DNA of 64,000 bases, from contig NZ_CP084260.1 of assembly GCF_022879575.1 (NCBI RefSeq), forward strand, positions 372,001 to 436,000. Reading direction: 5' to 3'. The notes beneath the pieces are model-generated. The model had not been told where the DNA came from. It searched no databases and was given only the letters and a program-made list of their open reading frames with translations. Position 1 is the first letter of the stretch. The number at the start of each line of letters is the position of its first letter. A program made the position numbers and the translations under genes. This document shows positions 1 through 64,000 of this stretch, one piece after another. The DNA is from Caballeronia sp. SL2Y3. GTDB taxonomy: Bacteria > Pseudomonadota > Gammaproteobacteria > Burkholderiales > Burkholderiaceae.

Positions 1-841
1 GAATCTGATTCTCATGCTTCTTCGAACTATTCGCATGGCTCGCGTCGATCATCAGCCGCGCCGCTAATCCCGCCTTGCCGATATCGCTGCACGCGGCATC
101 GACCGAAGCCGCATCGAAGTTCGGCGCTTTACCGCCGCGCAAGATGATATGGCAGTCCTCATTGCCAGCAGTCGAAACGATCGCCGAATGCCCGCCCTTC
201 GTCACAGAAAGAAAATGATGCGGCTGCGAAGCGGCCTTTATCGCATCCACCGCGATTTTCACGTTGCCATCAGTGCCATTCTTGAATCCGACCGGACACG
301 AAAGCCCCGAAGCCAATTCCCGATGCACTTGCGATTCGGTCGTCCGCGCGCCGATCGCGCCCCACGAAATCAAGTCCGCGATGTATTGCGGGCTGATCAT
401 GTCGAGATATTCCGTCCCCGCCGGCAGCCCGAGCTCGTTGACATGCATGAGCAATTCTCGCGCGGCGCGCAATCCGTCGTTGATCTTGAAGCTGTTGTCC
501 ATGTACGGATCGTTGATCAGCCCTTTCCAGCCGACTGTCGTACGCGGTTTTTCGAAATACACGCGCATCACGATTTCCAGTTCGCCCGCGAACCGCTTGC
601 GCTGCTCGATCAAGCGCCCCGCATATTCCAGCGCCGCCTTCGGGTCGTGAATCGAACACGGCCCAATGATGACGATCAACCGGTCATCCATGCCGTGCAG
701 AATCCGATGCATCGATTGCCGCGCGTTGAAGATGAGATCGGACACCGGCTCCGTGCACGGAAATTCGCGGATCAAATGCGCGGGCGGGACGAGCTCCTTC
801 AACTCGCGGATACGAACGTCATCGGTATTGTGCGGGGGCAT
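1..841 (-). CDS. aroG: 3-deoxy-7-phosphoheptulonate synthase (DAHP synthase), 3' end outside window
   Basis: Catalyses the first step of the shikimate pathway, condensing phosphoenolpyruvate and erythrose 4-phosphate. The readable N-terminal 280 codons begin MPPHNTDDVRIREL and contain type I DAHP synthase blocks: IIGPCSIHD, MRVYFEKPRTTVGWKGLINDP, AIGARTTESQ and GGKAPNFD. The reading frame stays open to the window edge, so the C-terminus is missing. The ATG at 841-839 has a GGAG ribosome site at 852-849, seven bases upstream. An intrinsic terminator lies only 45 bases before the start, and an aromatic-rich leader peptide lies upstream of it, so expression is very likely attenuated by aromatic amino acid supply. 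Which aromatic amino acid feeds back on the enzyme cannot be told from this fragment. Confidence 0.95.
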   Translation of the reverse strand, partial: MPPHNTDDVRIRELKELVPPAHLIREFPCTEPVSDLIFNARQSMHRILHGMDDRLIVIIGPCSIHDPKAALEYAGRLIEQRKRFAGELEIVMRVYFEKPRTTVGWKGLINDPYMDNSFKINDGLRAARELLMHVNELGLPAGTEYLDMISPQYIADLISWGAIGARTTESQVHRELASGLSCPVGFKNGTDGNVKIAVDAIKAASQPHHFLSVTKGGHSAIVSTAGNEDCHIILRGGKAPNFDAASVDAACSDIGKAGLAARLMIDASHANSSKKHENQI

Positions 842-885
842 GGCGATTCTCCAACGGCAATGTTCTGTGCAAAAAATGGAAGGCG

Positions 886-918
886 AAAAAAAACCGCCAG
901 ACTTGGCTGGCGGTTTTT
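886..918 (-). terminator. Attenuator terminator of the aroG leader
   Basis: On the minus strand a stem AAAAACCGCCAG / CTGGCGGTTTTT (plus positions 907-918 and 889-900) encloses a six-base loop and runs into eight T residues (893-886). It sits 45 bases before the aroG start, downstream of a leader peptide, so it acts inside the aroG transcript rather than only ending tldD. Confidence 0.9.
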
Positions 919-953
919 CGGGAATTCGGTTTTGCGTATCTGCAACCTACGAC

Positions 954-1019
954 TCACCCCTCTCGATCCGCCAGCGGCTTGAGATGCCAAAAGAAATAAA
1001 AATAAAACTTGGCGGACAT
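954..1019 (-). CDS. aroG leader peptide (21 residues, aromatic-rich)
   Basis: A short reading frame starts with ATG at 1019-1017 and ends with TGA at 956-954. After MSAK it carries seven consecutive aromatic codons, FYFYFFW (four Phe, two Tyr, one Trp), followed by HLKPLADREG. Its second and third codons form attenuator segment 1 (1016-1010) and its CTG GCG GAT codons form segment 2 (974-967). This is the classic layout of a ribosome-stalling leader peptide that senses charged aromatic tRNAs. The ribosome site before it is weak by eye. Seven aromatic codons in a row just after a promoter and just before a terminator and aroG make chance unlikely. Confidence 0.88.
   Translation of the reverse strand: MSAKFYFYFFWHLKPLADREG
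954..1019 (-). promoter_or_regulatory. Attenuator segments 1 and 2 of the aroG leader
   Basis: Segment 1 TCCGCCA (1016-1010) is exactly complementary to TGGCGGA inside segment 2 CTGGCGGA (974-967). Segment 2 shares CTGGCGG with the 3' arm of the terminator (segment 4), so it can pair instead with segment 3 CCGCCAG (913-907). A ribosome stalled on the aromatic codons would mask segment 1, freeing segment 2 to pair with segment 3 and block the terminator. The mechanism is inferred from the complementarity. Confidence 0.8.
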
Positions 1020-1056
1020 GGTGAGCACAGGGCGCATTGCAAAAAGGGTGACCGTC

Positions 1057-1086
1057 TTTATAACCTCAAACGGGCGGCGCTGACAA
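1057..1086 (-). promoter_or_regulatory. Sigma-70-type promoter for the aroG leader
   Basis: A -35 TTGTCA (1086-1081) and a -10 TATAAA (1062-1057) are separated by 18 bases on the minus strand. Each differs from consensus at one position. Transcription would start near 1050, giving an aroG leader of roughly 210 bases that includes the leader peptide and terminator. Confidence 0.7.
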
Positions 1087-1170
1087 GCGGCCACGCGTCG
1101 AACGCGGGAAATCCGCATCGGCGGGTGCGAACCATTCCGAACGCGCCGCCGCCGATGCGGTAAAACGGCA

Positions 1171-2637
<1,467 letters not shown>

Positions 2638-2813
2638 GCGGTGCCTATTGCGTTGATGCAGCGTGTTCGGTGAATTTCGGACAATCCTACTGTCCGCGTC
2701 GTTCAGGCCATGTGCGGGACCACTTCCGCGCGTTCAAGGCCGTCAAAAAGCCTATTTTCGAGATGCGGCGCGTCAGCGCCACGTCGGGACATCGGGACGT
2801 GGCGCAGGAACGC

Positions 2814-3647
2814 CTACGCGATCACCCGATGCCGATACGCCGGCAAACTCTGCCGCACGCTCGCGATGCGTTCGGGATCGATCGCGCCCGCGACGACGCC
2901 CGCGCCTTCCTCGCGCACGGCGACGATTTCGCCCCAAGGGTCGATCAGCATGCTATGCCCCCACGTGCGGCGACCGTTTTCGTGCTTGCCGCCTTGCGCG
3001 GCGGCGAGCACGTAGCACTGGTTCTCGATCGCCCGCGCCTTCAGGAGCGTCTCCCAGTGCGCTTTGCCGGTCGTGTACGTGAACGCGGACGGCACGACGA
3101 TCAGCGCGCAGTCGCCCATCTTCCGATACAGCTCGGGAAAGCGCAGGTCGTAGCAGACGGAGAGGCCCACGCGCCCGAACGGCGCTTCGAAGGTGCGCAC
3201 GTCCGCGCCGGGCACGATGCTGCGCGCTTCGTCGAACGATTCCTCGCCCTTTTCGAAATTGAACAGATGAATCTTGTCGTAGCGCGCGACCTGCTCGCCG
3301 TCTGGACCGAAGACGAGCGACGTATTCAGCACGCGCGACGCTTCCGGCGACTTCAGCGGCAGCGTCCCGCCGATGACCCACACGCCATGTTTGCGCGCGG
3401 CGTCCGAGAGAAACTGCTGAATGGGGCCGTCGCCGGGCGTTTCGCGGATCGCGAGCTTGTCCGTGTCCTTGAAACCCATGAAGCAGAAGTACTCGGGCAG
3501 CAGCACCAGTTGCGCGCCGCCTTGCGCGGCCTCGGCAATGAGCCGCCCGGCCTCGGCCAGATTGCGGTCGCGATCCGGCGTGCTCACCATTTGCAGCGCG
3601 GCGACCTGGAACGGCCGCACGGTGCTTTCGCTCGATTGTTCGGTCAT
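2814..3647 (-). CDS. Carbon-nitrogen hydrolase family protein (nitrilase superfamily, Nit-like amidase)
   Basis: Nitrilase-superfamily amidase of about 277 residues. The catalytic triad is visible: Glu52 in LLPEYF, Lys125 in RYDKIHLFNFE and Cys165 in SVCYDLRFPELY. The pattern resembles the Nit1/NitB branch that hydrolyses deaminated glutathione, but the substrate cannot be read from sequence. The ATG at 3647 is preferred because MTEQSSESTVRPFQVAALQM gives a normal N-terminus; a GTG at 3686 would add 13 residues without family support. It lies 60 bases after yhdP and before tldD, so the three genes are probably cotranscribed. Confidence 0.85.
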   Translation of the reverse strand: MTEQSSESTVRPFQVAALQMVSTPDRDRNLAEAGRLIAEAAQGGAQLVLLPEYFCFMGFKDTDKLAIRETPGDGPIQQFLSDAARKHGVWVIGGTLPLKSPEASRVLNTSLVFGPDGEQVARYDKIHLFNFEKGEESFDEARSIVPGADVRTFEAPFGRVGLSVCYDLRFPELYRKMGDCALIVVPSAFTYTTGKAHWETLLKARAIENQCYVLAAAQGGKHENGRRTWGHSMLIDPWGEIVAVREEGAGVVAGAIDPERIASVRQSLPAYRHRVIA

Positions 3648-3707
3648 GTTCGTGGCGCTGGGTTGGTCGAAAGAGGACGTCCGCACGTTTCGACGGGCGC
3701 CCCGCTT

Positions 3708-6700
3708 TTATTGAGCGGCTGACGGACGCGCGACGGCAGCGGGTGATTCGATCTTACCCTGATCGCCATGCAGGCGCTGAATGACCGGCTTGGTCCACGA
3801 TCCGGTGATCGAATAGTCGGCCGCGAAGGCTTTCTTGATCGACTGCGACAGCGCGAGGTCGGCCGCGAGCGCGCCGAGACCGAGCAGCGGATTGATGACC
3901 GCCGCGCCGAGCGCCACCGCGCCCGCGCCGACCGTCGGAATCACCTTGACGCGAAGATCCTGCGTCTTCTTCGGCAGATCGACTGAGCCGTGCGCCTGCA
4001 CGCGCGCGGGCGGCGTGATCATCGAAAGATCGTCGGTGCGGCCGATGCCCTTCGCGATGCGCGCATTGCCCGTGAGCTTCTCGAACGGCAGCCCCTTGCC
4101 GACCACATCCTCGAAATGCAGCGTGAGCAGATTGGCGAGGCTGCGCAGGCTCAGAATGCCGAGCCACTTTGCGGCGGCCGGCGCGCGCAGAATCTGCCCG
4201 TGCCGCAAATCGACCGCCACCGTGCCGTCGAGCGTGGGCAGATCGACCGCGGTCGGACCACCGTTCCAGCCCGCGTGACCGGATACCGAACCGGTCGCGC
4301 CATTGACCGAATGCGGCAGACCGAAGCGGTCCAGGAACTGCCCGCCGTTGTTCACGTCCAGCCTGAAATCGACCGACGTGCGCCGGGGCGCGGCATCGTC
4401 GCCGCGTCGCGGCTGCGCGCCCGGCAGCGCGCGCCAGATGGCGTTCGCGGTGAAGGTCGCGTCCGGGTTGGCGAGCTGCAACTTGTCGAGCGTCCAGATC
4501 GGCTCATCGGCGACGGCTTCGTTGTGCGCATTCACTTCGAGCCGGCCCAGATCGCGGCCGCGCAGAAGAAGTTGATTCACGATCACATCGATGGACGGCA
4601 TGTTGCGCGGCGGCCTGCTCATCGCTTTCTCGGCGGGCGCGTTGTCCGCTTTGTCGGGAATCGCCACTTTGTCGAGCCGCGCCTGCACCGCGCCGGGGCC
4701 GCCTTTGACCGCGCCGGGCGTGAACGCGACGCTGCCCGTCACCTGATCCGATGCGATGTTCGCGAGCCACTTGCGATCGCTCGACTCCTCGCGCGCGTCG
4801 ATGGCGATGTTCTCCCAGCGCCGGTCGAGGAGCTTCAGCGTGCCGATGTGCAGCGCGGCGCGCGTCGGCACGAACTGGCGGGCGGTGTCGCTCATGGGCG
4901 AAGCGGGCGGGGAGGGCGTCGTTTGTGCCGCCGTCGCGTCCGCGAACACCTTGCGCCACGCATCGGCGTCGAGCGTATTCAGGTCCACGTCGGCGGCCAC
5001 GCCTTCTGCCGGCAAGTCGGCGGGCTTGTTCACGGCGATCGCGCCGCGCACGGCCTGCAAGGTCGCGCGCATGTTCATCGGCGCGGCCGGGCTTTCGGTG
5101 TCGATCTTCACTTCCGCCCGGCCGATCCGCCGCAACTGGTAATGCGCCGCGAGCGGCCCGAGCGTGAGCCGCGCGTCGTGCAGATCCGATGCGACGCCGG
5201 GCGCGGGCGCGAAGCTGAACGCGAAGGGCATCGGCGCGCCCTTCGCCTTGCCGAACGGCGCGGGCAAGTCGATGCCGACGCCCGTGAGATCCGCTTTCGC
5301 CTGCACGTCGGGCAACGCGTTCTTCGCGCCGCGCACGTGCAGTTCATACGGCGCGGCGCCGTCGATGCGCGTCAGAAGCTGCGTGACCTGCGGCGTCATG
5401 CGGCCGTTGAAGCGCGCGGCGGCGTCGGTGCCGATGCGCCCGTTCACATCGAACGCATAGCTGCCGTCGGGCCGCACGCCGCCTGCCGCGCGCACGTCGC
5501 CGCCGAGCAGTTGCGCCGTGAGCGAATCGAGCGCGACGGTCTTCGCCGCGAAGTCCGCGCGGCCGCGCAAATGCGTGAGCGGCGGCAGATTGGCATACGC
5601 GACTTCATTGTCGGCAAAGGTCAGCGAGCCTTTGTACTCCGTGCGCAGCGGCGGCAGCGGCGGCGGCGGGCGGAAGCGCGGAATGCCGAGCGTGAGCGCG
5701 AGCGACGCGTTGCCCTTCGCGTCGAGCTTGCGCGTCGCGTGCTTCGCCATCAGGCCGAGCGAGCTGTTATCGACGTATTGCAGCATGTCGGCGAGCGGGC
5801 CGCGCGCCTGGCCGTCGATCCACAGCTTCGTTTCGCGGTTGCCCGTATCGTCGATACGTCCGATCACGCGCGACACGGCGACGCCCTTGTAATGCCCGCG
5901 ATGAATGTCGAAGCCGAGCTTGTTCTGCGCGAGCGTGAAGGTGCCGTCGATGCCTTCGAACGCCGGCCAGAAATTCGGCAAGCCGTTGGCCATCTTGCGC
6001 GGCGGGAACGGCGTCGGATCGAACTTGCCGCCGGTGAACGGCGCTTCGATGCGAAATACGCCGGCATCCGGAAACTTCGCGTACGGAAAGCGCGTGAGAT
6101 CGCCGTGCACTTCGAGCGTCGCGTTGCGCGCGACGCCCGCCTGCAACGCATGGCCGAGGTAGACGCGCACGCGTTCGTTCAGGCTCGTCGGCAGATAGCG
6201 CACCAGGTGCGTCGCGTTCAGGTGTGCGACCTTCGCCTTCAGGTCGAGATTGCCGCGGCCGTGCCCCTGATTCCAGTACGCGGCGGTGACTTCGCCCTCG
6301 GCGTCGGCGTTCTTCACGCGCAGCGTGTCCAGATGAATGGTGAACGCGCGGCGCAGCTCGCCCGGCGCGATGGCATCCGCGACGGTCCAGGTGGCGTGGC
6401 CCTGCAGCGAATCGAAGATGAGACGCGGGTCGTCGAACGCGCCGGGAATCGTCACGGCCGCGTTCTTCGTATCGATGCTGATGGTGCCTTGCGACTCGTT
6501 CGCGTCGACCGCGCCCCACAGGTTTTCGATGCCCGGAATGCCGGCGCGCGGGTGATTGTTCGCGGTCAGTCCCGGCGGCGGCTCCTGCGCCTGCACGCTG
6601 ATGCCCTGCAACTCGCCCTTGAACGCATAGTGCAGCAGCTTCGCGTCGCCTTTTTCGCGCTGGCGCTTCACTTCTTCCTCGCTGCGCGGCGGCGCGCGTT

Positions 6701-7979
6701 CCGTGTAGATCGTGAAATTGGCAATCTGCCCGCGCGGATTGAAGCGCACGAGTTCGTTGAGCACGCGCGCCGGAACCGGCAGCGCGCGCGTGAATTCAGC
6801 GAGGATGCCGAGATCGGCTTCATCGCCCGTTATACGGAAAAGCAGGCCGACGTTGACCGCCGCCGGGCGATATGTCGCGCTGAGCGTGCGCGAGGTCAGA
6901 AGGCGCGCGACCGGCGTGCCGTCTTCCAGCGCGGGCTGGCCGAGTTCGGCGCGCAGGTCGGACAGATTGAGCGTGTACGCGCCGTCCTTCTTGTCGACGG
7001 TCCAGCCGAAGCGCGCCACCGGAAGATCGAGTCGCGGCTGCGTCGCCCGCACGCGCAGCGCGATGTTGCCGCCCGCGAGGTCGCCGTTCGCGCTCTGCAA
7101 CTCCCCGCGCGCGAAGTTGACCCAGATGCGGTTCTCCACGCGGCCGTCGTAGATGGCGAACGGCATCTTCACGTAGCGCGCGAGCGTCGGCAGATCGAGC
7201 GGACCGGTCGACACGTACACGCGGCCGGTCCAGTTCGCGGGCGCGCCCATCGCGCTGAACGGCTCGTGGCGGAAGTCCGCGCGCAGGTCGAGCGGACCGT
7301 GCAGCACGTCGCCGTCGGGCGGCGCGGCGAGCGCCACGCGATGACGCAGGCCGTCGTTCAACACGGTGAGCCGCAGCCGCTTGAACGCTATCTCGGGCGC
7401 GCCGCGCTGGGCGTCGCGCCAGCGCAGCGTGCCGTCGCGCAGCAGAATGTGCTGTTGGCCGAGCAGCCATGTGGTGAACGCGTTGGAGCCCGTGCGATGC
7501 GTCGGAATCGGAACGCCCGCGACCGTGACTTCGCCTTTCGCGTTGCGCGCGGCGATCACGTCGGGGCCATCGACGGTCAGATCCGCCAGTTTCGGCTTGA
7601 GCTGCACGAGCGAGCGCCACGCGATACTCGCGCTCGCGTGCGGCACCGCGAGCCCCGGCGAGCCGTCGGCGGCGTCGATGCGAAGATTGTCGATGTCGAT
7701 GGTCGGCTGCATGCCCGACCATCGCGCGGACAGCCGGCCGATGCGCAATTGCGCGTGCATGCGCGTGGAGACGGCTTCTTCGATGCGCGGCCTGAACGAA
7801 TCGATCTGCGGCAGCACGACATAGCGCAGGCCGAGATAGATGCACGCGACCGCAAAATACAGCACGGCGGCGATGACGAGGACGACTTTGAGAACGCGCG
7901 ACAGAACGCGCTCGGCGTTGCCGCTGGGCTCGGCTTGTCCAACTTCGGTCGGGTCGACGGATCGTCTGCTGTCGGACAT
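3708..7979 (-). CDS. YhdP family AsmA-like phospholipid transport protein
   Basis: Very long envelope protein (1423 residues) of the YhdP/TIGR02099 family, AsmA-like proteins that bridge inner and outer membranes and help move phospholipid outward. One transmembrane anchor occurs near residues 30-53 (VLKVVLVIAAVLYFAVACIY). A long beta-rich periplasmic body follows, and a C-terminal AsmA-like part ends in GLGALAADLALSQSIKKAFAADYSITGSW. The ATG at 7979 (MSDSRRSVDPTEVG) is chosen because a start further upstream at 8324 would add 115 residues of low-quality sequence and would overlap the divergent glnE start. It is the first gene of the yhdP-hydrolase-tldD series. Confidence 0.88.
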   Translation of the reverse strand: MSDSRRSVDPTEVGQAEPSGNAERVLSRVLKVVLVIAAVLYFAVACIYLGLRYVVLPQIDSFRPRIEEAVSTRMHAQLRIGRLSARWSGMQPTIDIDNLRIDAADGSPGLAVPHASASIAWRSLVQLKPKLADLTVDGPDVIAARNAKGEVTVAGVPIPTHRTGSNAFTTWLLGQQHILLRDGTLRWRDAQRGAPEIAFKRLRLTVLNDGLRHRVALAAPPDGDVLHGPLDLRADFRHEPFSAMGAPANWTGRVYVSTGPLDLPTLARYVKMPFAIYDGRVENRIWVNFARGELQSANGDLAGGNIALRVRATQPRLDLPVARFGWTVDKKDGAYTLNLSDLRAELGQPALEDGTPVARLLTSRTLSATYRPAAVNVGLLFRITGDEADLGILAEFTRALPVPARVLNELVRFNPRGQIANFTIYTERAPPRSEEEVKRQREKGDAKLLHYAFKGELQGISVQAQEPPPGLTANNHPRAGIPGIENLWGAVDANESQGTISIDTKNAAVTIPGAFDDPRLIFDSLQGHATWTVADAIAPGELRRAFTIHLDTLRVKNADAEGEVTAAYWNQGHGRGNLDLKAKVAHLNATHLVRYLPTSLNERVRVYLGHALQAGVARNATLEVHGDLTRFPYAKFPDAGVFRIEAPFTGGKFDPTPFPPRKMANGLPNFWPAFEGIDGTFTLAQNKLGFDIHRGHYKGVAVSRVIGRIDDTGNRETKLWIDGQARGPLADMLQYVDNSSLGLMAKHATRKLDAKGNASLALTLGIPRFRPPPPLPPLRTEYKGSLTFADNEVAYANLPPLTHLRGRADFAAKTVALDSLTAQLLGGDVRAAGGVRPDGSYAFDVNGRIGTDAAARFNGRMTPQVTQLLTRIDGAAPYELHVRGAKNALPDVQAKADLTGVGIDLPAPFGKAKGAPMPFAFSFAPAPGVASDLHDARLTLGPLAAHYQLRRIGRAEVKIDTESPAAPMNMRATLQAVRGAIAVNKPADLPAEGVAADVDLNTLDADAWRKVFADATAAQTTPSPPASPMSDTARQFVPTRAALHIGTLKLLDRRWENIAIDAREESSDRKWLANIASDQVTGSVAFTPGAVKGGPGAVQARLDKVAIPDKADNAPAEKAMSRPPRNMPSIDVIVNQLLLRGRDLGRLEVNAHNEAVADEPIWTLDKLQLANPDATFTANAIWRALPGAQPRRGDDAAPRRTSVDFRLDVNNGGQFLDRFGLPHSVNGATGSVSGHAGWNGGPTAVDLPTLDGTVAVDLRHGQILRAPAAAKWLGILSLRSLANLLTLHFEDVVGKGLPFEKLTGNARIAKGIGRTDDLSMITPPARVQAHGSVDLPKKTQDLRVKVIPTVGAGAVALGAAVINPLLGLGALAADLALSQSIKKAFAADYSITGSWTKPVIQRLHGDQGKIESPAAVARPSAAQ

Positions 7980-8177
7980 GCTGCGGCTGTTCGGCGATAT
8001 GGTAGTTTTGCGTGTTCGACGCTGAAATGTAACACAGGGCAAGGCGCGGACATTCGCGGCGCGCGCGCGCCGGACCGCCCGCAAAGGCCCGCCGCGCGAG
8101 CCTTTCGGGCGGTGCCGCCTGCGTCCGCCCGCGCACCGAAACACTCGACGCAAAGCAACCTGCGAGCCTAACCCTTC

Positions 8178-10970
8178 ATGACCGATGTGACTCTGCGCAG
8201 TTCCGGCTACTCCACTTATGCAGCCCGCGCGTATGCCGCGCGCGCCGAACTGGCGTCGAACGTAGCGGAGTGGGCGCAGTCGCCCGTTACGCGCGAGTGG
8301 ATCGAAGCGCGTCTCGATGCGCACTGCGCGCGCGCTTCGTCTAACGGCGCGCTCGACGAAGCCGCGCTCAAGACCGCGCTGCGGCGCCTTCGCGTGGACG
8401 TGTTCTGCACGGTGATGGAGCGCGATCTGCGCGGCGCGGCCGATGTCGCCGAAGTCACCGGCGCAATGACCGATCTCGCCGAAGTCACCATCCAGCGAGC
8501 GCTCGCCGTGCTGACGGCGGACCTCGAAACGCTGTTCGGCGAGCCGCGCGGGCCGAATGGCGAGCGGCTCACGCTCGGCGTCGTCGGCATGGGCAAGCTC
8601 GGCGGGCGCGAGCTGAACGCGTCATCGGATATCGATCTGATCTTTGTCTACGAAGACGACGGCGAAACCGCCGGCGGCACGCGCGCGCCGCTCGCGACGC
8701 AAGAATTCTTCACGCGGCTCGGACGGCGGCTGATCGGCGCGCTCGCGGAAATCACGCAGGACGGCTACCTGTTTCGCGTCGACATGCGGCTGCGTCCGAA
8801 CGGCGATTCCGGACCGCTCGTGTGCAGTCTCGGCATGCTCGAAGAGTACTTCTACGTGCAAGGCCGCGAGTGGGAGCGCTACGCGTGGATCAAGGCGCGG
8901 CTCGTGTCCGAGCGCGAAAGCGAGTCCGCGCAGCGGCTCGCGAAGCAACTCGACGCGATCGCCACGCCGTTCGTCTACCGCCGCTACCTCGATTACGGCG
9001 TGATCGCGGCGATTCGCTCGCTGCATCAGCAGATTCGGCAAGAAGCGCGACGGCGCGCGTCCATGCGACCCGACAAGGCCGACGACATCAAGCTCGGGCG
9101 CGGCGGCATCCGCGAGATCGAGTTCAGCGCGCAAGTGTTTCAGTTGATTCGCGGCGGGCAGGCAGCGGATTTTCGTATCCGGCCGACGCTCGCCGTGCTC
9201 GAACGCGCGGCGGCCAACGGGCTCATCGCCCCACATGTGCGCCATGCGCTCACCGAGGCGTATCTCTTCCTGCGCACGGTCGAGCATCGTCTGCAGTATC
9301 GCAACGACGCGCAGACGCACGCCATGCCCGTGGCCGACGAGGAGCGCGCGCTGCTGGCGTCGTCGCTCGGCTTCGCGGATTACGCCGCGTTGATGAAGAA
9401 GCTCGACGCTCACCGCGAATTCGTCGAGCAGCAGTTCGACGCGATCTTCGCCGACAAGGTAAGCGGCGAGCATGGCTGCGGCGTGGCGGAAGATTCGGCG
9501 GCGTCGTGGATCTGGAGCGGCGCGCTCGCCGACGAATCCGCCCAGGACGAACTCACCGCGCGTCTCATGGAACTGGGCTTCGCGGACCCGGCGCCGGTGC
9601 TCGCGCGGCTGACGGGCGTCTGGAACTCGTCGCGCTATGCCGGGCTGCCGGAACAAAGCCGTGGCCGGTTCGACATCGTCGTGCAGCGCGCGCTGGAAGC
9701 CGTGCAGTCCATCGACGCGGCGCGCCGCGTGGATACCATCGCGCGTCTCTTCGATCTGCTCGAAGCCACGGCGAAGCGCGGCGCGTACCTCGCGTTGCTC
9801 ACCGAATATCCGGCGGCGCTCGACCGCGTGCTCTCGGTGCTGTCGGGGTCGCGCTGGGCGGCGGGCTATCTGATCCGCCATCCGCAATTGCTCGACGAAT
9901 TGCTCGACGACGAAGCGATTTCCAGCCCGTTCGACTGGCCCGAATTCCGGCGCGCGCTGAATGCGCGTCTCGCCGCCGCCGAGGACGCCGAGCATCAGAT
10001 GGACTTGCTGCGCCACGCGCATCAGGCCGAAGTGTTCCGCATTCTGCTGCTGGATCTGGCCGGGCGGCTGACGGTCGAGCACGTGAGCGACCGCTTGTCC
10101 GAACTCGCGGACGCGGTGCTCGACGTGACCGTCGAAACCGTGTGGAAGCAGTTCCCGAAGCGGCATCGCGAGACGCCGCGGTTTTCGGTCATCGCGTATG
10201 GGAAGCTGGGCGGCAAGGAACTGGGTTACGCGTCGGATCTCGATCTGATCTTTCTCTACGACGACCCCGACGATGCCGCCTCCGACATCTACGCGATGTT
10301 CGCGCGCCGCCTGATTACGTGGCTCACGGCGGCGACGGGCGCGGGCACGCTCTTCGACGTGGACTTGCGGCTGCGGCCGAACGGCGAGTCCGGCCTCTTG
10401 GTCACTAGCCTCGATTCGTTTCGCCGCTATCAGCTACGCGAGGGCGACGCGGCCAATACCGCGTGGGTGTGGGAGCATCAGGCGCTGTCGCGGGCGCGGT
10501 TCAGCGCGGGCGATGCCGACATCGGCGCGCAGTTCGAAGCGATCCGCGCCGACGTGCTCGTGATGGAGCGCGATGCGGCGGCGCTCGCGCTCGAAATCGT
10601 CGCGATGCGGGAACGCGTGGCGGCGGGGCATCCCAATCGCAGCGATTTGTTCGACCTGAAGCACGATCGCGGCGGCATGGTCGATATCGAGTTCATCGTG
10701 CAGTACTGGGTGCTCCTGCACACGCGGACGCATCGCGCGTTTTTGCGCAACGCGGGGAATATCACGCTCTTGAAGATCGCGGCGCAGAGCGGCCTCATTT
10801 CGGAGCCGGATGCGGAGACGATCGGCGCGGCGTACCGGTATTACCGGAAGCTCCAGCACACGCTGCGGCTCGACGGCATGGAGAAGGCGCGCGTCGATCC
10901 GGCTGTCGTGCGCGTGGAGCGCGAAGCGGTGACGGGCCTCTGGCGGCGCGTGTTTGGCGATGGGATGTGA
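8178..10970 (+). CDS. glnE: Bifunctional glutamine synthetase adenylyltransferase / adenylyl-removing enzyme
   Basis: GlnE adds and removes AMP on glutamine synthetase in response to PII, setting nitrogen assimilation. The 930-residue protein has two nucleotidyltransferase halves, each with the GxGKLGGxEL...SDxDL signature: GMGKLGGRELNASSDIDL (metal aspartates near 151 and 153) and YGKLGGKELGYASDLDLIFLY (near 687 and 689). The first half removes and the second adds AMP in the family. The ATG follows a divergent spacer shared with yhdP. The 3' end is unusual: the last ~127 bases reappear, degraded, at 11066-11191. Confidence 0.96.
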   Translation: MTDVTLRSSGYSTYAARAYAARAELASNVAEWAQSPVTREWIEARLDAHCARASSNGALDEAALKTALRRLRVDVFCTVMERDLRGAADVAEVTGAMTDLAEVTIQRALAVLTADLETLFGEPRGPNGERLTLGVVGMGKLGGRELNASSDIDLIFVYEDDGETAGGTRAPLATQEFFTRLGRRLIGALAEITQDGYLFRVDMRLRPNGDSGPLVCSLGMLEEYFYVQGREWERYAWIKARLVSERESESAQRLAKQLDAIATPFVYRRYLDYGVIAAIRSLHQQIRQEARRRASMRPDKADDIKLGRGGIREIEFSAQVFQLIRGGQAADFRIRPTLAVLERAAANGLIAPHVRHALTEAYLFLRTVEHRLQYRNDAQTHAMPVADEERALLASSLGFADYAALMKKLDAHREFVEQQFDAIFADKVSGEHGCGVAEDSAASWIWSGALADESAQDELTARLMELGFADPAPVLARLTGVWNSSRYAGLPEQSRGRFDIVVQRALEAVQSIDAARRVDTIARLFDLLEATAKRGAYLALLTEYPAALDRVLSVLSGSRWAAGYLIRHPQLLDELLDDEAISSPFDWPEFRRALNARLAAAEDAEHQMDLLRHAHQAEVFRILLLDLAGRLTVEHVSDRLSELADAVLDVTVETVWKQFPKRHRETPRFSVIAYGKLGGKELGYASDLDLIFLYDDPDDAASDIYAMFARRLITWLTAATGAGTLFDVDLRLRPNGESGLLVTSLDSFRRYQLREGDAANTAWVWEHQALSRARFSAGDADIGAQFEAIRADVLVMERDAAALALEIVAMRERVAAGHPNRSDLFDLKHDRGGMVDIEFIVQYWVLLHTRTHRAFLRNAGNITLLKIAAQSGLISEPDAETIGAAYRYYRKLQHTLRLDGMEKARVDPAVVRVEREAVTGLWRRVFGDGM

Positions 10971-11436
10971 GCGGCGGGTGTTTGGCGCGTGAGAGGTGGC
11001 GCGATGTGGACGGCGCATGCGTGACGCGATGCGGGCGGCGCGTGCGGGGCCCGGGTCCGGCGTGGCCGGAAGTAGGAGCGCACGCCGCGGCTCGAACGCA
11101 TGCAGAAACCCCGCGTCGACCTGACCGGCGTGGGCGTACTGCATGAAGCGGTGACGGCGCCTAGCGGCGTGTGTTCGGCGACGCGATGTGAGGGGCGCCT
11201 CGTTGGCGCGCGTCCGGACTCGTTCAGCGGTGAATGCCGGCGACGTCCGCCGCGCGTGTTCGGCGACCGTAAGTTGGGGCCCGTGCTTGGCACGAGAGAG
11301 GCGCGCGAGGAGCGCCTGCTTGACACTAAGAGGCGTGCGTGCGGCGGGCGAGTGGCGGCGCGACGTGCGCCGCGCGTGCCTAGCGCGCGGGCGGCGCGTG
11401 AGCGGCAGGCGAAAAGCGCGCTGCCGCTTGCTAGAC
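10971..11436. other. Gene-free spacer between glnE and recN with degenerate repeats
   Basis: This 466-base stretch between convergent glnE and recN has no credible gene. It is very GC-rich and filled with degenerate copies of the glnE terminal motif GTGTTTGGCGATGGGATGTG. Variants occur near 10978, 11170 and 11258, and weaker ones near 11283. A longer copy of the glnE 3' end is listed separately. I found no clear terminator with a T tract here. Confidence 0.7.
11066..11191 (+). pseudogene. Decayed duplicate of the glnE 3' end
   Basis: Positions 11066-11191 align with glnE 10844-10970 almost end to end, with one one-base indel in the last 48 bases. By eye about 70% of bases match. Shared blocks include GCGGCTCGA, CGCGTCGA and GAAGCGGTGACGG, and both copies end in GATGTGA. 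Translated, the copy reads RTPRLERMQKPRVDL where GlnE reads HTLRLDGMEKARVDP. An internal TAG follows the RK codons and there is no start, so it is a non-coding relic of a partial tandem duplication. Confidence 0.7.
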
Positions 11437-13089
11437 TCACGCCGCCAGCATCTCCTTCGCGTGTTTGCGCGTCGTCGCGGTTATTTCGATACCGCCGAGC
11501 ATCCGCGCCACTTCCTCGATGCGCTTTGCCTTGTCGAGCGGCGTCACGGTGCTGACGGTGCCGCCCGCATCGTCGGACGACTTCGCCACCTGAAAATGCT
11601 GATCCCCGCGCGCGGCCACTTGCGGCAAGTGCGTGACGCACAGCACCTGACGGTCGCGCCCGAGTTGATGCAGGAGCCGCCCGACGACTTCCGCGACGCC
11701 GCCGCCGATGCCCGTGTCCACTTCGTCGAAAATGAGCGTCGGCGTCGGGCTCGCGGTACTCGCGATGACGGCGAGCGCGAGGCTGATACGCGCCAGTTCG
11801 CCGCCCGACGCGACCTTCGCGAGCGGCCGCAACGCGACGCCCGCGTGACCGGCAACGCGGAACTCGATCTGCTCCAGCCCATTCGCGCCGCCTTCCGCAA
11901 GCGGCACGAGCGCGACTTCGAAGCTGCCGCCCGCCATCGACAATTCCTGCATGCCTTCGGTGACCGCTTTCGAGAGCGACTTCGCGGCCTTCGCGCGCGC
12001 CTTCGAAAGCACGTTCGCTTCGGCGAGATACGCGTCTTTCGCTTTCGCGGCGGCGGCGTTCAGCGCGTCGAGATCGGCGGCGGCGTCGAGTTCGGCAAGC
12101 TGACGGCGGCGCGTTTCGTGTTCTTCCGGCAGCGCTTCGGGCTGAAGGCGGAACTTGCGCGCCGTCGAATGAAGCTGATCCATGCGCTTTTCGACTTGCG
12201 CGAGCCGGTCCGGGTCGAGCTCCAGCCGCTGCGCATAGTGCGACAGCGAGTAGGCCGCCTCCTGCAACTGGATTTCGGCCGGTTCGAGTGAAGCGAGCAC
12301 GTCGTTGAGCGCCGGGTCGATGTCGGCGAGAGAGCGCAGCTTCGAAATGATGGCGCCGAGCTGGGAGATCATCGCGTCATCGGATTCGGACAGCGCGCCG
12401 AGCGCGTTCTGCACGCCGTCGATCAGACTCGCCGAGTGCGACAGCCGATGATGCTCCGCGCTCACTTCCTCCCATTCGCCGGACTGGGGCGCGAGCTTGT
12501 CGAACTCGCTGAGTTGCCAGGCGAGGCGTTCGCGCTCCAGTTGCAGTTCGCGGTCGCGGCTTTGCGCGGCATCGACGGCCTGCTGCGCTTCGCGCCAGGC
12601 CCGCCACGCGCGATTCACGGCGGCGGCCGTATCGACCAGGCCGGCGTGCGTGTCGAACAGCTCGCGCTGCGCGTCGGGACGCATCAATAATTGATGCGCG
12701 TGCTGGCCGTGGATATCCACGAGCATTTCGCCGACTTCGCGCAATTGCGTGAGCGTCGCCGGCGTGCCGTTGATGAATGCGCGCGAGCGGCCGCTCGAAT
12801 CGATCACGCGGCGCAGCATCACCGAGTCGCCGTCCTGCGAGAGCGCGTGCTCGTCGAGCCAGCGAACCACTTGCGGGTGCGTGCCGAACTCGGCGGTGAT
12901 GTCCGCGCGCGGCTCGCCGGTGCGCACGACGCTCGCATCGGCGCGGGCGCCGAGCGTGAGGGCGAGGGCGTCGATCAGAATCGACTTGCCCGCGCCGGTT
13001 TCACCCGAAAAAACCGTGAAGCCCGAATCGAATTCGATGTCGAGCGCGGCGACGATGACGAAGTCTCGAATGGAGAGATGACGGAGCAT
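11437..13089 (-). CDS. recN: DNA repair protein RecN
   Basis: SMC-like ATPase that acts early in recombinational repair of double-strand breaks. The 550-residue protein starts MLRHLSIRDFVIVAALDIEF. The Walker A motif GETGAGKS lies at 29-36 and the Walker B region LIFDEVDTGIGG at about 452-463. An ABC-type signature SGGELARI precedes it, and two long helical coiled-coil segments fill the middle. Length is normal. It follows nadK on the minus strand by 35 bases, so the two are probably one operon, the order seen in other Burkholderiaceae. Confidence 0.96.
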   Translation of the reverse strand: MLRHLSIRDFVIVAALDIEFDSGFTVFSGETGAGKSILIDALALTLGARADASVVRTGEPRADITAEFGTHPQVVRWLDEHALSQDGDSVMLRRVIDSSGRSRAFINGTPATLTQLREVGEMLVDIHGQHAHQLLMRPDAQRELFDTHAGLVDTAAAVNRAWRAWREAQQAVDAAQSRDRELQLERERLAWQLSEFDKLAPQSGEWEEVSAEHHRLSHSASLIDGVQNALGALSESDDAMISQLGAIISKLRSLADIDPALNDVLASLEPAEIQLQEAAYSLSHYAQRLELDPDRLAQVEKRMDQLHSTARKFRLQPEALPEEHETRRRQLAELDAAADLDALNAAAAKAKDAYLAEANVLSKARAKAAKSLSKAVTEGMQELSMAGGSFEVALVPLAEGGANGLEQIEFRVAGHAGVALRPLAKVASGGELARISLALAVIASTASPTPTLIFDEVDTGIGGGVAEVVGRLLHQLGRDRQVLCVTHLPQVAARGDQHFQVAKSSDDAGGTVSTVTPLDKAKRIEEVARMLGGIEITATTRKHAKEMLAA

Positions 13090-13124
13090 GGACGCTTCGG
13101 GAAGGGTTCGGCAAAGATGTGCGG

Positions 13125-14018
13125 TCAGACAGACGAGTCCTGCGAAGGATGCTCGTTCCAGTGCAGTTTCTTGCGCAGCGTGGCGTACGTGCTGTAGCCG
13201 ACCGGATGCAGCACCGGCACGGTATGCCGGGAGCGCCGCACCTCGATGGCGTCGTTCAGTTCGACGGCGGTGAACGACTGCATGTCGAAGTTCACGTTCA
13301 CGTCGCGCCCGCCGATGATCTGAATGGTGACCTTCGAGTCGTCCGGCAGCACGATCGGACGGTTCGAAAGCGAGTGCGGGGCGATCGGCACGAGCACGAA
13401 GCCTTGCAGCTGCGGATGCAGAATCGGCCCGGCGGAAGACAGCGCGTACGCCGTGGAGCCGGTCGGCGTCGCGACGATCAGCCCGTCGGAGCGCTGGTTG
13501 TACATGAAGTGGCCGTCCACCGACACGCGCAGTTCCGCCATGCCCGAGAAGCCGCTGCGATTCACGACCACGTCGTTGAACGCGAGCGCGTGGTAGATGG
13601 GCTTGTCGTTGCGCACGATGCGCGCTTCCAGCAGGCTGCGCTCTTCGCGCTCGAACTGCCCGGCGAGCATTTGCGGCACGCGTTCGTGCATTTCCTTGAG
13701 CGGGATGTCGGTGATGAAGCCGAGCCGCCCGTGATTCACGCCGATGAGCGGCGTTCTGTACGGCGCAAGCTGACGGCCCACGCCGAGCATGGTGCCGTCG
13801 CCGCCGAGAACGACGGCCACATCCGCACGCGCGCCGATCTCCGCGATGGACAGCGCGGGATAGTCGGTCACGCCGACATCCTTCGCGGTGCCGGCTTCGA
13901 ACACCACGTCGAAGCCCTGGTTCGCAATGTGCTCCGCGAGCGATCGCAGCGGCGCCTCGATGCCGGGCGTGTTGGTTCGCCCGACCAGGGCGACCGTCTT
14001 GAATTGGCCAATTTCCAT
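13125..14018 (-). CDS. nadK: NAD kinase
   Basis: Phosphorylates NAD to NADP in the cytosol. The 297-residue protein contains the GGDG catalytic motif (LGGDGTMLG, residues 72-75), then the [11 protein letters not shown] nucleotide loop and the [19 protein letters not shown] block that defines the family. The start [20 protein letters not shown] is typical. It is divergent from hrcA and immediately upstream of recN on the minus strand, so the 14019-14204 spacer should hold promoters for both directions. Confidence 0.96.
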
Positions 14019-14204
14019 GCCGGCATTACACCATAGGTCGAAGGCGAAAAGAACCGGAGCCGCGCGGTCTCTGACGCGTCCGGTTTGTCGCTAGAATGGA
14101 GCGGACATTGAACGATCGGCGCGCCGCCGAACGCACCGCGAAGCGGCGCGAGCCCGCGGCGGCAGCCGTCGCCGCGCTTTGACACGTTGCGTTAAAATTT
14201 GCCC

Positions 14205-15221
14205 ATGCTAGACCCACGTGCACAAACCCTCCTGAAAACGTTGATCGAGCGTTACATCGCCGAAGGTCAGCCGGTCGGTTCGCGCACGTTATCACGGCAC
14301 TCCGGCCTCGAACTGAGTCCCGCCACCATCCGCAACGTGATGTCGGACCTCGAGGACTTGGGCCTCGTCGCCAGTCCGCATACGTCGGCGGGGCGCATTC
14401 CCACGCCGCGCGGCTACCGCCTGTTCGTCGACACCATGCTCACGGTCGAAGCCCCGCAGGACGAGGCGATGACCACGGCCGTCAAGACGCGCCTGCAAGG
14501 CCAGGAGCCGCAGAAGATCGTCGCGGCGGCGGCGAGCGTGTTGTCCAGTCTGTCCTCGTTTGCAGGCGTGATCCTCACGCCGCGCCGCAGCCACATGTTC
14601 AAGCAGATCGAGTTCATGCGGCTGTCGGACAAGCGCATTCTGCTCATCATCGTGACGCCGGAAGGCGACGTGCAGAACCGCATGATGGCCACGCAGCGCG
14701 ACTACTCGCCCTCGCAACTCACGGAAGCCTCCAATTACATCAACGCGCATTTCGCGGGCCTGTCCTTCGACGAAGTGCGCCGCCGGCTGCGCGAGGAAAT
14801 CGACCAGTTGCGCGGCGACATGACCACGCTGATGCAAGCGGCGGTCGTCGCGAGCACGGCCGAGACCGATCCCGGCGAGACCGTGCTGATTTCCGGCGAG
14901 CGCAACCTGCTCGAAGTCGCGGACCTTTCGTCCGACATGGCGCGGCTGCGCAAACTCTTCGACCTCTTCGACCAAAAGACGAGCCTCCTGCAATTGCTGG
15001 ATGTATCGAGTCACGCGCAGGGCGTGCAGATTTTCATCGGCGGGGAATCGAATCTCGTGCCGATCGAGGAGATGAGCGTCGTGACCGCGCCGTACGAAGT
15101 GAACGGCAAGATCGTCGGCACGCTCGGCGTGATCGGCCCGACCCGCATGGCCTACAACCGCGTGATTCCCATTGTCGATATCACGGCGCGCCTGCTGTCG
15201 ATGTCGCTCAGCCAGCAATAG
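14205..15221 (+). CDS. hrcA: Heat-inducible transcription repressor HrcA
   Basis: HrcA represses class I heat-shock genes by binding the CIRCE inverted repeat, with GroEL as its thermosensor. The 338-residue protein has an N-terminal winged helix ([41 protein letters not shown]), a GAF-like middle and the C-terminal [23 protein letters not shown]...YNRVI block. The ATG at 14205 ([10 protein letters not shown]) matches the family start; an in-frame TTG six bases earlier is a less likely alternative. I see no CIRCE element upstream of hrcA, grpE or dnaK, so the target is probably elsewhere, such as groESL. Confidence 0.95.
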
Positions 15222-15315
15222 CCAGCAATAGCGCGCCTTTGCGGTCATCTTGCCGCGCCGTCGAACGCGCCGCCACTAGGCCGTTCGGCCGATGCAGCGT
15301 GCTGGAACGCGCCGC

Positions 15316-15321
15316 TATAAT
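15316..15321 (+). promoter_or_regulatory. Perfect TATAAT -10 element upstream of hemH
   Basis: A consensus TATAAT lies 38 bases before the hemH ATG. The position 17 bases upstream (TGCAGC) is a poor -35, so the promoter would be weak or need an activator. Confidence 0.4.
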
Positions 15322-15359
15322 GGCCGTCACCTTTCGATGACTTTCGGCCGCCTTGCCCT

Positions 15360-16427
15360 ATGCGTTTCGACCTCGAGTTGCCCTCGCAGCCCAGCGCCTC
15401 GCATCGCGTCGCGGTGCTGCTGATCAATCTCGGCACGCCGGACGCGCCCACGCCGCGAGCGGTGCGCAAATATCTCGCGCAGTTTCTGAGCGATCCGCGC
15501 GTCGTCGAAATTCCCGCGTTCATCTGGCAAATCATTCTGCGCGGCATCATACTGCCGTTTCGCGGGCGCGCATCGGCGAAAAAATACGCGCAGGTGTGGA
15601 TGCCCGAAGGCTCGCCGTTGCGCGTCTATACGGAGCGGCAGGTCGAAGGCTTGCGGCGGCTTTTTGCGGCGAACGACTATCACGTCATCGTCGATTACGC
15701 GATGCGCTACGGCACGCCGGGCATCGGCGCCATGCTCAATCAGCTGAAGCTGGAAGGCGCCGATCGCATTCTGCTCGTGCCGATGTATCCGCAGTATTCG
15801 TCGTCGACCACGGCCACCGCTTTCGACGACGCCTTTACCGCGCTCAAGCGCGTGCGCAATCAGCCGGAGATCCGCACCATTCGCCATTACGCGGACCATC
15901 CCGCGTATATCGCGGCGCTCGCCGAGCAGGTGCGTGACTACTGGCGGCTGCACGGCCAGCCGGACTTCGCCTCGGGCGACAAGCTCGTGCTGAGTTTTCA
16001 CGGCGTGCCGAAGCGGACCATGGACCTCGGCGACCCGTACCACGACCAATGCCAGTTGACCGGCTCGCTGCTCGCCTCCGCGCTGGGGCTCACGCCCGTG
16101 GAATGCCGCGTGACGTTCCAGTCGCGCTTCGGCCGCGCGGAGTGGCTGCAGCCGTACACCGCGCCGACGCTCGCGGAACTGGGCGCGGCCGGCGTGAAGC
16201 GCGTGGACGTGTTCTGCCCCGGCTTCACGGCGGACTGCCTGGAAACGATCGAGGAAATCGGCATCGAAGTGCGCGACGAGTTTCTGCAGGCGGGCGGCAA
16301 GGAGTTCCATCGCATTGCCTGCCTGAACGCGTCGCCGGCGTGGATCAAGGCGCTAGGCGAGATCGCGGCACAACATCTGCAAGGATGGCCTGTACAGGCC
16401 ACGCAACCGGTGACGGTGGCGGCCTGA
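15360..16427 (+). CDS. hemH: Ferrochelatase
   Basis: Inserts ferrous iron into protoporphyrin IX, the last step of protoheme synthesis, at the cytoplasmic membrane face. The 355-residue protein shows the conserved histidine in [10 protein letters not shown] (His214) and the acidic residue in DCLETIEEI (Glu295). The N-terminal [11 protein letters not shown] and central [14 protein letters not shown] motifs are family hallmarks. The ATG at 15360 follows a good -10 element. It lies 138 bases after hrcA and 25 bases before the S4 gene. Heme genes beside heat-shock genes are a normal Burkholderiaceae arrangement. Confidence 0.96.
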
Positions 16428-16452
16428 AACCGCTCATCGCACGAGAATCACC

Positions 16453-16860
16453 ATGAATTACAAGATCACGACGGAACCGGGCGCGCGCCTGCGCATCGAC
16501 AAATGGCTGTGGGCCGCGCGTTTCTTCAAGACGCGCTCGCTCGCGAGCGACGCAGTGGAGAAAGGCCGCGTGAGGATCGGCGGCGCGAACGTGAAGCCGT
16601 CGAAGGACGTGCGTGTGGGCGATATCGTCGAGATCGATATCGAGCGGATCGTGTGGCAGGTGCAGGTGCTGGGCCTCTGCGACGTGCGCGGGCCCGCGCC
16701 GGTGGCGCAGACGCTCTATGCCGAGACGGACGAAGGCCGGACCAAGCGGCTGGCGGAAGCGGAACGGCGCAAGACGTTTCGTGAGCCGGCAGCCGGCATG
16801 CAGGGCAGGCCGACGAAGCGCGACCGCCGCATCATCGACAGATTTTCAGGTTCGGATTGA
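16453..16860 (+). CDS. hslR: S4-domain RNA-binding protein, Hsp15 (HslR) type
   Basis: Small heat-shock protein that binds dissociated 50S subunits carrying nascent chains and recycles them. Of 135 residues, the N-terminal S4 RNA-binding domain is clear: RLRIDKWLWAARFFKTRS, AVEKGRVRIGG, VKPSKDVRVGDIVEI. A basic C-terminal tail (GRPTKRDRRIIDRFSGSD) follows. It lies 25 bases after hemH and inside a heat-shock cluster, which supports the Hsp15 assignment over a generic S4 protein. Its last 29 bases overlap a small antisense gene. Confidence 0.88.
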   Translation: MNYKITTEPGARLRIDKWLWAARFFKTRSLASDAVEKGRVRIGGANVKPSKDVRVGDIVEIDIERIVWQVQVLGLCDVRGPAPVAQTLYAETDEGRTKRLAEAERRKTFREPAAGMQGRPTKRDRRIIDRFSGSD

Positions 16861-16993
16861 AGAATTCTTCGACCGTCGCGTGAACGCCGCCGTACTCGGT
16901 GGTGCGCGCGGTCAGGGCGCCGGACATGCAGATGGTCGTGGTCCCCGCGACGAGTACCAGGGCGACCACCGCGATGGCAAAGGTCAGTTTCAT
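16832..16993 (-). CDS. Small signal-anchored protein of unknown function (53 residues)
   Basis: Starts MKLTFAIAVVALVLVAGTTT and ends in FFNPNLKICR. The first ~20 residues form one hydrophobic segment, so it is a signal anchor or a secreted micro-protein; two cysteines follow (ICMSG and KICR). A GGGGG ribosome site lies five bases before the ATG at 16993. It is antisense to the last 29 bases of the S4 gene. A possible promoter (CCTCAA and AGTGTA read on the plus strand at 17141-17146 and 17118-17123, spacer 17) lies upstream. Function is not recognisable. Confidence 0.6.
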   Translation of the reverse strand: MKLTFAIAVVALVLVAGTTTICMSGALTARTTEYGGVHATVEEFFNPNLKICR

Positions 16994-17117
16994 GGTACCC
17001 CCGGAAACGGGAACGGCGGCTGGACGACCGCGCGAGAATCAGGAAATTGGCGACGCGCAAGCGGTTTGAAGCAATCGTAGGATTAGGGTTAACGTGCGTC
17101 CTGCGGTGCTTGATCGA

Positions 17118-17146
17118 AGTGTAGGTGAGCCGCTGCATTCCCTCAA
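17118..17146 (-). promoter_or_regulatory. Candidate promoter for the 53-residue protein
   Basis: On the minus strand TTGAGG (17146-17141) and TACACT (17123-17118) are 17 bases apart. Each matches four of six consensus positions. It points toward the small gene starting at 16993. Confidence 0.35.
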
Positions 17147-17240
17147 TCTCAATTTACGCGATGCGGCAAAACGTCCGTTACCGCTTATTGCGCGCACGGC
17201 CGTACTGGCACACTGACGTTCAATTTTGATCTGACAAAGC

Positions 17241-17268
17241 CTTGAAAACTTTTCCGCTGCCCCAATTT
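17241..17268 (+). promoter_or_regulatory. Sigma-32 (RpoH) heat-shock promoter of grpE
   Basis: CTTGAAA (17241-17247) and CCCCAATTT (17260-17268) are 12 bases apart, close to the RpoH consensus CTTGAA...CCCCATNT. It lies about 87 bases before the grpE ATG and explains heat induction of grpE and probably the downstream genes. Confidence 0.75.
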
Positions 17269-17354
17269 CGGCAGCTAGCGCGAGGAAGCGCGCCGGCCGT
17301 CGATGGCCGGCGGCATTCCCGATCCATCCAATCACGGTAATGACACTCAGCGAC

Positions 17355-17957
17355 ATGGAAAACACGCAAGAGAATTCAGCGAGCCAGAACCCCACGCCCG
17401 CCGACGAAAACGCGCGCCAGGCCGCCGACTCCAATCAGGCAGCAACGCAGGCCGCCTCGGCAGACGGCACTGCCGCGCCGGAAGCCGCCGCGAACAGCAC
17501 GAACGCCACCGAAACTGCACTGGCCGAAGCGCAAGCCCGCGTGGCCGCGCTGCAGGAAGAGTTCCTGCGGGCGAAGGCGGAAACGGAGAACGTACGCCGC
17601 CGCGGCCAGGAAGATGTGGCGAAGGCGCACAAGTTCGCCATCGAAAACTTCGCCGAAAATCTGCTGCCGGTGCTCGACAGCCTCGAAGCCGCGCTCGCGG
17701 ACCAGTCCACGGATCTCGCCAAGGTGCGCGAAGGCGTCGAACTGACGCTGCGCCAGTTGACGGGCGCGCTGGAAAAGGGCCGCGTCGTCGCGCTGAATCC
17801 GGTCGGCGAGAAGTTCGACCCGCATCGTCATCAGGCCATCTCCATGGTGCCGGCGGATCAGGAGCCGAACACCATCGTTGCAGTGCTGCAGAAGGGCTAC
17901 ATCATCGCCGACCGCGTGCTGCGTCCGGCGCTCGTCACCGTCGCTGCGCCGAAGTAA
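17355..17957 (+). CDS. grpE: Nucleotide exchange factor GrpE
   Basis: Releases ADP from DnaK, driving the chaperone cycle. The 200-residue protein starts [11 protein letters not shown], has an acidic disordered N-terminus, a long helix ([22 protein letters not shown]) and the C-terminal beta domain with [28 protein letters not shown] and [13 protein letters not shown]. The ATG at 17355 is preferred over the one at 17340, which would add MTLSD; neither has a strong ribosome site. A sigma-32 promoter lies upstream and the thioredoxin-like gene and dnaK follow. Confidence 0.94.
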
Positions 17958-17976
17958 GCCCGCGAGGTTCGCGATC

Positions 17977-18372
17977 ATGGCCAACGTGCCCGTCGATTCG
18001 ACCGCTTTCTCCGTCTTCGAGATGCAGGAACTGGACGCCGCCGGCTTCGACGCCGGGCTGGCGTCGGCGGGCGACGAACTGGCCGTCGTGTTCTTCTGGG
18101 GCCTCGACTGCTTCAACTGCGAGATCGCGAAAAAAGCGATGCTCGCCCAGCCCGACGCCATTCGCGCGCTCGGACTGAAGTGGTTTCACAGCAATGTGTA
18201 CGAGCATCGCGAGCTAGGCCGCCGGTTCATGTTGCACGGCGTGCCGACGTGGTTCTTCTTTCACCGCGGCAAGCGGCTCGGCCGCGCAACCGGCTGGCAC
18301 GGTCTCGCGCAGTTCGAGGCGGCGGTCGCGGCGGCGCGCGAGAAAATCCGCGCGGCGGCAGCAAAGGAATGA
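17977..18372 (+). CDS. Thioredoxin-fold protein with CFNC active site
   Basis: A 131-residue cytosolic thioredoxin-like protein (no signal peptide). The redox motif is WGLDCFNC (Cys45, Cys48), not the usual CGPC, followed by EIAKKAML and the strand-loop GVPTWFFFHRGKRLGRATGW containing the cis-proline. The start at 17977 is 19 bases after grpE. Its place between grpE and dnaK, both heat-induced, suggests a redox role during protein stress. The partner is unknown. Such a gene at this place is usual in Burkholderiaceae. Confidence 0.8.
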   Translation: MANVPVDSTAFSVFEMQELDAAGFDAGLASAGDELAVVFFWGLDCFNCEIAKKAMLAQPDAIRALGLKWFHSNVYEHRELGRRFMLHGVPTWFFFHRGKRLGRATGWHGLAQFEAAVAAAREKIRAAAAKE

Positions 18373-18551
18373 CGCGAGCCGGAGCGCAAAAAGTTATAGA
18401 CCGCATTGCATTCAGGGTCTTGAAAACGAAACCGGCGCTCTTATCTTGCGTATAGGTATGAATTTTGGGCGTTCGGCCCGTTGAATCGGCCGCAAAAGCC
18501 GGCGTTCCCCGGCCGCAGCGCCAAAGCGATCAAAGCTAGGAGAGTATAAAA

Positions 18552-20504
18552 ATGGGCAAAATCATCGGCATCGACCTCGGCACCACGAACTCGTGCGTGG
18601 CGCTGATGGAAGGCAATCAGGTCAAGGTCATCGAGAACTCGGAAGGCGCGCGCACCACGCCGTCGATCATCGCGTATATGGATGACAACGAGATCCTCGT
18701 CGGCGCGCCTGCCAAGCGTCAGTCGGTCACGAATCCGCGCAACACGCTGTACGCAGTCAAGCGCCTGATCGGCCGCCGCTTCGAAGAGAAGGAAGTGCAG
18801 AAGGACATCGGCCTGATGCCCTACAAGATCGTCAAGGCCGACAACGGCGACGCATGGGTCGAAGCGCACGGCCAGAAGCTCGCGCCGCCGCAAATCTCGG
18901 CGGAAGTGCTGCGCAAGATGAAGAAGACCGCTGAAGACTACCTCGGCGAGCCGGTGACGGAAGCCGTCATCACGGTTCCGGCGTACTTCAACGACAGCCA
19001 GCGTCAGGCAACCAAGGACGCGGGCCGCATCGCCGGTCTGGAAGTCAAGCGCATCATCAACGAACCGACGGCAGCCGCGCTCGCGTTCGGCCTCGACAAG
19101 GCTGAAAAGGGCGACCGCAAGATCGCCGTGTTCGACCTGGGCGGCGGCACGTTCGACATCTCGATCATCGAAATCGCGGATGTGGACGGCGAAATGCAGT
19201 TCGAAGTGCTCTCCACGAACGGCGACACGTTCCTGGGCGGCGAAGACTTCGACCAGCGCATCATCGATTACATCATCGGCGAGTTCAAGAAGGAGCAGGG
19301 CGTCGATCTGTCGAAGGACGTGCTCGCGCTGCAACGCCTGAAGGAAGCCGCTGAGAAGGCGAAGATCGAACTGTCGTCCACGGCGCAGACCGAAATCAAC
19401 CTGCCGTACATCACGGCGGACGCGTCCGGTCCGAAGCACTTGAACCTGAAGATCACCCGCGCGAAGCTCGAAGCGCTCGTGGAAGACCTGATCGAGCGCA
19501 CGATCGAACCGTGCCGCATCGCCATCAAGGATGCTGGCGTGAAGGTCGGTGAAATCGACGACGTGATTCTCGTCGGCGGCATGACGCGCATGCCGAAGGT
19601 GCAGGAAAAGGTGAAGGAGTTCTTCGGCAAGGAACCGCGCCGTGACGTGAACCCGGACGAAGCCGTGGCCGTGGGCGCCGCGATTCAAGGTCAGGTTCTG
19701 TCGGGCGACCGCAAGGACGTGCTGCTGCTCGACGTGACTCCGCTCTCGCTCGGCATCGAGACGCTCGGCGGCGTGATGACGAAGATGATCAACAAGAACA
19801 CCACGATCCCGACGAAGCACTCGCAGGTGTATTCGACGGCGGACGACAACCAGAGCGCCGTGACGATCAAGGTGTTCCAGGGCGAGCGCGAAATGGCCGC
19901 AGGCAACAAGCTGCTCGGCGAGTTCAACCTCGAAGGCATTCCGCCCGCACCGCGCGGCGTGCCGCAGATCGAAGTGACCTTCGATATCGACGCGAACGGC
20001 ATTCTGCACGTCGGCGCGAAGGACAAGGCGACCGGCAAGGAAAACAAGATCACCATCAAGGCGAACTCGGGTCTGACGGATGCCGAAATCGACAAGATGG
20101 TGAAGGACGCCGAAGCCAACGCCGAAGAAGATCACAAGCTGCGCGAGCTGGCCGATGCCCGCAACCAGGGCGACGCGCTGGTCCACAGCACGAAGAAGGC
20201 GGTTGCCGAGTACGGCGACAAGGTCGAGGCTTCGGAGAAGGAAAAGATCGAAGCCGCGCTGAAGGACCTCGAAGAGGCGCTGAAGAACACGTCGAGCGAC
20301 AAGGCGACGATCGAAGCGAAGATCGAGGCGCTGGCTACGGCATCGCAGAAGCTCGGCGAAAAGATGTACGCGGACATGCAGGCGCAGCAAGGCGCGGCGG
20401 GTGCGGCTGCCGGTGCGGCCGGCGCGGAAGCGGCATCGGCTGGCGCGAGCCAGCAGCATGACGATGTCGTCGACGCCGACTTCAAAGAAGTGAAGAAGGA
20501 CTAA
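18552..20504 (+). CDS. dnaK: Chaperone protein DnaK (Hsp70)
   Basis: ATP-dependent chaperone that binds exposed hydrophobic segments with help from DnaJ and GrpE. The 650-residue protein starts [21 protein letters not shown], has [17 protein letters not shown] and [13 protein letters not shown] in the ATPase domain, the [10 protein letters not shown] linker and substrate domain, and ends [10 protein letters not shown]. Codon use is tighter and less G+C-extreme than neighbours, as expected for a highly expressed gene. AGGAG ribosome site at 18538-18542. It is followed by a strong hairpin before dnaJ. Confidence 0.98.
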
Positions 20505-20505
20505 G

Positions 20506-20552
20506 CCGCAGAGCGCGTGGATGGCAACGTTCACGCGCTCGCGGTCTTTTCG
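20506..20552 (+). terminator. Strong hairpin between dnaK and dnaJ (partial terminator)
   Basis: The arms CCGCAGAGCGCGTG (20506-20519) and CACGCGCTCGCGG (20532-20544) form about 13 base pairs with one bulged A around a 12-base loop, followed by TCTTTT. The T tract is short, so it probably reduces rather than stops read-through into dnaJ, keeping DnaK more abundant than DnaJ. Confidence 0.55.
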
Positions 20553-20773
20553 CGGGCAGTTTCGCGCGAAGAAGACGGCGGCAGGACGCGTTGAGCGTCT
20601 GACGTGAAACGCGCCTGGCGAGCCGAACGGCTCGACCGGGCACATTGTTTTTTTGGGGCGTCTTGCTGAAGGCGGGTTCTTGCAGCGAGGCGTCAGAGGT
20701 TACGCGCGGGCCGTTTGGTCCGAAGCATTCGAGAGGAACCGTCGCGGTCACTCCGCGGCGGCATGGAACCGAC

Positions 20774-21910
20774 ATGGCGAAACGGGATTACTACGACGTT
20801 CTGGGCGTTGCGAAGAACGCGAGCGACGACGAGATCAAGAAGGCGTATCGCAAGCTCGCGATGAAGTATCACCCTGACCGCAACCCGGACAACAAGAAGG
20901 CGGAAGAGAACTTCAAGGAGGCGAAGGAAGCCTACGAGATGCTCTCCGACCAGCAAAAGCGCGCCGCGTACGATCAGTACGGTCACGCGGGCGTCGATCC
21001 GAACATGGCGGGCGCGGGCGCGCAAGGCTTCGGCGGCTTTGCCGATGCGTTCGGCGATATCTTCGGCGACATCTTCGGGCAGGCCGCGGGCGGTGCTGCG
21101 CGCGGCGGCCGCGGCGGTCCGCAGGTGTATCGCGGCGCGGACTTGCGCTACAGCATGGAGATCACGCTGGAGCAGGCCGCGCACGGTTACGACACGCAGA
21201 TCCGCGTGCCGAGCTGGGTCAACTGCAACGTCTGCCACGGCTCGGGCGCGAAGCCCGGCACGAAGCCGGAAACCTGCCCGACGTGTCATGGCCAGGGCCA
21301 GGTTCGGATGTCGCAGGGCTTCTTCAGCATCCAGCAGACGTGCCCGAAGTGTCACGGCAGCGGCACCTACGTTCCCGACCCGTGCGGCAACTGCCACGGC
21401 GCGGGCAAGGTGAAGGAAACGAAGACGCTGGAAGTGAAGATTCCGGCGGGCATCGACGACGGCATGCGCATCCGTTCCGCTGGCAACGGCGAGCCGGGCA
21501 TCAACGGCGGACCGAGCGGCGACTTGTACGTGGAAATCCACATCAAGCAGCACCCGGTGTTCGAGCGCGACGGCGACGACCTGCATTGCCAGATGCCGAT
21601 TCCGTTCACCACGGCGGCGCTGGGCGGCGAGATCGAAGTGCCGACGCTCGCGGGACGCGCGAGCTTCACCGTGCCCGAAGGCACGCAGTCGGGCAAGACG
21701 TTCCGCCTGCGCGGCAAGGGCATCAAGGGCTTGCGTTCGAGCATCGCGGGCGATCTCTACGTGCACGTGCAGGTGGAAACGCCGGTTAAGCTCACCGATC
21801 AGCAGCGCGATCTGCTGAAGCAATTCGAGAAGTCGCTGACGGAAGGCGGCGCGCGGCATAGCCCGCAGAGCAAAAGCTGGTTCGACCGGGTGAAGAGCTT
21901 CTTCGACTGA
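20774..21910 (+). CDS. dnaJ: Chaperone protein DnaJ
   Basis: Hsp40 co-chaperone that loads substrates on DnaK and stimulates its ATPase. The 378-residue protein has the J domain with HPD at 33-35, a glycine/phenylalanine-rich linker, and a zinc-finger domain with four CxxCxGxG repeats ([32 protein letters not shown]). The ATG at 20774 ([11 protein letters not shown]) is chosen; upstream in-frame codons give no J-domain sequence. It follows dnaK by 269 bases with a hairpin between. Confidence 0.97.
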
Positions 21911-21932
21911 TGCAGTCGATACGAGCATTGCC

Positions 21933-23732
21933 ATGAAGATCGAAGCACGCAGCGCGGTGTTCGCGCTGCTCGACGATTGCGACGCGACCGCCGAAAGGCG
22001 GTCGAGTCGTTTGTACGCGGACTTTTCGCACGAGCATGTGTGCGAGGACGGGCGCGAACTCGATGCGGTCTGCGCCGCCGTCGAACGCGATCTGACAAGC
22101 GGACTGCATGCAGTCGTCGTCGCGGATTACGAGTTCGGGCGCAACCTTCAGTTCGGCAGCATCGGGCGCGGCGGCGATCACGCGCTGCGCGTGCTCATGT
22201 TCCGCTCGTGCGCGCTGCTGTCACGCGATGAGGCGAGCGAATGGCTGGCGTCGCAGGATGCGGAAAGCGCCGAGCCTTCGGTCGCGGGCGTGGGCGGCAT
22301 CCAGCCGAGCATCACGCGCGACGAATTCGACCGCGCGATTGCTGCCATCAAGCAGGCGCTGGAAGAAGGCGAGTCGTATCAGGTCAACTACACGTTCCGG
22401 CTGAATTTCGATGTTTTCGGTTCGCCGCTCGCGCTGTATCGACGGCTGCGGGAGCGGCAGCCCGTCAGGTACGGCGCTTTCATCGCGTTGCCGGATGGGC
22501 GCGCGGTCGTGTCGTGCTCGCCGGAGCTTTTCGTCGAGAAGCATGGCGACGTGCTGCGCGCAAAGCCGATGAAAGGCACCGCGCCGCGCGACTCGGACCC
22601 CGCCGTGCTGCGCTGCGATCCGAAGAATCGCGCGGAGAACGTGATGATCGTCGACTTGCTGCGCAACGACCTCTCGCGTGTCGCGACGACGGGCTCCGTG
22701 CATGTGCCGGCGCTTTTTTCCGTGGAGCCGTACGCGTCGGTCTGGCAGATGACTTCGACCGTCGAGGCGCGCGTGGCGCCCGACACGTCGTTCGCCGCGA
22801 TCGTGCGGGCGCTGTTTCCGTGCGGATCGATTACCGGCGCGCCGAAGTACCGCACGATGCAACTCATCGATCAGATCGAAAGCACGCCGCGCGGGCTTTA
22901 TACCGGCGCAATCGGCTGGCTCGATAGGAGCGGCGATTTCTGCCTCTCCGTCGCCATCCGTACGCTGGTGATCGACGCGGACCAGCAGCGCGGCTTGCTT
23001 GGCATCGGCGCGGGCATCGTGCTGGATAGCATCGCCGAGAGCGAGTACGAGGAGTGTCTTCTGAAGGCGCGCTTCCTGACCGGCGCGGACCCTGGCTTCG
23101 AACTCTTCGAGACGACGTACGCCACGCGGGACGAAGGCGTGCGCCACTACTCGCGTCACGTTGCGCGACTCGAAGCGAGCGCAGCGTATTTGGGCTTCCC
23201 CTTCGACAAGCGCGCTCTGAATGCCCAAGTCGCGCAGCAATGCGCGAGCTTCGAAGCGGGCAAGCCGTATCGCTTGCGCATCGTGCTCGACAAGAGCGGA
23301 CGCCTCGCGCTGACGAGTGCGCCGCTTGCGCCATTGTCGTCGGATACGGTGGATGTGCTGCTCGCCGCGGACCGAGGCTTCGCGCCGCAATCATCCGCCG
23401 ATGTATTGCTTCGCCACAAAACGACGCGCCGCGCCGACTACGACCGCGCGTGGAAAGCCGCCGAAGTCGAAGGCGCGTTCGACGTGCTGTTCACGAACGA
23501 GCGCGGCGAACTGACCGAAGGCGGCCGTTCGAGCGTGTTCGTGAAGCTGGACGGAAAGTGGTGGACGCCGCCCTTAAGCGCAGGCGTGTTGCCGGGCGTC
23601 ATGCGGGCGGTGCTGATGGACGAACTCGGCGCGTCGGAACGCACGCTGACCGTGCGAGACATCGACCGCGCCGAAGGTTTGCTTCTCAGCAATGCGCTGC
23701 GCGGCGCGGTCGAGGCAAGGCTCAAACGCTAA
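21933..23732 (+). CDS. pabB: Fused aminodeoxychorismate synthase component I / aminodeoxychorismate lyase (PabB-PabC)
   Basis: Makes 4-aminobenzoate for folate from chorismate and ammonia. Residues 1 to ~380 are the PabB part: KPMKGTAPRDSD, ENVMIVDLLRNDLSR, GSITGAPKYRTMQLIDQIE and the FCLSVAIRTL block. Residues ~385 to 599 match PabC, a PLP enzyme of the branched-chain aminotransferase fold, with the HKTTRRADYDRAW stretch and NERGELTEGGRSSVFVK. The 599-residue single-chain form is common in betaproteobacteria. It starts 22 bases after dnaJ, so it may share its mRNA. Confidence 0.9.
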   Translation: MKIEARSAVFALLDDCDATAERRSSRLYADFSHEHVCEDGRELDAVCAAVERDLTSGLHAVVVADYEFGRNLQFGSIGRGGDHALRVLMFRSCALLSRDEASEWLASQDAESAEPSVAGVGGIQPSITRDEFDRAIAAIKQALEEGESYQVNYTFRLNFDVFGSPLALYRRLRERQPVRYGAFIALPDGRAVVSCSPELFVEKHGDVLRAKPMKGTAPRDSDPAVLRCDPKNRAENVMIVDLLRNDLSRVATTGSVHVPALFSVEPYASVWQMTSTVEARVAPDTSFAAIVRALFPCGSITGAPKYRTMQLIDQIESTPRGLYTGAIGWLDRSGDFCLSVAIRTLVIDADQQRGLLGIGAGIVLDSIAESEYEECLLKARFLTGADPGFELFETTYATRDEGVRHYSRHVARLEASAAYLGFPFDKRALNAQVAQQCASFEAGKPYRLRIVLDKSGRLALTSAPLAPLSSDTVDVLLAADRGFAPQSSADVLLRHKTTRRADYDRAWKAAEVEGAFDVLFTNERGELTEGGRSSVFVKLDGKWWTPPLSAGVLPGVMRAVLMDELGASERTLTVRDIDRAEGLLLSNALRGAVEARLKR

Positions 23733-23738
23733 AGCCGA

Positions 23739-24887
23739 TCACCACTCCGCGACGCTGCCATCCGCGTGACGCCACACCGGATTGCGCCAGCGGTGCCCGA
23801 CCTTCGCCATCTCGCGCACCTTCTCCTCGTTGACTTCGATGCCGAGTCCCGGCCCTTGCGGGATCGACACCATCCCGTCGTCGTACTTGAAGACTTCGGG
23901 ATTCTTGATGTAGTCGAGCAGATCGTTGCCCGTGTTGTAGTGAATGCCGAGACTCTGTTCCTGAATGAACGCGTTGTAGCTGACGGCATCGATTTGCAGA
24001 CACGTGGCGAGCGCAATCGGGCCGAGCGGGCAATGCAGCGCGAGCGCGACATCGTACGCTTCCGCCATCGACGCGATCTTGCGGCACTCCGTCAGCCCGC
24101 CCGCGTGCGACGCGTCCGGCTGAATGATATCGACATAGCCGCCCGCGAGAATGTGCTTGAAGTCCCAGCGCGAATACAGCCGCTCACCGAGCGCAATCGG
24201 CGTGCTCGTCTGATTGACGATATCGCGCAGTGCCTCGACGTTCTCAGAGAGCACCGGCTCCTCGATGAACATCAGCTTGAACGGATCGAGTTCTCTCGCC
24301 AGCACCTTCGCCATCGGCTTGTGCACGCGGCCATGGAAGTCCACGCCGATGCCGACGTTCGGGCCGACCGCCTCGCGCACGGCCCGAACGTTGTCGATCA
24401 CGCCTTGCACCTTGTCGAACGTGTCGATCATCTGCAATTCTTCGGAGCCGTTCATCTTCACGGCCTTGAAGCCGCGTTCGACGACCGCGCGCGCGTTGTT
24501 CGCGACATCGCTCGGACGATCGCCGCCGATCCACGAATACACCTTGATCTTGTCGCGGACCTGGCCGCCGAGCAGCGCGTGAATCGGCACGCCGTGATGC
24601 TTGCCGAGAATGTCCCACAGCGCCTGATCGACGCCCGCGATCGCGCTCATGCCGATCGGGCCGCCGCGATAGAAGCCCGCGCGATACATCACTTGCCACA
24701 AGTCTTCGATATGGCGCGGGTCCTTGCCGATCAGATAGTCCGCGAGTTCGTCGACGGCGGCGGCCACCGTGTGCGCGCGGCCTTCGACGACGGGCTCGCC
24801 CCAGCCGGTGATGCCTTCGTCGGTTTCGATCTTGAGGAAGCACCAGCGCGGCGGAACGATGAAGGTTTCGAGTTTCGTGATTTTCAT
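23739..24887 (-). CDS. dgoD: D-galactonate dehydratase
   Basis: Converts D-galactonate to 2-dehydro-3-deoxy-D-galactonate in the enolase superfamily. The 382-residue length equals E. coli DgoD, and the key residues fall at the same numbers: Asp183 and His185 (VDFHGRV), Glu209 ([10 protein letters not shown]), Glu235 ([10 protein letters not shown]) and His285 (ALHCPLGP). The ATG at 24887 gives this register; an upstream ATG at 24914 would add nine residues. It is divergent from a GntR-family regulator with a palindrome between. No kinase, aldolase or transporter of the pathway lies in the window. Confidence 0.93.
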
Positions 24888-24945
24888 GTGAGCGTCTCCT
24901 GCAAGGGTCTCCATAGTAGCAAAAAGCGGCGCGTCTGGTCGTATT

Positions 24946-24957
24946 AATAGTACTATT
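24946..24957. promoter_or_regulatory. Perfect 12-base palindrome between dgoD and its regulator
   Basis: AATAGTACTATT is a perfect palindrome in the short divergent spacer. GntR/FadR-family regulators bind such inverted repeats, so this is the best candidate operator for control of dgoD and of the regulator itself. Confidence 0.5.
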
Positions 24958-25035
24958 GGCGGCAGAGCGCTTTGGGCGTCGCAGGTGTTCGAGCATAATC
25001 ACGCCCGAATCAACGAGACCGACTAGGAGCGAATC

Positions 25036-25713
25036 ATTCACCGCGATTTGCATGGCCGCGTGGCGCACGAACTGGGCATGGCTATTCTGCGGGGCGACTT
25101 CCCGCCCGGCTCGCCGTTGCCTCGCGAGGCGGATCTGATTGAACGCTTCGGCGTGAGCCGCACCGTGCTGCGCGAGGCGCTGCGCACGCTCACATCGAAA
25201 GGGCTCGTCGAATCGCGGCCGAAGGTGGGCACGCGGGTGCGCCCGAAGGACGCGTGGAATCTGCTCGACGCCGACATGCTCGACTGGTACTCGCGGGTCG
25301 CGCCGCCCATGCTCTTTGCGCTGAAGCTCCAGGAAATGCGCGAGATGATCGAGCCGTATGCGGCCGCGCTCGCCGCCGGCAATCACGAGCCGAGCACGCT
25401 GGAACGGCTGGAACGCGCGCATCGCGCGATGACGGAAGCGCGCAACGTCGACGAATGGGTGCGCGCCGACCTCGACTTTCACTTATGCGTGCTGGCCGCT
25501 TGCAGCAACGAGTTGCTGGTGCCGCTTGGCGCGTTGATCGCCCGCACGCTCGAAGGCCAGTTGCGCCTGAATGCGAAGCGCGCCGACGTCTTCAACGCGT
25601 CGCTGGCCGAACATACGGCGGTGTTCGATGCCATCGCCGCTCGCGACGCCGCCGCCGCTCGGCGCGCGATGGCCGATCTGCTCGGCGTGACACGCGACCG
25701 TATCGAAGGCTGA
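25036..25713 (+). CDS. GntR/FadR-family transcriptional regulator (DgoR-like)
   Basis: The N-terminal winged helix (GVSRTVLREALRTLTSKGLVESRPKVGTRV) and C-terminal FCD helices (LQEMREMIEPYAAALAA, RADLDFHLCVLAACSNELLVPL, EHTAVFDAIAARDAAAARRAM) identify a FadR-subfamily sensor. Divergent from dgoD, it probably represses it until galactonate binds. The start is uncertain: AGGAG at 25025-25029 sits six bases before an in-frame ATT at 25036, giving IHRDLHGRVAHEL, whereas the in-frame TTG at 25048 is 18 bases away and no in-frame ATG exists. I use the ATT; if TTG is used the protein is four residues shorter. Confidence 0.8.
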   Translation: MHRDLHGRVAHELGMAILRGDFPPGSPLPREADLIERFGVSRTVLREALRTLTSKGLVESRPKVGTRVRPKDAWNLLDADMLDWYSRVAPPMLFALKLQEMREMIEPYAAALAAGNHEPSTLERLERAHRAMTEARNVDEWVRADLDFHLCVLAACSNELLVPLGALIARTLEGQLRLNAKRADVFNASLAEHTAVFDAIAARDAAAARRAMADLLGVTRDRIEG

Positions 25714-25722
25714 CGGCAGGCG

Positions 25723-25757
25723 AAAAAAAACGCGCGGCGACGAGAATCGCAGCGCGC
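25723..25757 (-). terminator. Intrinsic terminator after gloA
   Basis: On the minus strand a GC-rich stem (CGCGC, one mismatch, GCGA around TTCTCG) is followed by eight T residues at 25730-25723. It lies about 30 bases beyond the gloA stop and faces the GntR gene, ending the long minus-strand transcript. Confidence 0.75.
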
Positions 25758-25780
25758 TTGCTTTGTCGCTGAATCAGCGA

Positions 25781-26167
25781 TCAGGAATGCTTTTCGATCA
25801 GCTCGACCTTGTAGCCGTCCGGATCTTCCACGAACGCGATCACCGTCTTGCCGCCCTTCACGGGACCGGCTTCGCGCGTGACCTTGCCGCCCGCTTCGCG
25901 GATGCGGTCGCACGCCTCGGCCGCGTTATTCACTTCGAGCGCGATATGGCCGTAAGCCGTGCCCATCTCGTACTTTTCGACGCCCCAGTTGTACGTCAGT
26001 TCGAGCACGCTGTTCTCGCTCTCGTCGCCGTAGCCGACGAACGCGAGCGTGTACTTGTATTCCGGGTTCTCGCTCTGGCGCAGCACTTTCATGCCGAGAA
26101 TACGCGTATAGAAATCGATGGAACGCTGCAGGTCGCCGACGCGCAGCATCGTGTGGAGGAGTCGCAT
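25781..26167 (-). CDS. gloA: Lactoylglutathione lyase (glyoxalase I)
   Basis: Isomerises the methylglyoxal-glutathione adduct to S-lactoylglutathione. The 128-residue protein keeps all four metal ligands at the E. coli positions: His5 (MRLLHTM), Glu56 (LELTYNWG), His74 (GHIALEV) and Glu122 ([11 protein letters not shown]), the pattern of nickel/cobalt glyoxalases. The ATG at 26167 gives this register; a start at 26200 adds 11 unsupported residues. It is the last gene of the minus-strand series and is followed by a terminator. Confidence 0.96.
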
Positions 26168-26251
26168 GGTGGGGGTCCTGTTGTATGAACGGCGGCGCAA
26201 AGCCGCGATTGCGGGGTATGCGAAATTGTACCGTTCGCCCAGAACGCGTGC

Positions 26252-27133
26252 TTACAGCGTCGGCAGCAGGTCCGGCGGATGGTGCTTCAACGTATGCCGC
26301 GCCTCGCGGAACTCCGGAAAGATGGATTCGACGGTGCGCCAGAAACGCGGGCTGTGGTTCATCTCGCGCAAGTGCGCAAGCTCGTGCGCGACCACGTAAT
26401 CGATGATCCACACCGGAAAGTGAATGAGCCGCCAGTTCAGGCGAATCTTGCCGTCGCTCGAACAACTGCCCCAGCGGGTCGCCGCCGACGACAACGCGTA
26501 CGCGCGAAATTCGACGCCCAGCTTCTGCGCATACACCGCGAGCCGCTCGCCGAAGATGCGCTTGGCTTCGCTTTGCAGCCAGTTCTGCACGCGGTCCTTG
26601 ATCTGCTGCGCGTCGGCGAGCGCGGGCAGGGCGAGCGCCAGCACGTTGGTCTCGGCATCGAAGGAAAGCGCGCTCGCGGCCGCGTTCAGCGACACGCGAA
26701 TCGTCTTGCCGAGAAACGGAAACTCCGCGCCGTCCTTCCATTCGATGCGCGGCAGCGCGCGTTCCTCGACGCGCGTTTGCCATTCGGCCAGCTTGCGCAG
26801 AATCCAGCTTTGCTTGTCGACGATGGCGCTTTCGATATCCGCGATCGTCACCCAGCGCGGCGCGGTGATCGTGAGTCCGGTCGCGTCGATGCAAAAGCCG
26901 ATGGTCCGGCGCGCCGACCGCTTGAAGCGGTAATCCAGCGCGCGCGCGCCGAGCACGATGCGCCGCAGCCGCACGCCTTCGGGCAGCGGCGCAGGCTTGG
27001 CGGTCGGCTCGGAAGAGGGAAGCTCGCCGCGCAGCGGCGCGGGCGCGGCGGCGGGCGCATGCTCGAACGGAAGATCGAGTTGCAGTGTATCGAGCGCGAC
27101 GGCGGGGCGCTGTCGCGAGGGAGTCTTCTGCAT
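26252..27133 (-). CDS. YgjP-family M48-like metal-dependent hydrolase
   Basis: Predicted cytosolic zinc peptidase of the YgjP (DUF45, SprT-like) family; the physiological substrate is unknown. In the 293-residue form the metal motif is HELAH (250-254) with a third ligand in MNHSPRFW (His260). Further family features are TRWGSCSSDGKIRLNWRLIHFP and the C-terminal YVVAHELAHLREMNHSPRFW stretch. The first ~90 residues are proline- and alanine-rich and unlike the family. I use the ATG at 27133 (MQKTPSRQRPA); 27187 is possible and adds 18 residues. It is between plsC and gloA. Confidence 0.82.
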   Translation of the reverse strand: MQKTPSRQRPAVALDTLQLDLPFEHAPAAAPAPLRGELPSSEPTAKPAPLPEGVRLRRIVLGARALDYRFKRSARRTIGFCIDATGLTITAPRWVTIADIESAIVDKQSWILRKLAEWQTRVEERALPRIEWKDGAEFPFLGKTIRVSLNAAASALSFDAETNVLALALPALADAQQIKDRVQNWLQSEAKRIFGERLAVYAQKLGVEFRAYALSSAATRWGSCSSDGKIRLNWRLIHFPVWIIDYVVAHELAHLREMNHSPRFWRTVESIFPEFREARHTLKHHPPDLLPTL

Positions 27134-27220
27134 CGGCTCGGCTTTGCGCTCGCGGCGCAGGAATGACGACAGGAACGAATAAGGCACGCCGCGGCTCTGA
27201 CTTTCGAGTGCGAGGCCGCG

Positions 27221-27994
27221 TCAGCGGCCCGCGCCCGCAGCGCCGGCCCGATGCGGCTCACTGCCCGGCGCGGCATACGCGAGCGGATCGATACGGCGCA
27301 TCTCCGTTTCGATCCAGCTCTCGACGCGCGCATTCACTTCTTCGGGCGAGAGTCCGGCGGTATCGATGGGCTTGCCGATCGACACCGTGACTATACCCGG
27401 ATATTTCATGAACGAATTGCGCGGCCAGACGTGCCCGGCGTTATGCGCGATCGGCACGACAGGCGCGCCCGTGGCCACCGCGAAGCGCGCGCCGCCCGTC
27501 TTGTACTTGCCTTGCGCGCCGACGCGTGTGCGCGTGCCTTCCGGAAACATGATGACCCACGCGCCTTCGTCCATGCGCGCGCGGCCTTGGCGCGTGACCG
27601 AGGCGAATGCGTCGCGGCCCTGGGAGCGGTCGATGTGCACCATCTTCAGGAGACCGAGCGCCCAGCCGAAAAACGGCACGTACAGCAACTCGCGCTTGAA
27701 CACATAGCAGAGCGGGCGCGGCATCAGCGCCGGAAACGCGAGCGTTTCCCATGCGGATTGATGTTTCGACAGAAGCACGGCGGGGCCATTCGGCAGGTTC
27801 TCCATGCCTTCTATCGTGTAGCGAATGCCGACGAGATACCGCAGCACGACGATCGTCGATTTGCACCAGCCCGCCGCCATCCAGTAGCGGTTGTGCGCGC
27901 GCATGAACGGAAACGCGATGAAGCAGGCGGTCGCGTACGGCACCGTGTACACGACGAAGTACAGCATCAACAGCAGAGAACGGATGAAGCGCAT
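27221..27994 (-). CDS. plsC: 1-acyl-sn-glycerol-3-phosphate acyltransferase (PlsC type)
   Basis: Acylates lysophosphatidate to phosphatidate at the inner membrane. The 257-residue protein has N-terminal membrane helices (SLLLMLYFVVYTVPYATACF) and acyltransferase block I as KHQSAWETLAFP (His78, Glu83), so the usual HX4D is HX4E here. Block III is FPEGTRTRVG (EGTR 152-155) and block IV VPIAHNAG. It follows gmhB by 36 bases, downstream of glyS, which points to a shared transcript. Substrate chain preference cannot be read. Confidence 0.9.
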   Translation of the reverse strand: MRFIRSLLLMLYFVVYTVPYATACFIAFPFMRAHNRYWMAAGWCKSTIVVLRYLVGIRYTIEGMENLPNGPAVLLSKHQSAWETLAFPALMPRPLCYVFKRELLYVPFFGWALGLLKMVHIDRSQGRDAFASVTRQGRARMDEGAWVIMFPEGTRTRVGAQGKYKTGGARFAVATGAPVVPIAHNAGHVWPRNSFMKYPGIVTVSIGKPIDTAGLSPEEVNARVESWIETEMRRIDPLAYAAPGSEPHRAGAAGAGR

Positions 27995-28030
27995 GAAGTC
28001 CTGGCGGTACGTGGCAGAGCGAAAGAGCGG

Positions 28031-28582
28031 TCAGTCGTGGTGCCGCGCGAGAAAGTCGAGCGCGAACGCGCGCAGGTCCTTGTGAACCTCCGTGCCTTCG
28101 GGCAAGTTGCCTTGCGCGAGCGTTTTTTCGCCCTTGCCGGTCAGCACGAGATGCACCGGAAAGCCGAGCGCCGCGCCCGCCTGAAGATCGCGCAGGGCAT
28201 CGCCGACGACGGGCGTGTCTTCCGGATCGATCTCGAAACGGTCGATGATCTGCTGCAGCATGCCGGGCTTCGGCTTTCTGCAATCGCACTCGTCTTCGGC
28301 CGTATGCGGACAGAAGAAGATTGCGTCGATGCGTCCGCCGACCGCCGCCGCCGCGCGGTTCATCTTCTGATGCATGGCGTTGAGCGCGGCCATGTCGAAC
28401 AGACCGCGCCCGATGCCCGACTGGTTCGACGCGATCGCCACGCGGTAGCCCGCCTGATTCAGCCGCGCGATGGCTTCGAGGCTGCCGGGAATGGCGACCC
28501 ATTCGTCCGGCGACTTGATGAACGCGTCCGAATCGACGTTGATGACGCCGTCGCGGTCCAGAATCACGAGTCGTCTGTTCAT
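28031..28582 (-). CDS. gmhB: D-glycero-beta-D-manno-heptose-1,7-bisphosphate 7-phosphatase
   Basis: Removes the 7-phosphate in ADP-heptose synthesis for LPS inner core. HAD-superfamily protein of 183 residues with the nucleophile motif LDRDGVIN (Asp9, Asp11), SNQSGIGRGLF and the zinc-binding cysteine loop CPHTAEDECDCRKPKPGM. GVINVDSD and the C-terminal GDALRDLQAGAALGF agree with the family. It starts four bases before the glyS stop region, 3 bases downstream, so it is co-transcribed with glyQS. Confidence 0.95.
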   Translation of the reverse strand: MNRRLVILDRDGVINVDSDAFIKSPDEWVAIPGSLEAIARLNQAGYRVAIASNQSGIGRGLFDMAALNAMHQKMNRAAAAVGGRIDAIFFCPHTAEDECDCRKPKPGMLQQIIDRFEIDPEDTPVVGDALRDLQAGAALGFPVHLVLTGKGEKTLAQGNLPEGTEVHKDLRAFALDFLARHHD

Positions 28583-28585
28583 GAC

Positions 28586-30685
28586 TTACGCCGCGAGCTT
28601 GGAGATGTCGGCCACGCAGTTCATCTGCTGATGCAGCGCGCCGAGCAGGGCGAGGCGGTTGTTTCTGAGCGCCGCGTCTTCCGCGTTCACCATCACGTCG
28701 TTGAAGAACGTATCGACGCTCTCGCGCAGCGCGGCAAGCGCGCTCAACGCTTCCGTGTAATTGCGCGCGGCGAGCTGGCTTTGCACGCGCGGCGTCACGC
28801 TTTGAATCTGCGCGTACAGATTCTTCTCGGCCGGTTCCACGAGCAGTTCCGGATTCACCGACGAAGGCGCGCCTTGCTCGGACTTCTTGAGGATGTTCGT
28901 GATGCGCTTGTTGGCCGCTGCGAGCGATGCCGCTTCCGGCAGCGCCGCGAATTCGCGCACGGCGTCCAGCCGCGCGACGATATCGTCGAGACGCGTCGGA
29001 TTCAGGCTGAGAACGGCCTCGATGTCGTTGGCTTCGAAGCCGCGTTCGCGCAAGAGGCCACGCAGACGGTCGAGGAAGAATGCATAGACGGCTTCGGTCG
29101 AATCCGCGACTTGCGGCATGCCGGCGAACTGGCGCTGCGCGGCGGCGACGAGATCGCGCAGGTCGACCGGCAGCTTCTTTTCGAGCAGGATGCGCAGCAC
29201 GCCGAGCGCATGACGGCGCAGCGCGAACGGGTCCTTCTCGCCCGTCGGCGCGAGACCGATGCCCCAGATGCCGACGATCGTTTCGAGCTTGTCCGCGAGC
29301 GCGACCGCCGAGCCGACGCCCGTGGACGGCGTGTCGTCGCCGGAGAAGCGCGGCTGGTAATGCTCCGAGCACGCGAGCGCGACTTCTTCGGGCTCGCCGT
29401 CGTGGCGCGCGTAGTAGGTGCCCATCGTGCCTTGCAGCTCGGGGAATTCGCCGACCATGTCGGTCAGCAAGTCGGCCTTCGCAAGACGCGCCGCGCGGCG
29501 CGTGAGCGCGGCATCGACGCCGACCATCGGCGCAATTTCGCCCGCGAGCGCTTCGAGACGCTGTACGCGTTCGAGCGTCGAGCCGAGCTTGTTGTGATAG
29601 ACCACGTTGGCAAGCAGCGGCACGCGCTCTTCGAGGCGCTTCTTCTTGTCCTGCGTGAAGAAGAACTTCGCATCCGCGAGACGCGGACGCACCACGCGCT
29701 CGTTGCCCTCGATGATCTCGGCAGGCGTTTGCGTATCGATGTTCGACACGATCAGGAAACGCGAGCGCAGCTTGCCGTTCTGGTCCGTGAGCGCGAAATA
29801 CTTCTGGTTCGTCTGCATCGTGAGGATGAGACACTCCTGCGGCACTTGCAGGAACTCCTCGTCGAAGCGGCACTGATACACGACCGGCCATTCGACGAGC
29901 GCGTTCACTTCGTCGAGCAGCGACTCCGGCATCACGACGCGGTCTTCGCCTGCGAACGCCTGCAATTGCGTGCGGATGGATTCGCGGCGGTCATCGAAAT
30001 TTGCGACGACATGCGCCTTCGTGCGCAGCGTTTCCGAGTAGTCGTCGGCGCTCGGAATCGCGATAAAGCCGTGCGACAGAAAGCGATGGCCGATGGTCGT
30101 ATCGCCCGCATCGACGCCGAGCGCGCTCACCGGCACGACATTGCGGCCGTGCATGGCGACAAGGCGCTGCACCGGACGCACGAACTGCACGTTGGTGCCG
30201 TCCGGACGCTGATACGTCATGACCTTCGGGATCGGCAGCTTGGTCAGCGTTTCGTCGAGCGCGGCTTGCAGGCCGTCGGCGAGCGTCGCGCCGGGCGCCG
30301 CATAGCGCAGGAAGAACGCCTCGGCCTTGCCGTCCTGCGCGCGTTCGAGCTCCGCGAGCGGGAAGTCGGGGAAGCCGAGCGCGGCGAGTTTCTTCGCGAG
30401 CGGCGGCGTGGGATTGCCTTCCTTGTCGAGCGCGACCGAGACCGGCAGCACTTTTTCGCGGACCTGCTTCTCGGGCGCGACATCGCGCACGTTGCGGATC
30501 AACACGGCGAGGCGGCGCGGCGTCGCGTACTGTTCGAACGATACGGCGCCTTCGATCAGATCGCGGGCGGCGAGCCGCTCGACGATGCCTTCGGCGAACG
30601 CGGTGCCGAGACGCGCGAGGGCTTTCGGCGGAAGTTCTTCGGTGAGCAGCTCGACGAGCAGGGAAGCGTGATTGGATTGCGTCAT
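28586..30685 (-). CDS. glyS: Glycine--tRNA ligase beta subunit
   Basis: Beta chain of the alpha2-beta2 bacterial glycyl-tRNA synthetase; it binds tRNA and supports the alpha chain. 699 residues; starts [27 protein letters not shown], the family N-terminus, and contains [39 protein letters not shown] and the C-terminal anticodon-binding helices with [19 protein letters not shown]. An ATG at 30706 would add seven residues and overlap glyQ. glyQ lies 17 bases upstream. Confidence 0.97.
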
Positions 30686-30702
30686 TGTTCTGTCTTGCCT
30701 CG

Positions 30703-31731
30703 TCAAACCTGATCGTTGTTGCGCGTTTCGCCCGGCGGCGCGCTTTCCACCTTCAGCGGCGGCGCCCAGGCCGGACGCGCGGCTTCCTGCTGATCGGTGA
30801 CGAGCTCCGCGGCGGCGTGCACCGGATTGCCTAGCATCGGGAAGCCGAGACTTTCGCGGGAATCGTAATAAGCCTGCGCGACGAGACGCGACAACGCCCG
30901 AATGCGGCCGATATACGCCGCGCGCTCGGTCACGGAAATCGCGCCGCGCGCATCGAGCAGATTGAACGTATGGCCGGCCTTCAGCACGAGTTCATACGCG
31001 GGCAGCGCGAGCTTCGCCTCGATCATCTTCTTGGCTTCGGCTTCGTAGCTGTTGAAGAAGTTGAAGAGCAGATCGACGTTCGCGTGCTCGAAGTTGTAGG
31101 TGGACTGCTCGACTTCGTTCTGGTGATAGACGTCGCCGTAAGTCAGGCGGCGCAGCACCTTGCCGTTCGGGCCGTCTTCTTCCCATTCGGTCCAGACGAG
31201 GTCGTACACGTTCTCCACTTTCTGCAAATACATGGCGAGGCGTTCGAGACCGTACGTGATCTCGCCGAGCACCGGCTTGCAGTCGAGGCCGCCTACCTGC
31301 TGGAAGTACGTGAACTGCGTCACTTCCATGCCGTTGAGCCACACTTCCCAGCCGAGTCCCCATGCGCCGAGCGTCGGGTTCTCCCAGTCGTCTTCGACGA
31401 AGCGCACGTCGTTCTGCTTCAGATCGAAGCCGAGTGCTTCGAGCGAGCCGAGATACAGATCGAGGATGTTTTCGGGCGCGGGCTTGAGCACGACCTGATA
31501 CTGATAGTAGTGCTGCAGGCGGTTGGGGTTCTCGCCATAGCGGCCGTCCTTCGGGCGGCGCGACGGCTGCACGTAGGCCGCGCGCCACGGCTCGGGACCG
31601 ATCGCGCGCAGGAAGGTGTGCACGTGCGAGGTGCCCGCGCCGACTTCCATGTCGATGGGCTGGAGAAGCGCGCAGCCCTTGTCGTTCCAATAGGACTGCA
31701 GCGTCAGGATGATTTGCTGAAAGGTGAGCAT
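30703..31731 (-). CDS. glyQ: Glycine--tRNA ligase alpha subunit
   Basis: Catalytic alpha chain of tetrameric glycyl-tRNA synthetase. 342 residues; starts [42 protein letters not shown] and carries [29 protein letters not shown], the class II core signature. The C-terminal ~40 residues ([20 protein letters not shown]) extend beyond the E. coli form. It heads the glyQ-glyS-gmhB-plsC run and lies downstream of lnt, with a 198-base spacer. Confidence 0.97.
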
Positions 31732-31929
31732 GGTTGCCTTTGATACGGACCGGGCGCGCGCCGATAAAACGCGCGGCTCCGAGGCTCGGCCGAAGTGCTA
31801 AAACCTTGAATTTTAGCTGGAACGCGGGACCGGCGGGACTTTTTGGGAGTGAGGGCGCTTGACCGGGCTGCGCGCCTGTGCGTCATTGCAGCCCGTGTTG
31901 CGCGCCAGAGTCGCGTTGCGATACACGCG

Positions 31930-33588
31930 TCAGACGCGGCGCTTCTTCCCCGGCGCAAACGCAAACCCGACCGCCAGCAACAGCAGCGACACGACGATCA
32001 CCGTCGCATTCCCGCTCGTCACATACGGCGTGCGTCCCGAGGTGCCCTGCACGCGCGCTTCGAGCACGCCGGTCGTAAATGTCGGCAGACGCGACACGAC
32101 ATCGCCGTTCGCCGCGATCACGGCCGTCATGCCCGTGTTCGTCGCCCGGAGCGTCGGGCGGCCGGTTTCGATCGAACGCATGCGCGCGATCTGCAAATGC
32201 TGATCGAGCGCGATGGTGTTGCCGAACCACGCGAGATTCGTCGAGTTGACGAGAATGCCGGCGGGCGTTTCCTGTTCGCGCAGCGTGCGCGCAATCTCTT
32301 CGCCGAAGATGTCCTCGTAGCAAACATCGACGGCGACCGGCTGGTTATGCACGAAGAACGGCTTCTGCGTGACTGGGCCGCGCGCGAGATCGCCGAGCGG
32401 AATGCCCATCAGGTTCACGAACCAGTGGAAGCCGAGCGGCACGAATTCGCCGAACGGCACGAGATGATGCTTGTCGTAGCGATACACATCGTTCACGCCC
32501 GGCGTGATGCCGAAGAGGCTGTTCGTGAAATCGGTCGGGCGCCCGTCCGGCTGAATCGTGACGCCGATCGCGCCGAAGAGAATCGACGAATGCGTGCTGT
32601 CCGCGAAACTGCGGATCGCGCTCGCGAATGCCGGCGGCACCTGAACGGCCAGCACAGGCAGCGCCGTCTCCGGCGTGACGATCAGATCGGCCGGCTTCTC
32701 GGTGATGAGCCGCTTGTACAGCGCAAGCGATTCGTCGACGCCCGCCTGCTCGAACTTCATCTCCTGCTTTACATTGCCTTGAAGCAGACGCACGTCGAGC
32801 GGCGCGTTGGCAGGCGTGGTCCATTGCACGAGCGACAGCAGCATGCCGGCGACGATCAGCGCAAGCGCCGTCAATGCGGGCGCGAGCGCGCGCCGCCGCA
32901 TTCCGCGAAACGCGACCACCGCCTGCACGATGCATGCAGCCACGAGCGCGAGCACCCATGCGACGCCATACACGCCGGCAACCGCGCCGAAGCCGGCGAG
33001 CGGGCCGTCCACTTGCGCATAGCCGCTCGCGAGCCACGGAAAGCCGGTGAATACGAGTCCGCGCAGCCATTCGCCCAGCGCCCAGGCGCTTGCGAACGCG
33101 AACGCGCCGTGCCAGGTGGGCGCAAAGCGAGGCGATGCGTCGATCTCGCGGGCGATGGCGGCGTCTTCGTCGCCGAAGCGGGCGCGTCCCGCGACGAGCG
33201 ACCAGACGAGGCTCGACAACGCCGGATACACCGCGAGATAAAGCGAAAACAGCGCGACCGCGGCGGCGGCGAGCGGCGCGGCCATGCCGCCGTAGTCGTG
33301 CATGCTCACATACAGCCACCAGACGCCCGTAACGAAGTTCCCGAAGCCGAAGGCCCAGCCGGTTGCCGCCGCGCTTTTCCAGCCGTTCGTGCGCGACAGC
33401 CACGCAAAGAAGCACGCGAAGATGACGAGTTCGATCCAGCCGCCGTGCGGCGTCGGCGCGAAAGACAGCGTGTTCGCCGCGCCGAGCACGGCCGCGACGA
33501 GGTAATGCCAGAACGGGAGGGCACGCGGCGCAGCCGAAGCTGACGCGTCGCGGTGACGCGAAAGGGAGCGAAACGGTGAATCGGCCAT
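31930..33588 (-). CDS. lnt: Apolipoprotein N-acyltransferase
   Basis: Transfers the third acyl chain to the N-terminal cysteine of lipoproteins. The 552-residue inner-membrane protein has several N-terminal helices (from WHYLVAAVLGAANTLSF) and a periplasmic nitrilase-like domain whose triad is visible: Glu307 (VTPETALP), Lys373 (YDKHHLVPFGE) and Cys423 (VDVCYEDIFGEE). WFGNTIALDQHLQIARMRSIETGRP is typical. It follows corC by 63 bases, the order ybeX-lnt of E. coli. Confidence 0.96.
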   Translation of the reverse strand: MADSPFRSLSRHRDASASAAPRALPFWHYLVAAVLGAANTLSFAPTPHGGWIELVIFACFFAWLSRTNGWKSAAATGWAFGFGNFVTGVWWLYVSMHDYGGMAAPLAAAAVALFSLYLAVYPALSSLVWSLVAGRARFGDEDAAIAREIDASPRFAPTWHGAFAFASAWALGEWLRGLVFTGFPWLASGYAQVDGPLAGFGAVAGVYGVAWVLALVAACIVQAVVAFRGMRRRALAPALTALALIVAGMLLSLVQWTTPANAPLDVRLLQGNVKQEMKFEQAGVDESLALYKRLITEKPADLIVTPETALPVLAVQVPPAFASAIRSFADSTHSSILFGAIGVTIQPDGRPTDFTNSLFGITPGVNDVYRYDKHHLVPFGEFVPLGFHWFVNLMGIPLGDLARGPVTQKPFFVHNQPVAVDVCYEDIFGEEIARTLREQETPAGILVNSTNLAWFGNTIALDQHLQIARMRSIETGRPTLRATNTGMTAVIAANGDVVSRLPTFTTGVLEARVQGTSGRTPYVTSGNATVIVVSLLLLAVGFAFAPGKKRRV

Positions 33589-33651
33589 GGATTGCTAGGT
33601 CGGCGGAGGCGAAAGTATTCGTGAAGCGGTGGGCGGCGCGCGGGCCGCAGG

Positions 33652-34557
33652 TCAGTCGCGCAGCTCGCTCTCGTCGTCGCCGGGCTGACGCGGTTGCTGC
33701 GTGAGATTGGGCACGCGCCGCACGAGCAGCACGTGAACCTGGCGGGCGTCGCCGCGAAGAATCTCGAACGCGAAGTCGTCGATGCGCACCTTCTCGCCAC
33801 GATGTGGCACGCGCCCGAAGCGGTGCGTGACGAGCCCGCCGATGGTGTCGACTTCCTCGTCGGAGAAGTCGGTGCCGAATTCTTCGTTGAACTGTTGAAT
33901 GCCCGTCAGCGCGCGCACGCGGAACTTGCCGTCCGGCGACGCGATGATATTGCCGGTTTCCTCGTCGAAGTCGTATTCGTCCTCGATGTCGCCGACGATC
34001 TGCTCCAGCACGTCCTCGATGGTGATGAGGCCCGCGACGCCGCCGTATTCATCGACGACGATCGCGATGTGATTGCGGTTCACGCGAAAGTCGTGCAGCA
34101 GCACGTTGAGACGCTTCGACTCGGGGATGAACACGGCGGGGCGCAGCATGCCGCGCACGTCGAACTCTTCCTCGGCGTAATAGCGCAGCAGGTCTTTCGC
34201 GAGCAGCACGCCGATGACGTTGTCGCGGTTGCCCTCGTACACCGGATAGCGCGAGTGCGCTTTTTCCAGCACGAAGGGAATGAATTCGGCGGGTGTTTCC
34301 GCGATGTTGATGGCGTCCATCTGGGCGCGCGGAATCATGATGTCGCGCGCGCAGAGATCGGACACCTGAAAGACGCCTTCGATCATCGAAAGCGAATCGG
34401 CGTCGAGCAGGTTTCGCTCGTGGGCGTCCTGCAGCACTTCGAGAAGCTCGTCGCGCGACTCGGGTTCGTGCGAGATGAAATCGGTCAGACGCTCCAGCAG
34501 CGAGCGTTTTTCCTGCGGTTTGTCGGCGTGGCGTCGACTGGGATAGGGTTCGTTCAT
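33652..34557 (-). CDS. corC: CBS-domain transporter-associated protein CorC (YbeX)
   Basis: Cytosolic protein with two CBS domains (RDIMIPRAQMDAI..., LLAKDLLRYY...) and a C-terminal CorC/HlyC transporter-associated domain (DGKFRVRALTGIQQFNEEFGT...EEVDTIGGLV). 301 residues, without the DUF21 membrane domain, as in YbeX. It is linked to Mg/Co efflux and, by recent work in E. coli, to ribosome quality. It precedes lnt and is separated from ybeY by chaC, unlike the E. coli order. Confidence 0.92.
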   Translation of the reverse strand: MNEPYPSRRHADKPQEKRSLLERLTDFISHEPESRDELLEVLQDAHERNLLDADSLSMIEGVFQVSDLCARDIMIPRAQMDAINIAETPAEFIPFVLEKAHSRYPVYEGNRDNVIGVLLAKDLLRYYAEEEFDVRGMLRPAVFIPESKRLNVLLHDFRVNRNHIAIVVDEYGGVAGLITIEDVLEQIVGDIEDEYDFDEETGNIIASPDGKFRVRALTGIQQFNEEFGTDFSDEEVDTIGGLVTHRFGRVPHRGEKVRIDDFAFEILRGDARQVHVLLVRRVPNLTQQPRQPGDDESELRD

Positions 34558-34667
34558 AGCGGAGCGCCCGGGAAGACCCGGGCGCGAATTAACAGAAACT
34601 TAAGCATACACCAAGGTAAAACGCGGCCTGCGTGGTGCGGCGCGCTTAGCGAAACGCTCCACGATGC

Positions 34668-34718
34668 TAGCCGATCGATATGCAAAATAGGTGTCAGGCG
34701 GGCATCGTTAGCCGATCG
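34668..34718. repeat. Ten-base direct repeat upstream of corC
   Basis: TAGCCGATCG occurs at 34668-34677 and 34709-34718, 41 bases apart (about four helical turns), in the 190-base spacer between chaC and corC. Both copies have ATCG/GATG flanks. Function unknown; a regulator site for corC is possible. Confidence 0.4.
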
Positions 34719-34747
34719 GCCGACCCCTTTTTTATTCCGCGAGAAGC

Positions 34748-35434
34748 TCACTCGCTGCCCTGGCAACGTCGCAGCAGCGCCTCGAGCGCGCGGTCCGGCA
34801 TGCCGCTTTCCCGCAAGGCTTCTACCGTGCGGCTCACGTAATCGAGCGTGGTGCCGTATCGACCGCTCGCGCAGCCGAACACTGTGCGGATGACCGGATC
34901 GGCCAGCTTGCCCGTGTACGACGTGGCATCGCGGCGCATGACGAACGCGAGCGCCTGCACGCGCCGTCCGTCGATCAGCGTGCACGGCAGCCACGCCGGG
35001 CGGTAAGAGGCCATGGCCATTTCGCGTCGCCACAGGACGTCCAGATGCTCCTCCGTGTCCGGCCCGCCGAGCCGGAACGCCATGCCGGTGCAGGAGCCGC
35101 CGCGATCGAGCGCGAGCACCAGGCCCGGCTGCTCCGGCGTGCCGCGATTGACGCGCGACCACAGATACAGCCCGCGATGATAGCCATGCACTTTGCCGCG
35201 CACCGCCTCGAGCGTCGGCAGACCGGGATTCCAGATGAGCGAGCCATAGCCGAAGAGCCACAGGTCCGACGTGCGGTCCCAATGCAAAAGCGCCGCTTCG
35301 CGCGATGCGGCGAGTTCCTCATCGGTGAGAAGCGGCGTCTCAAGTAGCGCGGGCGGATAGTCCGGGCGAGGCTGCGGCGGATCGAGCGGCGGGCTCTCGA
35401 TAGCGGGCGTGGACTCGGGTGTCTTGTCGTTCAC
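34748..35434 (-). CDS. chaC: ChaC-like gamma-glutamylcyclotransferase
   Basis: Family enzymes cleave glutathione to 5-oxoproline and Cys-Gly. The 228-residue protein has the substrate loop WLFGYGSLIWNPG near residue 60, RGLYLWSRVNRGTPEQPGLVLALDRGGSCTG and the acidic loop GGPDTEEHLDVLWRREM with the catalytic glutamate. A proline-rich first 35 residues (STPAIESPPLDPPQPRPDYPP) looks disordered. It lies 30 bases after ybeY and before corC. Cytosolic, no signal peptide. Confidence 0.88.
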   Translation of the reverse strand: MNDKTPESTPAIESPPLDPPQPRPDYPPALLETPLLTDEELAASREAALLHWDRTSDLWLFGYGSLIWNPGLPTLEAVRGKVHGYHRGLYLWSRVNRGTPEQPGLVLALDRGGSCTGMAFRLGGPDTEEHLDVLWRREMAMASYRPAWLPCTLIDGRRVQALAFVMRRDATSYTGKLADPVIRTVFGCASGRYGTTLDYVSRTVEALRESGMPDRALEALLRRCQGSE

Positions 35435-35464
35435 GGTGCGGACGGGGCAGCGGATCGGCGAAAG

Positions 35465-35929
35465 TCAGACCAATGGCACGTAAGGATCGGGGAAGCCGAG
35501 AGACTGCATGATATCCGTCTCGATGGATTCCATCTCTTGCGCTTCGCTTTCGACCTCGTGGTCGTAGCCCTGCGCATGCAGCGTGCCGTGCACGATCAGA
35601 TGCGCGTAGTGCGCGGCGAGCGGCTTGCCTTGCTCGCTCGCCTCGCGTTCGACCACCGGACAGCACAGAATCAGATCGCCGGAAACGGGATCGTCTTCGG
35701 ATTCGGCATACGCGAAGGTCAGCACGTTGGTCGCGTAATCCTTCTGCCGATACGTGCGATTCAGCATGCGGCCTTCTTCTTCGTCGACGAAGCGGACAGT
35801 CAATTCGGCGTCCGCAAAGAGCGACGCCTTGATCCAGCGGGCGACCGTCGCGCGCGGCAACAGCGCCTTGTGCGACGGAAACGCCTTTGCAGCCGGGAAC
35901 TGCAGGTTCAGCGTGAGGCTCGGCTTCAT
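35465..35929 (-). CDS. ybeY: Endoribonuclease YbeY
   Basis: Single-strand endoribonuclease needed for 16S rRNA 3' maturation and ribosome quality control. The 154-residue protein has the zinc motif [11 protein letters not shown] with His114, His118 and His124, the same positions as in E. coli. [21 protein letters not shown] is the family core. Its start overlaps the phoH stop by four bases, so translation is coupled. Confidence 0.96.
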
Positions 35930-37041
35930 GCAGGTTTTTGCGACTGCTGCGCCGCGCGCGCTGCCTCCGCGAGGGCGGCGTCTTTCTGCGACTGCGCGTC
36001 GTAAGCCTCGACGATGCGCGCGACGAGCGGATGCCGCACCACGTCCGCCGACGTGAAATGCGTGATAGCGATGCCGCGCACTTCCGACAGCACATGCTGC
36101 GCTTCGATCAGCCCGCTCTTGTGGCCGCGCGGCAGGTCGACCTGCGTCGTGTCGCCGGTCACGACCGCCTTCGAGCCGAAGCCGATACGCGTGAGGAACA
36201 TCTTCATCTGCTCGGGCGTGGTGTTCTGCGCCTCGTCGAGGATGATGAACGCGTGGTTCAGCGTGCGGCCGCGCATGTAGGCGAGCGGCGCGATTTCGAT
36301 CATCTGGCGCTCGAACATCTTCGCGGTCTTGTCGAAGCCGAGCAGATCGTAGAGCGCGTCGTAGAGCGGGCGCAAGTACGGATCGACCTTCTGCGCGAGA
36401 TCGCCGGGCAGAAAGCCGAGCCGCTCGCCTGCCTCGACGGCCGGGCGCGTCAGCACGATGCGCTTGACCTGATCGCGCTCCAGCGCATCCACGGCGCAGG
36501 CGACGGCGAGATACGTCTTGCCCGTACCCGCCGGCCCGATGCCGAACGTCACGTCGTGCGCGACGATCTGCTTCAGATACTGGCGCTGCATGGGCGTTCG
36601 GCCACGCAGGTCGGCGCGGCGCGTGTACAGCGTCGGGCCATGGTCTTCGTCCTCGCCGAGATCCATCGTGGCGCTCGGCTCGTCGAACGGGTGATCGGGG
36701 TCGCCGCGGAAGCGCGGGTCGTTCTGACCGTCGTCTTCGCCGTTCTGGCCGGCGTCTTTCGCTAGCCGCGCCGCATGGCTCGCCTCGACGAGCGCGAGTT
36801 GAATATCGTCGACGGAAATCGGATCGCGCGCGCGGTTGTAGAAGTTTTCGAGCGCCGCAAGCGCGACTTTGGCGCCCCGGCCACGAATTGAAATCTTGTG
36901 CCCGCGTCGCGACAGCGTCACGTCGAGCGCCTGTTCGATTTGTCTCAGATTTTCGTCGAGCGGGCCGCAGAGGTTCGCGAGCCGCGCGTTGTCTTCGCGC
37001 GGAGCGGTGAATTCGAGATGCTGCTGGGGAGCGTTCTTCAA
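35926..37041 (-). CDS. ybeZ: PhoH-family ATPase (YbeZ)
   Basis: P-loop ATPase of the PhoH family that works with YbeY, probably as an RNA helicase or remodelling partner in rRNA maturation. 371 residues; an N-terminal KH-like part, then [21 protein letters not shown] (Walker A), the Walker [24 protein letters not shown] and [10 protein letters not shown]. The C-terminal tail is alanine-rich. It lies 33 bases after miaB and overlaps ybeY. Confidence 0.94.
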
Positions 37042-37074
37042 GGCGGGGTGGGTGTCCTGTCCGGTCTCGTAGGA

Positions 37075-38451
37075 TTAATTGGCAAGCTCGGGGGCGGCCG
37101 TCGCGGGTGCGAGCACGAGCGCGCCGCGCAGCGAATGCGGATACGCGTGATTGATCTCGACATCGATCATCTGGCCGATGAGTCGCGCATGCGAAGCGAG
37201 CGGCGCCGGGAAATTCACGACGCGATTGTTCGCCGTGCGTCCGGCGAGTTCGCTCGGATCCTTGCGCGACGGGCCTTCCACCAGAATGCGCTGCACCGTG
37301 CCGACCATCGAATTGCTGATTCTCACGACGTTTTCCTCGATCGTCGCCTGCAAGTGCTGCAAGCGCCTGAGCTTGACTTCGCGGGGCGTGTCGTCATGCA
37401 GGTTTGCAGCCGGCGTGCCTGGTCGCGGGCTGTAGATGAACGAGAAGCTTGTGTCGTAGCTCATTTCGTCGACGAGCGCCATCATCTTCGCAAAATCGTC
37501 CTCGGTTTCCCCGGGGAATCCGACAATAAAGTCCGTCGACAGCGACAAATCCGGGCGAATTGCCCGCAGCCGGCGGATGACCGACTTGTATTCGAGCACG
37601 GTGTAGCCGCGTTTCATCGCCATCAGAATGCGGTCGGAGCCGTGCTGCACCGGCAAATGCAGATGCGAGACGAGCTTCGGCACCTTCGCGTAGGTGTCGA
37701 TGAGGCGCTGCGTGAATTCCTTCGGGTGCGAAGTCGTGTACCGAATGCGTTCGATGCCCGGCACTTCCGCGACGTACTCGATGAGCGTCGCGAAGTCCGC
37801 GATCTCGTGCGCGCCGGCCGTCAACGCGCCCCGGTAGGCGTTCACGTTCTGGCCGAGGAGCGTCACTTCGCGCACGCCCTGATCGGCGAGGCCGGCGATT
37901 TCGGTCAGCACGTCGTCGAGCGGGCGCGACACTTCCTCGCCGCGCGTGTAAGGCACGACGCAATAGCTGCAGTATTTGCTGCACCCTTCCATGATCGAGA
38001 CGAACGCGCTCGGGCCCTCGACGCGCGCCGGCGGCAGATGATCGAACTTTTCGATTTCCGGAAAGCTGATGTCGACTTGCGCGCGGCCCGTGGCGCGCCG
38101 CTTGTCGATCATGGCCGGCAAGCGATGCAGCGTCTGCGGTCCGAAGACGATATCGACGTAAGGCGCACGCGCCACGATCGACGCGCCTTCCTGGCTCGCG
38201 ACACAACCGCCGACGCCGATCAGTAGGTTCGGATTCGCTTCCTTCAGCTCGCGCACGCGGCCGAGGTCAGAGAACACTTTTTCCTGCGCCTTCTCGCGCA
38301 CGGAGCACGTATTGAAGAGAATGACGTCCGCGTCTTCGGGCGTGTCCGTCTTGACAAGTCCTTCTGCGGCACCGAGCACGTCGACCATTTTGTCGGAGTC
38401 GTACTCGTTCATCTGGCAGCCGAAGGTCTTTACGTAAACTTTCTTGGTCAT
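37075..38451 (-). CDS. miaB: tRNA-2-methylthio-N6-dimethylallyladenosine synthase
   Basis: Radical SAM methylthiotransferase that modifies A37 of tRNAs reading UNN codons. 458 residues: N-terminal cluster cysteines Cys12, Cys49 and Cys83, radical SAM motif CSKYCSYC (Cys157, Cys161, Cys164), then the TRAM domain at the C-terminus ([26 protein letters not shown]). The start [19 protein letters not shown] is canonical. It heads miaB-ybeZ-ybeY.  The partner enzyme gene miaA is 21 kb away in this window. Confidence 0.97.
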
Positions 38452-38632
38452 GAATGGTCGCCGGTCGCAGTGGTTAACCTGGGGGCGTAGTGAGAACAGT
38501 GGAATTGAACGGTTTTGCGCGAAACTGCGCTACTTTCGCTTGACGTTAGCCGCATATTATAGCCCGCAGCGCCTTCGGACGCTCGCCGGCCGGTAGAGCG
38601 ATGCCGCACTGCGGTTGGGCGGTCGGCTCCCA

Positions 38633-40129
38633 TCAGGCATCCGCCCAGGCCTTGGCCGCGGCTACCGCGCGCCGCCATCCGGCAAGACGCGGCTCGACGT
38701 CGGACGCCGGCATGGACCGCGTGAACCGCCGGTCCAACTGCCATTGCGCTTTCAGTTCATCGACATCCTTCCAGTAGCCCACCGCGAGCCCGGCGAGATA
38801 GGCTGCGCCGAGCGCGGTGGTTTCCGCGACGCGCGGGCGCACCGTATCGACACCCAGCATGTCGGCCTGGAACTGCATCAGCAAGTCGTTGGCGCACGCG
38901 CCCCCGTCCACACGTAACTGCGCGATGGGCATGCCCGAGTCCGCTTCCATGGCTCGCAACACGTCGAGCGACTGATACGCGATGGATTCGAGCGCCGCCC
39001 GCGCGATGTGGCTCGACGTGGTCCCGCGCGTGACGCCGAACAACGTTCCGCGCGCACGCGCGTTCCAGTGCGGCGCACCGAGCCCGGCGAAGGCCGGGAC
39101 GAGATACACGCCGTCGCTGTCGGGCACGGCGCGCGCCAGCGCTTCGACCTCGCTCGCGTGTCGGATGAGCCCGAGTCCGTCGCGCAGCCATTGCACGACT
39201 GCGCCGGCGATAAAGATGCTGCCTTCGAGCGCGTAGTCGACGCGATCCCCGATCTGCCACGCAATCGTCGTCACGAGGTTGTTGCGCGACTCGATCGGTT
39301 TGTCGCCCGTGTTCATGACGAGGAAGCAGCCCGTGCCGTACGTGTTCTTCACCATGCCGCTTTCGGTACACATCTGGCCGAAGAGCGCGGCGTGCTGGTC
39401 GCCCGCGATTGACGCAATCGGGATTTCGGCGGCGAGAAAGCTGCCGTGCGTCGTTCCGTACACCTCCGACGAGGCGCGCACTTCGGGAAGCATGCTGCGT
39501 GGAATGTCGAACGCGTCGAGCAGTTCCTCGTCCCAGCGGCGCGCGTGTATGTCGAAGAGCATGGTGCGCGACGCGTTCGTGATATCGGTGATGTGCATGC
39601 CCCGGCGCGTGAAGTTCCAGACGAGCCAGCTGTCCACGGTTCCGAACGCGAGCCGTCCCTGCCGGGCTTTGTCCCGCGCGCCTTCGACGTTATCCAGAAT
39701 CCAGCGGATTTTCGTCGCGGAGAAATAGGCGTCGATAGGCAGGCCGGTCTTCGCGCGAACCATTGGCTCGAGGCCGCGCGCCTTGAGTTCATCGCATAGC
39801 GCGGCGGTGCGGCGGTCCTGCCAGACGATCGCGTTGTAGACCGGCTTGCCGGTCTCGCGATCCCACACGATGGTGGTCTCGCGCTGGTTGGTGATACCCA
39901 GCGCCGCGATCGACGATGCACTCAGTCCCGCGCGCGTCACGGCTTCGGCCGCGACGCCTGCCTGGGTCGACCAGATTTCCTGCGGATCGTGCTCGACCCA
40001 GCCGGCACGAGGATAGATCTGCTGAAACTCTTTCTGAGCGACGGACACGATATTCCCGCTCCTGTCGAACAGCATGGCGCGCGAGCTCGTCGTGCCCTGG
40101 TCGAGCGCAAGGACGATTTGATCCTGCAT
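38633..40129 (-). CDS. glpK: Glycerol kinase
   Basis: Phosphorylates glycerol to glycerol 3-phosphate. 498 residues; starts [25 protein letters not shown] with [22 protein letters not shown] and [18 protein letters not shown] typical of FGGY kinases. GGAG six bases before the ATG at 40129 supports this start; upstream codons at 40135 and 40162 are weaker. No glpF, glpD or glpR gene accompanies it in the window. Upstream lies a weak promoter and an inverted repeat near 40220-40268. Confidence 0.96.
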
Positions 40130-40181
40130 GGTCATCTCCGAGGTTGAGCGGGCATCGGCCATGCGAAGTCCGCATGCGCAA

Positions 40182-40208
40182 TCTATAGGAGGCGCGGCAC
40201 GTGGACAA
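40182..40208 (-). promoter_or_regulatory. Candidate glpK promoter
   Basis: On the minus strand TTGTCC (40208-40203) and TATAGA (40187-40182) are 15 bases apart, a short spacer. It points toward glpK and lies just inside the inverted repeat. Confidence 0.35.
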
Positions 40209-40219
40209 CCTGGCCGAAC

Positions 40220-40268
40220 GGCATAGGCGAATTGGACGGTTCGTGCTCACCGTGATTCGGCCTATGCC
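40220..40268. repeat. Imperfect inverted repeat between glpK and the lipoprotein gene
   Basis: GGCATAGGCGAAT (40220-40232) and ATTCGGCCTATGCC (40255-40268) are complementary apart from one extra G, with a 22-base spacer. It is upstream of both divergent genes and could be an operator or an RNA hairpin. Confidence 0.5.
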
Positions 40269-40338
40269 ATTTGGACGAGTGGCAAGGACGCGGCGATCGT
40301 CCGATACTGGCGGCTCAATCGAGCGATGGGTGACTGCA

Positions 40339-40719
40339 ATGCGAAAGTGGATCGCGACGGGCACGGTTGCGGCAGCCGTATTGGCCGGCTGCGTAACGAC
40401 GCCCAGTCTGGAGGGTTCGTTCGGCGCGCCGTCTTTCGGCGCGCTTCAGGACATGTGCGGGATGGCGTCCACGGATTGGGGCGCCGACGCGCAGTCCGTG
40501 TACTCGGCTTTCTTCGACGCGTACGTCGCCGAGCGGCGCGGCGCGCTGTCGAAAGATCGCTTCTGTTCGTTTCAGGCGGGGATCGCGGAACGGCATCGCG
40601 TGTATGTCGCGAACCCGGGTCCGGCGGCGCAGAGCGCATGGGCCAATTTTCTGCTGGATCAGCGCGCGCAGGCGCTGAGTTGGCGAGCGGCCGTCGATCC
40701 GACGTTGCGAGGAGGATAA
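40339..40719 (+). CDS. Small lipoprotein of unknown function
   Basis: 126 residues beginning MRKWIATGTVAAAVLAGC with lipobox LAGC (lipidated Cys18). The mature part (TTPSLEGSFGAPSFGALQDM) has no domain I recognise; it is rich in Ala and aromatic residues with two further cysteines (DMCGMAS, DRFCSFQ), which may bond. An upstream in-frame GTG at 40201 gives an unlikely N-terminus. Probably anchored in the outer or inner membrane, periplasm-facing. Confidence 0.75.
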   Translation: MRKWIATGTVAAAVLAGCVTTPSLEGSFGAPSFGALQDMCGMASTDWGADAQSVYSAFFDAYVAERRGALSKDRFCSFQAGIAERHRVYVANPGPAAQSAWANFLLDQRAQALSWRAAVDPTLRGG

Positions 40720-40766
40720 AAAACCTGCGGGTGGGACGCGGTCGGCGGCACGCGTCCCGTTTGCTG

Positions 40767-40964
40767 CTACGAGAACCGCTTGAAGGCCTTGATGGTGGAA
40801 TCGCCGGTTGCGGTCAGCCGCCATTGCTGTCTGCCGGAGGCGAGTTGTTCGAGCTGGACGAGCTGGCGTTCGAGCAGGGCGTCGAGTTCCTCGCGTTCCA
40901 TGTCGACCTGATTGGGCGCTTCCTGAACCAAAAGCAGCGTGGCAAATTCGTGCGGACTCAGCAT
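40767..40964 (-). CDS. Hypothetical 65-residue protein
   Basis: Starts MLSPHEFATLLLVQEAPNQVD with GGAG six bases before the ATG at 40964. The middle MEREELDALLERQLVQLEQL is strongly helical; the C-terminus ATGDSTIKAFKRFS is basic. The N-terminal stretch resembles a small family of Burkholderiaceae proteins of unknown function in my memory, which I could not verify. It is convergent with the lipoprotein. No membrane segment. Confidence 0.55.
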   Translation of the reverse strand: MLSPHEFATLLLVQEAPNQVDMEREELDALLERQLVQLEQLASGRQQWRLTATGDSTIKAFKRFS

Positions 40965-41394
40965 CGTGTTCTCCATGACGACCGAAACGCAAGACGGCCA
41001 ACGGCGACCGGCTCCTGCCTTCGAAACGTTGCGCGGGAAAACTGCAACTGCCGGGCAGCCCGTGTATTTCTTCAATGCGCTGCCGGGAATTCGGATTGTA
41101 GGCAAGCGTCTGAGGAGTGCCAATCATACCGGTGAAAATTTCGGCTTTGACTTTTGGCAGCTGCGCAAGCGGTTGGTCAGAGACGCCGACTTACAGAATC
41201 TAGGTGAGGAGTGCGCTGCACTGCACACTGAAAGAGCGCGGCACCGACTCATGCCATTGTTTCATTAATCTATACGACAAATGAATTTGTTCCGACTTAC
41301 AGTGGCAATGCAATATGCTTCTTTTGCCGCATCAACGAATTGACTTCTGGCGTGCCTTGCACGCGTATAGCCGCCCGTAACTCGGATTCCATTC
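40965..41394. other. Gene-free spacer before the gamma-glutamyltransferase-family gene
   Basis: About 430 bases without a supportable gene. From 41100 the base composition becomes clearly richer in A and T than the flanks. A small palindrome ACAAATGAATTTGT lies at 41279-41292. I see no clear promoter with proper spacing. Confidence 0.5.
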
Positions 41395-43032
41395 ATGAAC
41401 CGCTTCAATTGGCAGAACCCGTATCCCACTCCGCGCCTTCCGGTGTTTGCGCGCAACATCGTTTCGACCTCGCATCCGCTCGCCGCGCAAGCCGGTCTGC
41501 GCATGCTATGGAAAGGCGGCAATGCCGTCGACGCGGCCATCGCGGCGGCGGCCGCCATCACTATCGTGGAACCGGTATCGAACGGTCTGGGCGGGGATGC
41601 GTTCGCGCTGGTCTGGGACGGCAGCAAGCTGCACGGGCTTAACGCGTCGGGCGTCGCGCCGGCGGCGTGGAACGTCGACTATTTCCGCCGCAAGTACGGC
41701 GAAGAAGACGGCCTGGCACGCCAGCCCAAGCGCGGATGGGACACCGTGACGGTCCCCGGCGTCATCGCCGGCTGGGAAGCGTTGCACGCAAAATTCGGAT
41801 CGCTGCCGTTTGCCGATCTCATGGAGCCGGCCATAGAAATCGCGGAGCGCGGTCATGCGGTGGCGAGCATCGTCGCGTACAAGTGGGCGGCTGCCGTGCC
41901 TGAAATGAAAGATCAACCCGGCTTCGCGGATGTCTTCATGCCGCACGGCCGCGCGCCCGAAGTCAGCGAACTGGTGCGCATGCCGGGTCACGCGAATACG
42001 TTGCGCGCGCTCGCAGAACATGGCCCGCGCGCGTTCTACGAGGGCGAAGTCGCCGAACGCATCGCCGCGTTCGCTCGCGAGGGCGGCGGCGCAATGACGC
42101 TGGACGACCTCCGAAACTATCGCGCGGAGTGGGTGGAGCCGATCAGCAAGGATTATCGCGGCTACACGGTCCATGAGATTCCGCCGAACGGGCAGGGTAT
42201 CGCGGCGCTCATCGCGCTCGGCATCCTCGACAAGTTCGATGTGAGTGCGCTGACGGTCGATCGAATCGAATCGCAGCATCTTCAGATCGAAGCGATGAAG
42301 CTCGCGTTCGCCGACGTCTATCGCTACGTTGCCGATCCGCGCTCGATGGAAGTCACGCCCGAGCAGATGCTGGATGACGCCTACCTCACCGAGCGCGCCA
42401 AGCTCATCGACCCGGCGCGAGCCACGCAGTTCGACTTCGGCATGCCGAAGGCGGGCGGCACCATCTATATGTCGGTGGCCGACGAGCGCGGCATGATGGT
42501 CAGCTTCATCCAGTCGAACTACATGGGCTTCGGCTCAGGCGTGGTCGTGCCGAACACCGGCATCTCGCTCCAGAACCGTGGCTGCGGTTTCTCGATGGAC
42601 CCGAAATCGGCGAACGTCGTCGAGGGCGGCAAGCGCCCGTTCCATACGATCATTCCGGCATTCCTCACGCAGGCAATCGATGGCCGCCGCGACGCGGTGA
42701 TGAGCTTCGGCGTCATGGGCGGGGACATGCAGCCGCAAGGGCATTTGCAGTCGATCGTGCGCATGCTCGACTACGGTCAACAGCCGCAGGCGGCTTGCGA
42801 CGCGCCGCGCTGGAAGGTGAACCGCGATTTCACCATCGACATCGAAGCTACGCTCGATCTCGAGACGGCTCGCGCGCTCGAGGGCATGGGCCACACGATC
42901 AAGTCCGTCGACGATCCGTACATGGACTTCGGTTCCGGCCAGTACATCTGGAAGCTGGACCGCGACGATCCGGACCGCGGTTACGTTGCCGCAAGCGACA
43001 GCCGCCGCGACGGCCTCGCTGCCGGCTTCTAG
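41395..43032 (+). CDS. Gamma-glutamyltransferase-family hydrolase (YwrD-like, cytosolic)
   Basis: 545-residue Ntn-hydrolase that self-cleaves into two subunits; the expected nucleophile is Thr356 in PKAGGTIYMSV. N-terminal GGNAVDAAIAAAAAITIVEPVSNGLGGD and MGFGSGVVVPNTGI are family signatures. No signal peptide, so cytosolic, unlike E. coli Ggt; it could be a glutathione hydrolase or an acylase of the YwrD type. ATG at 41395 (MNRFNWQNPYPT). A transporter gene follows 135 bases later, which hints at uptake of its substrate. Confidence 0.85.
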   Translation: MNRFNWQNPYPTPRLPVFARNIVSTSHPLAAQAGLRMLWKGGNAVDAAIAAAAAITIVEPVSNGLGGDAFALVWDGSKLHGLNASGVAPAAWNVDYFRRKYGEEDGLARQPKRGWDTVTVPGVIAGWEALHAKFGSLPFADLMEPAIEIAERGHAVASIVAYKWAAAVPEMKDQPGFADVFMPHGRAPEVSELVRMPGHANTLRALAEHGPRAFYEGEVAERIAAFAREGGGAMTLDDLRNYRAEWVEPISKDYRGYTVHEIPPNGQGIAALIALGILDKFDVSALTVDRIESQHLQIEAMKLAFADVYRYVADPRSMEVTPEQMLDDAYLTERAKLIDPARATQFDFGMPKAGGTIYMSVADERGMMVSFIQSNYMGFGSGVVVPNTGISLQNRGCGFSMDPKSANVVEGGKRPFHTIIPAFLTQAIDGRRDAVMSFGVMGGDMQPQGHLQSIVRMLDYGQQPQAACDAPRWKVNRDFTIDIEATLDLETARALEGMGHTIKSVDDPYMDFGSGQYIWKLDRDDPDRGYVAASDSRRDGLAAGF

Positions 43033-43167
43033 CAACGCTTACGGCTGCCTGCGCTCACGCGCGAGACAGCCGGCCCTTCCCTGAGTTTTCGCCTTCGCAC
43101 TGCGCCAAGCGCCGTGCGAACGGTGGCGCACGTCCGCAGCATTGCTGCATTGAGCCGAGAGCACGAG

Positions 43168-44553
43168 ATGACGCAACACGGAAAGATCTTGAACGAAGCG
43201 GTGCACGAAACACCGGTTGCAGGCCGTCCTGCCGCTGCCCATGGCGTCGACGTTTCGCATCCGCCGGCCGCCACGCTGTCGAAGGCGATGGTTCGCCGCA
43301 TCGTGTTTTCGTCGTCGGTCGGCAATGCGCTCGAATGGTTCGATTTCCTCGTCTACGGCTATTTCGCGGCGATCATCGCGAAGGCGTTCTTCCCATCGCA
43401 TGACGAATGGCTTTCCACGATGCTCGCCATCGGCACCTTCGGGATCTCGTTCCTGATGCGTCCGCTGGGCGCGATCGTGCTCGGCATCTACGCCGATCGC
43501 AACGGCCGCAAGGCCGCGCTGACGCTCGCCATTCTGTTGATGATGATCGGCACGCTGACCATGGCGGCGATGCCGTCGTATCAGCACATCGGCATTGCCG
43601 CGCCGCTCCTGATCCTGCTCGCGCGGCTGATTCAGGGCTTCGCGGTGGGCGGTGAGTTCGGTAGCGCGACGGCCTTCATGGTGGAGCATAGCGAAGCGCG
43701 TCGCGGCTATTACGCGAGCTGGCAGTTCGCGAGTCAGGGGCTCGCCGCGATCATGGCCGCTGCTTTCGGCTCGCTCTTGACCGCGTGGCTGCCGCAACCG
43801 CAGCTCGAGTCGTGGGGCTGGCGCATTCCGTTCGTGTTCGGCCTGCTGATCGGGCCAGTCGGTTATTACATCCGCTCGCACCTCGACGAGACGCCGGAGT
43901 TCCTGGCGTCCCGGCCGGCGCGCACCGACGCTCGCGCGCCGGGCGTCTCGTTCTCGAATCAATGGATCAATCTGCTGCTGGCGGTCGGTATCGTCGCGCA
44001 ATCGACGGTCGGCGTGTACGTGCTGCAACTCTACATGCCGATGTACGCCGTCAAGCAACTGCATCTGCCCGCGACGGCGTCGTTTGCCGTGGTCGTGCTC
44101 AACGGCGGGCTGCAGTTCATCTTCTCGCCGATCATGGGTGCGCTCTCGGACCGGTTCGGGCGCATTCGGATCATGCTCGGCACCTCGATCGTCATGGGCG
44201 TCTCGATCTATCCGATGTTCGCGTGGCTTCAGGCATCGCCGACGGTGCTCTCGCTCGTTGTGCTTCAGTCGGCGGCAGGCATCCTGAAAGCCGCGTATTC
44301 CGGTCCCATGCCTGCGCTCATGTCCGAGATTTTCCCAACGCGCGTGCGCTCGACCGGCTTGTCCATCGGCTATGCGCTCGGCGTGACGCTTTTCGGCGGA
44401 TTTGCGCCGACCATCGTCGAGGCGTTCATTCACGTCACCGGCGATAAGCTCGCGCCCAGCTACTACGTGCTGCTCGCGGCAATGCTGTCGGGCGTTTCAC
44501 TCGCGATCGTCGCGTGGCGCATGCGCGGCGGCGCGCGGCAGGCTGCGGCATAG
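43168..44553 (+). CDS. MFS transporter, metabolite:H+ symporter (MHS) family
   Basis: 461-residue inner-membrane protein with about 12 helices. Signature VGNALEWFDFLVYGYFAAIIAKAFFP near the start and GRLIQGFAVGGEFGSATAF in the middle mark the MHS branch (ProP, ShiA, KgtP relatives); GIYADRNGRKAAL is the MFS loop 2-3 motif. The substrate is not readable, but such proteins carry organic acids or betaines. The ATG at 43168 (MTQHGKIL) is preferred; 43114 would add 18 residues. It ends in a hairpin. Confidence 0.85.
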   Translation: MTQHGKILNEAVHETPVAGRPAAAHGVDVSHPPAATLSKAMVRRIVFSSSVGNALEWFDFLVYGYFAAIIAKAFFPSHDEWLSTMLAIGTFGISFLMRPLGAIVLGIYADRNGRKAALTLAILLMMIGTLTMAAMPSYQHIGIAAPLLILLARLIQGFAVGGEFGSATAFMVEHSEARRGYYASWQFASQGLAAIMAAAFGSLLTAWLPQPQLESWGWRIPFVFGLLIGPVGYYIRSHLDETPEFLASRPARTDARAPGVSFSNQWINLLLAVGIVAQSTVGVYVLQLYMPMYAVKQLHLPATASFAVVVLNGGLQFIFSPIMGALSDRFGRIRIMLGTSIVMGVSIYPMFAWLQASPTVLSLVVLQSAAGILKAAYSGPMPALMSEIFPTRVRSTGLSIGYALGVTLFGGFAPTIVEAFIHVTGDKLAPSYYVLLAAMLSGVSLAIVAWRMRGGARQAAA

Positions 44554-44906
44554 CGACCGCTTTTCTCGATATGCGAACAACGGCGGCTTCGGTCGCCGTT
44601 GTGCATTTTGACGCCGCGCTTCCACGCCTCCGTCGTTTTCGGCACACTTCCTGCTCAGTGCTGCGCCACCCCAGCCGGGCATCGAGACGTAGAAAATTGA
44701 CGCATGGCAAAGCGCGCACGGAACCGCGAAGCGCGGCGCAAGTCTGTCCCCATGTCTGCAAACTCGTTGCAGGACGGCTAAGATGAAAAAGCACAAGCCG
44801 CTATTTCTTTGATTTGAAGACGCTGGACGGCGTTCGCAGCGTCGTACGAACCTCGACCGTCTTTTTTGGCCGGTGGCGCGTTCAGTTCAGCCAGGGAGCG
44901 CGATAC
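44554..44906. other. Spacer between the transporter and the ferritin-like gene
   Basis: 353 bases. It holds the transporter's hairpin near 44577-44608, and the leader of the ferritin-like gene. A nine-codon frame (44783-44812) begins with ATG, but nothing else supports it. No other gene seen. Confidence 0.5.
44577..44608 (+). terminator. Hairpin after the MHS transporter gene
   Basis: ACAACGGCG / CGCCGTTGT form a perfect nine-base-pair stem around GCTTCGGT (44577-44602), followed by GCATTTT. The T tract is weak, so termination may be partial. Confidence 0.55.
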
Positions 44907-45731
44907 ATGCATACAGATAGCACCCACGTGATGCCGTGGCGCATTGAAGATATCGATCTCAATCGGATCGACCGACAGAAGGCGGCGTCCAACGAACATC
45001 TGCTCTTGTTGCTCTGTGCCTGCTCGTTCATCGAGAGCGGCACGGATCTCTATACGAGCAACCTCAGCACCTACTTCCGCGACGATCCGGAAATCGCGGC
45101 GTGGCTCAACAACGAGTGGGAGCCGGAGGAAATGCAGCACGGCCGCGCGCTGAAAACCTACATCAACCACGTCTGGCCGGAGTTCGACTGGGACACGGCG
45201 TTCAAGAACTTCTTCGCCGAATATTCGCTCACGTGTTCGTACGAGCAGTTCGAGAAAAAGCGCGCGCTGGAGATGGTGGCGCGCTGTGTCATCGAGACAG
45301 GAACGGCCACGCTGTATCGGGCCATCAACGAATGCTCGGACGAGCCGGTGCTCAAGGAGATCACGGACAATATCCGGATCGACGAAGTGCGCCACTACAA
45401 GCATTTCTTCCGCTTCTTCAAGAAGTGGAACAAGATTGAAGGCAATGGCCGCCTGGCCGTGCTCGGCGCGCTGGTGCGCCGCGTGGCCGAGCTGAAGAGC
45501 GAGGACTCGGAGATCGCGCTGCGGCACGTCTTCGCCGTTCGATACCCCGAGCGCGTCAAGGATTCGACCTACAATCGCGCGCTCTTTGGACAGGTCAATG
45601 CGTTGGTTCGGCGGAATCTGTCGGCTGATCAGTGCATCAAGATGCTTCTGAAACCGCTCGATTTGCCGGCGCGCATCCAGCCGGGCGTTCATTATCCGCT
45701 CGCCAAGATCACGCAACTTTTCTTCCGCTAA
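44907..45731 (+). CDS. Ferritin-like diiron protein (acyl-ACP desaturase-like fold), substrate unknown
   Basis: 274 residues, cytosolic. A full di-iron ligand set is visible: Glu43 (FIESGTDLY), Glu75 and His78 (EPEEMQH), Glu130 (CVIETGT), Glu160 and His163 (DEVRH). The two ExxH motifs on a four-helix bundle are the pattern of class I diiron oxidases and acyl-ACP desaturases. The start at 44907 has AGGGAG eight bases upstream. A flavin split-barrel gene follows by 51 bases and may supply or receive electrons. The reaction is not known. Confidence 0.8.
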   Translation: MHTDSTHVMPWRIEDIDLNRIDRQKAASNEHLLLLLCACSFIESGTDLYTSNLSTYFRDDPEIAAWLNNEWEPEEMQHGRALKTYINHVWPEFDWDTAFKNFFAEYSLTCSYEQFEKKRALEMVARCVIETGTATLYRAINECSDEPVLKEITDNIRIDEVRHYKHFFRFFKKWNKIEGNGRLAVLGALVRRVAELKSEDSEIALRHVFAVRYPERVKDSTYNRALFGQVNALVRRNLSADQCIKMLLKPLDLPARIQPGVHYPLAKITQLFFR

Positions 45732-45782
45732 CGCTGTTGCGTGCAGCGGCCTCGCGCCGTTTCGCGCAACGAGCCTACGTCA

Positions 45783-46292
45783 ATGACCGACTCCACCGCA
45801 GCGAAGACGCTGTCTTTGCAGACCGTCTTCGACGAATGGCCCTCCGATCTGCGCGCGTTGTTCGACGGTACGCTGACGGGCGCGCCGAGCGGCTTCACGG
45901 CGTCGCTGTCCGCCGTGGACGAGGGCGGGCGCATTCGCACCGCTCTCTTGAGCGCGGGCGAACTGCTCGCCCCGGACGCGCGTACGCTGTGTTTCGCGCT
46001 GTGGCCGTCGTCGCGAACCGCGCGGGCGATCGCATCGGGCGCGAGCGCAACGCTCGCTTTCGTGTTCGACGAGGCGTTCCATCAGGTGCAGATCGACGCG
46101 CGCCGCGTCGCGCTCGACGACGTGCCGCTCGCGTGCTTCGTCGGGACCATTGAAAGTGGGGAGATTCAGCGCGTGCCGTATGCGCGGCTGACAGGCGGCA
46201 TTACGTTCGAACTGACGGACACCGAGCAAGTTATCTCGCGCTGGCGCGAGCAACTCGACTGGCTGAAGCAGGCGGCGAGCGCCGCTGCCTGA
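45783..46292 (+). CDS. Pyridoxamine 5'-phosphate oxidase-like flavin-binding split-barrel protein
   Basis: 169 residues of the split-barrel fold: GFTASLSAVDEGGRIRTALLSAGELLAPD, then FALWPSSRTARAIASG and ATLAFVFDEAFHQVQIDARRV. The family binds FMN or F420 and reduces or oxidises small molecules. The ATG at 45783 follows the ferritin-like gene by 51 bases, so they likely form an operon. No ligand-specific motif is clear to me. Confidence 0.6.
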   Translation: MTDSTAAKTLSLQTVFDEWPSDLRALFDGTLTGAPSGFTASLSAVDEGGRIRTALLSAGELLAPDARTLCFALWPSSRTARAIASGASATLAFVFDEAFHQVQIDARRVALDDVPLACFVGTIESGEIQRVPYARLTGGITFELTDTEQVISRWREQLDWLKQAASAAA

Positions 46293-46296
46293 TTGA

Positions 46297-46330
46297 TTGT
46301 TGGTTGTTGCTTGTTGGTTGTTACTTGTCG
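46297..46330 (+). repeat. Short TG-rich tandem repeat
   Basis: TTGTTGGTTGTTGC is followed directly by TTGTTGGTTGTTAC, two 14-base units in tandem just after the split-barrel gene stop. Composition is unlike the surrounding GC-rich sequence. Confidence 0.6.
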
Positions 46331-46338
46331 GTTCTTTC

Positions 46339-46368
46339 GCGAGCCGCTCGCGTTGGCGGCTCGCTTTC
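46339..46368. terminator. Hairpin between convergent split-barrel and helicase genes
   Basis: GCGAGCCGC (46339-46347) pairs with GCGGCTCGC (46356-46364), followed on the plus strand by TTTC. It lies between two convergent genes and could terminate both. Confidence 0.45.
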
Positions 46369-46387
46369 GACATGACGTCGCCGACGC

Positions 46388-47887
46388 TCAGCGCCCGCGT
46401 CCGCCCGTGCGCATGCCGTCGCGGCGCGCGCCGCCGTTATCGTTGCGCGACTTGCCGCCGAGCAGCGCGCCGGGGTTGCCGGCTTTTGCGCGCGGTGCCG
46501 GCGCGTGGCCGGCTGCGTGCGCGGCTTCGGGACGGCGGGGCGCCGCCTTGACGCCCGCGTTGGCGTGGCCGGCCGGTTTGGCGCTGGCCGGCTTCGAGCC
46601 GCGGCCGTCGCGCTGACCCTGACCGCCGCCGTTGCCCGCTTTCGGCGCACGCGCCTGATCCTGCGACCCGCCATGCGCGCGTCCGCCTTCGCGCGGACCG
46701 CCGCGCCCCTGGCTGCGGCGCTGGATCGGCTCGGGTTTCGCGTTCGGGTCCGGCTCGAAACCGGCGATTACTTCTTGCGGAATCGGCCGCTTGATGAGGC
46801 GCTCGATGTCCTTCAGCAATTGCAGTTCGTCGACGCACACGAGCGACACCGCTTCGCCTTCCGCGCCCGCGCGGCCCGTGCGGCCGATGCGGTGCACGTA
46901 GTCTTCCGGCACGTTCGGCAGATCGAAATTGACGACGTGCGGCAGCTGGTCGATGTCGATGCCGCGCGCCGCGATATCGGTCGCGACGAGCACCTGCAAC
47001 GTCTGATCCTTGAATTCGGCGAGCGCCCGCGTGCGCGCGGACTGGCTCTTGTTGCCGTGAATGGCGAGCGCGCTGATGCCGTCCTTCGTCAGTTGCTCGG
47101 CAAGACGGTTCGCGCCGTGCTTCGTGCGCGTGAAGACGAGCACCTGAAACCAGTCGTGCTGGCGAATCAGATGCGTGAGCAGCTCGCGCTTGCGATCACG
47201 GTCGACCGGGTGGATCTTCTGTTCGATGCGCTCGGCCGTCGTATTGCGGCGCGCGACTTCGATCAGCGCGGGCGAATCGAGCAGGCTGTCGGCGAGCGCC
47301 TTGATCTCGTCGGAGAACGTCGCCGAGAACAGCAGGTTCTGGCGCTTCTGCGGCAGACGCGCCAGCACGCGCTTGATGTCGTGGATGAAGCCCATGTCGA
47401 GCATGCGGTCGGCTTCGTCGAGCACGAGAATTTCGAGCTGCGAAACGTCGATGGTCTTCTGCTGCATGTGATCGAGCAGACGGCCCGGCGTCGCGACGAC
47501 GATATCCACGCCACGGCGCAGCGCGTCGATTTGCGGATTGATGCCGACGCCGCCGAACATCACGGTCGAGCGCAGCTTCAGATACTTGCCGTAAGCGCGC
47601 ACGCTTTCTTCGACCTGCGCCGCGAGTTCGCGAGTCGGCGTGAGAATCAGCGCGCGCACCGGGCGCTTGCTGCCGGCCGCGGCCGGTGCCATTTGCGAGA
47701 GACGTTGCAGGATGGGCAGCGTGAAGCCCGCCGTCTTGCCGGTGCCGGTTTGCGCGCCGGCGAGCAGATCGCCGCCCTTCAGGACGGCCGGGATCGCCTG
47801 AAGCTGGATAGGAGTGGGATTCGTGTAGCCGAGTTCGTTGACTGCGCGAAGGAGAGGTTCTGACAGACCGAGTGAATCAAAAGACAT
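46388..47887 (-). CDS. rhlE: DEAD-box ATP-dependent RNA helicase, RhlE type
   Basis: RNA helicase for ribosome assembly or mRNA turnover. 499 residues. [27 protein letters not shown] (motif I), [12 protein letters not shown] (motif II), FSATFSDEI (motif III), [10 protein letters not shown] and [10 protein letters not shown] (motifs V-VI). The last ~120 residues are basic and Gly/Arg/Ala-rich ([18 protein letters not shown]), typical of RhlE tails that bind RNA. The start at 47887 matches the family. Confidence 0.92.
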
Positions 47888-48104
47888 AAATAGATGTTCG
47901 AATCGTTGTGGCGAACGGCGCGCAGGCGGCTGATATCAGCGGCGATGATGTACGACGCTCGCGATGAATCGGGCGGCGGCCTTGGTGCGCGGTCTCGGAC
48001 CGCCTGGCTGTGCCGCAAGGTTCGACGCGCTATCAAGACACGCCGGCTGGCTGTAAGTTGCATCGCGTTGCTTCGCGATGCGGGCGCTTTGCCCCGTTCA
48101 AGGC

Positions 48105-48725
48105 TCACGCGACATAGCGCGCGACGCTCACGAACTGACATAGACTGCCCGCCAGCACGAACAGATGCCAGATACCGTGGCCGTGCCGGATGCGCTCGTC
48201 GTTGATGAAAAACCAGATGCCGGCGGTATAGATCAGACCGCCTGCCACCAGCCACGCAGTGCCTGCGGGCGGCAGCGCCGTCAAGAGCGGATGAACGGCT
48301 ACGAGCGCGAGCCAGCCCATCAACACGTACAGCACCATCGAAACGCTGCGGGTTCTTCGCCCGAGCGTGAGTTCCTGCGTGATGCCGAGCACAGCAAGGC
48401 CCCAGCTCACGCCAAACAGCGACCAGCCCCACGGGCCGCGCAAGGTCACCAGTGTATAGGGTGTGTAGCTGCCGGCTATCAACAAGTAGATGGCCGAGTG
48501 GTCGCACTTTTGCAAGACCGCTTTCATGCGCGGCGTGCGGGCACAGTGGTACAGCGTCGAGATCAGGTACAGCGTGCACAGCATGGCGCCGTAGATCGCG
48601 AAGCTCACGACCTTGTAGGCGTCGCCATCGAGCGCGCCCATCGTGACGAGCGTCGCGAGTCCCGCGACGGACAAAACGACGCCGATCAGATGGCTGATGC
48701 TGTTGAAACGCTCGCCTGCGTGCAT
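48105..48725 (-). CDS. trhA: TrhA / hemolysin III family membrane protein
   Basis: 206-residue protein with seven predicted helices of the PAQR-like family. Conserved STLYHCARTPRMKAVLQKCDHSAIYLLIAGSYTPYTL and IRHGHGIWHLFVLAG supply the Ser/His/Asp/His residues of the metal site. In bacteria these proteins are linked to membrane-energetics homeostasis; hemolysis is unproven. The ATG at 48725 (MHAGERFNSISHLIG) is the natural start, since the frame upstream belongs to antisense sequence of the cytochrome gene. Confidence 0.85.
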   Translation of the reverse strand: MHAGERFNSISHLIGVVLSVAGLATLVTMGALDGDAYKVVSFAIYGAMLCTLYLISTLYHCARTPRMKAVLQKCDHSAIYLLIAGSYTPYTLVTLRGPWGWSLFGVSWGLAVLGITQELTLGRRTRSVSMVLYVLMGWLALVAVHPLLTALPPAGTAWLVAGGLIYTAGIWFFINDERIRHGHGIWHLFVLAGSLCQFVSVARYVA

Positions 48726-48805
48726 GACTGGTCCACCAAAGACAAAAGGCGCAGCCCCAACATGAAGGCTGCGCCCACTACGTATTGTACTGTCTCGCGC
48801 GAATG

Positions 48806-50104
48806 TCAGTCGAGCGGCGCCGAACGCAGGTTGCTCACCTGTTGCGGCGACACCGGCGTGCCGTGGTTGCCCCACGACATACGGATGTACGTCACGACCG
48901 CGGCCACTTCCGTATCCGACAGCGACTGCGCGAACGGCGGCATGCCGTGCGGCATCGGATTGCCGTCCGTGCTCGGCGGATAGCCGCCGTTGAGCGTCAT
49001 GCGGATCGGGTTGACGGCCGACGGCATCTGGATCGACTGATTGTTCGCGAGCGGCGGGTAAGCGGGCGGCTTGCCGAGACCGTTTTCCGCGTGACACTTC
49101 GCGCAGTTCTCGGTGTAGACCTTCTTGCCCATGGTCAGCAGCTCGCCGCCGAACTTCTCGGACGTTTCCAGCTGCAGCGGTTCCGGCGCTTCCTTCTTCT
49201 GCGGGATCGACTTGAGATACGTCGAGATCGCGTTGATGTCCGCGTCGGTCATGTACTGCAGACTGTTGTGGACCACTTCGGCCATCGGGCCGAACACCGC
49301 GCCGCGCTGCGACACGCCGGTCTTCAACAGGTCGTTGATGTCCTTGATGTCCCAGTCGCCGAGACCGGCTTCCTTGTTCGACGTGAGCGACGGCGCGTAC
49401 CAGTTCTGCAGCGGAATCAGGCCGCCCGCGAACGCGGCGGAGTTGACCGGGCCGCCCATTGCGTTGATCGACGTATGGCACATGCCGCAGTGGCCGAGGC
49501 CTTCCACGAGATACGCGCCGCGGTTCCATTCCACCGATTTGGTCGGGTCCGGCTTGTACTCGCCTTCGCTGAAGAACAGCGTGCGCCAGCCGATCAGCAG
49601 ATTGCGGTTGTTGAACGGGAAGCGCAGTTCATGCGGACGGCTCGGCTCGGAAACCGGCGGGACCGAACGCAGGTAGGCGTAGATCGCGTCCGAGTCGGCG
49701 CGCGTCACCTTCGTGTAGCTCGTGAACGGGAAGCCGGGGTACAGCAGGCTGCCGTCCTTCGAGCGGCCAGTGTGCATCGCGCGATAGAAGTCGTCGGAGG
49801 TCCACTTGCCGATGCCGTACTTGTCGTCCGGCGTGATGTTCGGCGTGAACATGGTGCCGAAGGGCGTCGCCATGGGCAGGCCGCCCGCAAACTGCTTGCC
49901 GCCGCGCACCGTGTGGCACGCGATACAGTCGCCGGCGCGGGCGAGATATTCGCCGTGCTTGACGAGCGCGGCCTGGTCCGCCGGAGTCGCCGCGACCGCG
50001 CCGCCCGAATGGAGGTTGTCGCCGCCCGACCAGAGGACGGCGCCGGCTGCGACGGCTGCCACCACGACAGCCGAGGAAAGTGCGAACAGGGACTTGCGTT
50101 TCAT
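48806..50104 (-). CDS. Triheme c-type cytochrome
   Basis: 432-residue periplasmic electron carrier with an N-terminal signal/anchor (SLFALSSAVVVAAVAAGAVL) and three heme-binding sites: CIACH (60-64), CGMCH (near 205) and CAKCH (near 335). The layout is that of the cytochrome subunit of membrane alcohol and aldehyde dehydrogenases. No dehydrogenase catalytic subunit lies beside it, so its donor is unknown. It follows the c4-like gene by 21 bases, which makes an operon very likely. Confidence 0.9.
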   Translation of the reverse strand: MKRKSLFALSSAVVVAAVAAGAVLWSGGDNLHSGGAVAATPADQAALVKHGEYLARAGDCIACHTVRGGKQFAGGLPMATPFGTMFTPNITPDDKYGIGKWTSDDFYRAMHTGRSKDGSLLYPGFPFTSYTKVTRADSDAIYAYLRSVPPVSEPSRPHELRFPFNNRNLLIGWRTLFFSEGEYKPDPTKSVEWNRGAYLVEGLGHCGMCHTSINAMGGPVNSAAFAGGLIPLQNWYAPSLTSNKEAGLGDWDIKDINDLLKTGVSQRGAVFGPMAEVVHNSLQYMTDADINAISTYLKSIPQKKEAPEPLQLETSEKFGGELLTMGKKVYTENCAKCHAENGLGKPPAYPPLANNQSIQMPSAVNPIRMTLNGGYPPSTDGNPMPHGMPPFAQSLSDTEVAAVVTYIRMSWGNHGTPVSPQQVSNLRSAPLD

Positions 50105-50125
50105 TGTGTTGTCGCTCCAGACGCC

Positions 50126-50869
50126 TTATTGCGGTTCGCTGCCGCAGACGAGCGGCATCTTCAACGAGCCAGCGGGCGCGGGCACCGGGTTGGCGGGTGC
50201 GGTTTGCGTGGAGAGCCATGCGGCGACGGCGGTCACGTCGTCATCCGACAGGCGCGAAGCGATCTGCTGCATGCAGTCGGGCGCCTTCGCGTGGCGCGTG
50301 CCCGACTTCCATGCGCCGACCTGCGCGCTGATGTAGTCCGAATGCAGGCCGACGAGACCCGGGATGGCCGGCTGCATGCCGGTCAGCGCCTTGCCGTGAC
50401 ATGCCGCGCAGGCGGGAATGTTCTTCGACGGATCGCCGTTCAGCACGATCTGCGAGCCGCGCGCGAGCGTCGTGCCCGAGACATTCGTCTTCGCGGGCGG
50501 CGGATACGGCGGACGCTGCTGCGAGAAGTAATTCGCGATCTGATGAAGGTAGTCGTCCGAGAGATACGTGACGAGGTAGTTCATCGGCGGGTACTTGCGC
50601 CGCCCTTCGCGGAAGTTCTGGAGCTGGTTGTACAGGTAGTCGGCGGGCTTGCCGGCAAGACGCGGGAAATAGTCATTGTCCGTGCCTTCGCCGTGCACGC
50701 CGTGACATGCGGTGCAGCCTTGCACGCGAGCCGCCATGGTATCCGGCGCGATAGGCTGGTTTTGCGCCTGGGCGAGCGCCTGGCCCGCGCTGAGAACGCC
50801 GGCGCTGCCGATCAGTGCCAAGGCGAGCAGCGGACGGAAAATGCGTCTTGAAAACACGCGACACTCCAT
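50126..50869 (-). CDS. Cytochrome c4-like diheme protein
   Basis: 247 residues, with a signal peptide MECRVFSRRIFRPLLALALI...GQALAQ. Two heme motifs: GCTACHGVHGEG and PACAACHGKALTG, in the tandem halves expected of c4. FPRLAGKPADYLYNQLQNFREGRR and YISAQVGAWKSGTRH are class hallmarks. It probably passes electrons to a terminal oxidase. The ATG at 50869 is chosen because it gives a proper signal peptide; upstream TTG codons give none. A promoter lies near 50998-51026. Confidence 0.88.
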   Translation of the reverse strand: MECRVFSRRIFRPLLALALIGSAGVLSAGQALAQAQNQPIAPDTMAARVQGCTACHGVHGEGTDNDYFPRLAGKPADYLYNQLQNFREGRRKYPPMNYLVTYLSDDYLHQIANYFSQQRPPYPPPAKTNVSGTTLARGSQIVLNGDPSKNIPACAACHGKALTGMQPAIPGLVGLHSDYISAQVGAWKSGTRHAKAPDCMQQIASRLSDDDVTAVAAWLSTQTAPANPVPAPAGSLKMPLVCGSEPQ

Positions 50870-51304
50870 GAAATTCGGGGACCTGCCGAGCTTCGTGCGG
50901 CTCGGTGCGAAGGTGGCGAACCACGGCCACGCGTAGGGTGGCGGAGGGTGGCGGACCACAGCCACAGCGGCTCGATGAGCCTCTGATGCGACGCGGAATT
51001 CTATCATCGAAGCCTGATGGTGACTATTTGACACAACTTTTCGGGCGCTCTGAGGCGGAATCGCGACAAAATGCCGCGCGACAGACAAGAACTTTGACAT
51101 TGCATTGAATTCGTTCCTAATCAACAAAGAATCGACACAGGCGTCTTACGCGTTGCGCCGAAGTCTGTAGCGTCCGATGCGATGCGCGCTCCGGTTTGCG
51201 CTTGTTCGTTTAGACTTCGCGAGCCGCTTTCTTGCCGACGCACCGATGACCCGCCCGGATCTCCTCACAGCAATTCCCGTTCACGCCTCGATGACCGCCG
51301 CATC
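50870..51304. other. Divergent spacer between the cytochrome pair and the CopD-like gene
   Basis: 435 bases with lower GC near 51001-51130. It contains a candidate promoter for the cytochrome genes. I see no small gene that I can support. Confidence 0.5.
50998..51026 (-). promoter_or_regulatory. Candidate promoter of the cytochrome operon
   Basis: On the minus strand TAGTCA (51026-51021) and TAGAAT (51003-50998) are 17 bases apart. The -10 matches five of six consensus positions and the -35 four of six. It points toward the c4-like gene. Confidence 0.45.
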
Positions 51305-52237
51305 ATGACCGGCGATTCGTTGCCGTTCTTGCAGATGGTGTTCGCCGCGCTATCGGATGTGGCGTTCGCGTGCGCGCTCGGCGGGATGCTGTTGGGCGCG
51401 TGGCTGTCTCGCGAACGCGTGGCTGCGGCGGTGTCGCCGGCGCAGCGCGGCTGGCGGCGCGCATCGCATGTGGGCATGGCGGCGGCGCTCGCGTTCGTGC
51501 TGTGCGGCTTCGTTTCGCTGTGGCTGGAGTCGGCCGCGATGAGCGGCACGTCGATCGCCGATGCGGGTTCGTCGCTCTGGCTCGTCGCGACGGCGACGCA
51601 CGCGGGCATCGGCTGGGCGGTGTCGGTCGCGGGCGGCGTGTTGCTCGCGCTCGCCATGGCGACGAGCCGTCCGTTGGGTTCTGCCCGCGTGGCCGTCGCC
51701 GTGCTTGGCGCGTTGATCGCGGCATCGGGGAAAGCGGCGATCGGCCATGCCGCCGATGCGGGCGCGTTTTCCATCGCGGAAGGCGTGCAATGTCTGCATT
51801 TGCTCGCGACAGGCGTGTGGGGCGGTGTCGTGATCGCGGGCGCGGTCGTCTTGCCCGCGCTCGATGCGTCGGCTGCGCGCGCTGCGTTGTTGCGCGTCGT
51901 CGCGCGCATGTCGAGCGTGGCGACGGTCGCGGTGGCGGTCGTCATCGCGACGGGGCTCTCCAACGCATGGCGCGGCACCGGCGGATCGGCTGAGGCGCTG
52001 ACGCAAAGCGGCTGGGGTCACGCGCTGATCGTGAAACTCGCGTTCGTTGCGGCGGCGCTCTTGCTCGGCGCGCTCAACCGCTGGTCGGCGCTACCGCGCC
52101 TGCAACGTACGGCATCGACGACGGACGCGCATACGGTCATCAACCTGATGCGCGTCGAAGCGGTGCTGATGGTGGGCGTATTCGTGGCGGCGTCGGTGCT
52201 GTCGCACAGCTTGCCGGGTTTCGCGATGGGCGGTTGA
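51305..52237 (+). CDS. CopD-family copper resistance membrane protein
   Basis: 310 residues with about eight transmembrane helices, e.g. VAFACALGGMLLGAWLS and ALVAVLGALIAASGKA. C-terminal half is the CopD domain (LHLLATGVWGGVVIAGAVVLP, VVIATGLSNAWR, KLAFVAAALLLGALNRW). CopD-like proteins import copper across the inner membrane; no CopC neighbour is present here. The ATG at 51305 (MTGDSLPFLQ) is preferred; an earlier start at 51182 adds 41 low-quality residues. Confidence 0.8.
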   Translation: MTGDSLPFLQMVFAALSDVAFACALGGMLLGAWLSRERVAAAVSPAQRGWRRASHVGMAAALAFVLCGFVSLWLESAAMSGTSIADAGSSLWLVATATHAGIGWAVSVAGGVLLALAMATSRPLGSARVAVAVLGALIAASGKAAIGHAADAGAFSIAEGVQCLHLLATGVWGGVVIAGAVVLPALDASAARAALLRVVARMSSVATVAVAVVIATGLSNAWRGTGGSAEALTQSGWGHALIVKLAFVAAALLLGALNRWSALPRLQRTASTTDAHTVINLMRVEAVLMVGVFVAASVLSHSLPGFAMGG

Positions 52238-52262
52238 GCGGGTTGGCGGTTTGAGCGCCGTC

Positions 52263-52562
52263 TCACTCGTAACCGAGCTTATGGCTCACGATAGGCGCGC
52301 AGAAGAGCGCGAGCGCGCATCCTGCCGCTTTGCCCTGAAGCTCGACAAAAGCGGTATGCGAATCCGCGACGAAGAGCACATCGAGGATCTGTGGCAAGCA
52401 GAACGCCACCGCGAGCACGATGAAACCGCGCGTCACCATCGAGATGCGCCAGCCATGCTGCGCGCCCAGCACCGCCGCGACCACGCGCGCCACGCCGAGC
52501 GCCACGAACGCGCCGACAGCAAGCTGCGCGCGGACGGTTTCATCGGGAAGGACGTGCCACAT
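52263..52562 (-). CDS. Small membrane protein of unknown function
   Basis: 99 residues starting MWHVLPDETVRAQLAVGAFV, with about three hydrophobic segments (VALGVARVVAAVLGA, MVTRGFIVLAVAFCLPQILDVLFV, GCALALFCAPIVS). No family recognised. Converges on the CopD-like gene with 25 bases between stops. Downstream of panB by 118 bases, so co-transcription is possible. Confidence 0.6.
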   Translation of the reverse strand: MWHVLPDETVRAQLAVGAFVALGVARVVAAVLGAQHGWRISMVTRGFIVLAVAFCLPQILDVLFVADSHTAFVELQGKAAGCALALFCAPIVSHKLGYE

Positions 52563-52680
52563 GGTCTTTCTCGCTCCTGGCTGACGGTTCACCCTAGTGT
52601 GCAAGAAGCTCGCCAGTTCGGTCTGTTCGTGACAGCGCTTACGGGCGGGCAGTACGGCGCAACGCAAACATCGAAAACAA

Positions 52681-53496
52681 TCAGAACGTGTGCTCGGGAC
52701 CGGGAAAGCTGCCGTCCTTCACCGCGTTCACGTAGGCTTCGACCGCCGCGAAAATGCTCGGCTGGCCCTGCATGAAATCCTTGACGAAGCGCGGACGCTT
52801 GCCGGGGAAAATGCCGAGCATGTCGTGCAGCACCAGCACTTGTCCCGAACAGTCGATGCCCGCGCCGATGCCGATGGTCGGAATCGCGAGTTGTTGCGTG
52901 ACCTCGCGCGCGACGAGCGTCGGCACCGCTTCGATCACGAGCAGTTGCGCGCCCGCGTGCTGAAGCGCGAGCGCGTCGCGGCGCATTTGTTCCGCGGCCG
53001 CTTCGGACTTGCCCTGCACCTTGAAGCCGCCGAACGCATGCACCGACTGCGGCGTGAGCCCGACGTGGCCGCATACCGGAATCGAACGCTCGACGAGAAA
53101 GCGCACGGTATCCGCGAGCCACTCGCCGCCTTCGAGCTTCACCATGTGCGCGCCCGCGCGCATCAGCTTGACGGCATGCGCATACGCTTCTTCGCGCGAT
53201 GCGATGGTGCCGAACGGCATGTCCGCGACGATCAGCGCGCTCCTGGTGCCGCGCGCAACGCAGGCCGTGTGATAGGCGATATCGTCCAGCGTCACCGGCA
53301 ACGTCGTGCTGTGGCCTTGCAGGACGTTGCCGAGCGAATCGCCGATCAGCATGACATCGACGCCCGCGCGATCGAGCAGCGCCGCGAAGCTCGCGTCGTA
53401 GCACGTGAGCATCGCGATGCGCTCACCCGCCTCGCGCATGGCTTGCAGCTTCGGAACGGTGATCGTCGAGCGGCTGGTTTCCTGCAGATACGTCAT
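52681..53496 (-). CDS. panB: 3-methyl-2-oxobutanoate hydroxymethyltransferase
   Basis: First committed step of pantothenate (CoA) synthesis, using 5,10-methylenetetrahydrofolate. 271 residues: [73 protein letters not shown] and [20 protein letters not shown]. The ATG at 53496 (MTYLQETSR) is the family start. The folate-using enzyme lies in the same operon as folK, which makes folate. Confidence 0.96.
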
Positions 53497-53551
53497 GATG
53501 ATTTCAGTTGAAATGGCGCGCGAGCATGAAGCATGAAGATGAAGTTCAAGC

Positions 53552-54232
53552 TCACACCGAGACGCCTTTGACAAAGAATTCCTTGCGCCCGCGCATGGTC
53601 TCGATCCGCTCGACGAGCAGTTCGAGATCGTCGTCCGATGCGACGGGGTTCAGATGCTCCGCATTCACGGTAAGCAGCGGCGTCGCGTCGTAGTGATAGA
53701 AGAAGTCGTTGTAAGCGTCGGCGAGCGCGCGCAAGTACGAGTCGGAGATTTGCAGTTCCATCGGCAGCGCGCGTTTCTGAATGCGCGAGAACAGCACTTC
53801 CGGGCTCGCCTGCAGATACACGACGAGATCCGGCGCAGGCGCACTCGCGCCGATGCGCGAGGCGATATCGCGGTACAGGTTGAACTCGTCGTCGGGCAGC
53901 GTGAGGCGCGCGAAGAGCTCGCTCTTTTGCGTGAGAAAGTCGGCGATGAGCGGCGTGTTCTGCGTGAGCATGTCGGCCACTTCCCGCGTTTGCGCGACGC
54001 GCTGCAACGCGAAACTCAGTTGCGTCGAGAGCGCGTGCCGCGTCGTGTCGCGATAGAAGCGTTCGAGAAACGGGTTGTCCTGCGGACGCTCGAACAGCGT
54101 GCGCATGGACCAGCGTTCCGCGAGCCGCGTGGCGAGCGTCGTCTTGCCGACGCCGATCGGCCCTTCGATCGCGATATAACGATGCGGCGGCCGCAACTGC
54201 GGCGCCGTGACGGTGAGAGGCGGATTGCTCAT
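53552..54232 (-). CDS. Deoxynucleoside kinase (deoxyadenosine/deoxyguanosine kinase family)
   Basis: 226 residues. P-loop [20 protein letters not shown] (GxxxxGKT near 24-31), [16 protein letters not shown]... [15 protein letters not shown] and [11 protein letters not shown]. Salvages deoxynucleosides. The ATG at 54232 overlaps the folK stop by four bases (ATGA), so translation is coupled. It is in the folK-dgk-panB set that is usual in Burkholderiaceae. The exact nucleoside substrate is not read from sequence. Confidence 0.88.
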
Positions 54233-54792
54233 CGGCAATTGGTTTTGGTGGAGGCGGTGGAGGCGCTGGAGGCTTGCGCCGCTGCCGGCTGCGCGGCGGG
54301 CGCCGCGCACTGGCACAGGGCGACTTTCTCGATGCGCTGATCGGCGACGCCCGCGACGAACGCATCGGCCCGGCCGCGCTGCGGGATGATGAGATCGGGT
54401 TCGAGTTCGATGAGCGGCACGAGCACGAACGCGCGCTCGGTCATGCGCGGATGCGGCACGATGAGATCCATCTCGTCGATGCTGAACGCGCCGTACAGGA
54501 GGATATCGAGGTCGAGCGTGCGCGGCGCATTGCGATACGGCCGCTCCCGCCCGAACTGTTCTTCGATGAGATGGCACAGGCGCAGCAGCGCACGCGCGGG
54601 CAGCGTCGTTTCGAGCTTCACGACGCAATTGAAGTAATCGTCGCCGGACGCGTCGATGGGCGCGGTGCGATACAGGCTCGACTTGGCGAGCACCGTGATC
54701 GTGTGCTGCTGCGCGAGACACACGACTGCGTCTTTCAGCGTTTGGCGCGCATCGCCGAGATTCGCTCCGAGGCCGAGATAAGCAATCGTCAT
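54229..54792 (-). CDS. folK: 2-amino-4-hydroxy-6-hydroxymethyldihydropteridine pyrophosphokinase
   Basis: Transfers pyrophosphate to the pterin in folate synthesis. 187 residues; MTIAYLGLGANLGDARQTLKDAV, RTLDLDILLYG and VPHPRMTERAFVLVPLIEL are signatures. The last ~30 residues (CQCAAPAAQPAAAQASSAS) form an alanine/serine-rich tail partly made of nine-base repeats and are not part of the fold. The ATG at 54792 is the family start. Confidence 0.95.
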   Translation of the reverse strand: MTIAYLGLGANLGDARQTLKDAVVCLAQQHTITVLAKSSLYRTAPIDASGDDYFNCVVKLETTLPARALLRLCHLIEEQFGRERPYRNAPRTLDLDILLYGAFSIDEMDLIVPHPRMTERAFVLVPLIELEPDLIIPQRGRADAFVAGVADQRIEKVALCQCAAPAAQPAAAQASSASTASTKTNCR

Positions 54793-54908
54793 GGCAAAAG
54801 TCCTACGCGTAGGTCCTGGGCGAAGCGGCGAGGCATCCAAAACACATCGAAACGCCGGCACATTGCCCGGGTGCTAACCGTTATCCGCTACTTTAGCGAA
54901 AACCGGCC

Positions 54909-56555
54909 TTATTCGTTGTCCGCGTCTTCGTCTTTCCGCGTCGCGCCGGCTTCGTTCGTCAGGCGATGCGGTTCGGGCTCGCGCTCGCCGTCCGCTGCGC
55001 CGCGTTCCGCGCCTTCCGCAGACTCACTGGCTTTGCGCTTCGCATTGCTGCGCCGGCGACGCTTCTTCGGCGCTGCGCGCTCCTTGCCGCCTTGCGAGAG
55101 CAGGGCTTCGCGCGTGGCGTTATCGCCTTCGATGAAATCGGTCCACCATTGGCCGATGGCCGCATCCAGTTCGCCCGACTCGCAACGCAGCAGCAGGAAA
55201 TCATAACCCGCTCGGAACCGCTGGTGTTCCAAGAGCTTCATCGCGCTGCGGCCGCGCTTTTCCAGCCGATGCTGCAAGCCCCAGATCTCGCGCATGTCGG
55301 CGGAATAACGCTTGTGAATGGCGAGTTTTTCCGTCTGCATGTCGAGGACATCGTCCATCGCGCGGTTCAGCGCCGGCACCGGATAATCGCCCGCGGCGGT
55401 GTACTTCTGCCAGCGCGTCTGCACGTCGTGCCACAAGAGCGTGGCGAACAGGAAGCTCGGCGAAACCGGCTTGCCCGCGCGCACGCGCTCGTCCGTGCTC
55501 GTGAGTGCGAGCGTCACGAACTTCTCGCCGTGCGGCTGTTCCAGTACGACATCCAGAAGCGGCAGCACGCCGTGATGCAGCCCTTCCTGACGCAAACGCG
55601 TGAGGCACGCGAGCGCGTGGCCGGACAGCAGCAGCTTCAGCATCTCGTCGAAGAGACGCGCGGCCGGCACGTTGTCCATCAGATCGGCGAGCTCCTTGAT
55701 CGGCGCGCGCGTCGCTTCGTCGATCTCGAAGCCGAGCTTGGCCGCGAAGCGCACGACGCGCAGCATGCGCACCGGGTCTTCGCGATAACGCGTGGCCGGA
55801 TCGCCGATCATGCGCAACAGGCGCGCGCGGATGTCGGCCATGCCGTCGTGATAATCCAGCACGGTTTGCGTCGCCGGATCGTAGTACATCGCGTTGATGG
55901 TGAAGTCGCGCCGCGTGGCGTCCTCGTGCTGCTCGCCCCACACGTTGTCGCGCAGCACCCGGCCGCTTGCGTCCACCGCGTGCGTTCGCATGTCGAGCTC
56001 GCCGCGCCGGTAGCGTCGTGGCGCTTCGGCGACGGGTTCCGGCGGCGCGTCGACGAGCGCGCGGAACGTGGACGTCTCGATGATCTCCTGCCCGAACTGG
56101 ACGTGGACGATCTGAAACCGCCGCCCGATGATGCGCGCGCGGCGAAAGAGCCGCTGCACCTGATCGGGCGTGGCGTCGGTGGCGACGTCGAAATCTTTCG
56201 GCGCGACGCCGAGCAGCAGATCGCGCACCGCGCCGCCGACGATGAACGCGCGGTGCCCGGCCTGCTGCAAGCCTTCGGTCACGCGGATGGCGTTCCTGGA
56301 GATGAGCGACGGATCGATGCCGTGAATGTCCGACGACAGAATCACCGGCACATTCGGATCGCGCTTGACCGGCGCGGCGGCTTTCTTGCGCGGGGCACGC
56401 GTGCTCTTGCGGGCGGCTTTCGCTTCGGTGGCTTCGGTGGCTTCGGTGGCGGCGGTGGCTCCGGCAGCGGATGCGCCCGGCGTGTCGTTCGAGGCGCCTT
56501 CGCTGGATGCGGCGCTCTCTTGTCCGAACAGCTTGCGGATGAGTTTTTTAATCAC
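54909..56555 (-). CDS. pcnB: Poly(A) polymerase I
   Basis: Adds 3' poly(A) tails to RNA, promoting decay. 548 residues of the class II nucleotidyltransferase type: AFIVGGAVRDLLLGVAPKDFDVATDATPDQVQ (active-site aspartates), RRDFTINAMYYDPATQTVLDYHDGMADI and the C-terminal RNA-binding helices. The first ~60 residues are low-complexity with ATE repeats, and the C-terminus is basic then acidic. It begins eight bases before the HAD-gene stop. Confidence 0.94.
   Translation of the reverse strand: MIKKLIRKLFGQESAASSEGASNDTPGASAAGATAATEATEATEAKAARKSTRAPRKKAAAPVKRDPNVPVILSSDIHGIDPSLISRNAIRVTEGLQQAGHRAFIVGGAVRDLLLGVAPKDFDVATDATPDQVQRLFRRARIIGRRFQIVHVQFGQEIIETSTFRALVDAPPEPVAEAPRRYRRGELDMRTHAVDASGRVLRDNVWGEQHEDATRRDFTINAMYYDPATQTVLDYHDGMADIRARLLRMIGDPATRYREDPVRMLRVVRFAAKLGFEIDEATRAPIKELADLMDNVPAARLFDEMLKLLLSGHALACLTRLRQEGLHHGVLPLLDVVLEQPHGEKFVTLALTSTDERVRAGKPVSPSFLFATLLWHDVQTRWQKYTAAGDYPVPALNRAMDDVLDMQTEKLAIHKRYSADMREIWGLQHRLEKRGRSAMKLLEHQRFRAGYDFLLLRCESGELDAAIGQWWTDFIEGDNATREALLSQGGKERAAPKKRRRRSNAKRKASESAEGAERGAADGEREPEPHRLTNEAGATRKDEDADNE
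56422..56457 (-). repeat. Nine-base tandem repeat inside pcnB
   Basis: Three GCTTCGGTG units and one GCGGCGGTG unit lie in tandem (plus strand). In the pcnB frame they encode an alternating Ala-Thr-Glu run in the disordered N-terminus, so copy number could vary without a frameshift. Confidence 0.75.
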
Positions 56556-57234
56556 GTGTATCGAAGAGGTTCAGGATGCGCCAGCCTTTGGCTTGCGCAT
56601 GCGCGCGCAGGGTGTCGTCCGGATTCGTGGCGATGGGGTCCGTGACGCGCTCGAGCAGCGGGATGTCGTTATGCGAGTCGCTGTAGAAATAGCTGCGCTT
56701 GAAGTCGCCGAGCGTCTTGCCGAGCGACGCGAGCCATTCCTCCACGCGCACGATCTTGCCTTCGCGATAGCTCGGCGTGCCGCGCGGCCTGCCGGTGAAC
56801 GCGCCTTGCGGATGATCGCCGACGGTTTCGACTTCGCAGGCAATCAGCGTGTCGATGCCGAACGCTTCCGCGATGGGCGCGGTGATGAACGCATTCGTCG
56901 CGGTCACGAGGCAGCACATATCGCCGTTGTCCTGATGCTCGCGCACGAGCGTGACCGCGGCCGGCACGATGCGCGGATTGATGACCTCGTGCATGAACTG
57001 CGCGTGCCAGTCGGCGAGCTGCTCACGCGAATACTTCGCGAGCGGCGCGAGCATCGCGTGCAGGTAAGCATTGATATCGAGCACGCCCGCCTTGTAATCG
57101 GCGTAGAAGGCGTCGTTCTGACGCGTGAATTCCGTCGCGTCGACGATGCCGAGCTTCACCATGAAGCGGCCCCATTCGTGGTCGCTGTCGGTGGGGATGA
57201 GCGTGTGGTCGAGATCGAAGAGGGCAAGGTTCAT
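56548..57234 (-). CDS. HAD-superfamily hydrolase, subfamily IB (phosphatase)
   Basis: 228 residues; nucleophile motif [16 protein letters not shown] (Asp7, Asp9), motif II LVTATN, a lysine in the [12 protein letters not shown] stretch and motif [18 protein letters not shown]. Subfamily IB includes SerB-like and other phosphomonoesterases, but the substrate is not readable. It lies 12 bases after hda and overlaps pcnB by eight bases, so it is expressed with them. Confidence 0.85.
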
Positions 57235-57245
57235 GGGAGCGCATT

Positions 57246-58064
57246 CTACTTGAAGCGGGTAGGAACGTTGTCCGGTGCGGCGTCGGCGTCGGGCGCGTCG
57301 GCAGGCGGGGCGGCGCGGTCCTCGCCGTTTGCGTCCTGCTGCGGCGTATCCGGCGCCACGGCCACGAGCGGCGTCGCGCGCCCGGTTTGCGAGAGCATCG
57401 AGCGCAACAGCGCGCGCGTGACTCTGCGCTTCTGTTCGAGCGAGAAGCGGTCGAGATCGTCGAAAAGCGCCATCAGGCTCGGCATGTCGCGGCGGAAATG
57501 CGTGAGCAGATAAGCGGGGACGTCTTCCGCCAGCACGATGCCGCGCTCGTGCGCCGCGTGTTTGAGAACCGACGCCTTCGCTTCGTCCGAAAGCGGCAGC
57601 AAATGAAACACGAGGCCCCAGCCGAGACGCGTGCGCAAGTCCTCGCGCACGGCGAGCGTCATCGGCGCGGCGTTGCCGGTGGCGACGAGCGCGCTCGCCG
57701 GATACGCGCGCACTTCGTTGAACAGGTTGAAGAGGGCGATCTGCTGCGCGGGCGAGAGGCGGTCGCAGTCGTCGACGGCATACAGCGCGACTTGCGGATC
57801 GAAGCCGAACGCATGCAACGCGCTCTGCGGACTCAAGTAACGCCCCCGGCTGCCCGCTTCATGAACGAGCGCGTGCAGCAGATGACTGCGCCCGCTGCCG
57901 GCCTCGCCCCAGACATAGAACGTGCGATCCGCGACGGGGCCGGACGCGAGCGCGCCTTCGAGCTCGCGCAACCGCGTGACCAGTTCGTGGTTGCCGGCGG
58001 CGAAGAAATTGTCGAAGGTGGCGGGCGGCGGCGTGCCCAAGTCGAGCGTCAGTTGGCGTTGCAC
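57246..58064 (-). CDS. hda: DnaA regulatory inactivator Hda
   Basis: Hydrolyses DnaA-bound ATP at the sliding clamp and limits replication restarts. 272 residues. The N-terminal [10 protein letters not shown] is a clamp-binding motif. AAA+ region: [23 protein letters not shown] and [25 protein letters not shown]. The C-terminal ~40 residues ([20 protein letters not shown]) are an added disordered tail. First gene of the hda-HAD-pcnB series; divergent from purM. Confidence 0.93.
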
Positions 58065-58259
58065 GGGGATTGGATGTCGTCGGCTGGATGCTGCGTTCTC
58101 TCGAAAACAGGCGGCGTGTTCTCGCCGATGCGCCGGGAGCCGCCTGCGGCATGCCGCAGCGCGCGCAGGCGCGTTTCGTCGGCCGGGCCGTTCTGTCTCG
58201 AAAAGGCGCTGCCGCGCGGCGGGGTAAGCTGCCGGGCGACCGTCCTCGTATCATCATCG

Positions 58260-58278
58260 GGTAAAATCGCATTTTACC
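58260..58278. promoter_or_regulatory. Inverted repeat just upstream of purM
   Basis: GGTAAAAT (58260-58267) and ATTTTACC (58271-58278) flank CGC, giving a perfect eight-base-pair arm. It ends 20 bases before the purM ATG and includes a -10-like TAAAAT, so it may be an operator over a promoter or a hairpin in the leader. Confidence 0.45.
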
Positions 58279-58298
58279 GACCTTCTCGCTCTCCCCCC

Positions 58299-59354
58299 AT
58301 GAATCAACCGAAATCCGCCCCGGACACCCAAGGTTTGTCGTATCGCGATGCAGGTGTCGACATCGACGCGGGCGATGCGCTCGTCGACCGGATCAAGCCG
58401 TTTGCCAAGAAGACCTTGCGCGACGGCGTGCTGGGCGGAATCGGCGGATTCGGCGCGCTCTTCGAGGTGCCGAAGAAGTACAAGGAGCCGGTGCTCGTGT
58501 CGGGAACGGACGGCGTCGGCACCAAGCTGCGCCTCGCGTTCCAGCTGAACCGGCACGACACGGTCGGGCAGGATCTCGTCGCCATGAGTGTGAACGACAT
58601 TCTGGTGCAGGGCGCCGAGCCGCTCTTCTTCCTCGATTATTTCGCGTGCGGCAAGCTCGACGTGGACACCGCGGCCGATGTGGTCAAGGGCATCGCGCAG
58701 GGCTGCGAATTCGCGGGCTGCGCGCTGATCGGCGGCGAGACGGCTGAAATGCCGGGCATGTACCCGGACGGCGAGTACGACCTCGCGGGCTTCGCGGTCG
58801 GCGCGGTGGAAAAGAGCAAGATCATCGACGGCAGCACCATCGCGCCGGGCGATGTGGTGCTCGGGCTGGCGTCGAGCGGCATTCACTCGAACGGCTATTC
58901 GCTCGTGCGCAAGATCATCGAGCGCGCGAATCCGGACCTGAACGCCGATTTCGACGGCCGCTCGCTCGCCGACGCGCTGATGGCGCCGACGCGCATCTAC
59001 GTGAAGCCGCTGCTTTCCGCGATGCAGAGCATCACGGTGAAGGGCATGGCGCACATCACGGGCGGCGGGCTTGTCGAGAACATCCCGCGCGTGCTGCGCG
59101 AGGGTTTAACGGCGGAGCTGGACCATCGCGCGTGGCCGCTGCCGCCGCTTTTCGCGTGGCTGCAAAAGCACGGCGGCGTCGCGGATGCGGAAATGCATCG
59201 CGTATTCAATTGCGGGATCGGCATGGCGGTGATCGTCGCGGCGGAAGATGCCGATGCGGCGACGGGCCTGCTGTCGGCGGCGGGCGAACAGGTGTGGAAG
59301 ATCGGCGTGGTGCGCGAGAGCCGTGAGGGCGAGGCGCAGACCGTCGTGGTTTGA
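58299..59354 (+). CDS. purM: Phosphoribosylformylglycinamidine cyclo-ligase
   Basis: Makes aminoimidazole ribotide in purine synthesis using ATP. 351 residues. [44 protein letters not shown] and [18 protein letters not shown] are signatures. The ATG at 58299 ([11 protein letters not shown]) is the natural start. A palindrome with a -10-like core lies just upstream, and a clear terminator follows. Divergent from hda with a 234-base spacer. Confidence 0.97.
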
Positions 59355-59382
59355 ATCGGCTGCCGGACGTTTTCGGTGAAGA

Positions 59383-59408
59383 GCCGCTCGTTTTCGAGCG
59401 GCTTTTTT
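59383..59408 (+). terminator. Intrinsic terminator of purM
   Basis: GCCGCTCG and CGAGCGGC form a perfect eight-base-pair stem with a TTTT loop, followed by six T residues. It lies 28 bases past the purM stop and touches the miaA stop on the other strand. Confidence 0.9.
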
Positions 59409-60363
59409 ATTGTCCGTCCGCTATCCGCTCGATCTCGCGCACGGTGCGTTGGGTGGCGTCTGAAGCGCAGCAATCCACCACGACGCGCTCCGGCATCCCA
59501 CGCAGCCACGTCAACTGGCGCTTGCACAACTGCCGCGTCGCGAAGATGCCCTTGTCGCGCATCTCGTCGTAGCCGGTCAGGCCGTCGAGATATTCCCACG
59601 CCTGCCGATAGCCGACGCAGCGCATCGACGGCATCGACACGTCGAGATCGCCGCGCGCGCGCAGCCGCTTCACTTCGTCGATGAAACCGTGCGCGAGCAT
59701 GGCGTCGAAGCGCGCCGCGATGCGCGCATGCAGCACCGCGCGGTCCGACGGTTCGAGCGCGATCGGCACGAAGTCATACGGCGCTTCCTGCTCCAACACG
59801 CGCGGCGCGGCGAGCAGCGCGGACATCGGCTGGCCGGTCAGCATATAGATTTCGAGGGCGCGCTGGATGCGCTGCGAATCGTTCGGAGCGAGGCGCGCCG
59901 CAGTCTGCGGATCGACAGCCGCGAGCCGCGCGTGCAGCGCGGGCCAGCCGTCGCGCGCGGCGTCGGCGTCGAGCGTGGCGCGCACGGAAGGATCGGCGGG
60001 CGGCAGGTCGTTAAGGCCTTGAGTCAGCGCCTTGTAGTACAGCATCGTGCCGCCGACCAGCAGCGGCACGTTGCCCCGCGCGACGATCTCGCCGACCAGC
60101 CGCAGGGCATCGGCGCGAAACTGCGCGGCCGAGTACGAGTCGGCCGGATCGATGATATCGATCAGATGATGCGGCGCGGCCGCCCGCTCGGCCGCGTCGG
60201 GCTTGGCCGTGCCGATATCCATCTCGCGATAGACGAGCGCGGAATCCACGCTCACGATTTCCACCGGCCGCGCCGACGCCGCCGCGAACGCGAGCGCCGC
60301 CGCCGTCTTGCCCGACGCCGTCGGCCCGAGCAGACAGGCTATGTGCAACGCGGAATCGCTCAT
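59407..60363 (-). CDS. miaA: tRNA dimethylallyltransferase
   Basis: Adds the dimethylallyl group to A37 of tRNAs, the substrate made for MiaB. 318 residues: P-loop [17 protein letters not shown] (13-20), [36 protein letters not shown] and the [13 protein letters not shown] loop. The ATG at 60363 overlaps the mutL stop (ATGA), the order mutL-miaA found in E. coli. An upstream start at 60435 would add 24 residues inside mutL. Confidence 0.95.
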
Positions 60364-62297
60364 TGTCCGCGCATGAAGAGGCGGTCGAGGTCCGCGAGCG
60401 TCAGCTGATACCACGTCGGGCGGCCGTGATTGCACTGATCGGCGCGTTCGGTAGCTTCCATCTGACGCAAGAGGGCGTTCATTTCGTCGAGCGTCAGGCG
60501 GCGATTGGCGCGCACCGCATGGTGGCAGGCGAGCGTGCCGAGCAGTTCGTGCTGGCGCTCGGTGAGCACGCGCGATCCGCCGTACGCGTGCAGATCGGCG
60601 AGCACGGCGCGGGCGAGCGCGGCGAGGTCCGCGTCTTTCAGCAACGCGGGCACCGCGCGAATCGCGATGGAAGTCGGCGACAGCACCGCGAGATCGAAGC
60701 CGAGCGCGTCCAGCGTCTCGCGCTCTTCATCGACGATGCCGATTTCCACCGGGTCGGCCGTCATCGAGACCGGAATCAGCAGCGGCTGCACGGCGATGGA
60801 CCGGTCCGCGAGCGCGTGCTTGAACTGCTCGTAGAGGATGCGTTCGTGCGCGGCGTGCATATCCACGATGACGAGCCCGCGCGCGTTCTGCGCGAGCACG
60901 TAGATGCCGTGAATCTGCCCGACGGCGAAGCCGAGCGGCTGATCGTCGGCGTGTGCGTGGCTCGCGGGGGCGTAGGCGGGCGCGCCGTCGTCGTTGGCCC
61001 ACGCGACGGCGGGCGATGCCGCTGCCGCAGACTCGACCGGCGCGGCGGCGTTCTTGCGCCCGAACAACGCGTCGTAGAGCGCGAGCGGCTGCGCGACGGG
61101 CAGCGACCCTTGCGTCATGCGCGACTGACGCATCCACGTGGTGCCGTTTTCGTTCCTGGCCGCCGATCCCGCGCTCGCGACAGGGCGCGCGCTGAACGAC
61201 GCCGGCCCGGTCGGTTCGAGTTGCGCCGCGTGCCCGCCCGCTGTCGTTTCCGGCGACGCGCCCGCGTGCCGCGCCAGCGCGCGCTGGACCGCGTGGAACA
61301 CGTACTGATGAATCGAGCGCGAATCGCGAAACCGCACTTCGATCTTCGACGGATGCACGTTCACGTCCACCGATTCGGGCGGCAGATCGAGAAACAGCAC
61401 GTAGGCCGGATAGCGGTTGCCGTGCAACACGTCCTCATACGCGGCGCGAACCGCGTGCGTGAGCAGCTTGTCGCGCACGAAGCGGCCGTTCACGAAGAAA
61501 TATTGCTGGTCCGCGCGCCCGCGGCTGGCGGTCGGCAGGCCCGCGCAACCGTAGACGGCAAGCGGCCCGGCGCGTTCGTCGAGCGGCAGATGCGAGGTCT
61601 CGAACACTTCGCCCAGTATCTTCGCGACGCGCGTGGCCGGATCGCTCGCGTTCCAGTGCTCGACGGCCTTGCCGTTGTGCATCACGGAAATGGCGACGTC
61701 CGGCCGCGCGAGCGCCACGCGGCGAATGACTTCGAGGCAATGCCCGAGCTCGGTTTGTTCGCTTTTCAGGAACTTTCGGCGCGCCGGCGTGTTGAAGTAA
61801 AGCTCGCGCACGTCGATGGTCGTGCCGACCGTGCCCGCCGCGGGCGAAATAACGCCCGTTTGCGCGTCGATGCGCGTGGCGTGCGCGCATTCTTCTGTGC
61901 GGCTCGTGATGAACAGCTCCGCCACCGATGCAATGGAGGCGATGGCTTCGCCGCGAAAACCGAGCGTGGCGACGGCTTCGAGATCGGCGAGCGAGCGGAT
62001 CTTGCTCGTCGCATGCCTCATGAGCGCGAGCGGGAGTTCTTCGGGAGGCATGCCGCAGCCGTCGTCGGCGATCACGATGCGCTTCACGCCGCCTTCGTCA
62101 AGCGTCACGCGCAAGCTGCGCGCGCCGGCATCGAGTGCGTTTTCCAGCAGTTCCTTGACCACGGACGCCGGCCGCTCGACGACTTCGCCCGCGGCAATCT
62201 GGCTGATGAGTTGGTCGGGAAGCGGGGCGATGGCGCGCGAACGGCGCGCCACGGCGGCGGTCGAAGCGCCGGCGGAGAGTTCGTTGAGATCGGCCAT
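60360..62297 (-). CDS. mutL: DNA mismatch repair protein MutL
   Basis: Links MutS to repair. 645 residues. N-terminal GHKL ATPase motifs [32 protein letters not shown] and [13 protein letters not shown]. The C-terminal domain has [12 protein letters not shown] at about 479-490, close to the DQHA(X)2E(X)4E endonuclease motif, plus ACHHAVRA and CNHGRPTW, then ends in FMRG. MutL of this type nicks DNA in organisms without MutH. The ATG at 62297 (MADLNELS) is the family start. miaA is coupled by the overlap. Confidence 0.95.
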
Positions 62298-62464
62298 GCC
62301 GAAATTATAGCCATTCGCATCGGCCGCTCGCGGGGCGCATCGTTCCGACAATGCGTCCCAAGATGGCGGTTCGATGCGTGCTTTTTAACCGACGCGCCGG
62401 GTCACTTCGGTATCATGGCGCGACCCTTCGCTTGTTGCCGGCTCACTTCTTCGAGGAAAGTTTT

Positions 62465-63124
62465 TTGGACACGCTGCTGCATTTCCTGGGACTCATCCTG
62501 CACATCGACAAATCGCTCGGTGACTTTATCCATACGTACGGCGCATGGGTGTACGCCGTGCTGTTCCTCATCGTGTTCTGCGAAACGGGGCTCGTCGTCT
62601 TTCCATTTCTGCCGGGCGATTCGCTGCTTTTTATCGGCGGCGCGTTCGCGGCCACGCACGAGATGGATCTCGGCGCGCTCATCGCGCTGCTGCTGATTGC
62701 GGCTGTCGCGGGCAACACGGTCAATTACTGGATCGGACGCGCCATCGGCCCGAAGGTGTTCGATACGAACATACCGGTGCTCGAGCGTTTTCTTGACCGC
62801 AAGGCGCTGCAGAAGACGCATAACTTTTACGAACGCCACGGCGGCAAGACGATCGTGATCGCGCGTTTCGTGCCTGTCGTGCGCACCTTCGCGCCGTTCG
62901 TGGCGGGGGCGTCCGCGATGAACGCGACGCGCTTTCAGCTTTTCAACATCTTGGGCGCGGCCATCTGGGTGCTGCTTCTCGTGCTGCTCGGCTACTTCTT
63001 CGGGAATATCCCGTTCATCCGGCAGTATCTGAACGTGATCGTGCTGGTCGGCATTGGCGCTGCCATCGTGCCGATTGCGTTGGGCGCTCTGTGGAAGATG
63101 AGCCGTCGCGGCTCGAAGGTGTGA
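62465..63124 (+). CDS. DedA-family membrane protein
   Basis: 219-residue inner-membrane protein thought to flip phospholipid carriers and maintain membrane potential. VFCETGLVVFPFLPGDSLLFIGGAFA and FYERHGGKTIVIARFVPVVRTFAPFVAGAS are the DedA signatures, with conserved Glu and Arg. The start is a TTG at 62465 with GAGGAAAG about five bases upstream; the ATG at 62351 would add an uncharacteristic 38-residue extension. Divergent from mutL. Confidence 0.9.
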   Translation: MDTLLHFLGLILHIDKSLGDFIHTYGAWVYAVLFLIVFCETGLVVFPFLPGDSLLFIGGAFAATHEMDLGALIALLLIAAVAGNTVNYWIGRAIGPKVFDTNIPVLERFLDRKALQKTHNFYERHGGKTIVIARFVPVVRTFAPFVAGASAMNATRFQLFNILGAAIWVLLLVLLGYFFGNIPFIRQYLNVIVLVGIGAAIVPIALGALWKMSRRGSKV

Positions 63125-63143
63125 GCACAGCGTGAGGGAATTC

Positions 63144-63184
63144 GGCCGGGCCGGCGCTTCGCGTGGCGCGAAGCAACCCGGCCC
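63144..63184 (+). terminator. Nested GC-rich hairpin after the DedA gene
   Basis: An outer stem GGCCGGG / CCCGGCC encloses an inner stem CTTCGCG / CGCGAAG. There is no T tract, so this is a structure but not a standard Rho-independent terminator. Confidence 0.4.
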
Positions 63185-63195
63185 GACATGCCGAT

Positions 63196-63236
63196 GCGCC
63201 CTTACGCGCGCCCTTAGGTGCGCCCTTAGGCGCGCC
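63196..63236. repeat. 12-base tandem repeat at the end of the GlsB-type gene
   Basis: GCGCCCTTA plus three variable bases repeats three times, then GCGCC. On the minus strand each unit puts an in-frame TAA behind the gene, so three stop codons occur in tandem, 12 bases apart (ending at 63226, 63214 and 63202). Confidence 0.8.
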
Positions 63237-63486
63237 GGAACAGGCGGATGATGAAAAGCAGCACCACTGCGCCGATCACTGCCGTCAGCAGCGAACCGAG
63301 CAAGCCGCCGCCGAGCGAAATGCCGATTGCGCCGAAGAGCCAGTTGCCGAGCACGCCGCCCACGATGCCGACGAGAATGTCCACGAACACGCCGAAGCCC
63401 GTACCGTTCATGATGAGGCCGGCGAGCCAGCCGGCGATGCCGCCGATGATGAGGCTGACGATGATTCCATGATGCAGAATTTGCAT
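63226..63486 (-). CDS. GlsB/YeaQ/YmgE-family stress-response membrane protein
   Basis: 86 residues with about three glycine-rich helices: IIGGIAGWLAGLIMNG, VDILVGIVGGVLGNWLFGAIG and LLTAVIGAVVLLFIIRLF. The GIAGWLAGLIMNG stretch is the family mark. It is an inner-membrane protein tied to general stress in other bacteria. The C-terminal LFRRA runs into a triple in-frame stop made by tandem repeats. Convergent with the DedA gene. Confidence 0.88.
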   Translation of the reverse strand: MQILHHGIIVSLIIGGIAGWLAGLIMNGTGFGVFVDILVGIVGGVLGNWLFGAIGISLGGGLLGSLLTAVIGAVVLLFIIRLFRRA

Positions 63487-63702
63487 GCGCTAGTACTCCG
63501 GAAAGATGAGGAAAATGCAGGACTGCAGGAGGCTCCCGCTTTCGAGCGCAGTGAATGTAGCCCAAAGCGCGGTGCCAAAAGCGCGCAATGTGTCAAGGAT
63601 TGTGGATTGTCTGTCCGGCTTGGGGCGTGTGAAGCGGCGGCGTGCTGCGACGTCAACGCGCGGGCGGGCAGAATCGTGAAAAATTTAGAATCCCGAAGGA
63701 TC

Positions 63703-63718
63703 AGGCGAAGTTTCGCCT
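63703..63718. repeat. Small inverted repeat upstream of the 57-residue lipoprotein
   Basis: AGGCGAA and TTCGCCT flank GT, making a seven-base-pair palindrome about 40 bases before the lipoprotein ATG. Operator or small hairpin; role unknown. Confidence 0.35.
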
Positions 63719-63758
63719 AAAGTGTCTCGTCGACTGACCTGAGGAACTGGATTCTGTA

Positions 63759-63932
63759 ATGTTTTATGCTGTCGCAATTTCGTCCGAACCGAAGGCGAAA
63801 TGCACTGGCGGGCGCGGATCGCGGCTTGCGGTCATATCGGTTTGCGCGCTGGCGCTTTCGCTGTTGCCCGGCTGCGGCATCGTCGGATGTGTCGGTACTT
63901 CGGTGTATGGCGTCGGCTTGACCGTGTGTTAG
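63759..63932 (+). CDS. Small cysteine-rich lipoprotein (57 residues)
   Basis: Begins MFYAVAISSEPKAKC. A hydrophobic segment LAVISVCALALSLLPGC ends in the lipobox LLPGC (Cys39), followed by GIVGCVGTSVYGVGLTVC. A GAGGAA lies 12 bases before the ATG at 63759. The mature part is only 19 residues, so it is a tiny lipid-anchored peptide. Unknown function; it runs to TAG at 63932. Two similar short lipoproteins are common in Burkholderia but I cannot name the family. Confidence 0.55.
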   Translation: MFYAVAISSEPKAKCTGGRGSRLAVISVCALALSLLPGCGIVGCVGTSVYGVGLTVC

Positions 63933-64000
63933 CGCGGCGGCCGGCGGCGGGAAATTCAAGAGCGTTGCACTAGATCAAGACAAGAGCATGGGAAAGTTGG

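Follow-up and report, generated by a model that had tools for sequence, protein, structure and literature searches.

A probable aromatic-codon transcription attenuator upstream of aroG in Caballeronia and other Burkholderiales

The region upstream of aroG

The window (the whole 64-kb stretch of DNA that was analysed) opens in aroG, a DAHP synthase gene on the minus strand at 2..841, which is clipped by the window end and encodes 357 amino acids in the genome. The synthesis of all aromatic amino acids enters through DAHP synthase. Genes in the window were named from NCBIfam models. The aroG product scored 453.7 bits against TIGR00034 (cut-off 173.2), and 488.1 bits, below the cut-off of 568, against the AroG model NF006723, where the query was 280 of the 357 residues. 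The nearest solved structures are those of the Phe-sensitive DAHP synthase of E. coli, and a serine in the product aligns to Ser 211 of that enzyme. Upstream, at 1171..2637 and in the same direction as aroG, is tldD (NF008006, 673.1 bits, cut-off 513). Downstream of aroG there is a 416-aa ORF on the minus strand (L001:41-1291), which by eye resembles an IS256-type transposase.

The genome is 5.5 Mb. DAHP synthase is encoded twice in it, and a third gene belongs to the same Pfam family; from the sequence of its product we read it as a putative KdsA. The second DAHP synthase (L202, G000:C3:469829-470279) has, by eye, a glycine at the position of Ser 211, a position which presumably separates Phe from Tyr sensitivity in DAHP synthases. 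No aromatic leader was found in the 420 nt upstream of this second gene.

Between tldD and aroG, all on the minus strand, lie the parts of a putative attenuator. The predicted promoter has a -35 element, TTGTCA (1081..1086), and a -10 element, TATAAA (1057..1062), each matching five of the six consensus positions, with a spacer of 18 nt between them. A leader ORF of 21 codons, MSAKFYFYFFWHLKPLADREG, occupies 954..1019, with its ATG at 1019-1017 and its TGA at 956-954, and is supported by the sequence and by relatives. Its codons 5-11 are seven aromatic control codons in a row, TTT TAT TTT TAT TTC TTT TGG (987..1007). Segment 1, TCCGCCA (1010..1016), can pair with segment 2, CTGGCGGA (967..974), which is also the 5' arm of the antiterminator. 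Segment 3, CCGCCAG (907..913), is common to the antiterminator and the terminator, and segment 4, CTGGCGG (894..900), is the 3' arm of the terminator, an intrinsic one with a T8 tract at 886..893. Between the T8 tract and the aroG ATG at 841 there are 44 nt. Besides the sequence itself, the segments rest on the stall model (segment 1), the 2:3 pairing counts (segment 2), the covariation alignments (segment 3) and the 3:4 pairing counts (segment 4). The first-pass annotation had placed the promoter, the leader ORF, the four segments and the T8 tract, and on direct reading its coordinates were right to the base.

From the promoter sequence, the aroG transcript is predicted to start at about 1050, some 30 nt upstream of the leader ORF, and a terminated leader RNA would be about 160 nt long. 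The sigma-70 scan called no promoter at the aroG leader, and its rule demands a -10 element that ends in T, so TATAAA fails. The terminator scan missed the 3:4 hairpin and reported one overlapping five-pair site (898-882), where shuffled sequence gave more, 1.3. The RNA fold of 880-1050 had a z-score of -3.83, and none of 200 shuffles folded as well. Within the 64-kb window, the aroG leader is the only ORF of 8-40 codons that is rich in aromatics (5 of 8) and followed by a terminator, and for nine other residue classes the window held no rich ORF of that length followed by a terminator.

A second in-frame ATG is present at 1037 on the minus strand, six codons upstream of the leader start. It is also present in one relative (L004), and none was noticed by eye in the other aligned relatives.

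Conservation and pairing in relatives

The first-pass annotation had set conservation as its refutation test, and in relatives both the peptide frame and the segments are conserved. In the best 80 of 588 named relatives, an ORF with an aromatic run lies within 350 nt of aroG in all 80, and the run has at least six aromatics in eight codons in 78 of those 80. The exceptions are L018, with five aromatics in eight, and L059 (Ca. Vallotia), with four and a truncated peptide. By AroG, two of these 80 come closest, at 97%: Burkholderia sp. 8Y and Caballeronia concitans. On this ground the genome is called Caballeronia-like. Along the aromatic run of the close leaders, the amino acids are kept while the codons vary. 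Past the run, the reading frame shifts in four leaders (L009, L012, L013 and L018) and the RNA is kept there, so the 3' half of the leader ORF looks to be kept as RNA and not as peptide.

Pairing was counted in an alignment of 73 close leaders (A1), which omits eight of the 80 relatives: L053, L054, L072 (identical), L059 (decayed), L070, L076, L081 (Oxalobacteraceae) and L082. The counted helices were prescribed from the anatomy, RNAalifold not being used for them, and the cells of the covariation counts are sequences, not evolutionary events. In the terminator helix 3:4 all 875 cells of the close set are paired, and 12 of them are changed on both sides, AU having become GC in nine sequences at one pair and in three at another. 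Neither this number of double-changed cells nor the covariation score was equalled in any of 500 shuffles. The number of pairs changed on both sides was reached by 37 of the 500, and the pair types by all 500. Across families, 97.2% of 352 cells are paired in this helix and 19 are double-changed, a total that no shuffle out of 500 attained. Of these shuffles, 40 equalled the helix in changed pairs and all of them, again, in pair types.

The antiterminator helix 2:3 is paired in 511 of 511 cells of the close set, with G-U pairs in nine and two sequences. Segment 2 is invariant there, which makes the shuffle control uninformative; shifting the partner by 1-3 columns lowered the pairing to 14-50%. 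Across families, 92.9% of 308 cells are paired and ten are double-changed, all at one pair, a count equalled by two of 500 shuffles. The number of changed pairs was reached by 498 of these shuffles and the pair types by 499. Taken leader by leader, the 2:3 helix was better than letter shuffles at 0.05 in 79/81 close and 28/43 wider leaders. Helices 2:3 and 3:4 are mutually exclusive, and the compensated cells in both of them are the strongest single argument for a switch.

Helix 1:2 is less regular. In the alignment 92% of its cells are paired, without a double change and without an excess over shuffles. This outcome arises partly because the aligner shifts leaders that have an extra codon. 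When the helix was searched for freely, at least 6 bp were found in 75 of the 81 close leaders and in six of the 43 wider ones; segment 1 is weak in the wider families.

Segment 2 also sits in a local hairpin of the form TCTC..CCG..CGG..GAGA (961-984, minus strand), which is nearly invariant in the 73 leaders and is followed by a GGGG-rich sequence.

The start of the leader ORF seems to differ between groups. None of the 80 close relatives has AGGA, GGAG or GAGG in the stretch from about -20 to -4 relative to the leader ATG, and the start of aroG itself has a Shine-Dalgarno in 79 of the 80. Among wider leaders, a Shine-Dalgarno motif precedes the leader ATG in 1/26. In the 90 nt that precede the leader, TTGNCN followed after 15-20 nt by TATAAW occurs in 47/80 relatives. 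TATAAW by itself occurs in the 60 nt before the leader ATG in 55/79 close relatives, mostly at -45 to -40. In the wider leaders, TANNNT begins at -16 to -11 of the leader AUG in 25 of 44 (one genome having been entered twice, as L099 and L192) versus 2 of 79 in the close set, and seven control windows of the same width in wider leaders gave between 0 and 7. Because the -10-like element sits at -16 to -11 in many of the wider leaders and mostly at -45 to -40 in the close set, many families outside Burkholderiaceae probably make a leaderless leader mRNA that starts at the AUG. The leader mRNA of the window's own group probably has a short 5' UTR without a Shine-Dalgarno.

Distribution in Burkholderiales and beyond

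Among 399 genomes of the order, 116 matched a model built from the close leaders at E <=0.01, and by row count 84 of these had a full-length match. The 30 best matches in these 399 genomes, the window's own and its near relatives included, all adjoin aroG, and all have an aromatic peptide. Four lower-scoring matches were examined: two are aroG leaders (L241, L242), and two, second matches in other genomes (L239, L240), are not leaders, so the lower-scoring rows of the order-wide search hold false positives. Within the window's family, 241 of 299 genomes match at E <=0.001. In the window's own genome, at E <=10, this first model gave one full-length match, the aroG leader, and eight others that are fragments. 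An extra match of a second, wider model in the same genome (C1:2796599-2796703) was examined and is not a leader.

The wider model matched in 30 of 274 genomes of the class, 27 of them outside the order. Two of these, from one family outside the order (L221 and L223), have a leader before aroG, and their AroG is 68-71% identical to the window's; gene transfer or a misplaced family are possible explanations. For the other 25 genomes outside the order, no AroG was found in the flanking DNA examined, and no leader. For L228, L235 and L238, which lie at contig ends, the ORF scan was misplaced and the AroG test alone counts.

A model-free test was made by seeking AroG in 120 genomes of the order, 91 of which matched, and by reading 100 of the 119 upstream regions. 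The remaining 19 were the window's own aroG, that of G119, and the 17 paralogs of greatest distance. An ORF with at least five aromatics in eight codons, followed by a terminator, was found in 24 of the 100 regions, against a mean of 0.03 in dinucleotide shuffles; at four or more in eight it was 26 of 100 against 0.40. By hand, leaders were accepted in 26 of the 100 regions, from 12 families besides the window's own, and the element is thus present in at least 13 families. Among these 26, one has only four aromatics in eight (L180) and one has no terminator by the rule of the script (L191). Weak aromatic ORFs in six regions (L152, L157, L162, L171, L196 and L197), where no terminator was found, were not accepted, and a seventh with a terminator and four aromatics in eight (L200) was judged spurious. 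No leader was accepted in 74 of the 100 regions, among them that of the second DAHP synthase of the window's genome, all 13 genes of <=53% identity and many single-copy genes. The attenuator is patchy even within the order and absent from most of the upstream regions examined. The first-pass annotation had spoken of a sensor "in this genus", a scope which turned out too narrow, since the element is found in many families of the order, not in every genome.

Mechanism, inputs and known systems

These features make it very probable, on sequence and modelling, that the aroG leader is a ribosome-mediated transcription attenuator. The transcript would begin at the predicted start ahead of the leader ORF. 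When charged aromatic tRNA is ample, the ribosome would proceed along the leader and mask segment 2 near the stop codon (or 1:2 would form), which would let 3:4 form and halt RNA polymerase at the T8 tract. When charged tRNA-Phe or tRNA-Tyr is scarce, and perhaps tRNA-Trp in this lineage, the ribosome would stall on the run and leave segment 2 free; 2:3 would pair once segment 3 emerges, 3:4 would be blocked, and aroG would be transcribed.

For the model of the stalled ribosome, we assumed a footprint that begins 15 nt upstream of the P site and ends 11 nt past the first base of the A site, and we folded only the RNA that lies downstream of the ribosome, at a stage when segment 4 is still to be transcribed. 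The modelled probability of 2:3 is 1.00 with the A site at codons 2-12, 0.57 at codon 13 and 0.00 from codon 14. The run occupies codons 5-11, and in the model the geometry fits read-through whichever of its seven codons the ribosome stalls on, as had been proposed earlier. In each of the 124 leaders, 5-17 nt separate segment 2 from the last aromatic codon. When the stop codon occupies the A site, the footprint that we assumed reaches back just to 974 and covers the 7-bp core of segment 2 in the window. Among the relatives, a ribosome in that position masks segment 2 completely in 1/81 close and 12/43 wider leaders, and masks at least half of it in 38/81 and 20/43. For a stall on the last three aromatic codons, segment 1 is partly or fully upstream of the footprint.

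The local helix energies are -18.1 kcal/mol for 2:3, -17.0 for 3:4 and -14.7 for 1:2, before the loop costs of the long-range helices. At equilibrium the complete RNA always prefers the terminator 3:4, also when a ribosome is stalled on it, so the switch has to work kinetically, by timing. Even with no ribosome on the RNA, 2:3 outcompetes 1:2 as long as segment 4 is still to be transcribed.

Two readings do without a ribosome that measures amino acids. It is scarcely credible that the hairpin is the ordinary terminator of the upstream tldD unit with a chance ORF beside it. tldD does lie upstream in the same direction, but promoter-like sequence separates it from the aroG leader, segment 2 lies outside the terminator and yet hardly varies and pairs with segment 3, and the combination of aromatic ORF and terminator is far above shuffles (the 24 of 100 regions against 0.03); this excess, and the uniqueness of the combination in the 64-kb window, led us to reject a chance ORF. 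A riboswitch that binds a ligand or a protein, with the ORF present incidentally, might account for the near-invariance of the TCTC..GAGA hairpin around segment 2. We consider it highly improbable, as the run preserves amino acids while its codons vary, and as Rfam 15 gave no match up to E 1 in window positions 1-6000. An attenuator whose terminated RNA or leader peptide also acts in trans, in the manner of rnTrpL and peTrpL of S. meliloti (a precedent reported in PMC7298713), seems unlikely. The predicted terminated RNA and a peptide would arise whenever aromatics are plentiful, but in the four leaders named above a frame shift alters the C-terminal part of the peptide while the RNA is kept, and no selection on that part as a peptide is apparent.

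Which amino acids the attenuator would answer to is a closer question. The first-pass annotation had suggested that all three aromatic amino acids are integrated at this one gene; the aromatic attenuator before aroG is supported, and integration of all three is supported in part. Phe is in the run of every leader (81/81 close, 43/43 wider), Tyr in 119 of 124 (81/81 and 38/43) and Trp in 80 of 124 (61/81 and 19/43), and all three occur together in 78 of 124. That the input is Phe only, or Phe and Tyr, with Tyr or Trp codons as passengers or fillers of the same attenuator, is a real possibility, which we put somewhat under an even chance. In its favour, Phe is the sole residue found in every run, Trp is missing from 20/81 close and 24/43 wider leaders, and the AroG protein is nearest to Phe-sensitive DAHP synthases. 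Trp is missing in Pandoraea (0/4), in Oxalobacteraceae (0/4) and in half of the Cupriavidus group (6/12). Against it, Tyr is retained in nearly all of the leaders, and Trp in most of those from Caballeronia (15/16), the Paraburkholderia group (19/20), Burkholderia (10/10), Trinickia (4/4) and the Ralstonia group (4/4). A stall at the Trp codon would, in the model, also leave segment 2 free. The AroR leader of Corynebacterium glutamicum speaks for the narrower input: it contains both Phe and Tyr, and according to PMC11802643 it answers to Phe but is insensitive to Tyr supply, so the presence of a codon in the run does not by itself mark an input that works.

TTT makes up 281 of 337 Phe codons (83%) in 80 leaders versus 46 of 495 (9%) in the first 350 codons of aroG, and 129 of 211 in the wider leaders. 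Slow decoding and a need for RNA free of structure would each be consistent with this excess.

The mechanism of attenuation and a leader on a DAHP synthase gene are already known, and so are leaders that sense several amino acids. In the pheL leader of enterobacteria (RF01859), a Phe-rich peptide is combined with a terminator and an antiterminator, as at the aroG leader, but pheL controls pheA and not DAHP synthase, and the aroG run mixes Phe and Tyr and often Trp. The ilv and thr leaders of enterobacteria sense more than one amino acid with one leader peptide, differing in that these are branched-chain amino acids or Thr and Ile and the operons are others. The gathering score of RF01859, 55 bits, was not reached in the window or in nine relatives; three of the nine had full-length, chance-level matches at the leader (27.2-30 bits, E 0.18-0.74) and the other six had none. 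The leader peptide had no match up to E 10 in NCBIfam and Pfam, and a search of a plasmid collection in distant mode gave no match.

The closest case with an experimental test is AroR, an aromatic leader peptide before the DAHP synthase gene aroF of C. glutamicum, where ribosome stalling at a Phe-Tyr-Phe leader raises transcription (Neshat et al. 2014, as cited in an excerpt of PMC11802643). The two are likened by description, not by sequence, and AroR belongs to an actinobacterium, has a shorter run, and has no Trp named in that excerpt. In S. meliloti, the attenuator RNA of trpL starts with the ATG of the leader ORF, according to PMC7298713, which is the kind of start predicted here for many leaders outside Burkholderiaceae. 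That leader reads Trp only and controls trpE(G), whereas the Caballeronia leader has a predicted 5' UTR of about 30 nt. For two Vibrio species, Table 7 of PMC1173090 gives a database-predicted attenuator before aroF-tyrA (aroAI-alpha-Y > tyrA), thus also before a DAHP synthase gene; a leader peptide is absent from the description compared, which is part of that paper. We found no description in the literature of a leader peptide at aroG in Burkholderiales, though Vitreschak et al. 2004, on proteobacterial attenuators, might list the element. We take as new a probable attenuator of known mechanism with an unusual input and start, located at aroG in Burkholderiales.

The TrpR and TyrR regulons for aromatic genes are placed in gammaproteobacterial lineages in the part of PMC5343134 seen, and that part names no TrpR or TyrR control of aromatic genes for this order. 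A search for TrpR gave no match in the window's genome, and we found no account in the literature of DAHP synthase control in Burkholderiales. We are led to suspect, at just short of an even chance, that the attenuator is an RNA regulator widespread, and perhaps ancestral, in the betaproteobacterial order Burkholderiales, in which an often leaderless ORF would sum the charging of tRNAs for Phe, Tyr and in many lineages Trp for the first committed step of the shikimate pathway, replacing the TyrR and TrpR of enterobacteria. If this were true, one attenuator would explain the control of DAHP synthase for many families of the order, and aromatics overproducer strains in Cupriavidus or Paraburkholderia would have to account for it. 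The natural variants, with or without Trp or Tyr codons and with or without a 5' UTR, make a ready series on which inputs one leader can read.

One further variant was seen in Ca. Vallotia cooleyia (L059:1302-1426). This genome retains aroG, but the peptide of its leader has shrunk to MLAKFYFIF and erosion has reached both segment 2 and segment 3; from its sequence this leader appears to be a natural decayed copy.
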